DNA from: Actinophytocola xanthii
Lineage (GTDB): Bacteria > Actinomycetota > Actinomycetes > Mycobacteriales > Pseudonocardiaceae
DNA length: 64,000 nt
Direction: 5' to 3'
NCBI RefSeq assembly: GCF_001921205.1
Contig: NZ_MSIE01000032.1
Span: 1 to 64,000, forward strand
This document shows, piece by piece, positions 1 through 64,000 of this stretch (position 1 is the first letter of the stretch; each line of letters opens with the position of its first letter). Position numbers and translations under genes: made by a program. A model generated the notes under the pieces. The model saw only the letters and a list, made by a program, of their open reading frames with translations. It did no database searches and was not told the origin of the DNA.

Positions 1-2010
1 GGCACCGGCCGCGGCACGCCGCCCCGGCCGGTCCCGCCGTGGCGCGAGCCGCGGCGACCGGTCCCGCACGGAGCCCGGGCCAGACCCGGGGCCGCCAGCT
101 CGCACCGTCGGGCACCCGTACCGAGGCACAGCACCGCGACGCCGCGCCGCGTCCAGGTCGGACCGCGCAGGATCGTGCGCGGAAGCACCGGCAACCACCA
201 CGTCCGGGTCGTCTCCGTCCGGTTCGTGCTGATCGCCGCGCTGGTGGCGGCCGGGCTCAAGCTGGTCCAGGTTCAGGGCTTCGAGGCGGAGGCGCTGGCG
301 GCCAAGGCCGAGCAGCAACGGAGCACCGAGATCGACATCCCGGCCACCCGCGGGTCCATCCTGGACCGCAACGGGGTCGCGCTCGCGTTCAGTGTTGAGT
401 CGCGCGTGCTCGCGTTCCAGCCCAGGGCCGTGCGCCGGCAGATCGCGGAGTTCAACCGGGACCACCCCGACGACAAGCTCGACTTCCACGAGCGCACCGC
501 GGAGATCGCCCGGGGCCTGCGAGAGATGATCGGCGGACGCGCCGTGGAGTCGGCGCTGCTGGCGAAGCTCCGTCAGGACGCCACGTTCGTCTACCTCATC
601 GACGAGGTCGAGCCCGCCACCGCACGGGAGATCACCGAGCGGTTCCCCGAGGTCATCTCCGAGTACCGGGCCGCGCGCGAGTACCCCGGCCGCACGCTCG
701 CGTCCAACATCGTCGGCGTCGCGAACTGGCGGACCGACGACCCGGACCCCAGGAAGCACAACCTGCACGGCCTGGCCGGGTTGGAGACGCTGCGGGACGA
801 ACAGCTCGCCGGCAAGCCGGGGCGCCAGACAATGGACACCGCGGAGGGCAGCGGCGTCGTCATCGCCGGCACCGAGCGCGACGTGCAGCCGGCCGTCGAC
901 GGCTCGGACATCGAGCTGACCGTCGACGCCGACCTCCAGTACTTCCTGCAGGAGGCGCTCGCCGACTACGTCGAGCGCGCCGAGGCGACCAGCGCCAGCG
1001 CGGTCGTGCTGGACGCGCACACCGGCGAGGTCTACGCACTGGCCAACGACCGGACCTTCGACCCGACCGCCCCCACGCTGGACACCAGGACCATGGGCAA
1101 CCCCGCGGTCACCACGCCCTACGAGCCGGGCTCGGTCAACAAGGTCGTCACCGCGCTGTGCACGATCGAGAACGGCATCGCGAAGCCGGGGGACGTGCAC
1201 ATGGTCCCCGACAGGCGGGCGGTGGCCGACCGCACCGTGCGCGACGCCTGGAGCCACGGCACGCTGCCGTTCACCACGACCGGGGTCTTCGCCAAGTCCT
1301 CCAACGTCGGCACGCTGATGCTGGCCGACCAGTGCGGCCAGGACGCCTTCGCCGACCTGCTCGGGCGCCTCGGCCTCGGCGCGCGCACGGGCGTCGGCCT
1401 CCCCGGCGAGAGCCCCGGCCGGGTCCCGCCGCGCGGCCAGTGGTCCGGCTCCACGTTCGGCAACCTCCCGATCGGCCAGGGCCTGTCGATGACCGTGCTG
1501 CAGATGGCCGCCATGTACCAGACCGTCGCCAACGACGGGGTGCGCGTGCCGCCGCGGATCGTCAGCGCCCGGATCACCCCGGACGGCAGGCGGGTCGCCG
1601 AGCCCCGCCCCAAGGGGGTACGCGTGGTCAGCGAGCAGACCGCCCGCACCGTGCGCGACATGTTCCGCGCGGTCGCGCAGGACGGCGACGGCCTCAACGA
1701 CGGCACCGGGACCACCGCCGCCCTCACCGGCTACCAGATCTCCGGCAAGACGGGGACCGCCCAGCAGATCGACCCCGGCGGCGGGTACTCGAGCTCGCTG
1801 TACTGGATCACGTTCGCCGGGATCCTGCCCGCCGACGACCCGCGGTTCGTCGTGGGCATCGTGCTCGACCGCCCCAACTACTCCGGCGGGCGGATCGAGG
1901 GCCGCTCGGCGGCGCCGCTGTTCCACGACATCGCCTCCCGCCTGGCACAGCTGTACAAGATCCCGCTGTCGAAGAAGGCGAGTCCCGTGGTGCCGCTCAT
2001 CGCCCAATAG
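1..2010 (+). CDS. ftsI: Peptidoglycan transpeptidase FtsI / PBP2b-type class B penicillin-binding protein, 5' end outside the window
   Basis: Septal D,D-transpeptidase that cross-links peptidoglycan at the division site. The frame is open back to base 1 with a Pro/Arg-rich basic leader. The first in-frame GTG at 175 would leave only ~13 residues before the membrane anchor, so the true start is probably upstream of the window. Numbering from GTG 175: an N-terminal membrane segment at about residues 14-27, a dimerisation domain containing RGSILDRNG, then a transpeptidase domain with all three active-site motifs: SVNK (nucleophile Ser320), SSN (375-377) and KTG (525-527). There are no PASTA repeats; the protein ends shortly after the transpeptidase domain. 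FtsI is normally followed directly by murE, but here three other genes intervene. Function is very secure; only the start is uncertain. Confidence 0.95.
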   Translation, partial: GTGRGTPPRPVPPWREPRRPVPHGARARPGAASSHRRAPVPRHSTATPRRVQVGPRRIVRGSTGNHHVRVVSVRFVLIAALVAAGLKLVQVQGFEAEALAAKAEQQRSTEIDIPATRGSILDRNGVALAFSVESRVLAFQPRAVRRQIAEFNRDHPDDKLDFHERTAEIARGLREMIGGRAVESALLAKLRQDATFVYLIDEVEPATAREITERFPEVISEYRAAREYPGRTLASNIVGVANWRTDDPDPRKHNLHGLAGLETLRDEQLAGKPGRQTMDTAEGSGVVIAGTERDVQPAVDGSDIELTVDADLQYFLQEALADYVERAEATSASAVVLDAHTGEVYALANDRTFDPTAPTLDTRTMGNPAVTTPYEPGSVNKVVTALCTIENGIAKPGDVHMVPDRRAVADRTVRDAWSHGTLPFTTTGVFAKSSNVGTLMLADQCGQDAFADLLGRLGLGARTGVGLPGESPGRVPPRGQWSGSTFGNLPIGQGLSMTVLQMAAMYQTVANDGVRVPPRIVSARITPDGRRVAEPRPKGVRVVSEQTARTVRDMFRAVAQDGDGLNDGTGTTAALTGYQISGKTGTAQQIDPGGGYSSSLYWITFAGILPADDPRFVVGIVLDRPNYSGGRIEGRSAAPLFHDIASRLAQLYKIPLSKKASPVVPLIAQ

Positions 2011-2013
2011 GCT
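2008..2013 (+). promoter_or_regulatory. -10 box inside the ftsI stop codon, leaderless start of the hydrolase
   Basis: TAGGCT begins with the TAG stop of ftsI. It is followed by six bases (TGCCCG) and then the ATG at 2020. There is no Shine-Dalgarno sequence. A TANNNT box 6-8 nt before a start is the usual picture of a leaderless actinobacterial transcript. Confidence 0.55.
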
Positions 2014-2019
2014 TGCCCG

Positions 2020-2916
2020 ATGCGCCTGCTCCGTACGCCGGACGAGCGGTTCACCGCGTTGCCCGACTTCCCGTACCCGCCGCGCTGTGCCGACCTCGAC
2101 GGCGTGCGGATGGCGTTCGTCGAGGACGGACCGGCGGACGGTCCTGTCGCGCTGCTGCTGCACGGCGAGCCGAGCTGGTCGTTCCTCTACCGGCACGTGA
2201 TCCGGGTCCTCGCGGCGGCCGGCGTCCGCGCGGTGGCCCCGGACCTGGTCGGCTTCGGCCGCTCGGACAAGCCGGCCTCGCCCGAGGACCACAGCTACGC
2301 CCGCCACGTGGAATGGCTACGCGGCCTGGCCTTCGACGTGCTGGACCTGCGCGAGGTGACCCTGGTCGGACAGGACTGGGGCGGGCTGATCGGCCTGCGC
2401 CTCGCCGCAGAGCACCCGGACCGGTTCGCCCGGCTCGTCGCGGCCAACACCGGGCTGCCGACCGGCGAGCACGACATGCCGCCGGTCTGGTGGGAGTTCC
2501 GCCGCGCCGTGGAGAACGCGCCGGCGCTGGACATCGGCCGCTTCGTGCAGGCCGGCTGCCGAACCCGGTTGGCCCCCGAGGTCCGGGCGGCCTACGACGC
2601 CCCGTTTCCGGACCCGACCTACCAGGCCGGTCCCCGGGCGATGCCCGGCCTCGTCCCGGTGAGCACCGACGACCCGGCCGCGGCGGCCAACGTGGCCGCC
2701 TGGGAGGTGCTGGCGGCCTGGGACAAGCCGTTCCTGACCGCGTTCGGCGACAGCGACCCGATCACCGGGGCGATGGCGCCGGTTCTGCGGGAGCGGATCC
2801 CCGGCGCCGCCGGGCGGGAGCACCCCACGCTGACCGGGGCCGGTCACTTTCTCCAGGAGGACGCGGGGGAACGGCTCGGCGAGATCGTCGCCGCGTTCGT
2901 GCTGGAGGGTCGATGA
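2020..2916 (+). CDS. Haloalkane dehalogenase-like alpha/beta hydrolase
   Basis: Soluble alpha/beta-hydrolase of 298 aa, the usual length of haloalkane dehalogenases. HGEPSW (residues 48-53) forms the oxyanion region. GQDWGG places the nucleophile as Asp119, not Ser, followed by halide-binding Trp120. The acid is Asp244 or Asp246 in FGDSDP, and the base is His276 in GAGHF. An Asp nucleophile with HGEP and QDW is typical of subfamily I (DhlA/DhmA-like) dehalogenases, which hydrolyse a carbon-halogen bond to an alcohol; epoxide hydrolases are close relatives, so the substrate is unknown. The ATG is 9 nt after ftsI, with a -10 box across the ftsI stop. The 3' end overlaps the next gene by ATGA. 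This gene is foreign to the usual dcw order. Confidence 0.85.
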   Translation: MRLLRTPDERFTALPDFPYPPRCADLDGVRMAFVEDGPADGPVALLLHGEPSWSFLYRHVIRVLAAAGVRAVAPDLVGFGRSDKPASPEDHSYARHVEWLRGLAFDVLDLREVTLVGQDWGGLIGLRLAAEHPDRFARLVAANTGLPTGEHDMPPVWWEFRRAVENAPALDIGRFVQAGCRTRLAPEVRAAYDAPFPDPTYQAGPRAMPGLVPVSTDDPAAAANVAAWEVLAAWDKPFLTAFGDSDPITGAMAPVLRERIPGAAGREHPTLTGAGHFLQEDAGERLGEIVAAFVLEGR

Positions 2917-4523
2917 CGGCCTGGTTCACCGAGCGGGACCTGCGGGCGGCGGCCGGCGACACCTCGTTCGCCCGCGGTCGCGAGTACGTCGCGGCGGTGG
3001 GCGACGTGCAGCCGACGGCACTGGGGGTCAGCGCCTGCGTCCGCGGCGGGGACAGCTACCGGGTGTGGCTCGGTCGGGACGGCGAGCGGCTGGTGGGGGA
3101 GTGCGAGTGCCCCTTCGGCGCCGACGGGAACTTCTGCAAGCACTGCGTCGCCGTGGGGCTCGTCCTGCTCGACGAGGGGGCGCCGGGGTCGGCCGAGCCG
3201 GACCTGGCCTCCTACCTCCGCACCCTCGACCACGCCGAGCTCGTCGAGCTGCTGCTGGCCCAGGCCGAACGCGACACCACCCTGTACCGCAGGCTCACCC
3301 TGCGCGCGGTCGGCACCACCGGGGCGCCGCAGGTCGCGGTGCTGCGGCGGCGGGTCGAGGACGCGCTTCGGGTGCGGGGGCGGTTGGACCGGCAGGCCAC
3401 GACGGACTACGTCCGCCGTGCCGGCGACGTGCTCGACACGGTCACCGAGCTGGTGGAGTCGGGGCACCCGGCCGAGGCCCGCCCGCTGGCCAGGAGCGCG
3501 GTCGAGGGCGTCACCGCCGCGATGCCGCTGATGGACGAGGTCACCGGCGCCGTCGTCACGGTCTGCCGGCGCGCGTTCTCCCTGTACGCCAGGGTGTGCA
3601 CGGCGGCCCGGCCGAACCCGGCCAAGCTCGCCGCCTGGATCTTCCGGACCAGGATGGAGGGGCCGGGGTGGCCGGCGCTCGAGCTGGCCGAGTTCGCCGA
3701 GGCGCTGGGCAGGGTGGGCCTGGAGGAGTACCGGGCCCTGGTCGACCGGGCCCGGCAGGAGGCCGACCCGGAGCGCGCCCTCGTCGTGCGGGCGATGCGT
3801 GAGCAGCTCGCCGCCCTCGACGGCGACCTCGACGGGCACGTCGACATCCTGGCCGAGGACGTCCCGGACCCGAAGGCGTTCCTCGCGATCACGGCACTGC
3901 TGCGGGAGGCCGGGCAGCTCGCCGGGGCCATCCGGTGGGCCGAGCGCGGGCTCGAGGAGACCGGCGACCCGCGACTCGCCGACACCCTCATCCGCTCCTA
4001 CGTCGACGCCGGCCGGCCCGAGCAGGCCCTGGCGGTGCGGCAGGCCGCACTGCGGGACGCGCCGACCCGGCTCACCTACGCCAACCTGCGCTCGACGGCC
4101 GAGGCCACCGGGGCCTGGCCCGCGGCCAGGGAGGCCGCGCTGGACCTGCTCCACGCGGCCGCCGAGTCGGGCGACGCGAGCGAGCTGGTCGGCGCCCTGC
4201 TCGACGAGGGCGAGGTGACCGAGGCCTGGCGGGTGGCCGAGAAACACGGGTGCGCCGACCGGGCCTGGCTCGAGGTGGCCCGCGAGCACGGCGCGACGAA
4301 CCCCGCCGAGGTGGTCGCCGGCTACCGGCGGATCGTCGAGAACTGCCTGCGGCGCACCGGCCGGGAGGCCTACCGGGAGATCGGCCTGCTCCTGGAGGAG
4401 CTGCGCGACCTGTCCGCCCGCTGCGGCGCGGAGGCGGAGTTCGACGCGCTGCTCGCCGACATCCGCGACCGGTACCGGCGGCGGTCGAGCCTGCTGGGCG
4501 AGCTGCACCGCCGCGGCCTCTAG
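2913..4523 (+). CDS. SWIM zinc-finger domain protein
   Basis: A 536-aa protein of unknown function. The ATG at 2913 overlaps the previous stop (ATGA), so the two genes are translationally coupled. A SWIM-type zinc site CxC-x8-CxH is present at Cys64, Cys66, Cys75 and His77. SWIM domains bind DNA or protein in other families. The rest is Ala/Leu/Glu/Arg-rich and looks like helical hairpin repeats of TPR or solenoid type (for example the stretch at about residues 290-420). There is no nuclease or helicase domain. Similar stand-alone SWIM-helical proteins occur in actinobacteria without an assigned role. Its place between ftsI and murE is unusual and does not by itself imply a division function. 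Confidence 0.8.
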   Translation: MTAWFTERDLRAAAGDTSFARGREYVAAVGDVQPTALGVSACVRGGDSYRVWLGRDGERLVGECECPFGADGNFCKHCVAVGLVLLDEGAPGSAEPDLASYLRTLDHAELVELLLAQAERDTTLYRRLTLRAVGTTGAPQVAVLRRRVEDALRVRGRLDRQATTDYVRRAGDVLDTVTELVESGHPAEARPLARSAVEGVTAAMPLMDEVTGAVVTVCRRAFSLYARVCTAARPNPAKLAAWIFRTRMEGPGWPALELAEFAEALGRVGLEEYRALVDRARQEADPERALVVRAMREQLAALDGDLDGHVDILAEDVPDPKAFLAITALLREAGQLAGAIRWAERGLEETGDPRLADTLIRSYVDAGRPEQALAVRQAALRDAPTRLTYANLRSTAEATGAWPAAREAALDLLHAAAESGDASELVGALLDEGEVTEAWRVAEKHGCADRAWLEVAREHGATNPAEVVAGYRRIVENCLRRTGREAYREIGLLLEELRDLSARCGAEAEFDALLADIRDRYRRRSSLLGELHRRGL

Positions 4524-4581
4524 AGAACAGCCCTCCCCGTCACGACCACCTCGAACACGGGCGATCCGCTCCCGGCTCGGT

Positions 4582-4587
4582 CATACT
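4582..4587 (+). promoter_or_regulatory. -10-like box of the rhomboid gene
   Basis: CATACT lies 8 nt before the ATG at 4596 (5 nt before an in-frame GTG at 4593). There is no Shine-Dalgarno sequence, so the transcript is probably leaderless. Confidence 0.45.
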
Positions 4588-4595
4588 TGCGGGTG

Positions 4596-5267
4596 ATGAG
4601 CATCCAGCCCACCGGGTCGTTCGAACCGTCGCCACCGGCGCCGGCCGACGACGACGGCTCGCTGGCCAGCCCGCTCGGCCGCGCGGCGTCGTTCATGGTC
4701 GCCGTGCTCGCCCTGCTCTGGCTGGTCGAGCTGGTCAACGCGCTGTCCGACCGTGCCCTGATCCGCGTCGGGGGCATCCGCGCCCGCGATCCCGGCAGCC
4801 TGATCGACATCGTGTTCTCGCCGTTCGTCCACGGCAACCTCGAGCACCTCACCGGCAACGCGCTGCCGCTGTTCAGCCTCGGGTTCATCGCCGCGGTGCC
4901 GAACATCAGGCGCTTCCTGATGATGAACGCGGTCGTGGTCGTCGTGGGCGGGCTCGGGGTCTGGCTGTTCTCGCCGGCCAACTCGCTCTCGGTCGGTGCC
5001 AGCGGCCTGGTGTTCGGCTACTTCGGCTACCTGCTGCTGCGTGGGATCGTCGACCGGCGGCCGGTCGACGTCGTCGTGTCGATCGGGATCGCCCTCGCCT
5101 ACGGCTACCTCATGTGGCACTCGATCGGCTTCGGCGTCACCAACATCTCCTGGCAGGGACACCTCGCCGGGCTCGTCGGCGGGATGCTCGCCGCCGTGTT
5201 GCTGCGCCGGCCCAGGACCGCGCCCGCCACCGCCGCCGCACCGCCGGGCCTGCCGCCGATCGGTTAG
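4596..5267 (+). CDS. Rhomboid family intramembrane serine protease
   Basis: Integral membrane protease that cleaves transmembrane substrates. A soluble Pro/Asp/Ser-rich N-terminus of about 30 residues is followed by about six hydrophobic segments. The rhomboid signatures are visible: HGNLEHLTGN (the segment that holds conserved His/Asn in rhomboids), the catalytic Ser in GASG, and the catalytic His in GHLAG near the C-terminus. About 223 aa is normal for bacterial rhomboids. ATG 4596 is chosen because a -10-like box sits 8 nt upstream; GTG 4593 and TTG 4587 are in-frame alternatives. It is the last of three genes inserted between ftsI and murE. The substrate is unknown. Confidence 0.88.
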   Translation: MSIQPTGSFEPSPPAPADDDGSLASPLGRAASFMVAVLALLWLVELVNALSDRALIRVGGIRARDPGSLIDIVFSPFVHGNLEHLTGNALPLFSLGFIAAVPNIRRFLMMNAVVVVVGGLGVWLFSPANSLSVGASGLVFGYFGYLLLRGIVDRRPVDVVVSIGIALAYGYLMWHSIGFGVTNISWQGHLAGLVGGMLAAVLLRRPRTAPATAAAPPGLPPIG

Positions 5268-5302
5268 CGCGTCGCGACGCGGCCGGGTGCACCAGGGTGT
5301 CC

Positions 5303-5330
5303 TTGATCGCCCTCCGTGCGCAGGTAACCT
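5303..5330 (+). promoter_or_regulatory. Promoter of murE (leaderless)
   Basis: TTGATC (5303-5308), a 16-nt spacer and TAACCT (5325-5330) form a good SigA-type promoter. The GTG start follows 8 nt after the -10 box, with no Shine-Dalgarno sequence. It lets murE and the genes after it be transcribed independently of ftsI and the three inserted genes. Confidence 0.65.
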
Positions 5331-5338
5331 TCCGCGAC

Positions 5339-6889
5339 GTGCCCGCCAAGCTCGTTGGCAAGGCCGTGACGGCACCGCCTCGCCCCACCAGAACCGCGCC
5401 AGTACCGCTCACCACCTTGGTGACGCGGCTCGACACGCGCCCGCTCTCCCGCGACGACGCCCGGGCCGTGACCGGCGTTACGCTCCGTGCACAGCACGTC
5501 CTTCCCGGTGACCTGTTCGCGGCGCTGCCCGGCGCCCGGGCCCACGGCGCCGACTTCGCCGACGCGGCGATCGCCGCCGGCGCGGCGGCGGTCCTGACCG
5601 ACCCCGCCGGCGCAGCGCGGCCGGCACTGCGCGACGCCGACATCCCCGTCCTGGTGCACGACGACCCGCGCGACGTGGTCGGCTCGGTCGCCGCCTGGAT
5701 CTACGGCGAGCCCTCGCTGCACCTGTCCGTGCTCGGCGTCACCGGCACCTCCGGCAAGACGACGACCTCCTACATGCTCGAGGCCGCGCTGCGTGCCGCC
5801 GGCCACCGCACCGGCCTCGTCGGCACGGTCGAGACCCGGATCGCCGGCGAACGGCTGGCCAGCGCCTTCACCACCCCCGAGGCGCCGGACCTGCAGGCGC
5901 TGTTCGCGGTCATGGTCGAGCGCGGGGTGACCCACGTGCCGATGGAGGTCTCCAGCCACGCGCTGGCCCTCGGCCGGGTCGCCGGCACCCGGTTCACGGT
6001 CGGCGCGTTCACCAACCTCTCCCAGGACCACCTGGACTTCCACCCGGACATGGAGGACTACTTCCAGGCCAAGGCGCTGCTGTTCGACGGGCGCTCGACG
6101 AGCGAGATCGTCTGCGTCGACGGGGAGTGGGGACGGCGGCTCGTCACCCCGCACACCATCACCGTCGCCACCGCCGGCACCGCTGACTGGACCGCGACCG
6201 GGATCACCACCTCCCGCACCGGCGAGCAGTCGTTCACCATGCATGGCCCGGACGGGTTGACCCTCCCGGTCACGCTGCCGATCCCGGGCAGCTTCAACGT
6301 GGCCAACGCGCTGCTGGCCGCGGCCTGCGCCTACACCGTCGGCGTCGCGCCGGCCCAGCTCGCCGCCGGCCTCGCGGCGGTCGAGGTGCCCGGCCGGATG
6401 GAGCGGGTCGCGCTCGGCCAGGACTTCACCGCGGTCGTCGACTACGCGCACAAGCCCGCGGCCGTCGCGCTCGCGCTCGACGCCGTCCGCGGCCGCACCG
6501 ACGGGCGGGTGATCGTCGTCCTCGGCTGCGGCGGCGACCGCGACGAGGGCAAGCGGCCGCTGATGGGCGAGGCCGCGGCCCGGCGCTGCGACCTGCTGAT
6601 CGTCACCGACGACAACCCGCGCAGCGAGGACCCCGCGGCCATCCGCGCCGCCATGCTCGCCGGCGCGCTGCGCGTGCCGGGCGACGAGCGCGGCCAGGTC
6701 GTCGAGGTCGGCGGCCGGCGGGCGGCGATCGAGACCGCTGTGGCCCGCGCCGAGCCCGGTGACGTGGTCGTCATCGCCGGCAAGGGACACGAGACCGGCC
6801 AGGAGGTCGACGGCGTCGTGCACCCGTTCTCCGACCACGACGAGCTGCGCGCGGCGATCCTGGCCCGCCTGGACGGGAGGCCGCGATGA
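5339..6889 (+). CDS. murE: UDP-MurNAc-L-Ala-D-Glu:meso-diaminopimelate ligase MurE
   Basis: Cytoplasmic ATP-dependent ligase that adds meso-diaminopimelate to the peptidoglycan precursor. It has three Mur-ligase domains in 516 aa, a normal length. The ATP loop GTSGKTTT (Lys140) and the DNPR motif (425-428), which recognises meso-DAP rather than lysine, are both present, so the wall should be DAP-type. GTG 5339 is chosen because a TTGATC/TAACCT promoter ends 8 nt upstream; GTG 5366 is a weaker alternative. The 3' end overlaps murF by ATGA. Confidence 0.96.
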   Translation: MPAKLVGKAVTAPPRPTRTAPVPLTTLVTRLDTRPLSRDDARAVTGVTLRAQHVLPGDLFAALPGARAHGADFADAAIAAGAAAVLTDPAGAARPALRDADIPVLVHDDPRDVVGSVAAWIYGEPSLHLSVLGVTGTSGKTTTSYMLEAALRAAGHRTGLVGTVETRIAGERLASAFTTPEAPDLQALFAVMVERGVTHVPMEVSSHALALGRVAGTRFTVGAFTNLSQDHLDFHPDMEDYFQAKALLFDGRSTSEIVCVDGEWGRRLVTPHTITVATAGTADWTATGITTSRTGEQSFTMHGPDGLTLPVTLPIPGSFNVANALLAAACAYTVGVAPAQLAAGLAAVEVPGRMERVALGQDFTAVVDYAHKPAAVALALDAVRGRTDGRVIVVLGCGGDRDEGKRPLMGEAAARRCDLLIVTDDNPRSEDPAAIRAAMLAGALRVPGDERGQVVEVGGRRAAIETAVARAEPGDVVVIAGKGHETGQEVDGVVHPFSDHDELRAAILARLDGRPR

Positions 6890-8349
6890 TCCGGTTGACC
6901 CTGGCCGAGATCGCGAAGATCACCGGCGGCCGAGTCGTGGACGCCACCGGCGAGGAGGTGGTGACCGGCTCGGTCGAGTTCGACTCCCGCCGCGTCGGGC
7001 CCGGCGGGCTGTTCGTCGCGCTGCCGGGGGAGAAGGTCGACGGGCACGACTTCGCCGCGACCGCGGCCGCCGCCGGCGCGGTGGCCACCCTCGCCGCCCG
7101 GGAGGTGGGCGTGCCGGCGGTGGTCGTGCCGCCCGCGGACAGCGCGCACAAGCGGTCCTTCGCGCTCATCGGCGACACCGACGGCTCCGGCGCCGCCGTC
7201 CTGGCCGGCCTCGCCAAGATCGCCAGAGCCGTCGTGGACCGGCTCGGCGAGCCGGCCGGTGGGCTTGTCGTCGTGGGGGTCACCGGCTCGTCGGGCAAGA
7301 CCTCCACCAAGGACCTCATCGCCCAGGTGCTCGAGCCGATGGGACCCACGGTCGCCCCGCCCGGTTCGTTCAACAACGAGCTGGGGCACCCGTGGACCGT
7401 CCTGCGGGCCGACCGCGACACCCGGCACCTGGTGCTGGAGCTGTCCGCGCGCGGACCCGGCCACATCCGCGCGCTGTGCGAGGTCGCGCCGCCGCGGGTC
7501 GGCGTCGTGCTCAACGTCGGCAGTGCCCACCTCGGCGAGTTCGGCTCCCGGGAGGGCATCGCGCGCACCAAGGGCGAGCTGGCCGAGGCCCTGCCGCCTG
7601 ACGGCGTCGCGGTGCTCAACGCCGACGACCCGCTGGTGTCCGCGATGGCCGAGCGCACCCGCGCCCGCGTCGTCCTCGTCGGGGAGAGCGAGAAGGCCGA
7701 GGTACGTGCCGTCGACGTCGAGCTCGACGACCGCGCCAGGGCGACGTTCACCCTGGTCACCAAGCACGGGGAGCGGCGGGTCCGGCTGGGGCTGCACGGC
7801 GCGCACCACGTCGGCAACGCCCTGTCGGCCGCGGCCGTCGGCCTCGAGCTCGGCGCGAGCCTCGACGAGGTCGCCGCCCGGCTCGAGCAGGCCCGGCGGC
7901 TCTCCGAGCGGCGGATGGAGGTCACCACCCGGTCGGACGGGGTGACCGTGGTCAACGACAGCTACAACGCCAACCCCGAGTCGGTCGCCGCGGCGCTGCG
8001 CACGCTCGCGCGGATGGGCGGCGAGGGCGAGCGGCGCACGTGGGCGGTGCTCGGCGTGATGGCCGAGCTCGGCGACGCCGGGGAGCAGGAGCACGAGCAG
8101 ATCGGCCGGCTGGCGGTGCGCCTGCACATCGACCGGCTGGTCGCCGTGGACGAGCGGGCCGGGGGCATCCGGCACGGGGCCCGACTGGAGGGGGTCAACG
8201 GAGAGGAGCCGGTGCTGGTGCCGGATGTGGAAGCGGCTGTCGCGTTGTTGGACGCGGAGCTGGCGCCGGGTGACGTGGTCCTGGTGAAGGCCTCGAAGGC
8301 GGCGGCCCTGTGGCGGGTCGCGGACGCCCTGCTGGGGGCCAGCGCGTGA
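6886..8349 (+). CDS. murF: UDP-MurNAc-tripeptide:D-Ala-D-Ala ligase MurF
   Basis: Cytoplasmic ligase that adds D-Ala-D-Ala to complete the UDP-MurNAc-pentapeptide. The 487-aa sequence carries the ATP loop GSSGKTS (Lys138), a substrate-domain segment [20 protein letters not shown], and the NDSYNANP motif of the C-terminal domain that is typical of MurF. The ATG overlaps murE by four bases and the end overlaps mraY by GTGA, so translation is coupled on both sides. Confidence 0.96.
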
Positions 8350-9449
8350 TCGGCATCCTGATCGCGGCCGCGATCGCGCTCATCGTCTCGATCCTGTTCA
8401 CCCCGTACCTGATCCGGGTGTTCTCCCGGCAGGGCTTCGGCCAGGAGATCCGCGAGGAGGGGCCGGAGGGGCACAAGTCCAAGCGCGGCACCCCCACCAT
8501 GGGCGGCGTCGCGATCATCGTCGCGATGTGGGCCGGCTACCTCACCGCGCACCTGTTCAACGCGGTGTCCGACCGGAACGGGGAGGCGCCGACCGCCTCC
8601 GGGCTGCTGGTGATGTTCCTCACCACCGGTCTGGGCCTGGTCGGCTTCCTGGACGACTTCATCAAGATCCGCAAGCAGCGCAACCTCGGCCTGAACAAGA
8701 CGGCGAAGATGGTCGGGCAGCTGGTCGTCGCCGTCGTGTTCGGTGTCCTCGCGGTCAACTACGCCGACGAGTACGGCCTGACGCCGGCCTCGGTCCAGAT
8801 GTCGTTCGTCCGGGACCTCACGATCATCTCGTTCGGCACGATCGGGTTCGTCGTCTTCTGCTACATCGCGGTGTCCGGCTGGTCGAACGCGGTCAACTTC
8901 ACCGACGGCCTCGACGGGCTCGCCGGCGGCGCCTCGGCCATGGTCTTCGGCACCTACGTGGTCATCACGTTCTGGCAGTTCCGCTACAACTGCGACGCCG
9001 CCGAGCCCACGCCCGGCTGCTACGACGTGCGCGACCCGCTCGACCTGGCGGTCATCGCCGCGGCCGCGATGGGCGCGTGCATCGGCTTCCTGTGGTGGAA
9101 CGCCGCGCCGGCCAAGATCTTCATGGGCGACACCGGGTCGCTCGCGCTCGGCGGCCTGGTGGCCGGGCTGTCCATCACCACCCGGACCGAGCTGCTGATG
9201 GTGATCGTCGGCGGGCTGTTCGTGGTCGAGATGCTGTCGGTGGTGCTGCAGATCGCGATCTTCCGCACGACCAGGCGGCGGCTGTTCCGGATGGCGCCGT
9301 TCCACCACCACTTCGAGCTGGCCGGGTGGGCGGAGACAACAGTGATCATCAGGTTCTGGCTGCTGGCCGGGATCTGCGCGATGTTCGGGCTCGGCCTGTT
9401 CTACAGCGAGTGGCTGACGCACTGGCCCGCGGAAGGACTGACGCCATGA
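8346..9449 (+). CDS. mraY: Phospho-MurNAc-pentapeptide transferase MraY
   Basis: Membrane enzyme that moves phospho-MurNAc-pentapeptide to undecaprenyl phosphate, forming lipid I. The GTG at 8346 overlaps the murF stop (GTGA). The 367-aa product is normal in length with about ten hydrophobic helices. Conserved cytoplasmic motifs are present: [13 protein letters not shown] near residue 45, FLDDFIK with the Asp pair, [12 protein letters not shown], and the HHHFE segment near the C-terminus. The stop overlaps a tiny ORF that bridges to murD. Confidence 0.96.
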
Positions 9450-9472
9450 CCGGTACGGCAGTCGGGAGCTGA
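9446..9472 (+). CDS. Eight-codon bridging ORF between mraY and murD (putative)
   Basis: ATG at 9446 overlaps the mraY stop (ATGA) and encodes MTGTAVGS before TGA at 9470-9472. It has its own Shine-Dalgarno-like GGAAGGA (9431-9437). The murD Shine-Dalgarno GGGAG (9464-9468) lies inside it, and the murD GTG follows 2 nt after its stop. It may pass ribosomes from mraY to murD. A second ORF with the same first codons bridges pgeF and yggS. Translation is inferred only. Confidence 0.35.
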
Positions 9473-9474
9473 GC

Positions 9475-10863
9475 GTGTACTCCGGCAGCAGGGTGCTCGT
9501 CGCGGGTGCCGGGGTGACCGGCGCTGCGGTGGCCGAGGCGCTGCTCGCCGCCGGGGCCGTGGTCACGGTCACCGACGCCGTCGCCGAGCGGCTCGGCGGG
9601 TTCCCGGTCGGGGTGGCGACCGTGCCCGGGCTGACCGAGCCGCCGCCCGGGACCGACCTCGTGGTGACCAGCCCGGGGATCCCGCCGCACAACCCGCTGC
9701 TGGTCGCGGCCGCCGCGGCCGGGATCGAGGTGATCGGCGAGGTCGAGCTGGCCTGGCGGTTCGCCGCGGCCGACGATGTGCCGCGGACCTGGCTCGCGGT
9801 CACCGGCACCGACGGCAAGACCACCACGGTCGGCATGCTCGAGGCGATCCTGCACGCCGCCGGGGTCGACGCGGTCGCCTGCGGCAACATCGGCCTCCCG
9901 GTGGTCAGCGCGGTGCGCGCCGGCCACCCGGTGCTCGCCGTCGAGCTCTCCAGCTACCAGCTGCACTGGCAGTCCTCGCTGCGGGCCGACGCGGCGGTCG
10001 TGCTCAACGTCGCCGACGACCACCTCGACTGGCACGGCGACGCCGAGCACTACGTCGCGGCCAAGGGGCGGATCTACGCCGGTGCGCGGCTCGCGGTGTT
10101 CAACGCCGACGACCCCGTCTCCACCCGCCTCGCCGCACCCGCCCGGCACAAGGTCGGCTTCACCCTGTCCGAGCCCGCACCGGGCCAGTACGGCGTGGCC
10201 GGCGACTGGCTCGTCCACGGCGACCTGCGGCTGCTGCCGGCCGCCGAGGTGCGGCCGGCCGGACCGCACAACGTCGCGAACGCCCTGGCCGCCGCGGCCC
10301 TGGCCCGGGCCGCCGGGGTCAGCCCGGAGCACGTGCGGGCCGGGCTGGCCGCCTTCGCACCGCCCGCGCACCGGGTCGAGCTGGTCGCGCAGGCCGCCGG
10401 GGTGCGCTGGGTCAACGACTCCAAGGCCACCAACACCCATGCCGCCCTCGGCTCGCTCGGCGCGTTCGACCCGGTGGTGTGGATCGCCGGCGGCCTGCTG
10501 CACGGCGCCCCGGTCGACGCGCTCGTCGCCGAGGTGGCCCCGCGGCTGCGCGGGGTCGTCCTGCTGGGCACCGACCAGGAGCCCTTCGTCGCCGCGCTCG
10601 CGCGACACGCGCCGGATGTGCCGGTCCATCGGGTCCCGGCACGAGACGATGAGCCCATGATCTCCGCGGTGCGCGCGGCGGGCGCGATGGCAGGCGAGGG
10701 CGACGTGGTCCTGCTCGCGCCGGCCGCCAAGTCCCACGACCAGTTCGCGAGCTACGCGCACCGGGGCACGGCGTTCACCGAGGCGGTCCGGGCCGCGGTC
10801 GGTGCCGAGCCCGGTGCGGGTGCCGAGACCAGGACAGGGGCCGAGCCCGGGCGCGGCGGATGA
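9475..10863 (+). CDS. murD: UDP-MurNAc-L-Ala:D-Glu ligase MurD
   Basis: Cytoplasmic ligase adding D-glutamate to UDP-MurNAc-L-alanine. A 462-aa protein with an N-terminal Rossmann-like UDP-binding fold (VLVAGAGVTG), the VTSPGIPP motif, the ATP loop GTDGKTT (Lys115), and a C-terminal domain containing NDSKATN and LLAPAAKSHDQF. The GTG start has GGGAG 6 nt upstream. The C-terminal tail (about residues 443-462) is a short repetitive Gly/Ala/Glu/Thr-rich stretch absent from most MurD proteins. The stop overlaps ftsW by ATGA. Confidence 0.95.
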   Translation: MYSGSRVLVAGAGVTGAAVAEALLAAGAVVTVTDAVAERLGGFPVGVATVPGLTEPPPGTDLVVTSPGIPPHNPLLVAAAAAGIEVIGEVELAWRFAAADDVPRTWLAVTGTDGKTTTVGMLEAILHAAGVDAVACGNIGLPVVSAVRAGHPVLAVELSSYQLHWQSSLRADAAVVLNVADDHLDWHGDAEHYVAAKGRIYAGARLAVFNADDPVSTRLAAPARHKVGFTLSEPAPGQYGVAGDWLVHGDLRLLPAAEVRPAGPHNVANALAAAALARAAGVSPEHVRAGLAAFAPPAHRVELVAQAAGVRWVNDSKATNTHAALGSLGAFDPVVWIAGGLLHGAPVDALVAEVAPRLRGVVLLGTDQEPFVAALARHAPDVPVHRVPARDDEPMISAVRAAGAMAGEGDVVLLAPAAKSHDQFASYAHRGTAFTEAVRAAVGAEPGAGAETRTGAEPGRGG

Positions 10864-12251
10864 CCGCGCTCGAACCGGCGCGAACCGACGCCGGCGCGAG
10901 CGAGACCGCCGCGAAGCGTGAAACCCGCCGGCAGCGCCAGGGGCGCGTCCGCGCAGTCCGCGTCGCGCTGACCGCCTGGCTCGGTCGTCCGCTCGCCTCC
11001 TTCCACCTGGTGCTCGCGATCTGCGCGCTGCTGGTCGTGCTCGGCCTGGTGATGGTGCTCTCGGCGTCCTCGGTGATCTCGATCCGGCAGGACGCCTCGG
11101 CCTACGCCGTGTTCGGCAAGCAGGTCGTGTTCGTGCTGGTCGGGCTGGTGTTGTTCTGGATCGGGCTGCGCGTGCCGCTGCGGCGGATCCGCGCGTTCAG
11201 CCCCACCGCGCTGTGGGTCAGCATCGCGATGTTGGTGCTCGTGCTCATCCCCGGGCTGGGCACCAAGATCAACGGCACCCGCAGCTGGTTCACCCTCGGC
11301 CCACTCAGCTTCCAGCCGGTCGAGGTCGCCAAGGTCGCCCTCGCGCTGTGGGGCGCGCACATCCTGGTGGTCAAGCGCGGCCTGCTGCACCAGTACCGGC
11401 ACCTGCTCGTGCCCGTCGTGCCGGTCGCCCTGGTGATGTTCGCGCTGATCATGCTGCAGCCCGACCTCGGGGGCACGGTCACGCTCGGCGTGGTCCTGAT
11501 CGCGCTGCTTTGGTTCGCCGGCGCACAGCTGCGGCTGTTCGGCGCGCTCGCGCTCGGCGCGCTCGCCGGAGTGGTGGTGCTGGCCATCGGGACCAACTAC
11601 CGGCTCTCCCGGGTACTGGCGTTCCTCAGCCCCGAGGCCGACCCGGACGGCGCCTCCTACCAGGCCAACCAGGCGCTCTACGCGCTCGCCGACGGTGGGC
11701 TGTTCGGCAAGGGGCTCGGCCAGGGCCCGTCGAAGTACCAGTACCTGCCCAACGTGCACAACGACTTCATCTTCGCGCTGATCGGCGAGGAGCTCGGGTT
11801 CCTCGGCTGCGTGCTGGTGCTGGGGCTGTTCGGGATGCTGGCCGTCGTCGGCATGCGGATCGCCACCCGCAACATCGACCCGTGGATCAGGACGGTCGCG
11901 GCCACGCTGACCGTCTGGCTGGTGGCCCAGGCCGCGATCAACATCGGCTACGTGGTGAACCTGTTGCCGGTCACCGGGATCACGCTGCCGCTCATCTCCT
12001 CCGGGGGGACGTCGGTCGTCGTCACGCTGCTGGTCTTCGGAATCCTCGCGAACTGTGCGCGGCATGAACCCGAATCCGTGGCCGCATTACGCTCTCAGGG
12101 GCCCGGCCGGTTCGGCCGGCTGATGCGGCTGCCGGCTCCGGAGCCGTACCAGCCGCCGACCCGACGCCGGCCGGCACGCGCACCCGCTCGCTCGCGCGGC
12201 CGCGCCGACCAGCGGCGCCACCCGCGCAGCTCTCGAGGAGGAACCTCTTGA
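10860..12251 (+). CDS. ftsW: Septal peptidoglycan polymerase FtsW (SEDS family)
   Basis: Multi-pass membrane glycan polymerase partnered with FtsI at the septum. An Arg-rich cytoplasmic N-terminus of about 50 residues is followed by about ten transmembrane helices. SEDS signatures are visible: the [11 protein letters not shown] and PVEVAKVAL segments, [23 protein letters not shown], and PLISSGGTS. The basic C-terminal tail (about 60 residues, Arg/Pro-rich) is cytoplasmic, as in other actinobacterial FtsW proteins. Overlaps of 4 bp on both sides (ATGA with murD, TTGA with murG). Confidence 0.95.
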
Positions 12252-13348
12252 CCGACCCCACCCGCCGTGGGCCCTGTGTCGTGATCGCCGGCGGTGGCAC
12301 CGCCGGGCACATCGAGCCCGCGCTCGCGCTGGCCGACGCGGTGCGTCGTCTCCGCCCGGACGCGCGCATCGTCGCGCTGGGCACGGAGCGCGGCCTGGAG
12401 AAGTCGATCATCCCGAGCCGCGGCTACCCCCTGGAGATGATTCCTCCGGTGCCGATGCCCCGGAAGCCCAACGTGGACCTGCTCAGGCTGCCGCTCAAGG
12501 TGCGTGCGGCGGTGAAGACCACCCGCGAGGTGCTGGACCGGGTCGGCGCGGACGTCGTCGTCGGCTTCGGCGGCTACGTCGCGCTGCCCGCCTACCTCGC
12601 CGCCCGCGGCCGCACGCCGATCGTCGTGCACGACTCCAACGCCCGGGTCGGGCTGGCCAACAAGGTCGGTGCCCGCTTCGCGGACAAGGTCGCGGTGGCC
12701 GTGCCGGACACCGGCCTGCCCAAGGCCGAGGTGATCGGGATCCCGTTACGCGAGTCGATCATCCGGCTCGACCGCGCCGCGCTGCGGGCCCAGGCCCGCC
12801 ACTTCTTCGGCCTGCACCCGCACGCCCCGACCCTGCTCGTGTTCGGCGGCTCCCAGGGCGCCCAGTCGATCAACACCGCCGTCTCCGCCTGCGCCCGGCG
12901 CTTCGCCGACGCCCGGATCGGCGTACTGCACGCCCACGGGCCGAAGAAGTCCATCGCCGTGCAGGAGGTGCCCGGCGCGCCGCGCTACGTCGGCGTGCCC
13001 TACCTCGAGCGGATGGACCTGGCCTACGCCGCGGCCGACGCCGTGCTCTGCCGCAGCGGGGCGATGACGGTGGCCGAGGTGTCCGCGGTCGGCCTGCCCG
13101 CGATCTTCGTCCCCCTGCCGCACGGCAACGGGGAGCAGGCGCTCAACGCGCGCCCGGTGGTCGACGCCGGCGGCGGCATGCTGGTGCCCGACGCGGAGCT
13201 GACCCCGGACCGGGTCGCCGAGCTGGCCATCCCGATGCTCCTCGACCGGGGTCGGCTGGCCGCGATGAGCGCCGCGGCCCAGGGGACCGGCCACCGGGCG
13301 GCGGCGGACCTGCTGGCGCGGATGGTGCTCGACGTGGTCCGGAAGTGA
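12248..13348 (+). CDS. murG: UDP-GlcNAc:lipid I GlcNAc transferase MurG
   Basis: Peripheral membrane glycosyltransferase (GT28) forming lipid II. The start is TTG, overlapping the ftsW stop (TTGA), with a strong GAGGAGGAA Shine-Dalgarno 4 nt before it. The 366-aa product has the N-terminal GGGTAGH loop, a [11 protein letters not shown] motif, and the C-terminal [11 protein letters not shown] and [21 protein letters not shown] donor-binding motifs. It is followed by a 51-nt gap before murC, the first real gap since murE. Confidence 0.95.
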
Positions 13349-13399
13349 CCGCCCGGTGAGGGGAAGGGGAGCAGGCGTGTCAGCGGAGGGGAGCGAACG

Positions 13400-14860
13400 A
13401 TGAACCCGGTGACCACGGACCCGGTGGGATCCGACGCGCGGACGGCGAGCCCGCCGCCCACGGACGTGTTGGCGCGCACGCACCTGGTCGGTATCGGCGG
13501 CGCGGGGATGAGCGGGATCGCCCGCATCCTGCTCGACCGGGGCCTCGCGGTCTCCGGGTCCGACGCCAAGGAGTCGCCGGCGCTGCTCACCCTGCGGGCC
13601 CAGGGGGCGAAGGTGGCCGTGGGGCAGTCCGCGGAGAACCTGGACCTGCACGGCGAGGCGGGCCCGACCGCGGTCGTGGTCTCCAGCGCGATCAAGGACG
13701 ACAACCCGGAGCTGGTGGGGGCCCGGGAGCGCGGGCTGACCGTGCTGCACCGCTCGGCCGCGCTGGCCGAGCTGATGGCCGACCACCGGATCGCCTGCGT
13801 GGCCGGTACCCACGGCAAGACCTCCACCACCTCGATGCTGACCGTGGCCCTGCAGCACTGCCGGCTGGACCCGTCGTTCGCGATCGGCGGAGACCTCAAC
13901 GAGTCCGGCGCGAACGCCCACCACGGCGTCGGCGGGATCTTCGTCGCCGAGGCCGACGAGAGCGACGGCTCGTTCCTCGCGTTCGCGCCGTCGGTCGCCG
14001 TGGTCACCAATGTGGAGGCCGACCACCTCGACCACCACGGCACGGTCGAGGCCTACACCGCGGTGTTCGAGTCGTTCGTGGACCGGATCACCCCGGGCGG
14101 GGTGCTCGTCGCGTGCGCCGACGACCCCGGCTCGGCCGCCCTCGCCGCGTCCGCCGAGGCCCGCGGGGTGCGGGTGCGCCGCTACGGCCGCTCCGCCCAG
14201 GACGTGCGGATCACCGACTACCGCCCGGTGGAGGGCACCGGCCTCGCCCGGGTCGCCCTGGACGGCACCGAGGTCGAGCTGCGCGTCGCGGTGCCGGGTG
14301 AGCACATGGCGGCGAACGCGGTGGCTGCCCTGGTCGCCGGGCTCGAGCTCGGCGCGCCCCTCGACGGGCTGGTCGAGGGCATCGCCGGGTTCGGCGGCGT
14401 CCGCCGGCGGTTCGAGTTCAAGGGCCGGGTGGGGGACGTGCGGGTCTACGACGACTACGCCCACCACCCGACCGAGGTGGCCGCCCAGCTGACCGCCGCC
14501 CGCCCGGCCGCGGCCGGCGGCCGGCTGGTCGTGGTCTTCCAGCCGCACCTCTACTCGCGTACCAAGTTGTTCGCCGCCGAGTTCGGCGCGGCGCTCGCGC
14601 TCGCCGACGAGGTGGTCGTCCTCGACGTCTACGGCGCGCGCGAGCAGCCCGAGCCCGGGGTGACCGGCCGGCTGGTGGCCGAGGCTGTCCCGCTGCCGGC
14701 CGAACGGGTGCACTGGGAACCGGCCTTCGACCGGGTGCCCCCGCTGGTCGCCGAGCTCGTCCGGCCCGGGGACCTGGTGCTCACGATGGGCGCCGGCGAC
14801 GTGACGATGCTCGGCCCGGAGCTGGTCGGCGAGCTGGACCGGCGGTTCAGGCCGGCATGA
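13400..14860 (+). CDS. murC: UDP-MurNAc:L-alanine ligase MurC
   Basis: Cytoplasmic ligase that starts the stem peptide. The 486-aa protein has the [10 protein letters not shown] dinucleotide-like loop, the ATP loop GTHGKTS (Lys140), and [10 protein letters not shown] in the C-terminal domain. The ATG is preceded by GGAGGGGAG about 6 nt upstream. The 3' end overlaps ftsQ by ATGA. About 20 variable residues precede the conserved [16 protein letters not shown] region. Confidence 0.96.
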
Positions 14861-15621
14861 CGAGCACCGGCCGGGTCCGCTCGCCCGACCGGCGCCGGTC
14901 CGGCGAGCGGACCCGACCGGGGGAGCCGCGCGAGTCGCGCCGCCGGCCCAGCCGCCGCCGTTACCTGGCCCGGCGCTGGACCGCGGCGCTGGTCGTGCTG
15001 GCCCTGCTGGGGATCGGCTACGTGGTGACGTTCACCTCGGTCCTGGGTGTCCGCTCGGTCAGCGTGACCGGCACCCGCGACCTGTCCGGGGACACCGTGC
15101 GCGAGGCCGCCGCGGTCGAGCTCGGTACCCCGATGGTGCGGCTTTCCACCCACGAGATCGCACTGCGGGTGGCCGACCTGCCCCGGGTGTTCGAGGTGCA
15201 GGTGTCCCGGTCGTGGCCGAGCACGGTGGAGATCGCGGTGACCGAGCGCGATCCGGTCGCCGTCCGGCGGCTCCGCGACGGCGTCCACCTGATCGACCGC
15301 ACCGGTGTGGACTACGCCACCGTGCGTACCGCCCCGCGCGGGCTGCCGGAGCTGCGGGTCGCCACGGTGAGCCCCGAGGACCCGGCGACCAGGGCCGCGG
15401 TCACCGTGCTGGCGGCCGTCCCCGACCAGCTGCGGTCCCGGATCGTCGAGGTCTCCGCGCGCACCGCCGGTGACGTCCGGCTGACCCTCACCGGGAAGCG
15501 GACGGTGAAGTGGGGCGACGCGGAGAACAACACGCGCAAGGCGGCGGTGCTGGCGCCGTTGCTGACCCGCCCCGGCCGGACCTACGACGTGGCCACCCCC
15601 GACTTCCCCACGGTCTCCTGA
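14857..15621 (+). CDS. ftsQ: Cell division protein FtsQ
   Basis: Bitopic division protein that joins FtsB/FtsL and activates septal synthesis. An Arg-rich cytoplasmic N-terminus (about 45 residues) is followed by one transmembrane segment (about 47-65) and an extracytoplasmic POTRA domain beginning [13 protein letters not shown], then the beta domain with [16 protein letters not shown]. 254 aa is normal. It overlaps murC by ATGA. The conserved [19 protein letters not shown] segment supports the call. There is no ftsA or ftsB next to it, as usual in actinobacteria. Confidence 0.93.
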
Positions 15622-15690
15622 GGTTCACACGGCGTGGCGGCTGGAATCGGACTCCTCCGATGCCTACCGTCCTGTATTCGACGCCAGGGC

Positions 15691-15721
15691 TTGACATAAC
15701 TCTAAGTCTCTTGTTGAGGTT
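15691..15721 (+). promoter_or_regulatory. Upstream element of ftsZ
   Basis: The 168-nt ftsQ-ftsZ gap is the longest in the wall cluster. It contains TTGACA (15691-15696) followed by an unusually A/T-rich stretch TAACTCTAAG. No clean -10 box lies 16-18 nt downstream; GAGGTT (15716-15721, 19-nt spacer) is the best candidate. From memory, comparable TTGACATAA elements precede ftsZ in other actinobacteria. An independent ftsZ promoter is likely; the transcription start is not determined. Confidence 0.5.
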
Positions 15722-15789
15722 CAGGGTTCTTCGGTCGTGGCGGATCGGGGTTGTAGGACAGCACGAGCTTGATCAGGAAGGCGGATCCG

Positions 15790-17136
15790 ATGACGCCCCC
15801 GCACAACTACCTGGCGGTGATCAAAGTCGTCGGCATCGGCGGCGGTGGGGTCAACGCCGTCAACCGCATGATCGAGGTCGGGCTCAAGGGCGTCGAGTTC
15901 ATCGCCGTGAACACCGACGCCCAGGCGCTGCTGATGTCGGACGCCGACGTGAAGCTGGACATCGGCCGCGAGCTGACCCGGGGCCTCGGCGCCGGCGCCA
16001 ACCCGGAGGTCGGGCACAAGGCCGCCGAGGACCACCGCGAGGAGATCGAGGAGGTCATCAAGGGGGCCGACATGGTCTTCGTGACCGCGGGCGAGGGCGG
16101 CGGCACCGGCACCGGCGGCGCCCCGGTCGTCGCCTCGATCGCGCGCAAGCTCGGTGCCCTGACCATCGGCGTGGTGACCCGCCCGTTCGCCTTCGAGGGC
16201 AAGCGGCGGGCCAGGCAGGCCGAGGAGGGCATCACCGAACTGCGCAACGAGTGCGACACGCTGATCGTGATTCCGAACGACCGGCTGCTCCAGCTCGGCG
16301 ACGTCGGCGTGAGCCTGATGGACGCGTTCCGCTCGGCGGACGAGGTGCTGCTCTCCGGTGTGCAGGGCATCACCGACCTCATCACCACCCCCGGCCTGAT
16401 CAACCTGGACTTCGCCGACGTCAAGAGCGTGATGTCCGGCGCCGGCAGCGCGCTGATGGGCATCGGCTCGGCCCGGGGTGAGGGCAGGGCCGTGCAGGCC
16501 GCGCAGAAGGCGATCAACTCGCCGCTGCTCGAGGCGTCGATGGACGGCGCGCACGGCGTGCTGCTCGCCATCGCCGGCGGCTCGGACCTGGGCCTGTTCG
16601 AGATCAACGAGTCGGCCTCGCTCGTGCAGGAGTCCGCCCACCCCGAGGCGAACATCATCTTCGGAACGGTGATCGACGACTCCCTCGGCGACGAGGTGCG
16701 GGTGACCGTGATCGCCGCCGGGTTCGACAGCGGCACCCCCACGCACAAGAAGCTCGACCCGACGATGGTCAGCTCCCGGACCCCGGTCGCCTCGGCGCAG
16801 TCGGGGCAGGTGAGCGCCCCGCCGCCGCCACCCCCGCCCGCCGTCGAGCAGCCACCCCCGGTCACCGCGCCGCCCCCGCCGCCGGAGCGGGCCCCGACCT
16901 CGGTCGACCAGCAGACCGCGCCGCCGCCCCGCCAGGCCGCCAGCGGTTACGGCACGCCGGCCGGTGGCGGCGTCGTGAGCTCGGCCGGTGGGCCGACCAG
17001 TGGCGCCGTGCCGCCCTCGGCTCCGCCCCGCCGCCCCTCGCCGACGCCGTCCACCGGGAGCCTGCCCAGCCGTGCGCTCCCGCTCGGCGAGGAGCCCGAC
17101 GACGAGGTGGATGTCCCGCCCTTCATGCGCCGGTAA
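15790..17136 (+). CDS. ftsZ: Cell division protein FtsZ
   Basis: Tubulin-like GTPase forming the Z-ring. ATG 15790 is chosen because AGGAAGG lies about 9 nt upstream; an in-frame TTG at 15769 is less likely. The 448-aa protein has [10 protein letters not shown] near residue 12, the tubulin signature GGGTGTG (103-109), and the T7-loop region [12 protein letters not shown] long Pro/Ser/Thr-rich linker (about residues 330-430) precedes the C-terminal peptide [12 protein letters not shown], the usual binding site for SepF. The TAA stop doubles as the start of a -10 box for pgeF. Confidence 0.98.
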
Positions 17137-17139
17137 TCT
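17134..17139 (+). promoter_or_regulatory. -10 box made from the ftsZ stop codon
   Basis: TAATCT begins with the ftsZ TAA stop and ends 7 nt before the pgeF GTG at 17147. No Shine-Dalgarno sequence lies between, so a leaderless pgeF transcript is likely. Confidence 0.6.
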
Positions 17140-17146
17140 GCCCGGC

Positions 17147-17869
17147 GTGAGCGTGCGGATCAGGAGGGTCGTCACGACCCGGGCCGGGGGCAGCTCCAGA
17201 CCCCCGTACGAGTCGTTCAACCTCGGTGCCGGTGTCGGTGACGACCCGGCGGCGGTCGCCGCCAACCGGAACCGCCTCGCCGACGAGCTCGGCCTCGGCC
17301 GGGACCGGCTCGTGTGGATGGAGCAGGTGCACGGCCGCAACGCCGAGATCGTCGACGGCCCGCGCCCCACTGCCGTCGAGGCCACCGACGCGCTGGTCAC
17401 CACCGAACCAGGGCTCGCGCTCGTCGCTCTGTGCGCCGACTGCGTTCCGGTCCTGCTCGCCGACCCCGCGGCGGGTGTCGTCGGGGCGGCGCACGCGGGC
17501 CGGGTGGGTGCCCGGATCGGGGTGCTGCTCGCCACGCTGCGGGCGATGACCGAGGCGGGAGCCGCCCTGGACCGGATCGAGGTGCTGCTCGGCCCCTCGG
17601 TCTGCGGTGCCTGCTACGAGGTGCCCGTGGCGATGCAGACCGATGTGGAGCGGCACCTGCCCGGCAGCGCGTGCCGGACCCGCGGCGGTACGCCCGGGCT
17701 CGACCTCCGGGCCGGCCTGTGGCGCCAGCTCGCCGACGCCGGGGTGGCCAAGATCGGAGTGGACCCCCGGTGCACGGTGGAGGATCCGACGCTGTTCAGT
17801 CACCGCAGAGAAGGGACCACTGGGCGATTGGCCGCGGTCACCTGGCTCGAGCGGAGCGACGCCGCATGA
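17147..17869 (+). CDS. pgeF: Peptidoglycan editing factor PgeF (YfiH / DUF152, laccase-domain)
   Basis: Zinc enzyme of the YfiH family. In other bacteria PgeF removes wrongly incorporated L-Ser from peptidoglycan precursors; older annotations say polyphenol oxidase or laccase. The 240-aa protein has the family motifs VTTRAGG, WMEQVHG, CADCVPVLLAD, AAHAGRVG, GPSVCGACYEV and DPRCTVEDPTLFSHRR, with conserved Cys and His residues for metal and catalysis. GTG 17147 is chosen because a -10 box overlaps the ftsZ stop 7 nt upstream. Downstream it is joined to yggS through a five-codon ORF. Lying directly after ftsZ is a conserved actinobacterial arrangement. Confidence 0.9.
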   Translation: MSVRIRRVVTTRAGGSSRPPYESFNLGAGVGDDPAAVAANRNRLADELGLGRDRLVWMEQVHGRNAEIVDGPRPTAVEATDALVTTEPGLALVALCADCVPVLLADPAAGVVGAAHAGRVGARIGVLLATLRAMTEAGAALDRIEVLLGPSVCGACYEVPVAMQTDVERHLPGSACRTRGGTPGLDLRAGLWRQLADAGVAKIGVDPRCTVEDPTLFSHRREGTTGRLAAVTWLERSDAA

Positions 17870-17883
17870 CCGGTGCCGCATGA
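17866..17883 (+). CDS. Five-codon bridging ORF between pgeF and yggS (putative)
   Basis: ATG at 17866 overlaps the pgeF stop (ATGA), encodes MTGAA, and ends in a TGA (17881-17883) that overlaps the yggS ATG (17880) in a second ATGA. GGAG lies 9 nt before its ATG, whereas yggS has no Shine-Dalgarno sequence of its own. Ribosomes finishing pgeF could therefore reach yggS through this relay. Its first nine bases match those of the 9446 mini-ORF exactly. Confidence 0.35.
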   Translation: MTGAA

Positions 17884-18629
17884 CCGAACAGAGCGAGCGG
17901 ACCGAGCCGAGGCGGGCCGAGCTGGCCGCCGCGCTGTCCCACACCCGGGCCCGGATCGACGCGGCCTGCCGGGCCGCGGGCCGCGACCCGGGCGAGGTCC
18001 GGCTCCTCGCCGTGACCAAGACGTTCCCGGTCAGCGACGCCGCGCTGCTGTGCGACCTCGGCGTGCTCGACCTGGCCGAGAACCGGGAGCAGGAGGCCGC
18101 GCGCAAGGCCGTCGAGCTGCCGGAGCTGCGTCCCCGTGTGGCCGTGCGCTGGCACATGGTGGGCCGGCTCCAGCGCAACAAGGCCCGGTCGGTGGTGCGC
18201 TGGGCGGCGGAGGTGCAGTCGGTCGACTCGCCCCGCCTGGCCGAGGCCCTGGCCAGGGCCGTCGCCGCGGCGGTCGCGGCTGGCGAACGGTCCGGTCCGC
18301 TCGACGTGCTGCTGCAGGCGAGCATCGACGGGGACCCCGCCCGCGGCGGCTGCCCACTCGACGAGCTCGACGCGCTCGCGGACGCGGTCACTCGATCAGG
18401 TGATCTTCGACTCCGCGGGACGATGGCCGTGGCACCGCGGGAGATGCACCCCGGGGCCGCGTTCGAGCGCCTGGCCGCCGCGGCCGAGCGGCTGCGCCGC
18501 GACCACCCGGGGGCCACCGAGCTCTCCGCCGGGATGACCGGCGATCTGGAGGCGGCGATCACCCACGGTTCCACCTGCGTGCGTGTCGGAACCGCGTTGC
18601 TGGGTACCCGGGCACTAGCCTCCCCTTAA
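17880..18629 (+). CDS. Pyridoxal phosphate homeostasis protein (YggS/PLPBP family)
   Basis: Cytoplasmic PLP-binding protein with an alanine racemase-like TIM barrel but no known catalysis; it buffers PLP and amino-acid metabolism. The 249-aa sequence has the PLP lysine in LLAVTKTFP, the family motif NREQEA (usually GENR/YVQE), HMVGRLQRNKAR, and LRGTMAVAP followed by LSAGMTGDLEAAI, matching LSMGMSxDxxxAI. ATG 17880 follows the tiny relay ORF. The ftsZ-pgeF-yggS-sepF order is standard in actinobacteria. Confidence 0.93.
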   Translation: MTEQSERTEPRRAELAAALSHTRARIDAACRAAGRDPGEVRLLAVTKTFPVSDAALLCDLGVLDLAENREQEAARKAVELPELRPRVAVRWHMVGRLQRNKARSVVRWAAEVQSVDSPRLAEALARAVAAAVAAGERSGPLDVLLQASIDGDPARGGCPLDELDALADAVTRSGDLRLRGTMAVAPREMHPGAAFERLAAAAERLRRDHPGATELSAGMTGDLEAAITHGSTCVRVGTALLGTRALASP

Positions 18630-18675
18630 CACGTTCCGGGAGCCGTGGGGTATTCGAGGTAATCGAGGGCAGGTA

Positions 18676-19359
18676 ATGGGCACGCTGCAGAAGCTGAAGG
18701 CCTACTTCGGGATGGTTCCTGCCGACGAGTACGACGGCTACGACCTGGACGACCTCGACGACGGCGACGGCTACCGGTCGGGGTACCGCCGGCCCGAGTA
18801 CCTGGGCGACGAGGACGACTACGAGCCGTACCCGGACGGCCGCGGCCGGGCTGCCGCCGGGCGGCGCGCCTACCGGGACGATCTAAGCGACGAACGGTAC
18901 GACGAGCGGTTGGACACCGAGTTGAGCGGTCGAGCTGACTTCATCCCGCGGCCGGGCAGGCCCCGTCCCGCGTGGTCCGAGACCCCCGTCCAGGGGGCGC
19001 TCGCCGTCGAGCCCGCCCGGCCGCCGGCCCCCCGGCCGCGGCCCGAGCCGGCGGCCCAGCAGTCGCCGAGCGGCTACCCGATGGGGCGCATCGTGACGCT
19101 CCACCCGACGAGCTTTGCCGAGGCCAGGACCATCGGTGAGCACTACCGGGACGGGACGCCGGTGATCATCAACCTGACCGAGATGGACGACGCGGACGCC
19201 AAGCGCCTCGTCGACTTCTCGGCCGGGCTGGCCTTCGCGCTGCGCGGTGCGATGGACAAGGTCACCAACAAAGTGTTCTTGATCTCACCGCCGAACGTCG
19301 ATCCGACCGCCGAGGACAAGAGGAGGATTGCCGAGGGCGGGTTACTCAAGCGCAGCTGA
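18676..19359 (+). CDS. sepF: Cell division protein SepF
   Basis: Membrane-associated protein that binds the FtsZ C-terminus and tethers the Z-ring. 227 aa. It starts with an amphipathic helix (MGTLQKLKAYFGM), continues with a long Asp/Tyr/Arg-rich acidic linker (about residues 15-130), and ends in the SepF core (about 132-227) with VTLHPTSFAEARTIGEHYRDG, INLTEMDD and the VDFSAGLAFAL helix, closing with VFLISPPNVD. It is the main FtsZ anchor in actinobacteria, which lack FtsA. Upstream GAGGGCAGG is a weak ribosome site. Confidence 0.95.
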   Translation: MGTLQKLKAYFGMVPADEYDGYDLDDLDDGDGYRSGYRRPEYLGDEDDYEPYPDGRGRAAAGRRAYRDDLSDERYDERLDTELSGRADFIPRPGRPRPAWSETPVQGALAVEPARPPAPRPRPEPAAQQSPSGYPMGRIVTLHPTSFAEARTIGEHYRDGTPVIINLTEMDDADAKRLVDFSAGLAFALRGAMDKVTNKVFLISPPNVDPTAEDKRRIAEGGLLKRS

Positions 19360-19379
19360 GTGATGGCAGAGTTGACAAC

Positions 19380-19664
19380 GTGGATCCCCTGCGGCTTGTC
19401 TTGTATTGGGTACTGTTCGTCTTCTGGCTGTTCCTGACCGCGCGTGTCGTGGTGGAGCTCGTCCGAGCGTTCGCGAGGGAGTGGCGCCCGGCCGGCGGGG
19501 TTGCGGTAACGCTGGAGACCATCTACACAGTGACCGATCCTCCGGTCCGCCTGGTCCGTCGGCTGATCCCGATGGTCCGGATCGGAGGCGTAGGGCTGGA
19601 CCTATCGATTATGGTGCTGCTGTTGGTCGTGTTCATCCTGATGCGACTGGCCTATCCCGGGTGA
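19380..19664 (+). CDS. YggT family membrane protein
   Basis: Small integral membrane protein of 94 aa with two hydrophobic segments (about residues 5-25 and 72-92) separated by TVTDPPVRLVRRLIPMVRIGGVGLDLS, the YggT signature (DP[IV]xxxxRxxxPxxGxxDLS). Its function is not settled. It sits between sepF and divIVA, as in most actinobacteria and many firmicutes, suggesting a role in the division or elongation machinery. Start GTG 19380, 20 nt after sepF, with no strong ribosome site. Confidence 0.88.
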   Translation: MDPLRLVLYWVLFVFWLFLTARVVVELVRAFAREWRPAGGVAVTLETIYTVTDPPVRLVRRLIPMVRIGGVGLDLSIMVLLLVVFILMRLAYPG

Positions 19665-19710
19665 CGGGGACACCGGGCGGGCCGCAGCCAAGAGTGCGTG
19701 AGGTGATCAG

Positions 19711-20541
19711 ATGTCGTTGACCCCCGCTGACGTGCATAACGTCGCGTTCAGCAAGCCTCCCATTGGCAAGCGGGGCTACAACGAGGACGAGGTGGACGCG
19801 TTCCTCGACTTGGTCGAGGTGGAGCTCTCCCGCCTGATCGAGGAGAACAACGACCTGCGTGCGCAGGTCGAACAGCTCGACGCGCAGCTCGAGTCGGCCC
19901 GCGCCGACATCGAGGACGCGAGCCGCAACGTCGCACCGGCACCGGCGCCGGAGCCCCGGCGGTTGACGCCGGTGCCCCCGCCGAGCGCACTCGAGCAGAC
20001 CTCGCCGGGCCAGGCGGGTGGCGATCATCACGTCCAGGCCGCCAAGGTGCTCGGTCTCGCCCAGGAGATGGCCGACCGGCTCACCGGCGAGGCCAAGGCC
20101 GAGTCCGACAGCATGCTCGCCGAGGCGCGCACGAAGTCCGAGCAGCTGCTGTCCGACGCGCGGGCCAAGTCGGACACGATGGTCAACGAGGCGCGCACGC
20201 GGGCCGAGACGATGCTCAACGACGCCCGCACGCGGGCGGAGTCGCTCGAACGGCAGGCCAGGGACAAGGCCACCGCCCTCGAGCGGGACGCGCAGCGGCA
20301 GCACACCGAGGTGCTCGGGCAGGTGCAGACGGAGCGGACGGCGCTCGAGAAGAAGATCGACGAGCTGCGTACGTTCGAGCGGGAGTACCGGACCAGGTTG
20401 AAGATGCTGCTGGAATCCAGCCTTCGCGAGCTCGGTGACCGCGGCCCGGCCGCGCCGTCCAACCCGGCCGAGGGTGGCAGCAGGTCGGCGAGCGGGCAAC
20501 AGGGCTACGCCTTCGGACCCCGGGCCGCCGAGGCCGGCTGA
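19711..20541 (+). CDS. wag31: Wag31 / DivIVA polar growth scaffold
   Basis: Coiled-coil protein that marks negatively curved membrane at the poles and directs apical wall growth. The 276-aa protein begins with the DivIVA membrane-binding domain ([20 protein letters not shown], then [14 protein letters not shown]). A first coiled coil at about 30-75 and a Pro-rich break at about 77-95 are followed by a long coiled coil (about 108-235) rich in Ala/Glu/Arg/Lys with repeated EART, DART and SDAR units. GAGGTGATCAG precedes the ATG. It ends the classical dcw segment. Confidence 0.95.
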
Positions 20542-20579
20542 CCCGTCCCCGTTCCCGCCGCGCCTCCTGCTGGGTACAC

Positions 20580-21281
20580 GTGCTGTACATCGTCCTCGCC
20601 CTCGTCCTCGCCGCGTTCGGCCTGCTGATCGCCGCCCTCACGACCGCCAACACGCTCTGGGCGTGGGTCTCGGTCACGATCAGCGTGGTCGCCGCCGCCC
20701 TGCTCATCGCCGACTGGGTGAGCACCAGGCGCCGTCCGCGGACACCCGCGACGGCGTCGGCCGCGACCACACGCGCCCCCGCCGGCCCTCCTCCCGCGGA
20801 GGCACCTGCCGGTGGGCCGCCGAGGGAACCGGTCGGCGCAGCGACCGGCGAGCCACCGGGCTCGTCCACGCTGACGGCGCCGCCGCCGACGGGGTTGTCG
20901 GAGGACCGGCCGCCAGAGAACCGGTCGCCCGAGGACCGGGACGCCCGGGAGCCGGTCTCCGGGCCACCGGTGGCGGTCGAGCCCGAGCGTGACGTGGAGC
21001 AGACCGCCGTCCATGGCACGCCGGTCCAGCCGCCGCCGCCGGACCAGGAGCCGGAGGAGGAGGCCACCGACGCGGCCGACCTGCTCGTGGTCTCGGAGCT
21101 GACCGCGGAGGTCCGGGTGGTGGACGAGCACCCGCGGTACCACCTCGGCAGCTGTCGCTGGCTGGCGACGAAGCAGACGCTCCCGCTCCCGGTCAACGAG
21201 GCCCGCCAGCTCGGCTTCACGCCCTGCGGCTACTGCGGACCGGACGCCGTGCTGGCCGCCCGGCACCGTGCCGCCCGCTGA
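20580..21281 (+). CDS. Membrane protein with Pro-rich linker and C-terminal Cys/His site, function unknown
   Basis: A 233-aa protein with start GTG 20580, 38 nt after wag31. Two N-terminal transmembrane helices (about residues 2-20 and 24-44) are followed by a long Pro/Glu/Ala/Arg-rich cytoplasmic linker (about 48-165). A compact C-terminal domain (about 175-225) contains YHLGSCRW and FTPCGYCGPD. The H-x3-C...C-x2-C spacing resembles the small Ada-like or nuclease-associated zinc modules in which YHxxxC pairs with PCxxC. Zinc binding is inferred. I do not recognise a named family. Its position after wag31 and before the ileS T-box suggests a cell-envelope house protein. Confidence 0.65.
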   Translation: MLYIVLALVLAAFGLLIAALTTANTLWAWVSVTISVVAAALLIADWVSTRRRPRTPATASAATTRAPAGPPPAEAPAGGPPREPVGAATGEPPGSSTLTAPPPTGLSEDRPPENRSPEDRDAREPVSGPPVAVEPERDVEQTAVHGTPVQPPPPDQEPEEEATDAADLLVVSELTAEVRVVDEHPRYHLGSCRWLATKQTLPLPVNEARQLGFTPCGYCGPDAVLAARHRAAR

Positions 21282-21309
21282 AGAACCGGTTTGCGGCTCC
21301 GGTTAGTCT

Positions 21310-21522
21310 TGTTGGTAGCGGCGTCGATCCGGCCATCACCGGGGAGCCTCCGGAAGAACGGGCGAGAGCCCCAGTAGAACCGGACGGGTAGGCCCGTCAC
21401 AGCCGACCAACGAGGGGTCATCGCGTACGGCGGTGGCAAACGGGGTGGTACCGCGGCGTTCGTCGTCCCCGTGCCGAAGCAGCACCGAACAGGCACAGGA
21501 ACGATCGACCGCGAGGAACCCG
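21310..21522 (+). promoter_or_regulatory. ileS T-box riboswitch (actinobacterial translational type)
   Basis: Untranslated leader of ileS. A -10 box TAGTCT (21304-21309) would start the RNA near 21315. A short stem I region carries an ATC triplet (21335-21337) in CCATCACCGG as the isoleucine specifier. The T-box bulge TGGTACCGCGG begins at 21446, with TGGT able to pair with the NCCA end of uncharged tRNA-Ile (discriminator A). It is followed by the complementary arm ending CGTCGTCCCC. The ileS Shine-Dalgarno GAGGAA is at 21513-21518 and no terminator is visible, so control is probably at translation, as reported for actinobacterial ileS leaders. Confidence 0.9.
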
Positions 21523-24500
21523 ATGGCATACCCCAAGGCGAAGCTGGGCACCGGCGAGGGAGTCGCCCGCCAGCCGGCCTTCCCGTCGCTCGAGCTGGCC
21601 GTGCTCGACTACTGGGACACCGACCGCACCTTCACCGCCTCCGTCGACGCACGCCCCGCCGGCACCAACGGTGCGAACGAGTTCGTCTTCTATGACGGCC
21701 CGCCGTTCGCCAACGGCCTGCCGCACTACGGGCACCTGCTGACCGGCTACGTCAAGGACGTCGTGCCCCGGTACCAGACCATGCGGGGCAAGCACGTCGA
21801 GCGGCGGTTCGGCTGGGACTGCCACGGGCTCCCCGCCGAGTTCGAGGCCGAGCAGCAGCTGGGGATCAAGACCAAGGCCGAGATCGAGGAGATGGGCGTC
21901 GCCGAGTTCAACGACGCCTGCCGCTCCTCGGTCCTGCGCTACACCGGTGCCTGGCGCGAGTACGTCACCCGCCAGGCGCGCTGGGTCGACTTCGACAACG
22001 ACTACAAGACGCTCGACACCGACTTCATGGAAAGCGTCATGTGGGCCTTCAAGTCCCTCTGGGACAAGGGCCTGATCTACGAGGGCTACCGCGTCCTCTG
22101 GTACTGCTGGCGCTGCGAGACGCCGCTGTCCAACACCGAGACCCGGATGGACGACGTCTACCTCGACCGGCAGGACCCCGCCGTCACCGTCGGCCTGCGG
22201 CTGGAGACCGGCGAGCTCGCCCTGGTCTGGACGACCACGCCCTGGACGCTGCCGAGCAACCTGGCCATGGCCGTGCACCCCGACGTCGACTACGTCACCG
22301 TCGAGCACGACGGCGAGAGGTACGTCCTCGCCGAGGCCAGGCTCGCCGCCTACGCCCGTGAGCTGGGCGAGGACCCGCCGGTGCTGGCCCGGTTCAAGGG
22401 CGCGGACCTGCTCGGTCGCACCTACACCCCGCCGTTCGACTTCTTCCTCGGCCACGAGAACGCCCACCAGGTCCTCGCCGCCGACTACGTGACCACCGAG
22501 GACGGCACCGGCATCGTGCACATCGCGCCGGCCTTCGGTGAGGAGGACAAGGTGGTGACCGACGCCGCCGGCATCACGCCGGTGACGCCGGTCGACGCGC
22601 GCGGCCGGTTCGACGCGCAGGTGCCGCCCTACGAGGGCATGCACGTCTTCGACGCCAACGGCCAGATCATCCGCGACCTGCGGGCGGCCGGCTCACTGCT
22701 GCGGCACGAGACCTACGACCACCCGTACCCGCACTGCTGGCGCTGCGGCAACCCGCTGATCCAGCGTGCGGTCTCGTCCTGGTTCGTCGCGGTGACCCAG
22801 TTCCGCGACCGCATGGTGGAGCTGAACAAGGAGATCAACTGGGTGCCCGGCCACGTCCGGGACGGGCAGTTCGGCAAGTGGCTGGAGAACGCCCGCGACT
22901 GGTCGATCTCCCGCAACCGGTACTGGGGCTCGCCGATCCCGGTCTGGGTCTCCGACGACCCGGCCCACCCGCGCGTCGACGTCTACGGCTCCCTCGACGA
23001 GCTCGAGCGCGACTTCGGCGTCCGGCCGGCCGACCTGCACCGGCCGCACATCGACGAGCTGACCCGGCCCAACCCGGACGACCCCACCGGCCGCTCGACG
23101 ATGCGCCGGGTGCCGGAGGTGCTCGACTGCTGGTTCGAGTCCGGGTCGATGCCCTACGCGCAGGTGCACTACCCGTTCGAGAACCGCGAGTGGTTCGAGC
23201 ACCACTACCCGGGCGACTTCATCGTCGAGTACAACGGGCAGACCCGCGGCTGGTTCTACACCATGCACGTGCTGGCCACGGCGCTGTTCGACCGGCCGGC
23301 GTTCCGCAACTGCGTCGCGCACGGCATCGTGCTCGGCGACGACGGGCAGAAGATGTCCAAGTCGCGGCGGAACTACCCGGACGTGAACGAGGTGTTCGGC
23401 CGGGACGGCTCGGACGCCATGCGCTGGTTCCTGATGGGCTCGCCGATCCTGCGCGGCGGCGACCTCGTGGTCACCGAGCGCGGCATCCGCGACGCGGTCC
23501 GGCAGGCGGTCCTGCCGCTGTGGAACTGCTGGTACTTCCTGGCGCTCTACGCGAACGCCGAGGGCACCTCCGGCCGGTGGCGGACCGACTCCGCGCACGT
23601 GCTGGACCGGTACGTCCTGGCCAAGACCCACTCGCTGGTGGAGTCGACGACGGCCGCGCTGGACCGGTACGACCTGTCCGGCGCGTGCGCCGGGGTGCGG
23701 GACTACCTGGAGGCGCTGACCAACTGGTACGTGCGCCGCTCGCGGGACCGCTTCTGGGACGGCGACCGGGACGCGATCGACACCCTGCACGCCGTGCTGG
23801 AGGTGGTCTCCCGGGTGACCGCGCCGCTGCTGCCGCTGACCGCGGAGGTGGTCTGGCGCGGGCTGACCGGCGAGCGCTCGGTGCACCTGGCCGACTGGCC
23901 GGAGGCCGACGCGCTCCCGGCCGACGACGACCTGGTGACCGCGATGGACCGGGTGCGCCAGGTCTGCTCGTCCGCGCTGGCCCTGCGCAAGTCCAACAAG
24001 CTTCGGGTGCGGCTGCCGCTGGCCTCGCTGGTCGTGGCCGCGCCGGACGCGGCGGTGCTGGAGCCGTTCACCGAGCTGATCGCCGACGAGGTGAACGTCA
24101 AGGAGGTCCGGCTGACCACCGACGTCGCCGCGCACGGCCACTTCGAGCTCGTGGTCAACGCGCGTGCCTGCGGCCCCCGGCTGGGCGCCGACACGCAGAA
24201 GGTGATCCGCGCGGTCAAGGCGGGGGAGTGGACCCTGCAGCCCGCCGAGGGCGGCGACAAGGTCGTGGCGGCCGGCATCGAGCTGTTGCCCGGCGAGTTC
24301 CAGCGCCGGCTGGTCGCGACCGACACCGGCGCCACCGCGGAGCTGCCGGCCAGCTCCGGCCTGGTCGTGCTGGACACCGCGGTGACCCCCGAGCTCGAGG
24401 CCGAGGGCGTCGCCCGCGACCTGGTGCGGGTGGTCCAGCAGGCCCGCCGCGAGGCCGGGCTGGAGGTGTCCGACCGGATCGCGCTGACCGTGCGGGCCGA

Positions 24501-24648
24501 GCCGTCGGTGGTGGAGGCGCTCCGGGCGTTCGAGTCCTTCGTCGCCGGTGAGACGCTGGCCGACTCCGTCGCCTACGGCCCCGCGGAGGGCTTCGCCGGC
24601 ACGGTCGGCGACGGTGCCGAGGTCGTCGTGGCCGTCACCAGGGTGTGA
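21523..24648 (+). CDS. ileS: Isoleucyl-tRNA synthetase IleS
   Basis: Class I aminoacyl-tRNA synthetase that charges tRNA-Ile and edits valine. 1041 aa, typical of the long (eukaryote-like, type 2) bacterial IleS, which tends to be less sensitive to mupirocin. The HIGH motif is HYGH (68-71) and KMSKS is at 610-614. The editing domain shows TTPWTLPSN and [19 protein letters not shown] 21523 has GAGGAA 4 nt upstream, at the end of the T-box leader. Expression should rise when charged tRNA-Ile is scarce. The stop overlaps the next GTG (GTGA). Confidence 0.97.
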
Positions 24649-24947
24649 CGTCCCCCGACTCCCGGCCCGGCGTGGTCCGCTTCCCGGTCCGGGTCAAGCC
24701 GGCCGCCCGCCGCGAGGCGGTGGGCGGCCGCTGGCCCGGTCCCCGCGGCGACGCCCTCGTGGTCGCGGTCACCGCGCCCGCCGTGGACGGCAAGGCCAAC
24801 GAGGCGGTCCGCCGGGCCCTCGCCACGGCCTTCGCCGTCCGGCGCCAGGACGTCGAGATCGTCTCCGGCACCCACTCCCGGGACAAGCTCGTCGAGCTCA
24901 GCAATGCCCCGCGGGCATCCGCGCTCCTCACCCATCTTCTTGGCTGA
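24645..24947 (+). CDS. DUF167 (YggU) family protein
   Basis: Small soluble protein of 100 aa; function unknown across the family. The family core is clear: [14 protein letters not shown], then [25 protein letters not shown], then [12 protein letters not shown]. The GTG start overlaps the ileS stop, so it is translated with ileS and sits under the same T-box. Its last 20 bases overlap the 3' end of the convergent peptidase gene. Confidence 0.88.
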
Positions 24948-25959
24948 GGGTCCAGACTGCGGCGGCCAGCGCGGCCGTGGTGCGGCCCAGCAGCTCTGGG
25001 TCGATGTTGGCGGTGGTGTCGCAGGCCCGGTGGTAGCAGGGGTCGAAGGGCTTGCCCGCGGTGCCGCCCCACTTCCGGGCCTGCTCGGGGGTCTTGGTGC
25101 CCTCGGCGCCGGTGAACACGCCACCGGTGGGGATGCCGGCGTCGGCGAACGGGGCGTGGTCGGAGCGGCCGGCGAGGTCGACCGGCTCGGTCTCGATCCC
25201 GGCATCGGCGAAGTGGCCGTTCAGCAGGCGTTCGAAGGCGGCCGAGCCCTCGGGCTGGCCCGAGGACGAGTAGACGAAGTAGCCTCCGTTCGGCGACGCG
25301 ATCATGTCGAAGTTGAGGTAGCCGTCGATCCGCTCGAGCTCGTCGGCGGGGAGCCGGCGCACGTAGTGGGCCGACCCCACCAGGCCTACCTCCTCGGCAC
25401 CCCACCAGGCGAACCTCAGCTGCCTCGCCGGCCGCGGGTCCTGTTCGGCGACGGTCAGCGCGACCTCCAGCAGCGCAGCCGTCCCGGAGCCGTTGTCGTT
25501 GATCCCCGGCCCGGCCGCCACCCCGTCGGCGTGAGCGCCGAACATCATGACCGCGTTCTCGTCGCCGCCCGGCCAGTCGGCGACCAGGTTGTAGCCGGTG
25601 CCGCCGGAGGAGAACTCCTGCAGCGTGGTGGTGTACCCGGCGGCGTCCAGCGCGGACCGCACGTACTCCAGGCCGGCCAGGTGGCCGGGCCGGCCGTGTG
25701 CCCGGTTCCCGCCGTTGGCCTCGGCGATCCGTTGCAGCTGAACCAGATGCGCCTGGACGTCGGCGACCGGGACGTCCGGCACCGGGCGACCGGGGCTCGA
25801 GACCGGCGGCGCCGGCGGGCTTGACGAGGCCGGTGCCCGGGAGGGTCCTGGCGGCGCGGAGGTCTCGGACGGCGCGGAGGTCTCGGTCGGTGCCGAGCAC
25901 GCCGCGAGCGCCACGGTGGCCGCGGCACCGGCGGCGACCAGCAGCCGACGAGCTCCCAT
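24928..25959 (-). CDS. M28 family zinc aminopeptidase, lipoprotein
   Basis: Secreted peptidase anchored by a lipid. ATG 25959 has GGAGGG about 6 nt upstream. The 343-aa precursor has an Arg-Arg signal peptide with lipobox LAAC (Cys21), then a Ser/Pro/Thr-rich linker (about 22-62), a PA-like N-terminal part and the M28 catalytic domain. Metal ligands are visible as GAHADGV, GINDNGSGTAALLE, WWGAEEVGLVGS (catalytic Glu and ligand), NFDMI and the C-terminal HRACDT. It resembles secreted aminopeptidase Y/S-type enzymes. A TTG at 25986 is in frame but has no ribosome site. It runs convergent to the DUF167 gene with a 20-nt overlap. Confidence 0.9.
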   Translation of the reverse strand: MGARRLLVAAGAAATVALAACSAPTETSAPSETSAPPGPSRAPASSSPPAPPVSSPGRPVPDVPVADVQAHLVQLQRIAEANGGNRAHGRPGHLAGLEYVRSALDAAGYTTTLQEFSSGGTGYNLVADWPGGDENAVMMFGAHADGVAAGPGINDNGSGTAALLEVALTVAEQDPRPARQLRFAWWGAEEVGLVGSAHYVRRLPADELERIDGYLNFDMIASPNGGYFVYSSSGQPEGSAAFERLLNGHFADAGIETEPVDLAGRSDHAPFADAGIPTGGVFTGAEGTKTPEQARKWGGTAGKPFDPCYHRACDTTANIDPELLGRTTAALAAAVWTLSQEDG

Positions 25960-25996
25960 GGCGATCCCTCCAACGAGTGCCGGCAACTCGCCAACG

Positions 25997-26025
25997 TGTC
26001 AACGGTACGGCCAGCACGATAGGTT
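25997..26025 (+). promoter_or_regulatory. Promoter of the antiporter gene
   Basis: TGTCAA (25997-26002), a 17-nt spacer and TAGGTT (26020-26025) give a plausible SigA-type promoter. It leaves a ~35-nt leader carrying GGAGGAG before the GTG at 26067. It lies in the 107-nt gap shared with the divergent peptidase. Confidence 0.45.
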
Positions 26026-26066
26026 CGCCTCGACGGAAGGTCTCGCCGACGCAGGAGGAGGTGCGT

Positions 26067-27554
26067 GTGTCCCCCGAGCTCTCCGTGGTGCTCGGGGCGG
26101 TAGCGGCCGTCCTGCTGGTCGCCGTGGTCGCGGTGCGGGTCTCGGTCCGGCTCGGCTTCCCGTCACTGCTGTTCTACCTCGGGATCGGGGTCGTCCTCGG
26201 CGAGGCCGGCATCGGCGTCGAGTTCGAGAACGCCGCGCTCACCGAGTCGCTCGGGCTTGCCGCGCTGGTGCTCATCCTCACCGAGGGCGGGCTCACGACA
26301 CGCTGGACACAGGTGAAGGCCTCGCTGTGGCCGGGGATCGTGCTGTCCACTGTGGCCGTCGGGGTCAGCGTCGTGGTGACCGGCGCCGCACTGCACTGGC
26401 TGCTCGGCCTGGACATGCGCCTGGCCCTGCTCTGGGGCGCGGTGCTCGCACCGACCGACGCGGCGGCGGTGTTCAGCGTGCTGCGCAACGTCTCGGTGAG
26501 CCGGCGGCTGGTCGGCGCGCTCGAGCTCGAGTCCGGCATGAACGACGCCCCCGCCTACATCGCGGTGGTCCTGCTCGCCTCGGGCGGCACGCTCACCTGG
26601 GACGTGCCGTTCATGATGCTCTACGAGCTCCTGGCGGGCGCGCTGCTGGGTTTCGGTCTCGGTTGGCTCGGGGCGGAGGCACTGCGCCGGGCTGCCCTTC
26701 CCGCCACCGGTCTCTATCCACTTGCGACGGTCTCGGTGTCGGTTCTGGCCTACTCCGGCGGTTCCGCGCTGCACGCGTCCGGCCTGCTTGCCGCGTACGT
26801 GTCCGCGCTGGTGCTCGGCAACTCGCGGCTCCCGCACCGCGCCGACACCCGCTCCTTCGCCGAGGGGCTGGGCATGCTCTCCCAGATCGGCCTGTTCGTC
26901 CTGCTCGGGTTGTTCATGTCGCCGGACCGACTGCTCGAGGCCGTGGTGCCGGGACTGGTCGCCGGTGCGGTGGTCACCCTGCTCGCCCGCCCGCTCTCGG
27001 TGGCCGTGTCGCTGACGCCTTTCCGCATGCGCTGGCGCGACCAGCTGTTCCTGTCCTGGGCCGGGCTGCGCGGCGCCGTGCCGATCGTGCTCGCCATGAT
27101 CCCGATAACCGAGGGCCTGCCGGGCGCGCGTGACCTGGTCGACGCGGTGTTCGTGCTGGTCATCGTGTTGACCCTGGTCCAGGGCAGCACGTTACAGCTG
27201 CTCGCCCGGCTGCTCGGGCTTGGCCACGGGGCGCGGTCGCACGAGGTCGACGTGGACGCCGCGCCGCTCGACGAGATGGGTGCGGTCCTGCTCCAGGTCC
27301 GCATCCCCTCGGGATCGAAGATGCACGGCGTGTACCTGACCGAGCTGAGGCTGCCGAAGGGCGCGACGGTCAGCCTGCTGGTGCGCGAGGGCGTCGGGCA
27401 CACCCCCTCGCCGACGACCCGGTTGCAGGAGCAGGACCAGCTCCTGGTGGTGGCCACCGAGCAGGTCCGGGCCGAGACCGAGCACCGCATCCGCGCCGTG
27501 GACCGGGCGGGCCGGCTGGCGCGTTGGCGGGGCGAGACCGGCCGGGAGGAGTGA
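26067..27554 (+). CDS. CPA1-type K+(Na+)/H+ antiporter with C-terminal RCK/TrkA-C domain (NhaP2/CvrA-like)
   Basis: Membrane cation/proton antiporter. GTG 26067 is chosen because GGAGGAG (26054-26060) ends 6 nt before it; GTG 26061 would abut the ribosome site. The 495-aa product has about 12-13 hydrophobic helices with the CPA1 core motifs LAPTDAAAVFS and ELESGMNDAPAYI, and WAGLRGAVPIVLA in the last helices. Residues about 400-475 form a soluble TrkA-C-like domain (DEMGAVLLQVRIPSGSKM... LPKGATVSLLVREG... EQDQLLVVA), which in relatives binds nucleotide ligands to gate transport. The substrate ion cannot be decided from sequence. It converges on sthA with 15 nt between stops. Confidence 0.88.
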   Translation: MSPELSVVLGAVAAVLLVAVVAVRVSVRLGFPSLLFYLGIGVVLGEAGIGVEFENAALTESLGLAALVLILTEGGLTTRWTQVKASLWPGIVLSTVAVGVSVVVTGAALHWLLGLDMRLALLWGAVLAPTDAAAVFSVLRNVSVSRRLVGALELESGMNDAPAYIAVVLLASGGTLTWDVPFMMLYELLAGALLGFGLGWLGAEALRRAALPATGLYPLATVSVSVLAYSGGSALHASGLLAAYVSALVLGNSRLPHRADTRSFAEGLGMLSQIGLFVLLGLFMSPDRLLEAVVPGLVAGAVVTLLARPLSVAVSLTPFRMRWRDQLFLSWAGLRGAVPIVLAMIPITEGLPGARDLVDAVFVLVIVLTLVQGSTLQLLARLLGLGHGARSHEVDVDAAPLDEMGAVLLQVRIPSGSKMHGVYLTELRLPKGATVSLLVREGVGHTPSPTTRLQEQDQLLVVATEQVRAETEHRIRAVDRAGRLARWRGETGREE

Positions 27555-27569
27555 CCCCGGGCGGTCGGA

Positions 27570-28982
27570 TCAGTCGGTCAGCTGGTTGACCTGGCGGATC
27601 TTGTTCGTCGCGTCGAGCGCCGCGACCTTGTAGGACTCCGCGAGCGTCGGGTAGTTGAACACCGTGTCCACGAGGTAGTCCACCGTCCCGCCAAGGCCCA
27701 TCACGGCCTGTCCGATGTGGACGAGCTCGGTCGCGCCGGTGCCGAACACGTGAACGCCGAGCAGGGACCTGGTGTCCGGCGAGACGAGCAGCTTCAGCAC
27801 GCCGTAGGAGTCGCCGATGATCTGGCCCCGGGCCAGCTCGCGGTAGCGGGACACGCCGACCTCGAACGGGATCCGCTCCTCGGTCAGCTCGTCCTCGGTG
27901 CGTCCGATGTAGCTGATCTCGGGGATCGTGTAGATCCCGATCGGCTGGAGCTCGTGCATCGGGTGCGCGGGCTCACCGCAGGCGTGGTGCGCGGCGAGCC
28001 TGCCCTGCTCCATCGAGGTCGCGGCGAGGGCCGGGAAGCCGATCACGTCACCGACCGCGTAGATGTTGTCGACCTCGGTGCGGAAGGTGTCGTCGACGGT
28101 GATCCGGCCGCGCTTGTCCGCGCTGAGCCCGGCCGCCGGCAGGTCGAGGTGGTCGGTCATGCCCTGCCGGCCCGCGGAGTACAGCACGGTCTCGGCGGGG
28201 ATCTTCTTCCCGCTCTCGAGGATGGTGACCGTGCCCTTGGCGTAGCGCTCGACCGCGGTCACCGTCTCGCCGAACCGGAAGGTCACCGCGAGGTCGCGCA
28301 GGTGGTACTTGAGCGCCTCGACGACCTCGGTGTCGCAGAACTCGAGCATCCGCATCCGCTGCTCGATCACCGTGACCTTGGTTCCCAGTCCGGCGAACAT
28401 CGACGCGTACTCGATGCCGATCACCCCGGCGCCGACGACGACCATCGAGCGCGGGATGCGCTCCAGCCCGAGGATGCCGTCCGAGTCGATGATGGTCTGG
28501 TCGTCGAAATCCACTGTGGGCGGACGGGCGGGGGAGGTGCCGGTGGCGATCACGACCTTGTCGGCGGTGACCGAGCGGGCGTGCCCGGTCCCGTCGGAGA
28601 TCTGCAGCGTGTGGCGGTCGATGAACTTGCCCATCCCCGGGAGCACGGTGATGCCGTTGCGGGTGAGCTGGGCGCGGATGACATCCACCTCGCGGCCGAC
28701 GACGTGGCTCGTCCTGGCGGTGAGGTCGCCGATCGTGATCTCGTCCTTGACGCGGTAGCTCTGGCCGTACAGCTCGCGCTGGCTCATCCCGGTCAGGTAA
28801 AGGACGGCCTCGCGCAGGGTCTTGGAGGGGATGGTGCCGGTGTTGATGCAGACGCCGCCCATCATCGTGCGGCGCTCGACCAGGCCGACTCTCGCCCCGA
28901 GCTTGGCGGCCGCGATCGCCGCACGCTGGCCGCCCGGGCCCGAACCGAGAACCAGCACGTCGAAGTCGCTCATGTCGGTCAT
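27570..28982 (-). CDS. sthA: Soluble pyridine nucleotide transhydrogenase SthA (Si-specific)
   Basis: FAD enzyme moving hydride between NADPH and NAD+. ATG 28982 is chosen because a -10-like CAGACT ends 7 nt upstream; upstream codons run through the promoter. The 470-aa protein matches family length. The FAD loop is [10 protein letters not shown], the region [21 protein letters not shown] holds a Cys but lacks the CxxxxC disulfide of dihydrolipoamide dehydrogenase (CINTGT instead of CLNVGC), which separates SthA from lipoamide dehydrogenase. The NAD(P) loop is [15 protein letters not shown]. The C-terminal dimerisation domain contains [17 protein letters not shown] in place of the usual HAHPT active-site His. 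Confidence 0.93.
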
Positions 28983-28989
28983 GTCGGCC

Positions 28990-28995
28990 AGTCTG
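28990..28995 (-). promoter_or_regulatory. -10-like box of sthA
   Basis: Read on the minus strand, CAGACT is followed by seven bases and the sthA ATG. No Shine-Dalgarno sequence is present. It lies 22 bp from the -10 box of the SAM-IV transcript on the other strand, so the two promoters are back to back and must share their -35 region. Confidence 0.45.
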
Positions 28996-29017
28996 GCAAG
29001 TTCTGAGTGGAATCGGC

Positions 29018-29023
29018 TACTCT
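29018..29023 (+). promoter_or_regulatory. -10 box of the SAM-IV transcript
   Basis: TACTCT lies about 10 nt before the first bases of the riboswitch P1 stem, placing the transcript start near 29030. No clear -35 box is present. Confidence 0.5.
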
Positions 29024-29029
29024 TCACCC

Positions 29030-29150
29030 CGAAGGTCATGAGTGTCAGCGCCAAGCCCCGGCTCGCTGACCGGCAACCCTCCTACCGCGGTGGGGTGCCC
29101 CGGGTGAGGACCTGGCCCTCCGCGAGGTGCGGGCGGGCAAGCGCGGGCCC
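29030..29150 (+). promoter_or_regulatory. SAM-IV riboswitch
   Basis: The S-adenosylmethionine sensor of actinobacteria, in the 5' leader of the class V aminotransferase. P1 is formed by AGGTC (29033-29037) with GACCT (29109-29113). Between them are the conserved core segments CATGAGTGTCAGCG, CAAGCCCCGGC, GCTGACCGGCAACCCTCC and GGTGGGGTGCCCCGGGTGA. The 3' part (CCTCCGCGAGGTGCGGGCGGG) can form the extra P5 hairpin and pseudoknot that separates SAM-IV from SAM-I. The motif arrangement is recognised from memory of the family; a covariance-model search was not possible. Expected effect: high SAM lowers expression of the downstream gene. Confidence 0.85.
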
Positions 29151-29183
29151 CCGGACGGGGTCCCCGACCCGGGAGAACCCGAG

Positions 29184-30512
29184 ATGACGCTCGCCATACC
29201 CCATGCCCGTGCCGTGTCCGACGCCGTGCCACCCGTCCTCGGCGCCGGGCTGGCCGTGCCGCTGGTCGACGGCCGGTCGGTGCCCTACGCGAACCTCGAC
29301 CACGCCGCCAGCGCCCCGTGCCTGCGGGCGGTGCGCGACGCCGTCGACGAGCTGCTGCCCTGGTACGCCAGCGTGCACCGCGGCGCCGGCCTCGCCTCCC
29401 AGGTGTCCACCCGGGTCTACGAGCACGCCCGCACCGTGGTCCGGGAGTTCGTCGGCGCCCGCCGCACCGACGCGGTGGTGTTCACCCGCAACACCACCGA
29501 CGCGCTGAACCTGCTGGCCAGGGCCTTGCCGAAGGGCACGTCGGTGGTGGTGTTCGACACCGACCACCACGCGGCGCTGCTGCCCTGGCGGGGTCGGCTC
29601 GTGCGCCGCATCTCGACGGTGGCCGCCCTGGACGCGGCCCTGCGGAGCTGTCCGACCGGTCCCCGGCTGGTCGTGGTGACCGGCGCGTCCAACGTGACCG
29701 GTGAGCTGTGGCCGGTCTCGGAGGTTGTCTCGGTGGCCCGTGGCCACGGTGCGCGGGTGGTGCTGGACGCCGCCCAGCTCGCGCCGCACCGGCCGGTCGA
29801 CATCCGCGCGCTCGACGTCGACTACGTCGTGCTGTCCGGCCACAAGCTCTACGCGCCCTTCGGGGTGGGTGCCCTGGTCGGTCGCGCCGACTGGCTCCGC
29901 GCGGCGGCCCCGTACCTGGCCGGCGGCGGGGCGACCAGCCAGGTCCATGACGACCTGAGCGTCACCTGGGCGGTCGGCGTGGAGCGGCACGAGGCCGGTA
30001 CCCCGAACGTGGTCGGCGCCCATGCCCTGGCCGTGGCCTGCGCGACGATCGCCGACTGGGGTTGGGACGCGATCATCGCCCACGAGCGGGCGCTGCTGGC
30101 CCGGCTGCGCGCGGGCCTCGCCGGCGTCCCCGGGGTCCGCCAGCTCAGCCTGTTCGGGGCCGAACGCTCGGCCGACCGGGTCGCTGTCGTCAGCTTCGCC
30201 GTCGACGGCCAGGACCCCGGCCTGCTGGCCGCGGCGCTCTCGGCCGAGCACGGCATCGGCGTGCGCGACGGCGCCTTCTGCGCGCACGTGGCGACCCGGC
30301 GCCTGCTGGCCACGGCGGGGGCGGCCGGCACCCGTGCCCTGCGCGCCAGCATCGGCCTGGGTACCACGGAGGAGCACGTCGACCGCCTGGTCGCCGCGCT
30401 GCACACGCTGGTAGCCGACGGTCCTCGGTGGACCTACGAGCTGGTGGACGGTCGTTGGACGCCGACTCCGGACCCCCGCCCACTGCCGCCGTTCCTCGGC
30501 GGGGACGCCTAG
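29184..30512 (+). CDS. Class V aminotransferase / cysteine desulfurase-like PLP enzyme under SAM-IV control
   Basis: Cytoplasmic fold-type I PLP enzyme. ATG 29184 has GGGAG about 8 nt upstream. The 442-aa sequence has an NLDHAASAP start, TRNTTDALNLLA for phosphate binding, DAAQLAPH with the PLP Asp, and the Schiff-base lysine in SGHKLYAPFGVG (Lys221). This is the SufS/NifS superfamily. The C-terminus has GVRDGAFCAHVATRRLL with one Cys. The SAM-IV leader implies a role in sulfur amino acid metabolism, for example mobilising sulfur from cysteine or a related thiol, but the substrate is unknown. No sulfur-assimilation gene is adjacent; lspA follows after 35 nt. Confidence 0.85.
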   Translation: MTLAIPHARAVSDAVPPVLGAGLAVPLVDGRSVPYANLDHAASAPCLRAVRDAVDELLPWYASVHRGAGLASQVSTRVYEHARTVVREFVGARRTDAVVFTRNTTDALNLLARALPKGTSVVVFDTDHHAALLPWRGRLVRRISTVAALDAALRSCPTGPRLVVVTGASNVTGELWPVSEVVSVARGHGARVVLDAAQLAPHRPVDIRALDVDYVVLSGHKLYAPFGVGALVGRADWLRAAAPYLAGGGATSQVHDDLSVTWAVGVERHEAGTPNVVGAHALAVACATIADWGWDAIIAHERALLARLRAGLAGVPGVRQLSLFGAERSADRVAVVSFAVDGQDPGLLAAALSAEHGIGVRDGAFCAHVATRRLLATAGAAGTRALRASIGLGTTEEHVDRLVAALHTLVADGPRWTYELVDGRWTPTPDPRPLPPFLGGDA

Positions 30513-30535
30513 GGCACGTCGGTTCGCCGGCCGTG

Positions 30536-30541
30536 GACAAT
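30536..30541 (+). promoter_or_regulatory. -10-like box of lspA
   Basis: GACAAT ends 6 nt before the lspA GTG at 30548, in a gap without a Shine-Dalgarno sequence. It supports a leaderless lspA transcript separate from the riboswitch-controlled gene upstream. Confidence 0.4.
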
Positions 30542-30547
30542 GGTCGG

Positions 30548-31207
30548 GTGAGTGACGAGCGCAGCACCGACACGCCGGCCGACACCGGAGCCGACACCGG
30601 AGCCGACACGGAGGTCGAGACCCGGGCCGAGGCTTCCGGCGCGGAGCCCGAGGGCGAGGCAGAGGACCCGAAGGCCCCGACGGAGCCGTTGCCGCCGCGT
30701 CGGGCCTGGCTGTTCGCGCTCGTCGCCCCGATCGTGCTGGTCGCTGACGTGGTCACCAAGGTCGTGGCGGTCGCGACACTGGACGGCGAACCGCCGGTGC
30801 GGGTGCTGGGTGGGTTCGTCTACCTGCAGATCGTGCGCAATCCGGGCGCCGCGTTCGGCATGGCGACCGGGATGACCTGGCTGCTCACGCTGGTCGCCAT
30901 CGGTGTGGTGGTCGCGATCATCTGGATCATGCCGAAGCTGCGCTCGGTCGGCTGGGCGGTCGGGCTCGCGCTCGTGCTGGCCGGCGCGCTGGGCAACCTC
31001 GTCGACCGGTTCTTCCGTGAGCCGGGTCCGCTGCGCGGCCACGTCGTCGACTTCGTCTCGGTGTTCGCCCCCAACGGCGACGCCTTCCCGGTGTTCAACG
31101 TCGCCGACTCCTCGATCGTCTGCGGCGGGGCGCTGATCGTGCTCATGGCCCTGCTGGGCCGGGACTACGACGGCAGTTCGACGAGGGAGACGAGGGAGCG
31201 GGCGTGA
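30548..31207 (+). CDS. lspA: Lipoprotein signal peptidase LspA (signal peptidase II)
   Basis: Aspartic membrane protease that removes signal peptides from prolipoproteins. 219 aa with four transmembrane helices after an unusually long acidic cytoplasmic N-terminus (about 50 residues, with three ADTG/ADTE units in a row). Catalytic Asp153 lies in GNLVDRF and Asp187 in FNVADSS, with VRNPGAAFG between helices 1 and 2, all family signatures. Substrates nearby include the three lipoproteins of this window. The stop overlaps the next GTG (GTGA). Confidence 0.95.
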
Positions 31208-32130
31208 CCTCACGCACGCTGCCGGTGCCCGACGGCCTGGACGGGATGCGGGTGGACGCCGGGCTCGCCAAGCTCCTCGGCCTGTCCCGGACCGCCGTGG
31301 CCGCGATCGCCGAATCCGGGGACGTCAGCCTGGACGGCCGGCCGGCCGGTAAGTCCGACCGGCTCGTGGCCGGGGCGTGGCTCGAGGTCACCCTGCCCGA
31401 CCCGGACCGGCCGGTCGAGGTCGAGGCGGTCGCCGTCGCCGGCATGAGCATCCTCCACGAGGACGACGACCTGATCGTCGTGGACAAGCCGGTGGGCGTC
31501 GCCGCGCACCCCAGCCCGGGCTGGACCGGTCCCACCGTCGTCGGCGGGCTCGCCGCCGCCGGTATCCGGGTCTCCACCTCGGGCGCCGCCGAGCGCCAGG
31601 GCGTGGTGCACCGGCTGGACGTGGGCACGACCGGCGTGATGGCCGTGGCCAAGAGCGAGCACGCGTACACCGTGCTGAAGCGGGCGTTCAAGGAGCGGAC
31701 GGTCGACAAGGGCTACCACGCCCTCGTCCAGGGCCACCCCGACCCAACCTCCGGCACGATCGACGCCCCGATCGACCGGCACCCCAAGCACGACTACAAG
31801 TTCGCGGTGGTCGCCAGCGGGCGGCCCAGCGTGACCCACTACGAGGTGCTGGAGGCGTTCCGCGCGGCGTCGCTGGTCGACATCAGGCTGGAGACCGGGC
31901 GCACCCACCAGATCCGCGTCCACTTCGCGGCGCTGCGCCACCCGTGCGTCGGCGACCTCACCTACGGCGCGGACCCCGTGCTCGCCAAGCGTCTCGGCCT
32001 GACCCGGCAGTGGCTGCATGCCCGACGCCTCGCCTTCGACCACCCGGCGGACGGCCGGCGGGTCGAGTTCGTCAGCGAGTACCCGGACGACCTACGTGCC
32101 GCACTGGACCGACTCGCCGAGGAGAGCTGA
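31204..32130 (+). CDS. RluA/RluD family 23S rRNA pseudouridine synthase
   Basis: Converts uridines of large-subunit rRNA to pseudouridine. 308 aa: an N-terminal S4 RNA-binding domain (about residues 12-75, [18 protein letters not shown]... [11 protein letters not shown]) and a catalytic domain with [17 protein letters not shown], whose Asp is the nucleophile. [27 protein letters not shown] is also a family motif. It is coupled to lspA by a GTGA overlap; lspA-rluD is the usual pairing in many bacteria. Whether the target is the RluD site set is not provable here. Confidence 0.93.
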
Positions 32131-32197
32131 ACACCTCCCGTTCCGCCGCGTCGTCGGCGTAGGTTGTGCGCACTGTGGCCGGGTACGAGGTGGTGCC

Positions 32198-32458
32198 ATG
32201 ACTGAGCTGGACGGCAGGAACGCCTGGGGCGAGGAGAACGACCGCGTGGAGGACCCACGGGTCGACCGCTTCCTGGTCGACGGGGTCCCCCCGGCGGTCA
32301 TCGGGGGTGAGCCGGCGCCGGAGCCGGTGACCTCTGCCGACCCGCCGGCCTACCCCGACCCACCGACCGCGCCGATCCCGGCTGCGGGGCCGGACCAGCG
32401 ACCGCGGCCCGAGCGGCGGTCCTGGCTGGCCAGGGTCCTGCGGCGGGACGCGCCCTAG
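32198..32458 (+). CDS. Small Pro-rich hypothetical protein
   Basis: 86 aa; ATG 32198 preceded by GAGGTGG. The N-terminal half is acidic (ELDGRNAWGEENDRVEDPRVDRFLVDGVPP), the middle is Pro-rich, and the C-terminus is basic (RPERRSWLARVLRR). No transmembrane segment and no domain I recognise. Such short DRFLVDG proteins occur after rluD in actinobacteria, from memory. Its TAG stop lies in a CTAG palindrome shared with the stop of the convergent gene. Confidence 0.6.
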   Translation: MTELDGRNAWGEENDRVEDPRVDRFLVDGVPPAVIGGEPAPEPVTSADPPAYPDPPTAPIPAAGPDQRPRPERRSWLARVLRRDAP

Positions 32459-33459
32459 TTGTCGACCGTCCAGGTCAGCGCGCGGGACTCCTCGTCCGGG
32501 CGCGGGCTCCAGCGCACCTGGGTGACCTCGATGTTCTCCGGCACGACGTAGACCGTGTGCCCGCCGGCGGTCTCACCGGGCGGGACGCCGATGCGGTGCG
32601 GGGGCCGCGAGGACAACGAGACCGGCGCCTTGGAGATCGTCGTCCCGTCGGGCGTGACCAGCACGAGGTACAGGTCGGGCAGCGACTGGAACGCGACCTG
32701 GCCGCGGTTGGTCAGCTCCGTGTGCACCACCACCGACCGCTCACCCTCCTGCAGCCGGTAGCCGGCCGCGGTGAACAGGTAGTCCGCCGGGTCCACCACC
32801 TCGACCAGCTGGATCGCGAGCTTCTCGCCCTCGAGCCCTTCGGTCTGCAGCACGGTGCCGACCTTGCCCTGCCGCACGCCCGCGCCCGGTCGCTCGGTGC
32901 GCACGGTTGGCTGCGTCATCTCCTGCGGCGGTTGGTCGCCGCGCGCCCAGGTCGAGGTCTGCGGCGGTCCCCACGTGCTCATCGGCGCGTCGGCCTGCGG
33001 CAGGGGGACCGGTGAGCTGGGCGGCCCGCTCTGGCTCGGGAACGGCGCGCTCGGCGGCCCGGTGCGCGGTGCGAAGTTCCCCGGCGGCACCGGGTACGGC
33101 CCGGACGGGACCGAGTGGGGTCCGGAGGGCACCGAGTGCGGGCCGGGCGGTACCGACCCGGGCGGGGGCAGTGGCGTGGCGTAGCCGTACTGCGCGGGCA
33201 CCGGCCCGGACGGGGCGGCCTGGTAGGGCGGGTGCGGGTAGCCGTAGGGGACGGGCTGGACGGGCGCCAGCGCCGCACGCAGCCTGGCCGGGTCGCACTC
33301 CACGCCCACGAGCAGGGGCAGGCCGGTCGCGGACAGCGCGACGAGGCGCGAGGCGACCTCCCGCGGGTCCATCCCCAGCCGGGCGGCGACCTCGTGCACC
33401 GCTGCTCTCCCCATCTCGGCGACCACGCCGAGCAGCCGGGCGTCTACCGGATCCGTCAC
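32455..33459 (-). CDS. HTH (AsnC/Lrp-like) plus Pro-rich linker plus DUF4352-like beta domain protein
   Basis: 334 aa, not a known named family. GTG 33459 is chosen because the -10 box TAGCGT ends 7 nt upstream. Residues 1-60 resemble a winged-helix module (DPVDARLLGVVAEMGRAAVHEVAARLGMDPREVASRLVAL). About 70-180 is a long Pro/Gly/Ser/Tyr-rich stretch with repeated SGPHSVP units. The C-terminal ~110 residues form a beta-rich domain (VVVHTELTNRGQVAFQSLPDLYLVLVTPDGT) like DUF4352/telokin-like domains. No transmembrane helix is visible, so it may be a cytoplasmic regulator or adaptor. Function unknown. Confidence 0.7.
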   Translation of the reverse strand: MTDPVDARLLGVVAEMGRAAVHEVAARLGMDPREVASRLVALSATGLPLLVGVECDPARLRAALAPVQPVPYGYPHPPYQAAPSGPVPAQYGYATPLPPPGSVPPGPHSVPSGPHSVPSGPYPVPPGNFAPRTGPPSAPFPSQSGPPSSPVPLPQADAPMSTWGPPQTSTWARGDQPPQEMTQPTVRTERPGAGVRQGKVGTVLQTEGLEGEKLAIQLVEVVDPADYLFTAAGYRLQEGERSVVVHTELTNRGQVAFQSLPDLYLVLVTPDGTTISKAPVSLSSRPPHRIGVPPGETAGGHTVYVVPENIEVTQVRWSPRPDEESRALTWTVDN

Positions 33460-33466
33460 GGTCCGA

Positions 33467-33472
33467 ACGCTA
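33467..33472 (-). promoter_or_regulatory. -10 box of the HTH/Pro-rich gene
   Basis: Minus-strand TAGCGT, seven bases, then the GTG at 33459. No Shine-Dalgarno sequence; leaderless start likely. Confidence 0.5.
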
Positions 33473-33524
33473 CCCGGTTCCCCGAGCAACGCGGCGACAG
33501 CCGCGCCCGTGGCGGCTCGGCTGG

Positions 33525-33530
33525 CAGGAT
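33525..33530 (+). promoter_or_regulatory. -10-like box of the PHP gene
   Basis: CAGGAT ends 6 nt before the GTG at 33537. Weaker than others because the first base is C, but no ribosome site competes with it. Confidence 0.35.
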
Positions 33531-33536
33531 CGGGCC

Positions 33537-34748
33537 GTGCAGATCGTTCACCGCGGCCGCTGGACGCGCGAGGACCGGGCAGCGGACCCCTGGCCCGGTC
33601 TGCCGTTCGAGGTGCCGCCCGCCGGCCCCGGGATCACCGTCGAGCTCGAGGTGGCGCGCCCGGACGCGGTGATCGACCTGGGCTGTGCGGGGGCGGCCGG
33701 CTGGCGCGGCTGGTCCGGCGGTGCGCGCAGCCGTTTCGTGATCACCCCGACCGGTGCAACCCCGGGCTACCTGCCCGGTGAGCTCGAGCCAGGGACCTGG
33801 CAGGTGGTCCTCGGCCTGCACCGGGTGCCGGCGCAGGGCGTCGAGGTGACGGTGACGGTCCGCCCCGGCGGCGAGGTCGAGCCGGAGCGGCCGTGGCCCC
33901 CGGTGCCCGACCGGCCGCCGCGCCGGGTGCTGCCCGCGCTGCCCGGGCTGCGGTGGGTGGCGGCCGACCTGCACGCGCACACGCTCCACTCCGACGGCGA
34001 GCTCACGATCGCGGAGCTGGCCGCCCGGGCGGTCTCGGCCGGTCTCGACGCGCTGGCGGTGACCGACCACAACACCACGAGTCACCACGCCCACCTGGCC
34101 GAGGTCGGCCGGCACTACGGTGTCGCGCTGGTCCCCGGTCAGGAGGTGACGACCGACCTGGGGCACGCGAACGCGTTCGGCGACATCGGCTGGGTCGACT
34201 TCCGCGAGCCGGCGCCGGCCTGGGTGAGCACTGTGCAGGCGCGCGGCGGTCTGCTGTCGGTCAACCACCCGCTGGCGGCCGACTGCGCCTGGCGGCATCC
34301 GCTGCCGCACCGCCCGCCGCTGGCCGAGGTCTGGCACTCCAGCTGGCTCGCGCCGACCTGGGGCGGCCCGGTGGCCTGGTGGCAGGCCTGGGGAGCGGAC
34401 ACCACACCCGTCGGCGGCAGCGACTGGCACCGCCCCGACGGCTCCACCGCTCTGGGCGTGCCCACGACGTGGGTCGCGGTGGACGCGGCCGCGCGGACCC
34501 CGGACGAGCTGGTGCCCGCCGTGCTCGACGGACTGGCGGCCGGGCGGACTGCGGTCTCCCGGGACCGGGAGGCACCCGTGCTGCTTCCGCTGGGTGACGA
34601 GCTGCTCGCGCTGGGCGCTTCCGGCGCGCTGGTCCTCGGACCCGGCTACCGCGCCGCCGTGATGTCCGATTCGGACACTGTGCGGGGCGGTGGCCAGGTC
34701 CTCTGTAGCCATGACGGGAGCGTGCTGGCGCTGGCCGGGCGAAGCTGA
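33537..34748 (+). CDS. PHP domain metal-dependent phosphoesterase with N-terminal beta domain
   Basis: 403 aa. Residues 1-130 form a beta-rich domain that I do not recognise. The PHP phosphoesterase domain begins at about 143 with DLHAHTLHSDGELTI. Metal ligands are the HAH and HSDG motifs, DHNTT, GQEVT, NHP, and the C-terminal GGSDWHRP. Members hydrolyse phosphoester bonds on small molecules or nucleotides; the substrate is unknown. GTG 33537 follows a -10-like box. It lies divergent from the HTH/Pro-rich gene with a 77-nt gap. Confidence 0.82.
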   Translation: MQIVHRGRWTREDRAADPWPGLPFEVPPAGPGITVELEVARPDAVIDLGCAGAAGWRGWSGGARSRFVITPTGATPGYLPGELEPGTWQVVLGLHRVPAQGVEVTVTVRPGGEVEPERPWPPVPDRPPRRVLPALPGLRWVAADLHAHTLHSDGELTIAELAARAVSAGLDALAVTDHNTTSHHAHLAEVGRHYGVALVPGQEVTTDLGHANAFGDIGWVDFREPAPAWVSTVQARGGLLSVNHPLAADCAWRHPLPHRPPLAEVWHSSWLAPTWGGPVAWWQAWGADTTPVGGSDWHRPDGSTALGVPTTWVAVDAAARTPDELVPAVLDGLAAGRTAVSRDREAPVLLPLGDELLALGASGALVLGPGYRAAVMSDSDTVRGGGQVLCSHDGSVLALAGRS

Positions 34749-34750
34749 CC

Positions 34751-34779
34751 TTGTCAGCGGGCCGTCGGTGTTACAAGAT
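34751..34779 (+). promoter_or_regulatory. Promoter of the sugar ABC operon
   Basis: TTGTCA (34751-34756), a 17-nt spacer and CAAGAT (34774-34779). This leaves a leader of about 58 nt ending in GGAGAGG (34831-34837) before the ATG. It starts immediately after the PHP gene stop. Confidence 0.5.
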
Positions 34780-34843
34780 TCCCACATTCGGTCCCCGGTT
34801 GGTGGAAGTCCACCGTCGCCCGCTCGACGAGGAGAGGTGCGCG

Positions 34844-36241
34844 ATGATGCGAGGCAAGGTCGCCCTGGCAGCCGCGGTTGCCGGCGCGTTGGTGCTGTCG
34901 GGCTGTCTCGGGCAGCAGGAGGAGGCCGACTCCGGCCGCAACGCCGACGCGAAGGACGTCACGCTCACGATCACCTCGAACTCGGTCGAGGGCGGCAAGA
35001 ACGAGCTCGGCGCGAAGTGGGTCAACGACTGGGTGATTCCGGAGTTCACCAAGCGGCAGAAGGACAAGGGCGTCAACGTCACGATCAGGCACGACGGGGT
35101 GGGCGTCGACGACGCGGACTACAAGGCCAAGGTCGCCCTGGACTTCGGCACCGACATCGGCGGGGACATCGTCGAGATCGACGGCATCTGGCTCGGCGAG
35201 TTCGCCCAGGGCGGCCAGGTACGCCCGCTCGAGGACGTGGTCGGCGAGGAGGTCGACGGCTGGGACGGCTGGGAGCAGATCCCCGACGCGGTGGAGGCCC
35301 TCGGCGAGTTCGAGGGCAGGCGTTACGGGGTCCCGCTCGGCACCGACGGCCGGGTGATCTTCTTCAACAAGAAGCTGTTCGCCCAGGCCGGGCTGCCCGC
35401 CGACTGGCAGCCCACCTCCTGGGAGGAGATCATCTCCGCCGCGCGGAAGCTCAAGGCGCTGCCCGGCGTGATCCCGTTGCAGCTCAACGCCGGCACTGCC
35501 ATGTCGGAGGCGACGACCATGCAGGGCGTGCTGCCGCTGCTCGCCGGCACCGGCTCGGAGATCTGGGCCGACGGAAAGTGGCAGGGCGGCACCGAGGACG
35601 TGCGCGCGGTGCTCGACGTCTACGAGCAGGTCTACCGCGGCGGTCTTGGCGACCCGGTCCTGCAGCAGGAGGCCAAGGGGCGGGACCGGTCCTTCGAGCT
35701 GTTCGCCCAGAACAAGGTCGGCATGCTGCTGGAGAGCGACTACTTCTGGCGCTCGGTGGTCGACCCGACGACCGGCGTGGCGAAGATGGCCGACCGGGAC
35801 ACCGCGGTCGGCTGGGCGAAGATCCCCGCCATGACTTCTGGCTCCGGTGTGGACGGTCAGGACTTCGTCAGCATGTCCGGCGGTTCGATCCGGGTGATCA
35901 ACCCGAAGACCGAGTTCCCCCAGCAGGCGTGGGAGCTGCTGGAGTTCATGAACTCGGCGGAGGCCACGAAGGCCAGGCTCGGCGACACCGCGCAGATCAC
36001 CCAGCGCGAGGACGTCAACGCCGAGGTGCTCGCCGGCGACCCGATGCTGAGCTTCATCGCCGAGGAGGTCCTGCCGCTGACCCGGTTCCGGCCGGGGCTC
36101 GCCGACTACCCGAAGGTCTCGACCGCGCTGCAGCAGGCGACGGCCGACATCGTCGCGGGCAGCAGCGCGGCGGAGGCCACGGCGGGGTACCAGGAGGCGC
36201 TGGTGAAGGCGGTGGGGGAGGACCAGGTCAGCGGTGGCTAG
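34844..36241 (+). CDS. ABC transporter family 1 extracellular solute-binding lipoprotein
   Basis: Substrate-capturing component of a CUT1-like sugar importer. ATG 34844 has GGAGAGG 6 nt upstream. The 465-aa precursor has a lipobox LSGC (Cys21), then a family 1 periplasmic-binding fold (ITSNSVEGGKNELGAKWVNDWVIPEF, DFGTDIGGDIVEIDG, YGVPLGTDGRVIFFNKKLF, and NKVGMLLESDYFW). Its substrate is probably an oligosaccharide, a disaccharide or a glycoside; sequence alone does not decide. Its last 8 bases overlap the next gene. Confidence 0.9.
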   Translation: MMRGKVALAAAVAGALVLSGCLGQQEEADSGRNADAKDVTLTITSNSVEGGKNELGAKWVNDWVIPEFTKRQKDKGVNVTIRHDGVGVDDADYKAKVALDFGTDIGGDIVEIDGIWLGEFAQGGQVRPLEDVVGEEVDGWDGWEQIPDAVEALGEFEGRRYGVPLGTDGRVIFFNKKLFAQAGLPADWQPTSWEEIISAARKLKALPGVIPLQLNAGTAMSEATTMQGVLPLLAGTGSEIWADGKWQGGTEDVRAVLDVYEQVYRGGLGDPVLQQEAKGRDRSFELFAQNKVGMLLESDYFWRSVVDPTTGVAKMADRDTAVGWAKIPAMTSGSGVDGQDFVSMSGGSIRVINPKTEFPQQAWELLEFMNSAEATKARLGDTAQITQREDVNAEVLAGDPMLSFIAEEVLPLTRFRPGLADYPKVSTALQQATADIVAGSSAAEATAGYQEALVKAVGEDQVSGG

Positions 36242-37109
36242 CCGGGACACCGCCGGCCTCGGCGTCGGGCGAGCAGTCGCGTTCGTCTCGCCCGCGCTGC
36301 TGCTGATCGGGGTGTTCCTGGTCTTCCCGGCGCTGTGGACGATCTACATCGGCATCACCGACTACGCGCTCACCGGTCCCTCCTCGGTCGCACCCAGCGT
36401 GGTCGGGCTGGACAACTTCGTCGAGGCGCTGGACGACGCGCTGTTCACCAACGCGTTGTGGCTGACCGTCGTGTTCGTCCTCGGCTCGGCCGTGATCGGG
36501 CAGAACCTGCTCGGCTTCGCGCTCGCCTGGCTGCTGCGGGGCGCCCGGCCGGCGCTGCGGCGCGTGGTCGAGGGCCTGGTGCTGCTCTCCTGGATCCTGC
36601 CCAGCGTCGTGGTCGCCTACCTGTGGATCGCGGTGCTGGACCGGGACGGTGGCACGCTCGGCGCCCTGCTCGGCTCGCCGGGGACCGCGTGGCTGGTCGA
36701 GTACCCGATGGCGTCGCTGGTCATCTTCAACACCTGGCGGGGCACGGCGTTCTCGATGATGCTCTACGGCTCGGCACTGGCCGCGGTGCCGCCCTCCCAG
36801 CTGGAGACCGCCCGCACGGTCGGCGCGAGCGGCTGGCAGACCGTGCGTGACGTGGTGTTCCCGCACATCCGGGGGCACGTGCTGACCAACACGCTGCTGA
36901 TCTCGCTGTGGACGGCCAACGACTTCACCCCGTTCCTGCTGACCGCTGGCGGCCCCAACCACGAGTCGGAGACCCTGCCGATCTTCATCTACCAGCAGGC
37001 GATCGCGAGCGGCCGGCTCGGCTACGCCGCGGCGATCTCGGTACTGTTGCTGCTGGTCAACCTGGTGGTCGCCGCGCTGTACCTGCTCCTGCTGCGGAGG
37101 CGGTCATGA
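36234..37109 (+). CDS. ABC sugar transporter permease, MalF-like
   Basis: First membrane subunit of the importer. 291 aa with six transmembrane helices and the EAA coupling loop LETARTVGASGWQTVRDVVFPHIRG (about residues 186-211), which docks on the ATPase. GTG 36234 overlaps the binding protein by 8 nt, with GGGGGAGGA upstream. The end overlaps the second permease by ATGA. There are no regulator or hydrolase genes in the operon to hint at the sugar. Confidence 0.9.
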   Translation: MASRDTAGLGVGRAVAFVSPALLLIGVFLVFPALWTIYIGITDYALTGPSSVAPSVVGLDNFVEALDDALFTNALWLTVVFVLGSAVIGQNLLGFALAWLLRGARPALRRVVEGLVLLSWILPSVVVAYLWIAVLDRDGGTLGALLGSPGTAWLVEYPMASLVIFNTWRGTAFSMMLYGSALAAVPPSQLETARTVGASGWQTVRDVVFPHIRGHVLTNTLLISLWTANDFTPFLLTAGGPNHESETLPIFIYQQAIASGRLGYAAAISVLLLLVNLVVAALYLLLLRRRS

Positions 37110-37927
37110 CGACCCGGCAGATGCTGCGCCGCACCGGCTACGTGGCGTTCATGGCGGTGGTGCTGGCGTTCTTCGCGGTGCCGATGCTGTGGCTGGCCTC
37201 CGCGCCGTTCGACAGCGACCCCGGGATCGGCCTGCGCTGGCCGGACTGGACGCTGGCCAACTGGGAGACGACGTTCAACCATCCCTACGCGCTGGGCTCG
37301 TTGGTCAACTCGATCGTGCTGTGCGTCGTCGCGACGGCGGTGACGACGGTGCTCGCCACGCTGGCCGCCTACGCGCTGTCCCGGGTGCGCATCCCGGGCC
37401 GGGACGCGCTGCTGTACGTGTTGCTGCTGCTGTCCAGTGTGGTCACCGGGACGGCGGCGATGGTGCCGATCTTCGTGATGATGTTCCAGCTGGGACTGAT
37501 CAACTCCCAGTACGCGACCGGGCTCGTGATCGCCGGGGGAATGCTGCCGGCGGCGATCTTCATCCTCAAGGACTTCGTCGACTCGGTGCCGCGGTCCTAT
37601 GAGGAGTCGGCAAGGGTGTTCGGCGCGTCGCCGACCCAGGTGCTGCTGCATGTGGTGCTGCCGGTGGCGCGGCCGGGGATCGCGACCATCCTGGTCTGGG
37701 CGTTCGTCCAGGCGTGGGGGAACTTCCTGTTGCCGTTCCTGCTGCTGCGGGACGTGTCGCAGCAGCCGGCGGCGGTGCTGCTGCGCACGCTCAAGGACGA
37801 GGGCGGGAGCGCGAACCTCACGGTGATCCCGGTGTTCTCACTGCTGTACGCGGTTCCGGTGGTGGCGCTGTACTTGTTCGTCAGCAAGCGGTACGGGTTC
37901 CGCTTCCACGGAGGGATCAAGGCCTGA
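37106..37927 (+). CDS. ABC sugar transporter permease, MalG-like
   Basis: Second membrane subunit, 273 aa with six transmembrane helices. The EAA loop reads SYEESARVFGASPTQVLLHVVLPVARPG (about residues 165-192). The ATG overlaps the upstream stop by four bases and its own TGA shares one base with the ATPase ATG (TGATG). Ends with the usual KRYGFRFHGGIKA-like tail; MalG-type permeases end in QRxxVxGLxxGAVKG, so the tail is a variant. Confidence 0.9.
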   Translation: MTTRQMLRRTGYVAFMAVVLAFFAVPMLWLASAPFDSDPGIGLRWPDWTLANWETTFNHPYALGSLVNSIVLCVVATAVTTVLATLAAYALSRVRIPGRDALLYVLLLLSSVVTGTAAMVPIFVMMFQLGLINSQYATGLVIAGGMLPAAIFILKDFVDSVPRSYEESARVFGASPTQVLLHVVLPVARPGIATILVWAFVQAWGNFLLPFLLLRDVSQQPAAVLLRTLKDEGGSANLTVIPVFSLLYAVPVVALYLFVSKRYGFRFHGGIKA

Positions 37928-38994
37928 TGGCGGGCATCGAGCTGACCGGGCTGTCCACGGTGTACCCGAACGGTGTGCGCGCCGTGGACGACCTCGACCT
38001 GTCGATCACCGACGGCGAGTTCTTCGCGCTGTTGGGCCCCTCCGGCTGCGGCAAGACGACGCTGCTGCGGACGATCGCCGGCCTGGAGCAGTCCTCCTCC
38101 GGGACAGTGCTCATCGACGGCGCCGACGTGACCCGGCTCGAGGCGGGGCGTCGCCAGGTGGCGATGGTGTTCCAGGACTACGCGCTGTTCCCGCACATGA
38201 CGGTGGCGGAGAACATCGCCTACCCCCTGCGGGTGCGCCGGGCCACCAAGCAGGCCAGGCAGGAGGCCGCGGTGCGCACGTCCGGCGGCCTGGGCCTGGG
38301 GACGCTGCTGGAACGCCGCCCAGCGCAGCTGTCCGGCGGCCAGCAGCAACGGGTCGCCCTCGCCAGGGCGATCGCCATGGAGGCCGAGGTGCTGCTCCTG
38401 GACGAACCCCTGTCCAACCTCGACGCCCGCCTACGCCTGGAAGCACGTACCTTCCTCAAGCGCCTCCAACGCGAGCTGGGCATGACGACGGTGTTCGTCA
38501 CCCACGACCAGGCCGAAGCCCTGGCGCTGGCCGACCGCATAGCCGTGATGTCCGAGGGCCGCATCCGGCAGGTCGGCAGCCCCAAAGAGGTGTTCCAACG
38601 GCCGAGGGACACGTTCGTCGCCAACTTCATCGGCTCGACGCCGATGAACCTGCTGAGCGCCATCGTCCGGGAGGGGCACCTGGAGGTGGCCGGCACCCGG
38701 CTCCCACTCCCACCCGGCGTCCAGCTGACCGACGACACCGCGGTCACGGTGGGCATCCGCCCCGAGTACCTGCGGGTCGACGGCGGCGGAGAGGGGATCA
38801 CCGGCACCGTGTCCATCGTCGAGAACCTTGGCGTGACCTCCCTGGTCACCCTCGAGTGCCCGGACGGGGCGCTGGTCGGCCTGACCGTGCCAGAGCAGGA
38901 CGAACCCGCCGTCGGGACGACGCTCACCGCCGCCCCCGAACCCGGCCGCCTCCTCCTCTACGACGGCGAGACCGGCGTCCTCCTCGGCTCGTAG
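37927..38994 (+). CDS. ABC sugar transporter ATPase, MalK/UgpC-like
   Basis: Cytoplasmic ATPase of the importer, 355 aa. Walker A GPSGCGKTT (37-45, Lys43), Q-loop MVFQDYALFPHMTV, signature LSGGQQQRVALARAI, Walker B VLLLDEPLSNLDARL, and the H-loop VTHDQAEA. The C-terminal ~110 residues are a TOBE/OB domain (VGIRPEYLRVDGGGEGITGTVSIVENLG). Many actinobacteria rely on one shared ATPase (MsiK) for CUT1 importers, so an own ATPase in the operon is worth noting. Confidence 0.92.
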   Translation: MAGIELTGLSTVYPNGVRAVDDLDLSITDGEFFALLGPSGCGKTTLLRTIAGLEQSSSGTVLIDGADVTRLEAGRRQVAMVFQDYALFPHMTVAENIAYPLRVRRATKQARQEAAVRTSGGLGLGTLLERRPAQLSGGQQQRVALARAIAMEAEVLLLDEPLSNLDARLRLEARTFLKRLQRELGMTTVFVTHDQAEALALADRIAVMSEGRIRQVGSPKEVFQRPRDTFVANFIGSTPMNLLSAIVREGHLEVAGTRLPLPPGVQLTDDTAVTVGIRPEYLRVDGGGEGITGTVSIVENLGVTSLVTLECPDGALVGLTVPEQDEPAVGTTLTAAPEPGRLLLYDGETGVLLGS

Positions 38995-39026
38995 GCGCGG
39001 CGCGATCGCTCAGCCGAAACCGCGCC
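38994..39026. terminator. Inverted repeat between convergent genes, possible terminator
   Basis: GGCGCGG (38994-39000) and CCGCGCC (39020-39026) can form a 7-bp stem with a 19-nt loop spanning the convergent ends of the ABC ATPase gene and the small membrane gene. No T-tract follows. Weak candidate for a bidirectional stop. Confidence 0.3.
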
Positions 39027-39189
39027 GGTTGTCCTTGTCCGGAAAGACAGCGACGAGGGCCAACACCTGCGCGGTGACCAGGAGCAGGAACCGTAGGACG
39101 CCGGTGGAGAACAGGGCGAGAACCAAGAACGTGATCGAGAGGGTCAGCCACAGGATGACCCACGGTGCCGTGCGCGGGCGCAGCCTCAA
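39010..39189 (-). CDS. Small membrane protein, 59 aa (third gene of a three-gene unit)
   Basis: TTG 39189 overlaps the stop of the gene before it (TTGA). The product starts RLRPRTAPW and has two hydrophobic segments (about residues 9-27 and 32-49), ending in the polar tail PDKDNRRGFG. The translational coupling and clear membrane pattern favour a real gene, although the codon content of so short an ORF is little evidence. No known family. Confidence 0.45.
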   Translation of the reverse strand: MRLRPRTAPWVILWLTLSITFLVLALFSTGVLRFLLLVTAQVLALVAVFPDKDNRRGFG

Positions 39190-39371
39190 TTCCCGTCCTC
39201 CTCGACTCGCCTGCCGAACCACGGAGCCTGCTCGTTGATGCGAAAGCCAATGACCATGCCCGACACGAACAGCGCCGCGAGCGTGATGACGGCGGTCCAA
39301 CGCCACTTTCCTCTGGACACGACGGACCCGGTTCCCGTAGGTGAGCCGTCACTTCGACGGGGGATCGACAT
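39186..39371 (-). CDS. Small membrane protein, 61 aa (second gene of a three-gene unit)
   Basis: A single hydrophobic segment (about residues 24-42, WTAVITLAALFVSGMVIGF) lies between a basic Ser/Arg-rich N-terminus and an acidic tail (NEQAPWFGRRVEEDGN). ATG 39371 overlaps the preceding gene by 23 nt; GTG 39320 is a shorter alternative giving 44 aa. No ribosome site is obvious for either. No known family. Confidence 0.45.
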   Translation of the reverse strand: MSIPRRSDGSPTGTGSVVSRGKWRWTAVITLAALFVSGMVIGFRINEQAPWFGRRVEEDGN

Positions 39372-39564
39372 GGCGGAGCAGCAGGATGACCGCGGGGCCG
39401 ACGACCAGGGCGCCCAGGGGCCACCTCGGCCAGGTCTGTCCCGTGGTCACCTCGATGTGGGCGACGAGAACACCCACGGCGACCGACGCGAGGACGAAGC
39501 CGAGCACCGCCAACAGGATCTTCTTCTTCCCATTGGCCCTCCGCGGTTCCCCCTCCGCCGTCAT
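39349..39564 (-). CDS. Small membrane protein, 71 aa (first gene of a three-gene unit)
   Basis: ATG 39564 has GGAGAGGA about 8 nt upstream. A basic N-terminus (EPRRANGKKK) precedes two hydrophobic segments (about residues 16-35 and 48-62), ending HVDPPSK. With the two genes that follow it makes a compact minus-strand unit of three tiny membrane proteins, all lacking any domain I know. An inverted-repeat pair lies 50-76 nt upstream. Confidence 0.5.
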   Translation of the reverse strand: MTAEGEPRRANGKKKILLAVLGFVLASVAVGVLVAHIEVTTGQTWPRWPLGALVVGPAVILLLRHVDPPSK

Positions 39565-39613
39565 TCGAGCGTCCTCTCCGCGACACCGGCGGAAACGCCA
39601 GGCGACTTCGACC

Positions 39614-39640
39614 GAGCGTGTGTACGCTCCGGACACGCTC
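39614..39640. promoter_or_regulatory. Nested inverted repeats upstream of the small-membrane-protein unit
   Basis: GAGCGT-GTGT-ACGCTC (39614-39629) is a perfect palindrome. GAGCGTGT (39614-39621) also pairs with ACACGCTC (39633-39640), an 8-bp second option. The gap 39565-39810 holds no gene otherwise; it separates divergent units, so this is a candidate operator for either. Confidence 0.4.
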
Positions 39641-39810
39641 GACCACGCTAGGCAGGTGCCGCTCGGCTGGCAATCCGACGGATGGACCAAGCGGCTCCTC
39701 GTGTCCGCCGAGGCGTCCGCAGGGGACGTTTCGGTGTCGGTACCGAGGGGAACCAGGAGTGCGTAGCCCTGACCGGGTTATTCCGTTGCCCACGCTGTTT
39801 GGATGACTCT

Positions 39811-40437
39811 ATGGACCTCTCGCTCCTGATCGCGTTCGCCGCGGCCTGTGTGGTCATCAGTGTGGTGCCCGGGCCGGACATGATGTTCATCATCGCCAAC
39901 GGGATCGCCCGGGGGCGCACGGCCGGGGTGCTCGCCGCCCTGGGGATGTCCACGGGGATCGCGGTGCACACGATCGCGGCGGCGCTCGGGCTGGGCGCGT
40001 TGTTGCAGGCGGCGCCGATCGCGCTGGACGCGGTGCGGATCGTGGGCGCGGTGTTCCTGGTGTACCTCGCGATCTCGACGTTGCGGTCGGCGCGGCACGT
40101 CGCCGAGGTGGCGCCGGAGCGGTACGGCGGGCGGTCGCTTCGGCGGACCTACGTCATGGCGGTGTTGACCAACCTGGCCAATCCCAAGGTGATCCTGTTC
40201 TACATCGCCTTCTTCCCGCAGTTCCTGACCGTCGGCGGCTGGTCCACGTCGGTGCAGTTCCTCGTGATGGGCGCGATCCTCGTCGTCATCGGGTTCGCGG
40301 TGGACGGGACGGTCGGCTTCGCCTCCGGGGCGCTGTCCGCGCTGCTGCTGCGCCGTCCGGCCGTCCAGCGGTGGCTGAACCGGCTCTCGGCGGCGATCTT
40401 CGGTGCGTTGGCGGTGCGGCTGGTGGCCGACCGCTGA
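39811..40437 (+). CDS. LysE/RhtB family amino acid exporter
   Basis: Membrane exporter of 208 aa with about six transmembrane helices. The family start MDLSLLIAFAAACVVISVVPGPDMMFIIANGIARGR contains the PGPD motif; the middle has KVFLxYLA-like VGAVFLVYLAIS and LTNLANPKVILFYIAFFPQF, a strong RhtB/LysE signature. Likely exports an amino acid or derivative such as homoserine, threonine or lysine; the substrate is not decided. ATG 39811 has no good ribosome site; TTATTC near 39778 might be the -10 box. Converges on the GNAT gene, 9 nt between stops. Confidence 0.88.
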   Translation: MDLSLLIAFAAACVVISVVPGPDMMFIIANGIARGRTAGVLAALGMSTGIAVHTIAAALGLGALLQAAPIALDAVRIVGAVFLVYLAISTLRSARHVAEVAPERYGGRSLRRTYVMAVLTNLANPKVILFYIAFFPQFLTVGGWSTSVQFLVMGAILVVIGFAVDGTVGFASGALSALLLRRPAVQRWLNRLSAAIFGALAVRLVADR

Positions 40438-40446
40438 CCGACGGCC

Positions 40447-40959
40447 TCAGGGCAGCTCGCGGCGCAGCATCCGGTACAGCACCTCGTCGCGCCAGGCGCC
40501 GGCGCGCCAGGCGTACTCGCGCAGCACCGCCTCGCGGACGAAGCCGGCCTTGTCCAGGGCCCGCTGCTCGGGGATGTTGTCCACGTCGGTCCACGCCTGG
40601 ATGCGGTTGACCGGGTGGTGGGCGAACAGGTAGGCGGCGAGCAGGCGCTGCGCCGCGGTGCCGTGGCCCCGCCCGCGCCACCGCGGCCACAGGCAGATGC
40701 CGAACTCGAGCACGTGCACCTGCGGGCCGGTCTGCACCCGGTGCCAGGACACGAACCCCAGCGTCTCGTCACCGAGGGCCACCATGAGCACGGTCCGGTC
40801 GCCGATCAGCCGGTCCTCGGCCCACTGCCGACGCCAGGACCTACCGCTGCCGAAGCCGCCCCAGTTGTACTCGCCGATCCCCTCCGGGTCGTCGAACATC
40901 TCCTCGAGACGGTCGAGATCCGGTTCGGTGACCGGCCGCAGCCGCATCCGCTCGGTCAT
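40447..40959 (-). CDS. GNAT family N-acetyltransferase (RimJ/RimL-like)
   Basis: 170 aa, acetyl-CoA dependent transferase of the RimJ/RimL type. The fold is seen in MRLRPVTEPDLDRLEEMF, LGFVSWHRV, FGICLWPRWRGRGHGTAAQRLLAAYLF (acetyl-CoA loop, WRGRGHGT) and VDNIPEQRALDKAGFVREAVLREYA. The substrate is unknown. ATG 40959 has a -10 box TACGGT 6 nt upstream. Confidence 0.85.
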   Translation of the reverse strand: MTERMRLRPVTEPDLDRLEEMFDDPEGIGEYNWGGFGSGRSWRRQWAEDRLIGDRTVLMVALGDETLGFVSWHRVQTGPQVHVLEFGICLWPRWRGRGHGTAAQRLLAAYLFAHHPVNRIQAWTDVDNIPEQRALDKAGFVREAVLREYAWRAGAWRDEVLYRMLRRELP

Positions 40960-40965
40960 GCCGGC

Positions 40966-40971
40966 ACCGTA
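40966..40971 (-). promoter_or_regulatory. -10 box of the RimJ-like GNAT gene
   Basis: Minus-strand TACGGT, six bases, then the ATG at 40959. No Shine-Dalgarno sequence; leaderless. Confidence 0.5.
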
Positions 40972-41001
40972 GCCGTGCCGGCCGACCGGGCGTACTGGTT
41001 A

Positions 41002-41427
41002 TCAGGCGAGCTCGGCGTCGAGGGTGATCTTCGTGCCGGCCAGCGCCTGGGACACCGGGCAGTTCTTCTTCGCGTCCTCGGCCGCGGCGGCGAAGTCCTC
41101 CTTGGAGATCCCGGGGATGCTCGCCCGCACGGTCAGGTGGATGCCGGTGATGCCCTCGCCGGGCTGGAAGGTCACCTCGGCCTTGGTGTCCACCGTCGTG
41201 GGCGGGGTGCCGGCGCCGGCGAGGCCGTGCGAGAGGGCCATCGAGTAGCAGGTCGAGTGCGCGGCCGCGATCAGCTCCTCCGGGCTGGTCTTGCCGTTGG
41301 CCGCCTCGGCCCGCGAGGGCCAGGACACCGGGTAGGAACCGATGCCGGACGAGTCCAACGAGACCGTGCCGGAGCCGTCGAGCAGAGCGCCCTCCCAGTG
41401 GGCGTTGGCGGTGCGGACGGTTGCCAT
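41002..41427 (-). CDS. osmC: OsmC/Ohr family peroxiredoxin
   Basis: Thiol peroxidase reducing organic hydroperoxides. ATG 41427 has GAGGAGGA about 4 nt upstream. 141 aa, family length. The two redox cysteines are Cys60 (AAAHSTCYSMALSH) and Cys123 (KKNCPVSQAL), the spacing expected of OsmC. GGTNPEQL-like NGKTSPEELIAAA is also conserved. Belongs more to OsmC than to Ohr because of the SHGLAGAG region. Confidence 0.92.
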   Translation of the reverse strand: MATVRTANAHWEGALLDGSGTVSLDSSGIGSYPVSWPSRAEAANGKTSPEELIAAAHSTCYSMALSHGLAGAGTPPTTVDTKAEVTFQPGEGITGIHLTVRASIPGISKEDFAAAAEDAKKNCPVSQALAGTKITLDAELA

Positions 41428-41563
41428 GGGTCCTCCTCGTGGTGTGGATGATCTCCTGCCCCATCCTGCCCGCACCCCCCGGTACCGCGCATCCGCATGT
41501 GACCTGCCCCCGACCAGCACGTCAGCGTCTCGCTCACCTGTTCGATACGCTACCCGGGTGGCG

Positions 41564-42199
41564 TCAGACGGGGGAGTCGTCGAGCAGGGCCGGGTGTGCG
41601 GGGTCGTCCACGCGCACGCCCGTGTCGGCGGTGTGCAGCGGCCGCGCCTGGGCGTCGTAGCGCGCGAAGGCCGGCAGGCTCCACGCCTGGTCCGGGGGCA
41701 TCCGCCGGGCCAGGGCGGGCGCGGAGACCCACAGGTGCACGGTGTGCTCGAACGGCAGCCCGCGGCCCAGCAGCAGGGCGCCGTCGAGCACCAGCACGCC
41801 ACCGCTGGGCAGCTCGACGTAGTCGGCCCGGCTGGCCCGGTCGGTCTCGGCGTTCCACAGCGAGGGCAGCACCCGCCCGGATCCGTCCGGTCCGAGGGGA
41901 TCGAGGAGCTCGCGGCGCAGTCCGCCGAGGTCGAGCCAGTCCTCGTAGCGCGCGTCCGGGTCCTCGCGGCCCCGTTCGAACCGGAGCGAGGCCGGCCGCA
42001 GGAAGTCCGCCGCGCGCACCCGCAGCACCGGCCGTCCGCGCAGCCGCAGCGCCTCGGCCAGCCCGTCAGCGAGGGCGCCGGGCTCGGCCGGCGGGGCGCC
42101 GTCCACGGCCACCCTGGTCCACGTCCCGGTCCGGCCCGCGGAGATCAGCTCGGCCAGCTCGTCGACCAGCAGGCCGGGGGAGACGGGGCGGAACCGCAC
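41564..42199 (-). CDS. Uridine kinase-like protein without a P-loop lysine
   Basis: 211 aa resembling the actinobacterial uridine kinase-like family in [69 protein letters not shown] and [25 protein letters not shown]. Where a kinase has GxxxxGK[ST], this sequence reads [12 protein letters not shown], without the Lys and Ser/Thr. The DGxLLL and DFxR segments are kept. Either nucleotide binding differs or the protein is a non-catalytic relative. GTG 42199 has CATGAT 6 nt upstream. Divergent from dnaE with a 130-nt gap. Confidence 0.7.
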
Positions 42200-42205
42200 C
42201 GGCCG

Positions 42206-42211
42206 ATCATG
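42206..42211 (-). promoter_or_regulatory. -10-like box of the uridine kinase-like gene
   Basis: Minus-strand CATGAT, six bases (CGGCCG), then the GTG at 42199. Confidence 0.35.
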
Positions 42212-42315
42212 CCACGCGGCCGCGGATTGTCGGTGCCACGCGGTAGAAACCGGTCACGCCCGGCGCGGGCCCAACACGCCGCGGAGGGTGTGCGTCGGTG
42301 GTCGTCCTCTCGTCG

Positions 42316-42321
42316 TAGGGT
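42316..42321 (+). promoter_or_regulatory. -10 box of dnaE
   Basis: TAGGGT is followed by eight bases and then the GTG at 42330. It decides the dnaE start. The same arrangement (TAGGGT, 8 nt, GTG) precedes the family 5 binding protein at 61156. Confidence 0.6.
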
Positions 42322-42329
42322 GGTGCCTC

Positions 42330-45300
42330 GTGGCGGCTGACTCCTTCGTTCATCTCCATGTACACACCGAGTACTCGATGCTCGACGGCGCCGCCAAGGT
42401 AGCGCCGCTGTTCGCCGAGGCCGCCCGGCTCGGCATGCCGGCGGTGGGTATGACCGACCACGGCAACATGTACGGGGCCGACGAGTTCTACCAGGGCGCC
42501 CGCAAGGCCGGCATCAAGCCGATCATCGGCATCGAGGCGTACGTCGCCCCGGCGAGCCGCTACCACAAGAAGCCGATCTTCTGGGGCGAGGCGCGCCAGC
42601 GCAGCAGCGACGAGCTCGGCGAGGGCGGCGACGTCTCCGGCGGCGGCGCCTACACGCACATGACCATGCTCGCCGGCAACGCCACCGGGCTCCGCAACCT
42701 CTTCACGCTCTCCTCGCTGGCGAGCATCCAGGGCTACTACCGCAAGCCGCGGATGGACCGGGAGCTGATCGCCGAGCACGCCGAGGGCATCATCGCGACC
42801 ACCGGCTGCCCCTCCGGCGAGGTGCAGACCAGGCTCCGCCTCGGCCAGACCGCCGAGGCGCTCCAGGCCGCCGCCGACTACCGGGACATCTTCGGCCGGG
42901 ACAACTTCTTCCTCGAGCTGATGGACCACGGCCTGCCGATCGAGCGCTCGGTCCGCGAGGGCCTGCTCGACGTCGCCCGCAAGCTCGAGCTGCGGCCGCT
43001 GGCCACCAACGACTCGCACTACGTCACCCGCGACCAGGCCGAGGCCCACGCGGCGTTGCTCTGCGTCCAGTCGGGCAAGACGCTGTCCGACCCGAACCGC
43101 TTCAAGTTCGACGGCGACGGCTACTACCTCAAGTCCGCCGCCGAGATGCGCGAGTACTGGGACCGCGAGGTACCCGGCGCCGCCGACTCCACGCTGCTGA
43201 TCGCCGAGCGGGTGGAGTCCTACGAGGAGGTGTGGGCCTACGCCGACCGGATGCCGGTGTTCGACGTGCCGGAGGGGGAGACCCAGGCCAGCTGGCTGCA
43301 CAAGGAGGTCATGCGCGGCCTCGACTGGCGGTTCCCGGACGGGATTCCGGAGGGCTACGTCGAGCGGGCCGAGTTCGAGCTGGGCGTGATCACCCAGAAG
43401 GGGTTCCCGGCCTACTTCCTCGTGGTCGCCGACCTGGTCAGCTACGCCCGGCGGGTCGGCATCCGGGTGGGTCCGGGCCGTGGGTCGGCGGCCGGCTCGC
43501 TGGTGGCCTACGCGCTGGGCATCACCAACATCGACCCGATCCCGCACGGTCTGCTGTTCGAGCGGTTCCTCAACCCCGAGCGCACGGCCATGCCCGACAT
43601 CGACATCGACTTCGACGACCGCCGGCGCGGCGAGATGATCGCCTACGCCACCGACAAGTACGGCACGGACAAGGTCGCGCAGGTCATCACGTTCGGCACC
43701 ATCAAGACCAAGGCCGCGCTCAAGGACTCCGCCCGGGTGCTGCACGGCCAGCCCGGGTTCTCCATCGCCGACCGCATCTCCAAGGCGCTGCCACCGCCGA
43801 TCATGGCCAAGGACATCCCGCTGTCCGGCATCGTCGACCCGAAGCACGAGCGCTACGCCGAGGCCGCCGAGGTCCGCACGCTGATCGAGACCGACGCCGA
43901 GGTCGGCAAGATCTTCGAGACCGCGCGGGGCCTCGAGGGGCTGATCCGCAACGCCGGCGTGCACGCCTGCGCGGTGATCCTCTCCTCGGCCCCGCTGATG
44001 GAGTCGATCCCGCTCTGGCAGCGTGACGACGGCTCGATCATCACCGGCTGGGACTACCCGTCCTGCGAGGCCATCGGCCTGCTGAAGATGGACTTCCTCG
44101 GCCTGCGCAACCTCACGGTCATCGGCGACGCGATCGACAACGTCAGGGCCAACCGCGGCGAGGACATCGACCTCGACACGCTCGGCCTGGAGGACGCGAA
44201 CACCTACAAGCTGCTCTCCCGCGGCGACACGCTCGGCGTGTTCCAGCTGGACGGCGGGCCCATGCGCGACCTGCTGCGGCGCATGCAGCCGACCGGGTTC
44301 GAGGACATCGTCGCGGTCGGCGCGCTGTACCGCCCCGGCCCGATGGGCATGAACGCCCACAACGACTACGCCGACCGCAAGAACAACCGGCAGAAGATCA
44401 AGCCGATCCACCCCGAGCTCGAGGAACCGCTCAAGGAGATCCTGTCCGAGACCTACGGACTGATCGTCTACCAAGAGCAGATCATGTTCATCGCCCAGAA
44501 GGTCGCCGGCTACTCCATGGGACAGGCCGACGTGCTCCGCAAGGCGATGGGCAAGAAGAAGGCCGAGGTCCTCGCCGAGGAGTTCACCCGGTTCGAGGCC
44601 GGCATGAAGGCCAGCGACCTGCGCCCGGGTGGCTTCTCCAAGGAGGCCATCAAGGCACTGTGGGACACGATCCTCCCGTTCGCCGGCTACGCGTTCAACA
44701 AGTCGCACGCCGCGGCCTACGGCCTGGTGTCCTACTGGACGGCCTACCTCAAGGCGAACTACCCGGCCGAGTACATGGCCGCGCTGCTCACCTCGGTCGC
44801 CGACAACAAGGACAAGTCGGCGGTCTACCTGTCCGAGTGCCGCCGGTCGGGCATCAAGGTGCTGCCGCCGGACGTCAACGAGTCCGGCCTGCGCTTCGCC
44901 GCGGTCGGGACCGACATCCGCTTCGGCCTGGGTGCCGTGCGCAACGTCGGGGCGAACGTCGTCGAGTCGATCATCCAGACCCGCGAGGCCAAGGGCGCCT
45001 ACACCTCGTTCACCGACTTCCTCGACAAGTCCGAGCTGGTCTGCTGCAACAAGCGGGTGATCGAGTCGCTGGTCAAGGCCGGCGCGTTCGACTCGCTCGG
45101 GCACACCCGGCTCTCGCTCATCCAGGTGCACGAGGAGGCGGTCGAGGCGGTCGTCGGGCTCAAGCGCCAGGAGGCCATGGGTCAGTTCGACCTGTTCGGC
45201 GGGGACGACACCACGCCCGCGGCCGTCGACGCGTCGCCGCTGTCGCACCTCAGGTTCACCGCCGAGGAGTGGCCGCGCAAGCAGCTGCTCGGCTACGAGC

Positions 45301-45911
45301 GGGAGATGCTCGGCCTCTACGTCTCCGCCCACCCCCTCGACGGCGCCGAACGCCTGCTCCGCAAGCACGCGCCCAAGCCCATCGCCGAGATCATCAGCGA
45401 CGCGCCCAAGGAGGGCGAGATCGTCCTGTCCGGCATGATCTCCGCGCTGGAACGCCGGGTGAACAAGCAGGGCGAGCCGTGGGCGATCTGCACGATCGAG
45501 GACCTGGACGCCTCGATCGAGGTGCTGTTCTTCGCCAAGTCGTACTCGGTGCTCTCCCAGGACCTGGTCGAGGACGCGGCGGTCGCGGTGAAGGGCCGGG
45601 TCAACTGGCGCGAGGACAAGATGTCCATCTTCGGCTCGGGCCTGATTCCGCTGGACATCACCGACGCCGACCTGACCGGCCCGGGCGAGGTGCCGCTGGT
45701 CCTGCTGTGCAACCCCGGCAAGCTGAACGACGAGGTCGTGGGGGAGCTGAAGAACACCCTCTCCGCCCACCGCGGCGAGACCCCGGTGCACCTCAAGTTC
45801 GTGCACAAGGAGAACGGCGTCACGCTGGCGCTGGACGACTACCCGATCAAGGTGACACCCGCGTTCCTCGGCGAGATCAAGGCGATCCCCGGCGTCGCGG
45901 TGGACGCGTGA
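42330..45911 (+). CDS. dnaE: DNA polymerase III alpha subunit DnaE (DnaE1 type)
   Basis: Replicative polymerase catalytic subunit, 1193 aa. The N-terminal PHP domain starts [18 protein letters not shown] and keeps the metal-binding His residues, so it may have proofreading activity as in mycobacterial DnaE1. The polymerase core has [24 protein letters not shown] (catalytic Asp residues), YQEQIM and [26 protein letters not shown] helix-hairpin-helix region and a C-terminal OB-fold ([23 protein letters not shown]) complete the family layout. GTG 42330 is chosen from the -10 box 8 nt upstream. The stop overlaps the next gene by GTGA. Confidence 0.97.
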
Positions 45912-47503
45912 GCGGGGTGCGCACGGGCACCGGGTCCACCGCTGCCGTCCTGGCCGCCGTCGCCCTGGTCGCCGGTACCGTCCTCGCGCCGCCGGCGGCG
46001 GCCGAGCACGGCCACGGCCTTCCGCTCGGGCCGGCCGACCTGCCCGAGACCAGGACGCTCCAGGTGCTCCAGCCCGGCGTCACCCTGACCACGATCGTGC
46101 GTGGCGAGCCGGATCCGGCCAACGGGTGGACGGTCGAGGTCGCCGTCCCCGGCGGTGGCGGCCCCGACCCGGACACACCGCCGACCGCCGTCGCCGACCG
46201 CGAGCACGCCGACCGGCTGGCCGGCGCGCTGCGGGAGCGCGGGTTCGCCGCGCGGGTGGAGGAGGTCGACACCCGGCGGGTCGCCGACCACCCCGGAGGG
46301 ACGCTCGGGTTCCGGGTGCGGATCGGCCACCACGCCCAGCGGCCCGCCGCCGACGCGGTGCTGGCGCAGGTGCGGGCCGCCGGCTTCACCGCCTCCACGG
46401 TGTTCACCGGCTGGGACGGCGACCCCGCCGACCGCGGGCCCTGGCGCGTCCAGGTGCTGACCGTCGACCCGAGGACCTTCCGCGGCGACCTGGTCGCCGA
46501 CTTCGGACCCGACCTCGAGCAGCGGGAGACCACGAGCGCGCTCGCCGCGGCTCGCGACGCCACCGCCGCGGTCAACGCTGGCTTCTTCGTGCTCGACCCG
46601 GCGGCCGGTGCGCCGGGCGACCCGGCCGGCCTCGGTGTCTACGACGGCCGGCTGCTGAGCGAGGCGGTCGACGGCCGGCCCGTGTTCGCCTTCGGCGCCG
46701 ACGCCCGACACGCCGCCGTCGCCCGCTACGGCTGGATCGGCACGGTGAGCGCGGGTCACCGCCGGCTCCGGCTCGACGGCCTCGACCGGGTGCCCGGCCT
46801 CATCCGTAACTGCGGCGGCACCCGCGACGACCTCCCCACCTTCCGGCCGCTGCACGACACGACCTGCACCGACCCGGACGAGCTGGTCGCCTTCACCACC
46901 CACTTCGGCGCCGCCACGCCGTCGGGGCCCGGGGTGGAGGCGGTGCTCGACCGGCGCGGTCGGGTCCTGGAGGTGCGCGAGCCGCGCGGGGGCGATCTCC
47001 CGCCCGGCGGCAGCTCGGTCCAGGCCACCGGGAGCAGGGCCGCCGACCTGCGGCGCGTGGCCGTTCCCGGCGCCACCCTCACCGTGGGCGGCAGGCTGAC
47101 CGGCGCGCCGCCGCCCGGCCGGCGGGCGATGGTGGTCAACGGCGGCCCTGAGCTGGTGCGCGACGGCCGTCCACACGCCACACCGAGGGCCGACGGCATG
47201 GTCCGCCCGGGCGACCCGAGCTTCTACTACGGCTGGGTCGCGAAGCGGAACCCGCGCACGATCGCGGGTGTCGACGCCCGCGGCAGGATCCTGCTGGTCA
47301 CGGTGGACGGTCGAGGGCTGTCCAGCCTCGGACTGTCCATCCCGGAGTCCGCCGACGTCGCCGCGGCCCTGGGCATGCGCGACGCGGTCAACCTGGACGG
47401 TGGCGGTTCGACGACGATGGTCGTCGGGGACCGAGTGGTCAACACGCCCTCCGACGCCGCGGGGGAGCGCCCGGTCGGCGACGCGATCCTGGTCCTGCGA
47501 TAG
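45908..47503 (+). CDS. Secreted protein with SPOR-like and phosphodiester glycosidase (NAGPA/DUF2233) domains
   Basis: 531 aa with a signal peptide (residues 1 to about 31, cut near [10 protein letters not shown]). Residues about 80-195 contain two SPOR-like repeats ([22 protein letters not shown], then [23 protein letters not shown]). The C-terminal half is a phosphodiester glycosidase domain with [54 protein letters not shown] and [15 protein letters not shown], matching the eukaryotic uncovering-enzyme fold. Activity would be removal of a sugar linked by a phosphodiester, possibly in wall polymers. GTG start overlaps the dnaE stop, so a secreted envelope enzyme is translated in step with a replicase subunit. 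Confidence 0.85.
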
Positions 47504-47511
47504 GGGGCGGC

Positions 47512-48780
47512 GTGGACGCCGATCGGCTGATCGCGCTCGACCGGGCGCACGTCTGGCACCCCTACGGACCCATGCCGGGCACCAGCGACCCGCTCGTGGT
47601 CGAGTCGGCAGAGGGGGTCCGCCTGCGGCTCGCCGACGGTCGGGAGCTGGTCGACGGCATGTCCTCGTGGTGGGCGGCCATCCACGGCTACCGGCACCCG
47701 GTGCTCGACGCCGCGCTCGTCGAGCAGTCCCGCCGGATGAGCCACGTCATGTTCGGCGGGCTCACCCACGAGCCCGCCGTCGCGCTCGCCTCGACCCTGG
47801 TGGAGATCACCCCGGAGCCGCTGCGGCACGTGTTCCTCTGCGACTCCGGTTCGGTGTCGGTCGAGGTCGCGGTCAAGATGTGCCTGCAGTACTGGCGCTC
47901 GGCCGGGCGGCCGGAGAAGCGGCGGATGATGACCTGGCGGGGCGGCTACCACGGCGACACCTTCCACCCGATGAGCGTGTGCGACCCGGAGGGCGGGATG
48001 CACAGCCTCTGGCGCGGCGTGCTGCCCGACCAGCTGTTCGCCGGCCCGCCCCCCGCCGCGCTGGAGCACGACTACGTCGAGCACCTCGCGACGTTGATCG
48101 AGACCCACGCCGACGAGCTGGCCGGGGTGATCGTGGAGCCGGTGGTGCAGGGCGCGGGCGGGATGCGCTTCCACGACCCCCGCTACCTGCACGTGCTGCG
48201 CGAGCTCACGCTCGCCCACGACGTCCTGCTCGTGTTCGACGAGATCGCCACCGGCTTCGGACGCACGGGGGAGATGTTCGCCGCCGACCACGCCGGGGTG
48301 GCCCCCGACGTGATGTGCCTCGGCAAGGCGATGACCGGTGGCTACCTGAGCATGGCGGCCACCCTCTGTACGCCGCGGGTCGCCGACGGCATCTCCCGCG
48401 GCGCGGTGCCCGTACTGGCGCACGGACCGACCTTCATGGGCAACCCGCTGGCCGCGGCCGTGTCCCGGGCGTCCATCGACCTGCTCCGCGCCCAGGACTG
48501 GCGCGCCGCGGTGGCCGGCATCGAGACCGCGCTCACGACCGGCCTTGCCCCCGCCCGCACCCTGCCAGGCGTACGCGAGGTCCGCGTGCTGGGTGCGATC
48601 GGCGTCGTCCAGCTGGACCACGAGGTGGACCTGGCCGCTGCCACCGCCGCCGCCGTCGAGCACGGGGCGTGGCTGCGTCCCTTCCGAGACCTGATCTACA
48701 CGATGCCGCCCTTCGTGAGCCGACCGGCCGACATCGAGACGATCACCGGCGCCGTGCTGGCCGCCGCTGCCGCCGGGTGA
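47512..48780 (+). CDS. bioA: Adenosylmethionine-8-amino-7-oxononanoate aminotransferase BioA
   Basis: PLP enzyme converting KAPA to DAPA in biotin synthesis, with SAM as amino donor. 422 aa. WHPYGPM at residues ~13-19 and [14 protein letters not shown] are BioA signatures. PLP Asp is in [13 protein letters not shown] and the Schiff-base Lys272 is in CLGKAMTGG. The end holds [15 protein letters not shown] 47512 is 8 nt after the glycosidase gene, with a run of G (GGGGGCGG) as ribosome site. bioF is not adjacent. Confidence 0.95.
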
Positions 48781-48825
48781 CCGGGTCCGACCGGTTGACC
48801 CGAGGAACCTCGCCGACCGGCGCCG

Positions 48826-49113
48826 TCAGCGGCACTCGCGGCGGGAGGTGCGGCGGGGGCGCCGCAGGCCGGCCAGGGTGGCGGCCAGCTCCATCGGTGT
48901 CGGCTCGACCAGCACCGTGCCGTCCGGGGTCACCAGGACCGGGATCTCGGTGCGGCCGCCGGCGATCTCCACCGCACGCGTCCGCACCTCCTCGATGCTC
49001 GTGTCGTGCGCGGCGAACGGCACCTGGTGGCGCGTCAGCCACGCCGTGATCTGCCGCGTGTCGCTGCACCAGTCGGCGCCGAACAGCTGGACCTGGTCAT
49101 CGCCGGTGAACAC
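48826..49113 (-). CDS. Glutaredoxin-like protein, monothiol site
   Basis: 95 aa, thioredoxin-fold reductase. The active site is WCSDTR with a single Cys16 (CSDT rather than CxxC). The later segments EIAGGRTEIPVLVTPDGTVLVEPTPMELAATL match the TVP cis-Pro region and GSH-binding Asp-like position of glutaredoxins, close to actinobacterial mycoredoxin-like proteins. GTG 49113 has the -10 box TATCGT 7 nt upstream. It lies on the opposite strand between bioA and bioD; the tail is Arg-rich. Confidence 0.82.
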   Translation of the reverse strand: MFTGDDQVQLFGADWCSDTRQITAWLTRHQVPFAAHDTSIEEVRTRAVEIAGGRTEIPVLVTPDGTVLVEPTPMELAATLAGLRRPRRTSRRECR

Positions 49114-49120
49114 GGCCTAG

Positions 49121-49126
49121 ACGATA
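49121..49126 (-). promoter_or_regulatory. -10 box of the glutaredoxin gene
   Basis: Minus-strand TATCGT, seven bases, then the GTG at 49113. Confidence 0.55.
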
Positions 49127-49168
49127 CCTACCACCGGCCCGGGTGCGGTTGCGGCGAACGGGTGGGAC

Positions 49169-49174
49169 TAACCT
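49169..49174 (+). promoter_or_regulatory. -10 box of the bioD operon
   Basis: TAACCT is followed by 8 nt and the bioD GTG. The hexamer and spacing are identical to those of murE. No biotin-repressor palindrome is visible in the 69-nt gap. Confidence 0.55.
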
Positions 49175-49182
49175 GACGCTCC

Positions 49183-49902
49183 GTGAGTGTCATCGTGCTC
49201 ACGGGTACCGGAACCGGAGTCGGAAAAACGGTGGTCACCGCCGCTGTGGCCGCGCTGGCCCGCGCCCGGGGCCACAGCGTCGCGGTGTTGAAGCCGGCAC
49301 AGACCGGAGTCGCGCCCGGCGAGCCGGGCGACGTGCACGAGGTCTCCCGCCTGGCCGGTGACGAGGTCACCACCTGGGAGCTGGCCCGCTTCCCGGACCC
49401 GCTGGCCCCCGGCACGGCCGCGCGACGCGCCGGAGCGCTGCCGGTCACGCCCTCCCAGGCCGCCGCCGCGGCCGTGGAGCTCTCCCGCGGGCACGACCTG
49501 GTCCTGGTCGAGGGCGCGGGCGGGCTGCTCGTCCGGATGGACGACCACGGCGGCACCATCGCCGACGTGGCCTGGTCGATCGGCGCGCCGGTCCTCGTCG
49601 TCGCCGAAGCCGGGCTGGGCACGCTCAACGCGACGGCACTCACCACCGAGGCCCTGCGCCGCCGCGGCATCGAGTGCGCGGGCGTGGTCGTCGGCTCCTG
49701 GCCCGCCGAGCCCGACCTCGCCGCCCGCTGCAACCTCGACGACCTCCCGGTGGTGGCCGAGGCTCCGCTGGTCGGCGCGGTCCCCTCGAACGCCGGCGGG
49801 CTCGACCGGGCGGCGTTCCTGACGGTCGCCAGGGCCTCGCTCGCGCCGGCCCTCGGTGGGGAGTTCGACGCGAACGGGTTCGCGGCGGAACACGCCGCGT
49901 GA
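49183..49902 (+). CDS. bioD: Dethiobiotin synthetase BioD
   Basis: ATP-dependent carboxylation of DAPA to dethiobiotin. 239 aa with the P-loop GTGTGVGKT (Lys15), VLKPAQTGV, and [15 protein letters not shown] 49183 is set by the -10 box 8 nt upstream. The TGA stop overlaps an in-frame ATG of the bioB frame (TGATG), although the bioB ribosome site lies 100 nt further on. Confidence 0.95.
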
Positions 49903-50012
49903 TGACGACCGGCTCGAAGGCTGGTCGGCGCGTGAGATACATCGCGTTCCTCTCGGCAGCGCGTGCGGCAGACTTGGCCGGAAGGCCGATCACCACGAGC
50001 GAGGAGGCACCC

Positions 50013-51062
50013 GTGACCGCTGCCGCCGAACGGAGCAGGGCCGACCATTCGGCTGCTGTCGACACTCACGACGTGCTGGCGTTCGCTCGTGAGCAGGTGC
50101 TCGAGCGGGGGGTCGGGCTCGACGAGGCGCGGGTGCTCGAGATCCTTCGGCTGCCCGACGACCGGGTCCCCGAGCTGCTCGCGCTCGCTCACGAGGTGCG
50201 GATGCGCTGGTGCGGCCCGGAGGTCGAGGTCGAGGGCATCGTCAGCCTGAAGACCGGCGGGTGCCCGGAGGACTGCCACTTCTGCTCCCAGTCCGGGCAG
50301 TTCCCCTCGCCGGTGCGCTCGGCCTGGCTGGACATCCCCGGCCTGGTCCGCGCGGCCAGGGAGACCGCGGAGACCGGGGCCAGCGAGTTCTGCATCGTGG
50401 CCGCGGTGCGCGGGCCGGACAAGCGTCTGCTGTCCCAGGTTCGGGACGGCATCAAGGCCATCCGCGAGGACGGCAACGACATCCAGATCGCGTGCTCGCT
50501 CGGCATGCTCACCCAGGAGCAGGTCGACGAGCTGGTCGCGATGGGCGTGCACCGGTACAACCACAACCTCGAGACCGCGCGCTCGCACTTCCCGTCTGTG
50601 GTCACGACCCACACCTGGGAGGAGCGCTGGGAGACGCTGCGGATGGTGCACGCGGCCGGCATGGAGGTCTGCTGCGGCGGCATCATCGGCATGGGGGAGA
50701 GCGTCGAGCAGCGCGCGGAGTTCGCCGCGCAGCTCGCCGAGCTCGACCCGCACGAGGTGCCGATGAACTTCCTCATCCCGCAGGCCGGCACGCCGTACGA
50801 GAACTACGAGATCGTCGAGGGCAGGGACGCGCTGCGCACCGTGGCCGCGTTCCGTCTCGCCCTGCCGCGCACGCTGCTCCGCTTCGCCGGCGGCCGCGAG
50901 CTGACCCTCGGCGACCTCGGCGCCGAGCAGGGCATGCTGGGCGGGATCAACGCGATCATCGTCGGCAACTACCTGACCAACCTCGGCCGCCCGGCCCAGC
51001 AGGACCTCGACATGCTGACCGAGCTGAACATGCCGATCAAGGCGCTGAGCGACACGCTGTGA
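50013..51062 (+). CDS. bioB: Biotin synthase BioB
   Basis: Radical SAM enzyme that inserts sulfur into dethiobiotin. GTG 50013 is chosen because GAGGAGG (50001-50007) is 5 nt upstream and gives the usual 349 aa. The [4Fe-4S] SAM cluster site is CPEDCHFC (Cys84, Cys88, Cys91). Other BioB motifs include [13 protein letters not shown] and [10 protein letters not shown], which hold further cluster cysteines. An in-frame ATG at 49902, overlapping the bioD stop, would add 37 residues. The stop overlaps bsaP by GTGA. Confidence 0.96.
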
Positions 51063-51316
51063 CGGCGGCGTTCTGCGTGCACTGCGGCAAGCCACCGGCC
51101 GAGGGCGACCACGGCCGGTGCGCCAGGTTGCGTGCGGCGGTCGACCCGCCCCGCTACTGCCCGGAGTGCGCCCGCCGCATGGTCGTGCAGGTGACGCCCA
51201 CGGGCTGGTCGGCCCGGTGCAGCCGCCACGGCGAGCGTTCCTCCCGGGCGGAGGCGTTTCCGAGAGCCTCCGCGCCGGAAGGCTCTTCGTTCAACGCGGT
51301 CTCGCCGACCGACTAG
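51059..51316 (+). CDS. bsaP: Biotin synthase auxiliary protein BsaP
   Basis: Small cysteine-rich protein of 85 aa directly coupled to bioB (GTGA). Cysteines are at 6, 9, 21, 34, 37 and 54 with His18 and His57: a C-x2-C pair, a CPEC pair, and a final C-x2-H. In mycobacteria the orthologous protein is needed for BioB to work in vivo, perhaps in handling an iron-sulfur cluster. The Cys-rich half ends at residue ~58; the tail is a disordered Ser/Arg/Glu stretch. The TAG stop is also the start of a -10 box for the next gene. Confidence 0.85.
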
Positions 51317-51319
51317 TCT
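51314..51319 (+). promoter_or_regulatory. -10 box made from the bsaP stop codon
   Basis: TAGTCT starts with the bsaP TAG. The next GTG (51362) is about 43 nt away with GGAGGA before it, so this transcript has a short leader, unlike the other stop-embedded boxes. Confidence 0.45.
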
Positions 51320-51361
51320 TCGCCTGGTAGGCGGACGGCGAGCGGGCGAGCGGAGGACGGC

Positions 51362-52327
51362 GTGGCGGAACAACCGGCCGGGGCACAGGGCGCCGCGCCG
51401 CTCCGACCCGACCCCGCCAACGGCGACGGTGGTGACGGCGGCGGCTCTGGAACCGGCAGCCGCAACGGCACCCGACCGCCCGGTTCCGAGCCCGTGGGCC
51501 ACTCGGTCGGCTCGGCGCCCACCGCCGGGGACTTGACTGGTCCAGAGCCCGTCTCCGGCGACGGGGCTGGTTCGGCGCCGGTCTCCGGCGACCCGGTCGG
51601 TGTGGGGCCGGCTCCCGGTCACCCGGCTGGCTCGGAGCCTGGCTCCGGCTATCCGGCCGCTTCGGCGGCCCTCTCCGGGCACTCCGCCGGTTCCGAGCCC
51701 CACCCCGGCCCCGGTCACCCGGCCGGTCCCGCTCCGGCCGCTCCGACACCGGTCCCCGGGCTCCCGGCCCACCAGGCCTACCCCGACTACCTGCCCTACC
51801 CCTGGCACCAGCCCCGGCCGCGCGTGGTCGTCCGGGCCGACCTCGTCCCCGCCGTCAGCGTCATGTCCACGGTCGCGTTGCTCGGCTTCGCGGTGGCCTG
51901 GTTGTGGTCGGTGCTCGCGCCGCCGGTGCGGATGGTGATCGGCAACGACGGGCAGCCCTTCCCTCTCGTGGCGGAGAGCTACCACCGGGCCGACGGCATG
52001 GTCATCTTCATCCTGCTCGGCCTGGCCGCGGGGCTGGTCAGCGGTGTCGCCGTCTGGTTCCTGCGCGAACGGCGCGGGCCCGTGGTCATGGCCGCCGCCG
52101 TGGCGGGGTCGGCGTTGGGCGGGTGGCTCGCCACCGCGCTCGGGACGGCCTGGGCCGAGGGCCGCTACCCCACGCCGGGCGAGGTGCAGACCCTCGACAT
52201 CGTCGAGGTGGCGCCCCGGCTGGAGAGCATGTGGGTACTGCTGGCCTGGCCGCTCACCACGGCGCTGGCCTACGGCGTCCTCGCCGCCTGGAACAGCATG
52301 GACGACCTGGGCCGACGGCTGGGCTAG
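51362..52327 (+). CDS. DUF2567 membrane protein with repetitive Pro/Gly/Ser N-terminus
   Basis: 321 aa. Residues 1 to ~150 are low complexity with a repeated G-D/H-P/x-A-G-S-E/x-P pattern (GSAPVSGDPVGVGPAPGHPAGSEPGSG). The C-terminal half has four hydrophobic segments around ADLVPAVSVMSTVALLGFAVAWLWSVLAPP, MVIFILLGLAAGLVSGVAVWFLRE, VVMAAAVAGSALGGWLATALG and WVLLAWPLTTALAYGVLAAW, the DUF2567 layout found beside bioB in mycobacteria. The function is unknown. Ends 2 nt from the stop of the convergent LON-domain gene. Confidence 0.8.
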   Translation: MAEQPAGAQGAAPLRPDPANGDGGDGGGSGTGSRNGTRPPGSEPVGHSVGSAPTAGDLTGPEPVSGDGAGSAPVSGDPVGVGPAPGHPAGSEPGSGYPAASAALSGHSAGSEPHPGPGHPAGPAPAAPTPVPGLPAHQAYPDYLPYPWHQPRPRVVVRADLVPAVSVMSTVALLGFAVAWLWSVLAPPVRMVIGNDGQPFPLVAESYHRADGMVIFILLGLAAGLVSGVAVWFLRERRGPVVMAAAVAGSALGGWLATALGTAWAEGRYPTPGEVQTLDIVEVAPRLESMWVLLAWPLTTALAYGVLAAWNSMDDLGRRLG

Positions 52328-52329
52328 CC

Positions 52330-53022
52330 CTAGTTCCGGCTGGCGTGCCGGCGCAGCTCGGCCGGCGGCGCCGGGACCGCGCGCAGCGCCGTCAGGATGC
52401 CGGCCTCCCGGTTCAGCAGCCGGCCCGCCAGGCGGAGCCGGTGCAGGGGTCGGGTCTCCTCCAGTAATCGCTGCCGGTCCTCCAGGGGCAGCAGGCAGTC
52501 GGTCGCCAGCAGGTGAGCGAGCTGGGCGATCTCCACGTCCTCGGCGGGCTCGTCCCAGTCGCCCTGCTGCCAGGCCGCCTGGCAGTAGCGGCGGTAGGCC
52601 GCACGGGCGGTGTTGGCCAGCGAGGCGACGGCGTCCTCGGCCTCGCGTTGCCCGGGGACGACCGCCGGCGCGTCCGGCACCCACTCCACCGCACCCATCA
52701 GGTAGGGCGCGCTGGTGGAGTCCACCGCCAGCAACCGGAACCGCCGTTCCCCGAGCGTGACGATGTCGAACCGGCCGTCCGGCAGCCGGGTCACCTGGCG
52801 CAGCACCGCCGCGCAGCCGATCGCGCGCAGCTGCTCGCACGAGGTGATCTCGACGTCGTGCGACGGCTTCAACGCGACGACGCCGAAACGCTTGCCGGGC
52901 AGCGTCTCGGTGATCAGGTCGACCGTGAGCTGTCGGTAGCGCGGCTCGAAGACGTGCAGTGGCAGCGTGGTGCCCGGCAGCAACACGGTTTGCAGCGGGA
53001 AGAGCGGAAGCGTCTCGGGCAC
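52330..53022 (-). CDS. LON N-terminal domain (substrate-binding) protein
   Basis: 230 aa. The ETLPLFPLQTVLLPGTTLPLHVFEPRYRQL start is the signature of the LON substrate-binding domain (PUA-like beta barrel, about residues 1-115), followed by a helical region. There is no AAA+ or protease part, so it is a stand-alone domain as in many actinobacteria; the role is unknown, possibly protein recognition. GTG 53022 has the -10 box TAGGTT 6 nt upstream. Also faces the nrtR 3' end (9-nt gap, same strand). Confidence 0.85.
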   Translation of the reverse strand: MPETLPLFPLQTVLLPGTTLPLHVFEPRYRQLTVDLITETLPGKRFGVVALKPSHDVEITSCEQLRAIGCAAVLRQVTRLPDGRFDIVTLGERRFRLLAVDSTSAPYLMGAVEWVPDAPAVVPGQREAEDAVASLANTARAAYRRYCQAAWQQGDWDEPAEDVEIAQLAHLLATDCLLPLEDRQRLLEETRPLHRLRLAGRLLNREAGILTALRAVPAPPAELRRHASRN

Positions 53023-53028
53023 CGTCCC

Positions 53029-53034
53029 AACCTA
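53029..53034 (-). promoter_or_regulatory. -10 box of the LON-domain gene, overlapping the nrtR stop
   Basis: Minus-strand TAGGTT (53034-53029), then six bases and the GTG at 53022. Its first bases lie within the TAG stop of nrtR, which ends at 53032. Confidence 0.55.
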
Positions 53035-53748
53035 CGACGGGACGCCGCCCCGCGCTTGGTTCGGCGGGCGGAGCACCGCGAATGGGTCCGTGACCGCCAT
53101 GGTCCGCTCGACGAACCGGAACAGCGCCGCGGGCCGTCCGCCGGTGCGGCCCGGCGGCGCCGTCTCACCGGTCGGCTCGAGCAGACCGCGCCGGGACAGC
53201 ACCCGCTGCAGGTTCGTCGCCGAGACCCGGTAGCCCAGTGCCGCCGAGTACAGGCCGCGCAGCGCGGAGATGGTGAACGTCGGCGGCGCGAGGGCGAAGC
53301 CGATGTTGGTGTAGGACAGCTTCGACCGCAGCCGGTCCCGCGCTCGGTGCACGATCGACTGGTGGTCGAACGCCGTGGGCGGCAGGGCGTCGAGCGGGTG
53401 CCAGCGGGTGTCCGGCGGCAGGCCGGGGTCGACGTCGGAGGGGACCAGGCCCAGGAACGCGGTTGCCACGACGCGCTCGTCCGGGATCCGGTCCGGCGCG
53501 CTGAACACGGCGAGCTGCTCGACGTGGGAGAGCTGCCGCACGTCGACCTTCTCCGCCAGCTGGCGCTTGATCGAGCTCTCCACGTCCTCGGCCGCGCCGA
53601 GCCGCCCGCCGGGCAGTGACCACCGGTGCGCATGCGGCTCCAGCGCGCGTTCCCACAGCAGGACCTGGAGTGAGCCTGCTCGCACCTGGAGCACCGCGGC
53701 CAGGACTTCATGGGCTACGGGCAGGGGAGGAGTGGTAGCATCGACCAT
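53032..53748 (-). CDS. nrtR: NrtR-type regulator of NAD synthesis (Nudix fold plus winged helix)
   Basis: Transcription factor that senses ADP-ribose or a related NAD product through a degenerate Nudix domain. 238 aa. Residues ~10-140 are Nudix-like: [25 protein letters not shown] keeps the GG and the first Glu but lacks the catalytic REXXEE core, as expected for a sensor. Residues ~150-225 form a winged helix ([35 protein letters not shown]). ATG 53748 has a -10 box TAGGAT 7 nt upstream, inside a palindrome facing nadABC. The locus strongly implies repression of nadABC and of itself. Confidence 0.88.
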
Positions 53749-53771
53749 GTTTTCGATCCTAAGGCGAAAAC
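53749..53771. promoter_or_regulatory. Putative NrtR operator with nrtR -10 box inside
   Basis: GTTTTCG (53749-53755) and CGAAAAC (53765-53771) are 7-bp arms of a perfect inverted repeat with a 9-nt spacer. The spacer holds the minus-strand -10 box TAGGAT of nrtR (53761-53756). The left arm is therefore the first transcribed bases of a leaderless nrtR mRNA, directly before its ATG. The nadA ATG lies 47 nt to the right. Occupancy would block both directions. Confidence 0.7.
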
Positions 53772-53817
53772 CTCGGGATGGGAAACCGGCAAGGGTTGCC
53801 AATGCGAGGAGGACGAC

Positions 53818-54840
53818 ATGGCCGCTACCGCGGAACGTGAGCGGACCGACGACCTGACGCCCTACGGCGGCGTCGAGGCCGACGCGGCGTGGCGCGACGA
53901 GGTGCGCCGGCTGGCCGAGGAACGCGACGCGGTGCTGCTCGCGCACAACTACCAGCTGCCGGAGATCCAGGACATCGCCCACCACACCGGCGACTCCCTC
54001 GCGCTGAGCCGGATCGCCGCCGAGAGCGACGCCTCGACGATCGTGTTCTGCGGCGTGCACTTCATGGCCGAGACGGCGAAGATCCTGAGCCCGCACAAGA
54101 CCGTGCTGATCCCGGACGCCCGGGCCGGCTGCTCGCTCGCCGACTCCATCGACGCCGCCCAGCTGCGCGCGTGGAAGGCCGAGCACCCCGGCGCCGTCGT
54201 CGTCTCCTACGTCAACACCACGGCCGAGGTGAAGGCGGAGACCGACATCTGCTGCACCTCGTCCAACGCCGTGGACGTGGTCCGCTCGATCCCGGCCGAC
54301 CGCGAGGTGCTGTTCCTGCCCGACCAGTTCCTCGGTGCCCACGTGCGCCGGGAGACCGGCCGGGAGAACCTGCACATCTGGGCGGGGGAGTGCCACGTGC
54401 ACGCGGGGATCAACGGTCCGGAGCTCGCCGCGCGGGCCGCGGCCGACCCGGAGGCCGACCTGTTCGTGCACCCCGAGTGCGGCTGCGCGACCTCGGCGCT
54501 CTACCTGGCCGGCGAGGGCGTGGTGCCCGCCGCCCAGGTCAAGATCCTCTCCACCGGCGACATGGTCACCGAGGCCAGGGCGACGCGGGCCACGACGGTG
54601 CTCGTCGCCACCGAGGTCGGCATGCTCCACCAGCTGCGCCGGGCCGCACCGGACATCGACTTCCGCGCGGTGAACGACCGCGCCTCCTGCCGGTACATGA
54701 AGATGATCACGCCGGCGGCCCTGCTGCGGTCCCTGCGCGAGGGCGCCGACGAGGTGCACGTCGACCCGGCGGTCGCCGAGCGGGCCAGGGGTGCGGTCCG
54801 CCGCATGATCGAGATCGGCAAGCCGGGCGGTGGCGAGTGA
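53818..54840 (+). CDS. nadA: Quinolinate synthase NadA
   Basis: [4Fe-4S] enzyme condensing iminoaspartate with dihydroxyacetone phosphate to quinolinate. ATG 53818 has GAGGAGG 5 nt upstream. 340 aa. Cluster cysteines and neighbours are in [25 protein letters not shown] and [35 protein letters not shown] and [14 protein letters not shown] are further signatures. First gene of nadABC, joined to nadB by a GTGA overlap. Confidence 0.96.
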
Positions 54841-56447
54841 GCGGCCCCAGCTGGGAGGCGCGTGCGGACCTGGTGGTCGTGGGCACCGGTGTCGCCGGGT
54901 TGACCGCGGCGCTGCGGGCGCGCGAACTCGGCCTGCGGGTGCTGGTGGTCACCAAGGAGGCGGCCGACGGCGGAAACACCCGCTGGGCCCAGGGCGGGGT
55001 CGCCGTGGTGCTCGGCGACATGCCCGACGACTCGGTGCGGCGCCACGTCGAGGACACCCTGGTGGCCGGCGGCGGCCTGTGCGATCTCGAGGCCACGACG
55101 CGAATCATCGGCGCGGGCCCGGCCGCGGTGGCCCGGCTCCGGGCACGCGGTGCGGTGTTCGACGGCCCACCGGAGCGGCTGGCGCGCACCCGGGAGGGCG
55201 GCCACACCGCCTTACGCGTCGTGCACGCCGGCGGCGACGCCACCGGGGCCGAGGTGGAGCGCGCGCTGCTGGCCGCGTCGCGGGACGGCGGGCTGCCCGT
55301 GCTGGAGCACCATGTCGCCGTCGACACCCTGCGCACGCCGGCCGGTGAGGTGGCCGGTCTGCTCGTGCTCGACGGCGACGGGGTGCCCGGGGTGCTCACC
55401 GCTCCCGCCGTGCTGCTGGCGACCGGCGGGCTCGGCCAGCTGTACCAGGCGACCTCGAACCCGGCGGTGGCCACCGCCGACGGCGTGGCCCTCGCGCTGC
55501 GGGCCGGCGCGCCCGTCCAGGACCTGGAGTTCGTGCAGTTCCACCCCACCGTGCTCTACACCGGCGAGGGCGCGCGCGGCCGGTGCCCGCTGGTGACCGA
55601 GGCCGTGCGCGGCGAGGGTGCGGTGCTGGTCGACTCGACTGGTGCCCGGGTGATGGCCGGCGTCCACCCGCTGGCCGACCTGGCCCCGCGCGACGTGGTG
55701 TCGGCCGCGATCAACCGCCGGCTGGCGGCGTTGGGCGAGGACCACGTGTTCCTGGACGCCACCCACCTGGACCGCCCCACGTTCGAGCGCCGGTTCCCCA
55801 CCGTGCTCGCGGCCTGCCAGGCCGCTGGCGTGGACCCCGTCGTGGACCCGATCCCGGTCTCGCCGGCCGCCCACTTCGCCTGCGGCGGCGTTATGTCTAC
55901 TGTGGACGGACGGACCGCGGTGCCCGGCCTGTACGCCGCGGGCGAGGTCGCGCGCACCGGGCTGCACGGCGCGAACCGCCTTGCCTCCAACAGCCTGCTG
56001 GAGGGCCTGGTCGTGGGAGCGCGCGCGGCCGAGGCGGTGGCGGCGGACCTGGCCGCCGCGCCGCGGGCCGAGCGGCGGCTCGCCGCGTGCCCGCCGGTGC
56101 CGGTGGCGCCGGCCGCCGGCCGCGACACCCTGCAGCGGGTGATGAGCCGCTACGCCGGCATCGGCCGGGACGCCGAAGGGCTCGCGGTGGTGGGCTCGGT
56201 CCTCGACGTGTCGGCCGTGGACCGCCCCCTGTCGAGCAGGGCGGCGGTGGAGGACGCCGCGCTCACCCTCACCGCGCGGGCCCTGATCGCGGCGGCGCAG
56301 GCCAGGACAGAGTCCCGCGGCTGCCACGTGCGCACCGACTTCCCGCAGGTCGACGAGGGCTTCGCGCACGGCCTGGCGGTGCGCCTCACCCCGTCCGGCC
56401 AACCGATGCTGGACCGTCCGGCGCTGCTGACCCGAGGAGCGGCATGA
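54837..56447 (+). CDS. nadB: L-aspartate oxidase NadB
   Basis: FAD enzyme that oxidises L-aspartate to iminoaspartate for NadA. 536 aa. The FAD loop is [14 protein letters not shown], followed by [13 protein letters not shown] (succinate dehydrogenase family), then [26 protein letters not shown] and [19 protein letters not shown]-terminal helical domain completes the family length. GTG 54837 overlaps nadA; the end overlaps nadC by ATGA. Confidence 0.95.
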
Positions 56448-57292
56448 CCGACCTGGACCTGGCGGACCTGCGCCGGGTGGTGGCGACGGCCCTGGAGGAG
56501 GACCTGCGCTACGGCCCGGACGCGACGACCGCGGCCACCGTCGCGGAGGCCACCGAGGCCGTCGCCGAGCTCACCCCGCGCGCCTCCGGCACGGTCGCCG
56601 GCGTCCCCGCCGCGCTGGCCGTGTTCGAGACGGTCCTGCCCGACGTCGAGGTGCTGTCCCGACGCGAGGACGGCGAACGGGTCGCCCCCGGTGAGCCTGT
56701 CCTGGTGGTCAGAGGCAGGGTCCGCGGCCTGCTGACCGCGGAACGCACGGCGTTGAACCTGCTCTGCCACCTGTCCGGCATCGCCACGGCGACGGCGGCG
56801 TGGGTGGACGCACTCGCCGGCACCGGCGCCGTGGTGAGGGACTCCCGCAAGACCCTCCCGGGCCTGCGCCTCCTCGAGAAGTACGCCGTCCGGTGCGGCG
56901 GCGGCAGCAACCACCGCCTGGGCCTGGGCGACGCGGTGTTGATCAAGGACAACCACGTCCTGGCGGCGGGTTCGGTCACCGCCGCCCTGACCGCGGCCCG
57001 CGAACACGCCCCGGACCTGCCCTGCGAGGTCGAGGTGGACACCCTCGACCAGCTGGACGAGGCACTGGCAGCCGGCGCCGAACTGGTCCTGCTGGACAAC
57101 TTCAGCCCGGAACAGTGCGCCGAGGCCGTCCGCCGGGTAGCCGACCGGGCTCTCACCACGAAGCTGGAGGTCTCCGGCGGCCTCACCCTGGCGGAGGCCA
57201 GACGCTACGCCGACACCGGGGTGGACTACCTGGCCGTAGGCGCCCTCACCCATTCCGCCCCAGCACTGGACATCGGCATGGACCTACGCTGA
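56444..57292 (+). CDS. nadC: Nicotinate-nucleotide pyrophosphorylase NadC (quinolinate phosphoribosyltransferase)
   Basis: Converts quinolinate and PRPP to nicotinate mononucleotide, the end of the local pathway. 282 aa. EDLRYGPDATT, AERTALNLLCHLSGIAT, DSRKTLPGLRLLEKYAVRCGGGSNHRLGLGD and VLIKDNH carry the PRPP/quinolinate Arg, His and Lys residues. LEVSGGLTLAEARRYADTGVDYLAVGALTHSAPALDIGMDL ends the barrel. The repeat array begins 3 nt after its stop. Confidence 0.96.
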   Translation: MTDLDLADLRRVVATALEEDLRYGPDATTAATVAEATEAVAELTPRASGTVAGVPAALAVFETVLPDVEVLSRREDGERVAPGEPVLVVRGRVRGLLTAERTALNLLCHLSGIATATAAWVDALAGTGAVVRDSRKTLPGLRLLEKYAVRCGGGSNHRLGLGDAVLIKDNHVLAAGSVTAALTAAREHAPDLPCEVEVDTLDQLDEALAAGAELVLLDNFSPEQCAEAVRRVADRALTTKLEVSGGLTLAEARRYADTGVDYLAVGALTHSAPALDIGMDLR

Positions 57293-57295
57293 CAA

Positions 57296-58027
57296 CCCCC
57301 ACCCACAAGCAAACCCCGCGCCACCCATGCAAAGCCGGTATGCACAACACCTAACTCCCCAGAACACCTAACCCCGCGCCAGCCGTTCCCCAAGTCGGGA
57401 CGCACCAACAGCCAACTCCCCAGAACACCTAACCCCGCGCCAGCCGTTCCCCAAGTCGGGACGCACCAACAGCCAACTCCCCAGAACACCTAACCCCGCG
57501 CCAGCCGTTCCCCAAGTCGGGACGCACCAACAGCCAACTCCCCAGAACACCTAACCCCGCGCCAGCCGTTCCCCAAGTCGGGACGCACCAACAGCCAACT
57601 CCCCAGAACACCTAACCCCGCGCCAGCCGTTCCCCAAGTCGGGACGCACCAACAGCCAACTCCCCAGAACACCTAACCCCGCGCCAGCCGTTCCCCAAGT
57701 CGGGACGCACCAACAGCCAACTCCCCAGAACACCTAACCCCGCGCCAGCCGTTCCCCAAGTCGGGACGCACCAACAGCCAACTCCCCAGAACACCTAACC
57801 CCGCGCCAGCCGTTCCCCAAGTCGGGACGCACCAACAGCCAACTCCCCAGAACACCTAACCCCGCGCCAGCCGTTCCCCAAGTCGGGACGCACCAACAGC
57901 CAACTCCCCAGAACACCTAACCCCGCGCCAGCCGTTCCCCAAGTCGGGACGCACCAACAGCCAACTCCCCAGAACACCTAACCCCGCGCCAGCCTTACCC
58001 AAGCCGGGACGCACAGGAGCTAACTCC
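57296..58027. repeat. Tandem array of a 61-bp repeat (10 identical copies plus decayed end copies)
   Basis: Ten copies in a row from 57357 to 57966, each 61 bp and identical base for base (unit starts CCCCAGAACACC and ends CAGCCAACT). Copy 0 (57296-57356) and copy 11 (57967-58027) are clearly related but diverged. The + strand unit has 29 C and 11 G, a strong skew. There are no spacers, so it is not a CRISPR array, and no gene. Because 61 is not a multiple of 3, the minus strand reads through three copies as one 60-codon frame whose TAG abuts the next GTG; this is a by-product of the period, not evidence of coding. It fills the gap between convergent nadC and a GNAT gene. Confidence 0.95.
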
Positions 58028-58208
58028 CTCGGGCGAGGTGAGGCCCGCGGCTGCGTGAGCGAGAGCGAAGGAGCGTCCACCGTCTGGACCGACGCAGCGC
58101 CCGCAGGCGCCCCAGGCGCCGAGGACGCGAAGGAGGGAAGACGGTGGGTCAGCGACTGAGCGAAGCGAACAAAAAAACACAGAACAAAGAACAAGGTCAC
58201 AAAAAATA
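58028..58208. other. Non-coding stretch with a long inverted repeat and an A-rich patch
   Basis: CCACCGTC (58077-58084) pairs with GACGGTGG (58140-58147), flanking an internal hairpin GGCGCC-CCA-GGCGCC. The + strand then becomes A-rich (58169-58209, including a run of seven A and a run of six A), very unlike the surrounding DNA. On the minus strand this is a T-rich tract just after the GNAT stop, so it could act as a terminator for that gene. No open reading frame worth reporting. Confidence 0.6.
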
Positions 58209-58823
58209 TCACCCCTCCCCAACCGCCCGAACCATGTCCGTGCAGCGGTCCGGGCGTCCAAGCTGGCCGGGCCAGCCCACGGCCGCCCAGAACGCCCGGG
58301 TGGCCGGCGAGTTGAGCACGGTCGTCGTCGACCAGTCGTACCCCTGCCCCGGTGGTGCGACAGCGAGCGCGGCGGCCACCAGGACCCGCCCGTAGCCGAG
58401 CCGGCGGTGTGCCTCGTCCACCCGAACCTGCTCGAGCACCGCCCGCCGACACGGCGCGCACACGGCGAGGTCGGCGTCGGCGACGACCACCCCGTCCAAC
58501 CGCATCCGCAGCTGCCCGACTCCCGCGCGCACCGCCGGCGGAACCCGCACGAGCACCAGGCCCACGTCGGGAGCCTGCTCCTCAGTGTGCTGTTCGGCCG
58601 GGTCGATCTCGCACCAGCTCGCCCCCGGCAGGCCGAGGTCCCAGCAGACCCCGCAGGTGACGGTGTCCAGCCGATGGCGGTGGCTGTAGCCGGCCTGCTT
58701 CCCGCCGATGGTCAGGTCGTGGCCGCGGGGGCACCACCGCCGGCCACCGTCCGGCGAGGTCGGCCGGACCGCGCGCGCCGTGCCGTACATGCCGCGACCG
58801 ACATCCCGACCCTGTTCGCTCAC
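58209..58823 (-). CDS. GNAT acetyltransferase with zinc-ribbon-like N-terminus
   Basis: 204 aa. GTG 58823 is chosen because CATAAT ends 7 nt upstream; it fixes a start the alternatives leave open. Residues 30-60 contain WCPRGHDLTIGG and TCGVCWDL, a C-x3-H...C-x2-C arrangement like a zinc ribbon, and a further CAPC pair lies later. The C-terminal part is GNAT-like: LEQVRVDEAHRRLGYGRVLVAAALAVA (acetyl-CoA loop) and SPATRAFWAAVGW. The substrate is unknown; the two parts suggest recognition of a macromolecule. Confidence 0.7.
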   Translation of the reverse strand: MSEQGRDVGRGMYGTARAVRPTSPDGGRRWCPRGHDLTIGGKQAGYSHRHRLDTVTCGVCWDLGLPGASWCEIDPAEQHTEEQAPDVGLVLVRVPPAVRAGVGQLRMRLDGVVVADADLAVCAPCRRAVLEQVRVDEAHRRLGYGRVLVAAALAVAPPGQGYDWSTTTVLNSPATRAFWAAVGWPGQLGRPDRCTDMVRAVGEG

Positions 58824-58830
58824 ATGTTCG

Positions 58831-58836
58831 ATTATG
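58831..58836 (-). promoter_or_regulatory. -10-like box of the zinc-ribbon GNAT gene
   Basis: Minus-strand CATAAT, seven bases, then the GTG at 58823. It lies in a 147-nt gap shared with the divergent P450. Confidence 0.5.
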
Positions 58837-58958
58837 ACCGCTACCCGGACTTCCACAACCCCTCTCACCAGCGAGTATGTCCGGCGCTACGACCAGCGAC
58901 CGACCGATGGACCAGAAAGCCGAGAAGTCGATCTCTCGGCTGGGGCGGGCCAGGGGCG

Positions 58959-58964
58959 TATAAC
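58959..58964 (+). promoter_or_regulatory. -10-like box of the P450 gene
   Basis: TATAAC is followed by six bases and the ATG at 58971, with no Shine-Dalgarno sequence. It differs from TANNNT in the last base. Confidence 0.4.
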
Positions 58965-58970
58965 ACTGGT

Positions 58971-60281
58971 ATGGCGACGCTCGAGGCCAACGCCCAGACA
59001 CTGCCGCCCGGATCCCGGCTGCCGTCGCCGGTGCAGACGCTGCTGTTCCTCGTTGCCCGGCGGCAGCTGCACATCCATCTGCGCCGCCGCTACGGCGAGG
59101 TGTTCAGCACCCGCCTCGCCGGGCGCCGCAACGTGGTCACGCTGACCCGTCCCGAGGACATCCGCACGGTCTTCGCCGGGTCGCCGACGGTCTACCACGG
59201 CGGCGAGGGCAACGCGCTCCTGCGACCGGTGATGGGCGCCCACTCGGTCCTGGTCACCGACGAGAGCGAGCACCAGCGCGCCCGCAAGCTCCTCATGCCC
59301 GCCTTCAACGGCGCCGCGCTGCGGGGCTACGCCGAGCTGATGGCCTCGCTCGCCGCCCGGGACGCCGAGAGCTGGCCCACCGGCCGGCCGTTCGCCGCGC
59401 ATCCGCGGATGAACGCGGTCACCCTCGAGATCATCCTGCGCGTGGTCTTCGGTCTCGGCGAGGGGCCGCGGCTGACCGAGCTGCGGCCGCGGCTGCGGCG
59501 GGTCTCCGACATCGGCCCGCTCACCGTGCTCGGCTGGACCTACCCGAACCTCGCGCGGTACGGCCCGTGGCGGCGCAACCACGAGAACCTGGCCGCGGTG
59601 GACCGGCTGCTGTACGCCGAGATCGCCGAGCGCCGCGGCGCGGACGACCTCGCCGACCGCGGCGACGTGCTGTCCCGCCTGCTGACCGCGGGCGGGGGCG
59701 AGCTCACCGACGCCGAGGTGCGCGACCAGATGGTCACGCTCCTGCTCGCCGGCCACGAGACCACCGCCACGGCCCTGGCCTGGTCCTTCCACGAGCTGGC
59801 CCGCCACCCCGAGATCCAGCGCCGGGCGCGGCGCGACGCCGACGACGGCGACGGCGAGTACCTGCAGGCCGTCGCGAAGGAGGCGATGCGCCGGCGGCCG
59901 GTCATCCAGAACGTGGCACGCAGGCTGACCGAGCCGACCGAGATCGCCGGTTACCTGCTGCCGGCGGGGACCGTCGTCGGGCCGAGCATCTCCCTGGTGC
60001 ACCGGGACCCGACGCTGCACGAGGAACCGACGGACTTCCGCCCGGAGCGGTTCATCGGCAAGCAGCCGGAGGCCGGCACGTGGATCCCGTTCGGCGGCGG
60101 GGTGCGGCGCTGCCTGGGTGCCGGGTTCTCCCTCCAGGAGGCGGCGGCCGTACTGCGGGAGGTGCTGACCCGCTACGAACTCCACCCGGAACGGGCGAGG
60201 CCCGAGTACCCGAAGCCACGCAACATCACGCTGGTGCCGGCCCGCGGCGCGCGGATCGTCGCGACGCCCCGCCGGCGCTGA
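58971..60281 (+). CDS. Cytochrome P450
   Basis: Haem monooxygenase of 436 aa. I-helix AGHETT (260-265), K-helix EAMRRRP, PERF meander and the haem loop FGGGVRRCLGAGF with Cys381 as axial ligand. It has no signal or membrane anchor, and no ferredoxin or reductase gene lies nearby, so it must draw electrons from elsewhere. The sequence resembles the CYP102/CYP110-like bacterial class (DESEHQRARKLLMPAFN). The substrate is unknown. Converges on the hydrolase gene, 4 nt between stops. Confidence 0.93.
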   Translation: MATLEANAQTLPPGSRLPSPVQTLLFLVARRQLHIHLRRRYGEVFSTRLAGRRNVVTLTRPEDIRTVFAGSPTVYHGGEGNALLRPVMGAHSVLVTDESEHQRARKLLMPAFNGAALRGYAELMASLAARDAESWPTGRPFAAHPRMNAVTLEIILRVVFGLGEGPRLTELRPRLRRVSDIGPLTVLGWTYPNLARYGPWRRNHENLAAVDRLLYAEIAERRGADDLADRGDVLSRLLTAGGGELTDAEVRDQMVTLLLAGHETTATALAWSFHELARHPEIQRRARRDADDGDGEYLQAVAKEAMRRRPVIQNVARRLTEPTEIAGYLLPAGTVVGPSISLVHRDPTLHEEPTDFRPERFIGKQPEAGTWIPFGGGVRRCLGAGFSLQEAAAVLREVLTRYELHPERARPEYPKPRNITLVPARGARIVATPRRR

Positions 60282-60285
60282 CCCC

Positions 60286-61077
60286 TCAGAGGCGGCGGTT
60301 GGCCAGGACCGGGATCGCGGCCCGGGTCTTCTCGACGAGGGGGAGGTCCAGGTCCACCAGCAGCAGGTCCGGGTCGGCGCCGAGCTGGGCTGCGACCTCA
60401 CCGGAGGGGTCGGCGACCGTGCTGAACCCGATCCCGGTCGGCGCCCTGCCATGGGCTGTCCCGCCGCCCGCCGCCGGGTCGGCCTGCCCGCAGGCCACCA
60501 CCCAGCAGGTCGAGTCCAGTGCGCGCGCCCGCACGAGCAGCTCCCACTGCGCGAGCTTGCCCGGGCCGGCCCCCCACGAGGCGCCGAGCAGGACCGCGGA
60601 CGCGCCCCGGTCGGCGAGCCTGGTGAACAGCTCGGGGAACCGGATGTCGTAACAGGTCGCGAGGCCCAGCACCGCCTCGTCGAGCGTGACGGTGACCAGT
60701 TCCGAACCGGGGGCGACGGTCCTGGACTCGGCGAAGCCGAACGCGTCGAACAGGTGGATCTTGTCGTAGCCGACGTGCTGGCCGCGCCCGGTGGCGAGCA
60801 GGGTGTTGAACACCCGGCCGTCCGGCGAGGGGGTGAACATGCCGGCGACGACCAGGACGTCGTGCTCGGCGGCGATCTCGGCGACCGAGGTCGCCCAGGG
60901 ACCGTCGATCGGCTCGGCCAGCGGCGCCAGCGACGTGCCGAAGCACGCCATCGTCGCCTCCGGGAACAGCACGACCGAGGCGCCCTCCCCGGCGGCCCGC
61001 TCGACCGAGGACCGGACGAGGCCGAGGTTCTCCACCGGTGACCCGGTGGACGTGATCTGGCTCAGTGCGACCCGCAC
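60286..61077 (-). CDS. Carbon-nitrogen hydrolase (nitrilase superfamily)
   Basis: 263 aa amidase. The catalytic triad is Glu40 (LFPEATM), Lys106 (YDKIHLFDAF) and Cys142 (LATCYDIRFPELF). It resembles the branch that includes Nit2/omega-amidase and deaminated-glutathione amidase; the KIHLFD segment fits that group. GTG 61077 has GGGAGG 4 nt upstream. Divergent from the binding-protein gene with a 78-nt gap. Confidence 0.9.
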   Translation of the reverse strand: MRVALSQITSTGSPVENLGLVRSSVERAAGEGASVVLFPEATMACFGTSLAPLAEPIDGPWATSVAEIAAEHDVLVVAGMFTPSPDGRVFNTLLATGRGQHVGYDKIHLFDAFGFAESRTVAPGSELVTVTLDEAVLGLATCYDIRFPELFTRLADRGASAVLLGASWGAGPGKLAQWELLVRARALDSTCWVVACGQADPAAGGGTAHGRAPTGIGFSTVADPSGEVAAQLGADPDLLLVDLDLPLVEKTRAAIPVLANRRL

Positions 61078-61141
61078 GCTACCTCCCGAACTCGCCGACC
61101 GGTGTTCGCCGATCCACCTCCACGAGGATAGGCGGCCCGGC

Positions 61142-61147
61142 TAGGGT
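61142..61147 (+). promoter_or_regulatory. -10 box of the family 5 binding protein gene
   Basis: TAGGGT, eight bases, then GTG 61156; same layout as dnaE. It argues against the nearer in-frame GTG at 61150. Confidence 0.5.
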
Positions 61148-61155
61148 CGGTGCCC

Positions 61156-62706
61156 GTGTCTACCGTGTCCCCCCGTCGCGCCGTGCCGGTGCTCCTTGCC
61201 GCGCTGCTGCTCGCCGGGTGCACCGCAGACCCGGTGCCGCCGGCCTCCGGCGACCCGGACGGCACCTCGCTGGTGATCGCGGTCGCGCAGGAGCCCGGGA
61301 CGGTGGACCCACTCGCCGGCTTCGCCGGGCACGGCGCGGCCAAGATCTTCGACGGGCTGCTCGAGCACGACGCCGACCTCGAGCTGCGGCCCGGTCTCGC
61401 CGCGGAGCTGCCCGAGCCCTCGCCCGACGGCCGCGCCTGGACGGTCAGGCTGCGCCCCGGCGTGACCTTCTCCGACGGCACCCCGCTGGACGCCCAGGAC
61501 GTGGTCGCCACCTACCAGGCCGTGCTCGACCCGGCCCGCGAGTCGCCGGTGCGGCAGCGCTTCCCCATGCTGGCGCGGGTGGTCGCGGTGGACAAGGCGG
61601 TGGTCCGCTTCGAGCTGACCGCGCCCTACGCGCCGTTCCCCGAGCTGCTCGTGCTCGGCGTCACCTCCAGCGAGTCGGTCTCCGGCGACGCGGCCGGCGA
61701 CGACACCGCACCGGTCGGCACCGGGCCCTACGTCCTGGCCGACTGGCAGCGCGGTACCCGGATGGTCCTGAAGGCCAACGAGGACTACTGGGGCGACGCG
61801 CCGGCGATCAAGGAGGTCACCGTCGAGTTCGTGCCGGACGACGAGGCCCGCGCGGAGCGCATGCGCGAGGGCAAGCTCGACGGCGTCGCGCTGCCGCCGG
61901 AGCTGGCCGCGGAGTTCGACAACATCGACGGCCTGCGGGTCGTCGCGCACAGCGCGGCCGACGTGCGGGCGGTGGTGCTGCCCGAGGGGAACCCGGTGAC
62001 CGGGGACCCGGCGGTGCGGCTCGCGCTCAACCACGCGATGGACCGCGAGGCGGCGGTGTCCGAGGTGCTCGCCGGGCAGGGACGGGTCGCCTTCACGCCG
62101 ATGCCCGCGGTGCTCGCCGAGTTCGTCGAGGCCGGCGCCGACTTCGACCACGACATCACCCGCGCGCTGGACGAGCTGGAGTCCAGGGGCTGGGTCACCG
62201 GGCCGGACGGGGTGCGGACCCGCAACGGCCGGGCTGCCCGGTTCACCCTGCGCTACCCGGCCTCCGACGCGGTGTCGGCCGGTCTCGCCGAGGCGTTCGC
62301 GACCAACGCGCGCTCGGTCGGGATCCAGGTGGACCTGGCGCCGGTGGCCCGCGACTCCCTCGACGGCGCGGCCCTGGTCGGCTTCGGGGACCCGTTCGAC
62401 CCCGACCTGAGCGTGTACCGGGTGCTGCACTCCAAGGCGGGGTCGCTCGGCGGTTACGCGAACGAGACGGTGGACGAGGCGCTGCGGGTCGGGCGGATGG
62501 CGACCGACCCGGCGCAGCGGGCGACGGCGTACCGGCGGATGCAGCGGGCCTACGTGGCCGCACCGGGGATGGTGGTGATCGCCTCGCTCAACCACACCTA
62601 CGTGATGCGGGAGAGCTGGGACGGCTACGAGCCGGTCGTCGACGCGGCGACCGAGGACGCGACCTGGGGGCCGTGGTGGAACCTGGAGGAGTGGACACCC
62701 CGATGA
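61156..62706 (+). CDS. Family 5 solute-binding lipoprotein (peptide/nickel-type), without transporter genes
   Basis: 516 aa. Lipobox LAGC (Cys22), then the family 5 fold: VAQEPGTVDPLAGF, GRAWTVRLRPGVTFSDGTPLDAQDVVATY, GTGPYVLADWQRGTRMVLKANEDYWG and RLALNHAMDREA. Such proteins bind oligopeptides, glycosides or nickel complexes. No permease or ATPase gene adjoins it. It is coupled to a class V PLP enzyme through ATGA, an odd pairing for a lipoprotein. Confidence 0.88.
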   Translation: MSTVSPRRAVPVLLAALLLAGCTADPVPPASGDPDGTSLVIAVAQEPGTVDPLAGFAGHGAAKIFDGLLEHDADLELRPGLAAELPEPSPDGRAWTVRLRPGVTFSDGTPLDAQDVVATYQAVLDPARESPVRQRFPMLARVVAVDKAVVRFELTAPYAPFPELLVLGVTSSESVSGDAAGDDTAPVGTGPYVLADWQRGTRMVLKANEDYWGDAPAIKEVTVEFVPDDEARAERMREGKLDGVALPPELAAEFDNIDGLRVVAHSAADVRAVVLPEGNPVTGDPAVRLALNHAMDREAAVSEVLAGQGRVAFTPMPAVLAEFVEAGADFDHDITRALDELESRGWVTGPDGVRTRNGRAARFTLRYPASDAVSAGLAEAFATNARSVGIQVDLAPVARDSLDGAALVGFGDPFDPDLSVYRVLHSKAGSLGGYANETVDEALRVGRMATDPAQRATAYRRMQRAYVAAPGMVVIASLNHTYVMRESWDGYEPVVDAATEDATWGPWWNLEEWTPR

Positions 62707-63893
62707 GCACGATCGACCTCGCCGCCGTCCGGGCGGACACGCCGGCCTGCCCGCGCGGGGTGTTCCTGGACAGCGCCGGGTCCTCGTTGCCGCCGGTCCA
62801 GGTGCTCGACGAGGTGGTCGGTCATCTGCGCCGGGAGGCGGAGGTCGGCGGCTACCGCGCGCACGACGAGCGCGCGGCCGAGCTGGAGGACGGCTACGCG
62901 CTGATGGCGCGGCTGCTGGGCTGCGAGCCGGACGAGGTCGCGTTCACCGACAGCGCCACCCGGTCCTGGCTGGCCGCGTTCGACGCGGTGCCGCTGAAGG
63001 CCGGCGACCGGATCCTGGTCACCGAGGTCGAGTACGCCGGCAACGCGATCCCGCTGCTGCACCGGGCCGCCGAGGTCGGCGCCTCGGTCGAGACGGTGCC
63101 CTCGACGCCCACCGGCGAGGTGGACGTGGCCGCGCTGCGGGAGCTGCTGGACGAGCGGGTGGCGCTGGTGTCGCTGGTGCACGTGCCCTCCAACGGCGGG
63201 CTGGTGAACCCCGTCGCCGAGGTGGTCGAGGCGGCGCACTCGGTCGGCGCGCTGGTGCTGCTCGACGCCTGCCAGTCGGTCGGCCAGCTCCCCGTGTACG
63301 CGGCGGAGCTGGGTGTCGACATGCTCAGCGGGACCGGCCGCAAGTGGCTGCGCGGCCCCCGCGGCACCGGGTTCCTGGTGGTGCGCCGGGCGGTGCTGCC
63401 GCGGCTGCGGCCCCGGCTGGTGGATCTGCACTCCGGCACGTGGTCGGCGCCGGAGCGCTACGAGCTGCGGACCGACGCCAGGGTGTTCGAGCTGTGGGAG
63501 ACGAGCACGGCCGACCGGCTGGGCCTGCTGGCGGCGGTCCGCTACGCCGTCGAGCTGGGGCTCGAGGCCATCGCCGCCGCCGTGGGCGAGCGGGCCCAGC
63601 GGCTCCGGGCCGGCCTGGCCGCGGTCCCCGGCGTGACCGTGCACGACCTCGGCACGACCCGGTGCGGCATCGTCAGCTTCACCGTCGAGGGCCGCTCGCC
63701 CCGGCAGGTCCGGGACGAGCTGGCCGACCACGGCGTGACGGTCACGGTCACCGGGGCGAGCTCGACCCGCCACGACATGACCCGGCGCGGCCTGCCCGAG
63801 CTCGTGCGTGCCTCGCCGCACTACTTCCTCACGCTCGACCAGCTCGACGAGGCGGTCGCGGCGGTGGAGCGCGTGTCTGAGGACGTGCCCTAG
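62703..63893 (+). CDS. Class V aminotransferase / cysteine desulfurase-like PLP enzyme
   Basis: 396 aa, cytoplasmic, fold type I. FLDSAGSSLPP, TDSATRSWLAAFDAVPL, TEVEYAGNAIPL, LLDACQSVGQLP and the Schiff-base Lys214 in SGTGRKWLRGPRGTGFLVV. It differs from the SAM-IV-controlled class V enzyme at 29184 in N-terminus and in this lysine motif. The ATG overlaps the binding-protein stop by ATGA. The family includes SufS, kynureninase-like and isopenicillin epimerase-like members, so the reaction is open. Ends 107 nt before the window edge. Confidence 0.85.
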   Translation: MSTIDLAAVRADTPACPRGVFLDSAGSSLPPVQVLDEVVGHLRREAEVGGYRAHDERAAELEDGYALMARLLGCEPDEVAFTDSATRSWLAAFDAVPLKAGDRILVTEVEYAGNAIPLLHRAAEVGASVETVPSTPTGEVDVAALRELLDERVALVSLVHVPSNGGLVNPVAEVVEAAHSVGALVLLDACQSVGQLPVYAAELGVDMLSGTGRKWLRGPRGTGFLVVRRAVLPRLRPRLVDLHSGTWSAPERYELRTDARVFELWETSTADRLGLLAAVRYAVELGLEAIAAAVGERAQRLRAGLAAVPGVTVHDLGTTRCGIVSFTVEGRSPRQVRDELADHGVTVTVTGASSTRHDMTRRGLPELVRASPHYFLTLDQLDEAVAAVERVSEDVP

Positions 63894-64000
63894 GGCCAAT
63901 GCCGGTCGTTTAGCTGCCCGGAAGGCCCCTTATTGGTCTTGAACGTGCCTGTTTTCGCTGCTCGCCGATCGCGGAGTTGATCTTGCGTCGGCTTAAGCGA
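63894..64000. other. End-of-window non-coding stretch
   Basis: 107 bases, much poorer in G+C than the rest (for example CCCCTTATTGGTCTTGAACG, then TGTTTTCGCTG and GTCGGCTTAAGCGA). No start, ribosome site or RNA gene is recognisable. Could be a promoter region or the edge of an inserted element; the window stops before this can be judged. Confidence 0.35.

What the first reader, a model, noticed from the sequence alone, without database searches (positions are those of the whole stretch)
57296..58027. Ten identical 61-bp tandem repeats in the only loosely packed convergent junction
Copies 1-10 are identical base for base while the two end copies have decayed. That pattern implies recent expansion or ongoing homogenisation, with selection or slippage at the core. 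Every other convergent pair in the window is 0-15 nt apart or overlapping, but nadC and the GNAT gene are separated by 916 bp filled by this array and the structured stretch after it. It has no spacers, no coding sense and no known repeat name that I recognise. Possible roles: a transcription barrier protecting nadABC, a protein-binding array, or a neutral VNTR.
Basis: partly seen in the sequence, partly recalled or inferred. Interest (0 to 1): 0.85.

Follow-up and report, generated by a model that had tools for sequence, protein, structure and literature searches.

The report
Expanded tail of dispersed hairpin repeat
The ten identical 61-letter repeats are probably not a device for the neighbouring NAD-making genes: they are the locally multiplied tail of one copy of a small, hairpin-forming DNA element that is scattered through this bacterium and its relatives, and whose hairpin also turns up in other actinobacterial families.

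Summary
The array is real: period 61, exact over 57353-57994 (10.5 copies), decayed edges. It belongs to a dispersed composite element. The last unit and the 'structured stretch' behind it match about 20 other places in the genome; unit-like DNA was found elsewhere only beside that stretch, in 1 to 7 degenerate copies. At the nadC-P450 locus 5 of 5 other Actinophytocola genomes lack array and element, but carry the downstream core elsewhere (8-41 matches). A role for nadABC is thus unlikely; the array is most probably a recent, near-neutral VNTR, or partly an assembly product.

The core is the interesting part: about 127 bp with a covarying hairpin and a nearly invariant purine-rich internal loop. 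In 72 congener sites it lies mostly between co-directional genes, sense 55, antisense 2, though the window's own genome lacks this bias (5 and 5). Nine of 12 queried A. oryzae junctions aligned, all empty. A hairpin-only model matches 21 of 394 genomes of the class. No Rfam family matches; five paper searches showed no description. It behaves like MIRU/BOX repeats.

The parts
56444..57292 (+). nadC, upstream neighbour
   Evidence: orthologues 77-85% identical in 5 of 5 congeners
57312..57405 (.). decayed left-edge units of the array
   Evidence: 57312-57405 is 88% like two units; copy 57345-57405 has 2 mismatches
57353..57994 (.). exact tandem array, period 61, 10.5 copies
   Evidence: exact self-match at offset 61; TRF 57345-58028, score 1305
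57955..58015 (.). decayed right-edge unit, resembling the single-unit flank beside other copies of the element
   Evidence: 14 mismatches in register; matches at other loci
58016..58055 (+). linker between the 61-bp unit and the core, shared with the long-type copies of this genome
   Evidence: L002-L006; sequences
58056..58182 (+). core of the dispersed element (TGAGCG...AAACACAG), about 127 bp
   Evidence: model R1 match 58057-58174, 103.8 bits, E 1.5e-22 (this copy is one of the rows of the model); ends read from the aligned copies
58076..58148 (+). hairpin with purine-rich internal loop (CTGGACCGACG...AAGGAGGGAAG); outer stem arms 58076-58085 and 58139-58148
   Evidence: inverted repeat 58077-58085 / 58139-58147; covariation
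58209..58868 (-). GNAT acetyltransferase gene, downstream neighbour
   Evidence: PF00583 8.5e-06; not at this locus in the 5 congeners

Best explanation
The array is a local, probably recent tandem amplification of the left-hand flank of one copy of a dispersed, non-coding intergenic element. Anatomy here: (61-bp unit)n - 40-bp linker - core of about 127 bp with a long hairpin. Shown: the family is dispersed, the unit goes with the core, the hairpin covaries, and sites are occupied in one species and empty in another. Inferred: the core is (or was) a mobile, non-autonomous element that settles between genes and spreads by an unknown machinery; its hairpin, as RNA or single-stranded DNA, is what is recognised; the 61-bp units multiply by replication slippage or unequal recombination, as other segments of the same family appear to do (37, 46, 57, 62, 119 and about 140 bp units at other loci); the array has no function of its own for nadABC beyond spacing or mRNA 3'-end effects.
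For: Own genome: 31 matches to the junction, with 40 of 46 candidates scored. They fall into 22 places: 9, the window included, with core plus unit-like flank (in two, L008 and L018, only part of the core is present, at a contig end), 11 with the core alone and 2 with a core fragment. A two-unit query finds unit-like DNA outside the window at C16, C30, C145, C46 and C33, each of these beside a core; three remaining matches (E 0.47-0.88) are 16-19 nt scraps. Degenerate unit arrays: L003 1.9, L004 6.8, L005 3.6 copies. Core in 6 of 6 genus genomes, 19/32/29/41/38/8 matches at E <= 0.01, none at E <= 0.001 in the 115 genomes of other genera in a sample of 120 of the family (31 candidates scored per genome). 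Hairpin: 94.9% of cells paired, 98 double-change cells against 36.9 in shuffles and 4-21 in slid controls. nadC-P450 synteny in 6 of 6, array and core absent in the 5 others. Of 12 G001 junctions queried, 9 matched across the joined flanks in G003 and all 9 lack the element. Other tandem units in the family.
Against: No transposase or other mover was identified; no target-site duplication was established; the empty-site query (flanks joined) favours finding empty sites. Exact identity of ten copies could be an assembly product, which would remove the 'recent expansion' argument. The 61-bp unit itself was not found in congeners (blastn, 40 candidates scored per genome), so nothing shows how it joined the core. 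On the G-rich strand a unit dimer folds better than shuffles (z -3.07, 1 of 200 as good), so a structural role cannot be excluded, although 18 distinct aligned units share no consensus fold.
Confidence: 0.8

Rival explanations
1. Local transcription barrier: the array and the hairpin stop convergent transcripts of nadABC and the GNAT gene.
For: It lies in the only wide convergent gap of the window; 7 of 18 sites in this genome are convergent; a sister copy of the core folds at -53.6 kcal/mol, z -3.43.
Against: No terminator-like pattern; absent from the nadC locus of 5 of 5 congeners; in congeners 55 of 72 examined sites are sense between co-directional genes, where a terminator would be harmful.
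Confidence: 0.1
2. Array of protein-binding sites (an iteron- or parS-like array).
For: Exact head-to-tail repetition.
Against: The three other unit arrays seen in the genome are degenerate (77-88% matches); unit-like DNA accompanies a dispersed core. Binding itself was not testable.
Confidence: 0.04
3. Mostly assembly artefact: a collapsed tandem loop written out as identical copies, with true copy number and true divergence unknown.
For: 204-contig draft; 4 of 22 family places lie at contig ends, 0.16 expected.
Against: The array has flanks on both sides inside a 122-kb contig, and decayed edge copies were kept.
Confidence: 0.15
4. The core is a cis-regulatory RNA (riboswitch-like) with a specific downstream regulon.
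For: Covarying hairpin, nearly invariant internal loop, sense orientation, position shortly before start codons. Among 20 downstream proteins scanned, 5 are ABC-transporter parts (L161, L163, L171, L192, L199).
Against: The other 15 of the 20 scanned (of 54 co-sense loci) are diverse: GHMP kinase, luciferase-like enzyme, sigma factor, NuoE-like protein, NO synthase domain, DinB-like polymerase, TilS, lumazine synthase and others. Only three junctions are shared between species among the fetched sites. Nine sites are empty in the nearest relative.
Confidence: 0.08

Closest known systems
MIRU (mycobacterial interspersed repetitive units) and MIRU-VNTR loci
   Same: Short units between genes of operons, sometimes as tandem identical copies (three identical 77-bp units in the senX3-regX3 gap of one strain: passages of PMC4213456). 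Recalled, not read: same orientation as the flanking genes, and spread into DTGA stop/start sites. Here: sense bias 55 to 2 in congeners, upstream stop RTGA in 28 of 39 against 77 of 176 baseline, empty sites with -4 overlaps in 3 of 7 co-directional cases.
   Different: No sequence comparison with MIRU was made. Here there is a conserved hairpin with a nearly invariant internal loop, found in other genera and families; in the window's own genome the sense bias is missing (5 and 5).
BOX elements of Streptococcus pneumoniae (boxA-boxB(n)-boxC)
   Same: Modular dispersed repeat with a module that may be absent or multiplied, predicted to fold into a stem-loop if transcribed; enriched between convergent genes (passages of PMC3049150), as 7 of 18 sites are in this genome.
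   Different: BOX has terminal inverted repeats and target duplications; here the multiplied module is at one end and I saw no terminal inverted repeat in the copies that I read.
ERIC / RUP / Correia-type small mobile repeats
   Same: About 100-200 bp, intergenic, base-paired transcripts (section 4 of PMC2229807).
   Different: Most of those listed have terminal inverted repeats and TA ends; not seen here.
REP elements with RAYT (Y1_Tnp) transposases (recalled)
   Same: Palindromic, intergenic, many copies per genome.
   Different: No Y1_Tnp match in 6 of 6 genus genomes; the unit is about 127 bp with one asymmetric hairpin.

Membership tests
VNTR / minisatellite within a dispersed repeat (MIRU-VNTR kind) | head-to-tail copies of one unit at one locus | tested here: met
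VNTR / minisatellite within a dispersed repeat (MIRU-VNTR kind) | copy number differs between strains | not testable with these tools
   no second strain of this species was available; other loci in the genome have about 1 to 7 units
MIRU | sequence homology to mycobacterial units | not tested
   no MIRU sequence was fetched
MIRU | orientation like the flanking co-directional genes (recalled feature) | tested here: inconclusive
   met in five congeners (55 sense, 2 antisense of 72 sites) but not in the window's genome (5 and 5 of 18)
MIRU | insertion at DTGA stop/start overlaps (recalled feature) | tested here: inconclusive
   RTGA 28 of 39 against 77 of 176, p 0.0013; empty sites -4, -4, -4, -8, 4, 6, 125 nt; no exact duplication shown
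REP/RAYT | Y1_Tnp transposase in the genome | tested here: not met
   0 of 6 genomes; 5 of 14 control genomes positive
CRISPR | unique spacers between repeats | tested here: not met
   period equals unit length, 61
Rfam-listed RNA families | a match at the element | tested here: not met
   window at gathering threshold: only SAM-IV at 29034; 11 element loci at relaxed thresholds (E up to 5 and 2): nothing at the element
Intrinsic terminator | hairpin followed by a T run | tested here: not met
   0 found at 57200-58300

The most novel reading that the evidence does not exclude
The hairpin is the signature of an undescribed, class-wide family of actinobacterial mobile elements: a tiny element with no gene, defined by a nearly invariant purine-rich internal loop (5' CUGGACUGASGAG / 5' ASGAGGGAAG, which I read as tandem G.A pairs) inside freely covarying stems. 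A dedicated protein or an RNA activity recognises it. It slips into stop/start overlaps of operons in sense orientation and carries its own stop codon, Shine-Dalgarno-like stretch and start codon, so that the operon goes on working. The 61-bp array is one such copy whose flank is running away by tandem amplification.
Probability: 0.4. Interest if true: 0.8.

Novelty: new variant of a known kind. Interest (0 to 1): 0.6.

Why it matters
As a tandem array the finding is ordinary. What it leads to is not: a hairpin family with covariation evidence, matches in 14 of 138 sampled genera of one bacterial class (two of these by a single weak match) and no Rfam entry. How small intercistronic repeats such as MIRU spread is, to my knowledge, unsolved. 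A family with a sharply conserved loop, filled and empty sites in sister species, and named cultured hosts gives a handle to find the mover and to test what the hairpin does to an operon's mRNA. For annotators, such elements shift start and stop calls: in some copies the upstream frame runs through the hairpin, or the called start lies inside the element.

Tried and rejected
Riboswitch-like regulator: held unlikely, since downstream genes are mostly unrelated, though 5 of 20 are ABC-transporter parts. REP/RAYT: no Y1_Tnp in 6 genomes. Conserved structure of the 61-bp unit: 18 distinct units share no consensus fold (-0.83 and -0.24 kcal/mol on the two strands; the MAFFT alignment is poor in its second half), though a unit dimer of this array folds well on the G-rich strand. 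Plasmid and phage collections: no match for the junction (plasmids) nor for one element of another family (plasmids and phages). Pattern scan of the named-genome collection: 74 stretches, 46 in Actinophytocola; the 28 others gave only two weak R1 matches (16.7 and 19.5 bits, E 0.22 and 0.047), so most or all are probably chance. Regex-only core extraction missed most copies and was replaced by nhmmer. Paper searches for this or a similar actinobacterial repeat: of which I saw listings and abstract beginnings; nothing describing it was seen, in a library that lacks most subscription journals. Searches looked for MIRU papers; I did not find the original MIRU paper there and cite it from memory.

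Full report
THE OBSERVATION. The array exists as described. Tandem Repeats Finder reports period 61, 11.2 copies, at 57345-58028. The sequence equals itself at offset 61 without exception over 57353-57994, 642 bp, i.e. ten complete identical copies in a suitable register; in the register of the TRF consensus nine units are exact, the first has 2 and the last 14 mismatches. Similarity to the unit reaches left to 57312. nadC ends at 57292, the GNAT gene at 58209; the gap is 916 nt, and the other seven convergent gaps of the window are -20 to 45 nt by my gene calls. The gene caller is a simple codon-usage script of my own, trained on the window, so starts are less certain than stops.

IT IS NOT LOCAL. 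Searching the whole junction against its own genome (8.34 Mb, 204 contigs) gives 31 matches, with 40 of 46 candidates scored. Most begin at query position 608 or later, that is in the last units or in the stretch behind them. They fall into 22 places: 9, the window included, with a core preceded by a 40-bp linker and unit-like DNA (two of these, L008 and L018, hold only part of the core, at a contig end); 11 with the core alone; 2 with a core fragment. L003 has 1.9, L004 6.8 and L005 3.6 units, 86, 88 and 77% matching. A query of two units finds, outside the window, unit-like DNA at five of these places and three 16-19 nt scraps at E 0.47-0.88. The array is therefore the multiplied flank of one composite copy.

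THE LOCUS IN RELATIVES. The genus is Actinophytocola (G001 algeriensis, G002 gossypii, G003 oryzae, G004 a MAG, G005 xinjiangensis, inferred from equal contig lengths). nadC is followed by the same cytochrome P450 gene in all 5 others; a TetR gene lies between them in 3 (G001, G002, G004) and none in 2; none has the array, the core or the GNAT gene there. Among the five, only G003 has a relative of the GNAT protein at E <= 1e-20, on another contig.

THE CORE. A model (R1) from 42 aligned copies of the six genomes has 25 base pairs. 94.9% of cells pair (85.1% in shuffles), and 98 cells carry changes on both sides (36.9 in shuffles; 4 to 21 when partners are slid by 1-3 columns). The rows are related, so the shuffle counts are not probabilities; the slid control is the safer one, although the structure was derived from one of the rows. 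Leaving out two columns that are mostly G.U, wobble cells outnumber A.C cells 42 to 12, and 26 to 2 in the wider alignment A2 with one such column left out, which points to folding of the sense strand. Between the outer and the inner stem lies a purine-rich internal loop. Its position 18-74 in A2 is G-C in 18, C-G in 10 and U-A in 1 of 29 rows, never unpaired. Next to it UG with AG changes to GU with GA in 2 of 29 rows, a coupled exchange of non-canonical partners. The inner stems of A2 were left out of its structure because MAFFT could not align them. That the loop stacks tandem G.A pairs is my reading of the sequence, not a computed structure.

DISTRIBUTION. R1 finds 19, 32, 29, 41, 38 and 8 matches at E <= 0.01 in G000-G005, some of them weak and in a second subfamily (150 candidates scored per genome). 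Of 120 family genomes 5 match at E <= 0.001, all of this genus (31 candidates scored each). By plain DNA similarity 14 of 150 family genomes match, 8 of them outside the genus with scraps of 31-64 nt (4 candidates scored each). In 296 genomes of the class R1 hit G000 and 4 genomes of one other family (f18), these only on the hairpin part, model 20-89 (12 candidates scored each). Reading the 12 places in those four shows unrelated flanks and different inner stems but nearly the same loop. Three of them (G310, G360, G437) have a single match at 6e-5 to 7e-4 and may be chance; with 394 genomes about 0.4 false ones are expected at that cut, and the E-values are rough. Rfam has nothing at the element in the loci tested.

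WHERE IT SITS. I fetched 76 regions of the five congeners chosen from the 148 R1 matches; 5 loci (L196, L197, L198, L237, L238) gave no core at the stricter nhmmer cut and were dropped, leaving 72 sites. Co-directional sense 55, co-directional antisense 2, convergent 5, divergent 8, edge 2. 55 against 2 has p 2e-14 under equal odds, not corrected for relatedness. Gene pairs without the element in the fetched loci, own ones included: co-directional 166, divergent 31, convergent 17. In the 55 sense cases the upstream stop lies at a median of 0 nt from the element (range -665 to 253, negative where the called frame runs into it), and the downstream start at a median of 22 nt after the model's end (-19 to 533). 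Against this: in the window's own genome the 18 sites are convergent 7, sense 5, antisense 5, edge 1, so the bias is absent there. In other families the 12 places are ++ 9, +- 2, -+ 1, and the 40 are ++ 21, -- 7, +- 7, -+ 5; sense prevails 30 to 7, more weakly.

STOP/START SITES AND EMPTY SITES. Left ends in congeners often read GTGAGCG, and right ends often end in RACACAG; in many copies TGA of the left end is the upstream gene's stop, and in some an ATG at the right end or in the right arm is the called start. The upstream stop is RTGA in 28 of 39 sense sites where it lies within -12 to +40 nt of the element (8 of the other 15), against 77 of 176 other stops in the same loci, Fisher p 0.0013. 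Twelve G001 junctions with the element removed were searched in G003; 9 matched across the join, all 9 without the element; 3 gave no match. The joined query favours empty sites, and one further G001 junction (L170) is occupied in G003 (L201). In G003 the seven co-directional ones among the nine have gaps of -4, -4, -4, -8, 4, 6 and 125 nt, the two convergent ones -39 and -23. Among the fetched sites three junctions are occupied in two species, one of them in opposite orientation. This is the picture of an element that comes and goes, preferring tightly coupled genes. Exact duplications could not be read at 86% identity.

TANDEM COPIES ARE A HABIT OF THE FAMILY. Besides the 57-61 bp units: 37 bp x2 (L015, L016, L057), 46 bp x6.2 (L037), 62 bp x2 (L014), 119 bp x4, i.e. 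the whole core (L034), and a second subfamily with long stems in an array of about 140-bp units (L215). Slippage or unequal crossing-over is the simplest cause; it is inferred.

WHAT IT DOES. For the array I see no evidence of function: no gene, no promoter or terminator pattern, no conserved fold of the unit. For the core, conservation of the loop inside changing stems across families suggests that something recognises it. The neighbours (20 of 54 downstream proteins scanned) are mostly unrelated, 5 being ABC-transporter parts, which argues against a metabolite switch. A mobile, non-autonomous element whose hairpin is the recognition site fits best. Orientation could matter because the antisense strand harms operons; that is a guess to be tested.

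COMPARED WITH WHAT IS KNOWN. In its behaviour it resembles MIRU (tandem units between operon genes: passages of PMC4213456; DTGA insertion recalled) and the modular BOX element with its multiplied boxB (passages of PMC3049150), within the general class of small mobile repeats (abstract and section 4 of PMC2229807). It is not shown to be a member of any of them, and REP/RAYT is contradicted by the absence of Y1_Tnp. Hence 'new variant of a known kind' for the family, while the 61-bp array taken alone is an ordinary VNTR.

CONFIDENCE. That the array is part of a dispersed composite repeat: about 0.95. That it is a near-neutral expansion: about 0.75. That the hairpin family is a real structured element spread over several actinobacterial families: about 0.9. 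That it is mobile by a dedicated machinery: about 0.5.

Noticed in passing
L266-L277 and L308-L347 (genomes G364, G390, G236, G165, G502, G509, G180, G524, G471, G423, G447, G407, G194): Hairpins with nearly the same internal loop but different stems and flanks, several copies in most of these genomes, often with a second small hairpin behind (by eye) and an AACACAG-like end (27 of 63 downstream stretches against 4 of 63 upstream).
   Followed up: partly
L215, L216, L217, L218: A second Actinophytocola subfamily with long inner stems; an array of about 140-bp units in L215; L216 and L218 lie at contig ends.
   Followed up: partly
L178 and L230: The same divergent gene pair carries an element in two species, in opposite orientation.
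   Followed up: no
L164/L191 and L170/L201: Two co-directional junctions are occupied in two species each; L170 has one copy where L201 has two in tandem.
   Followed up: partly
window 29034-29149: SAM-IV riboswitch, the only Rfam match in the window at gathering threshold.
   Followed up: no
window 58209-58868: The GNAT gene stands where three of five congeners have a TetR gene between nadC and the P450 gene.
   Followed up: no
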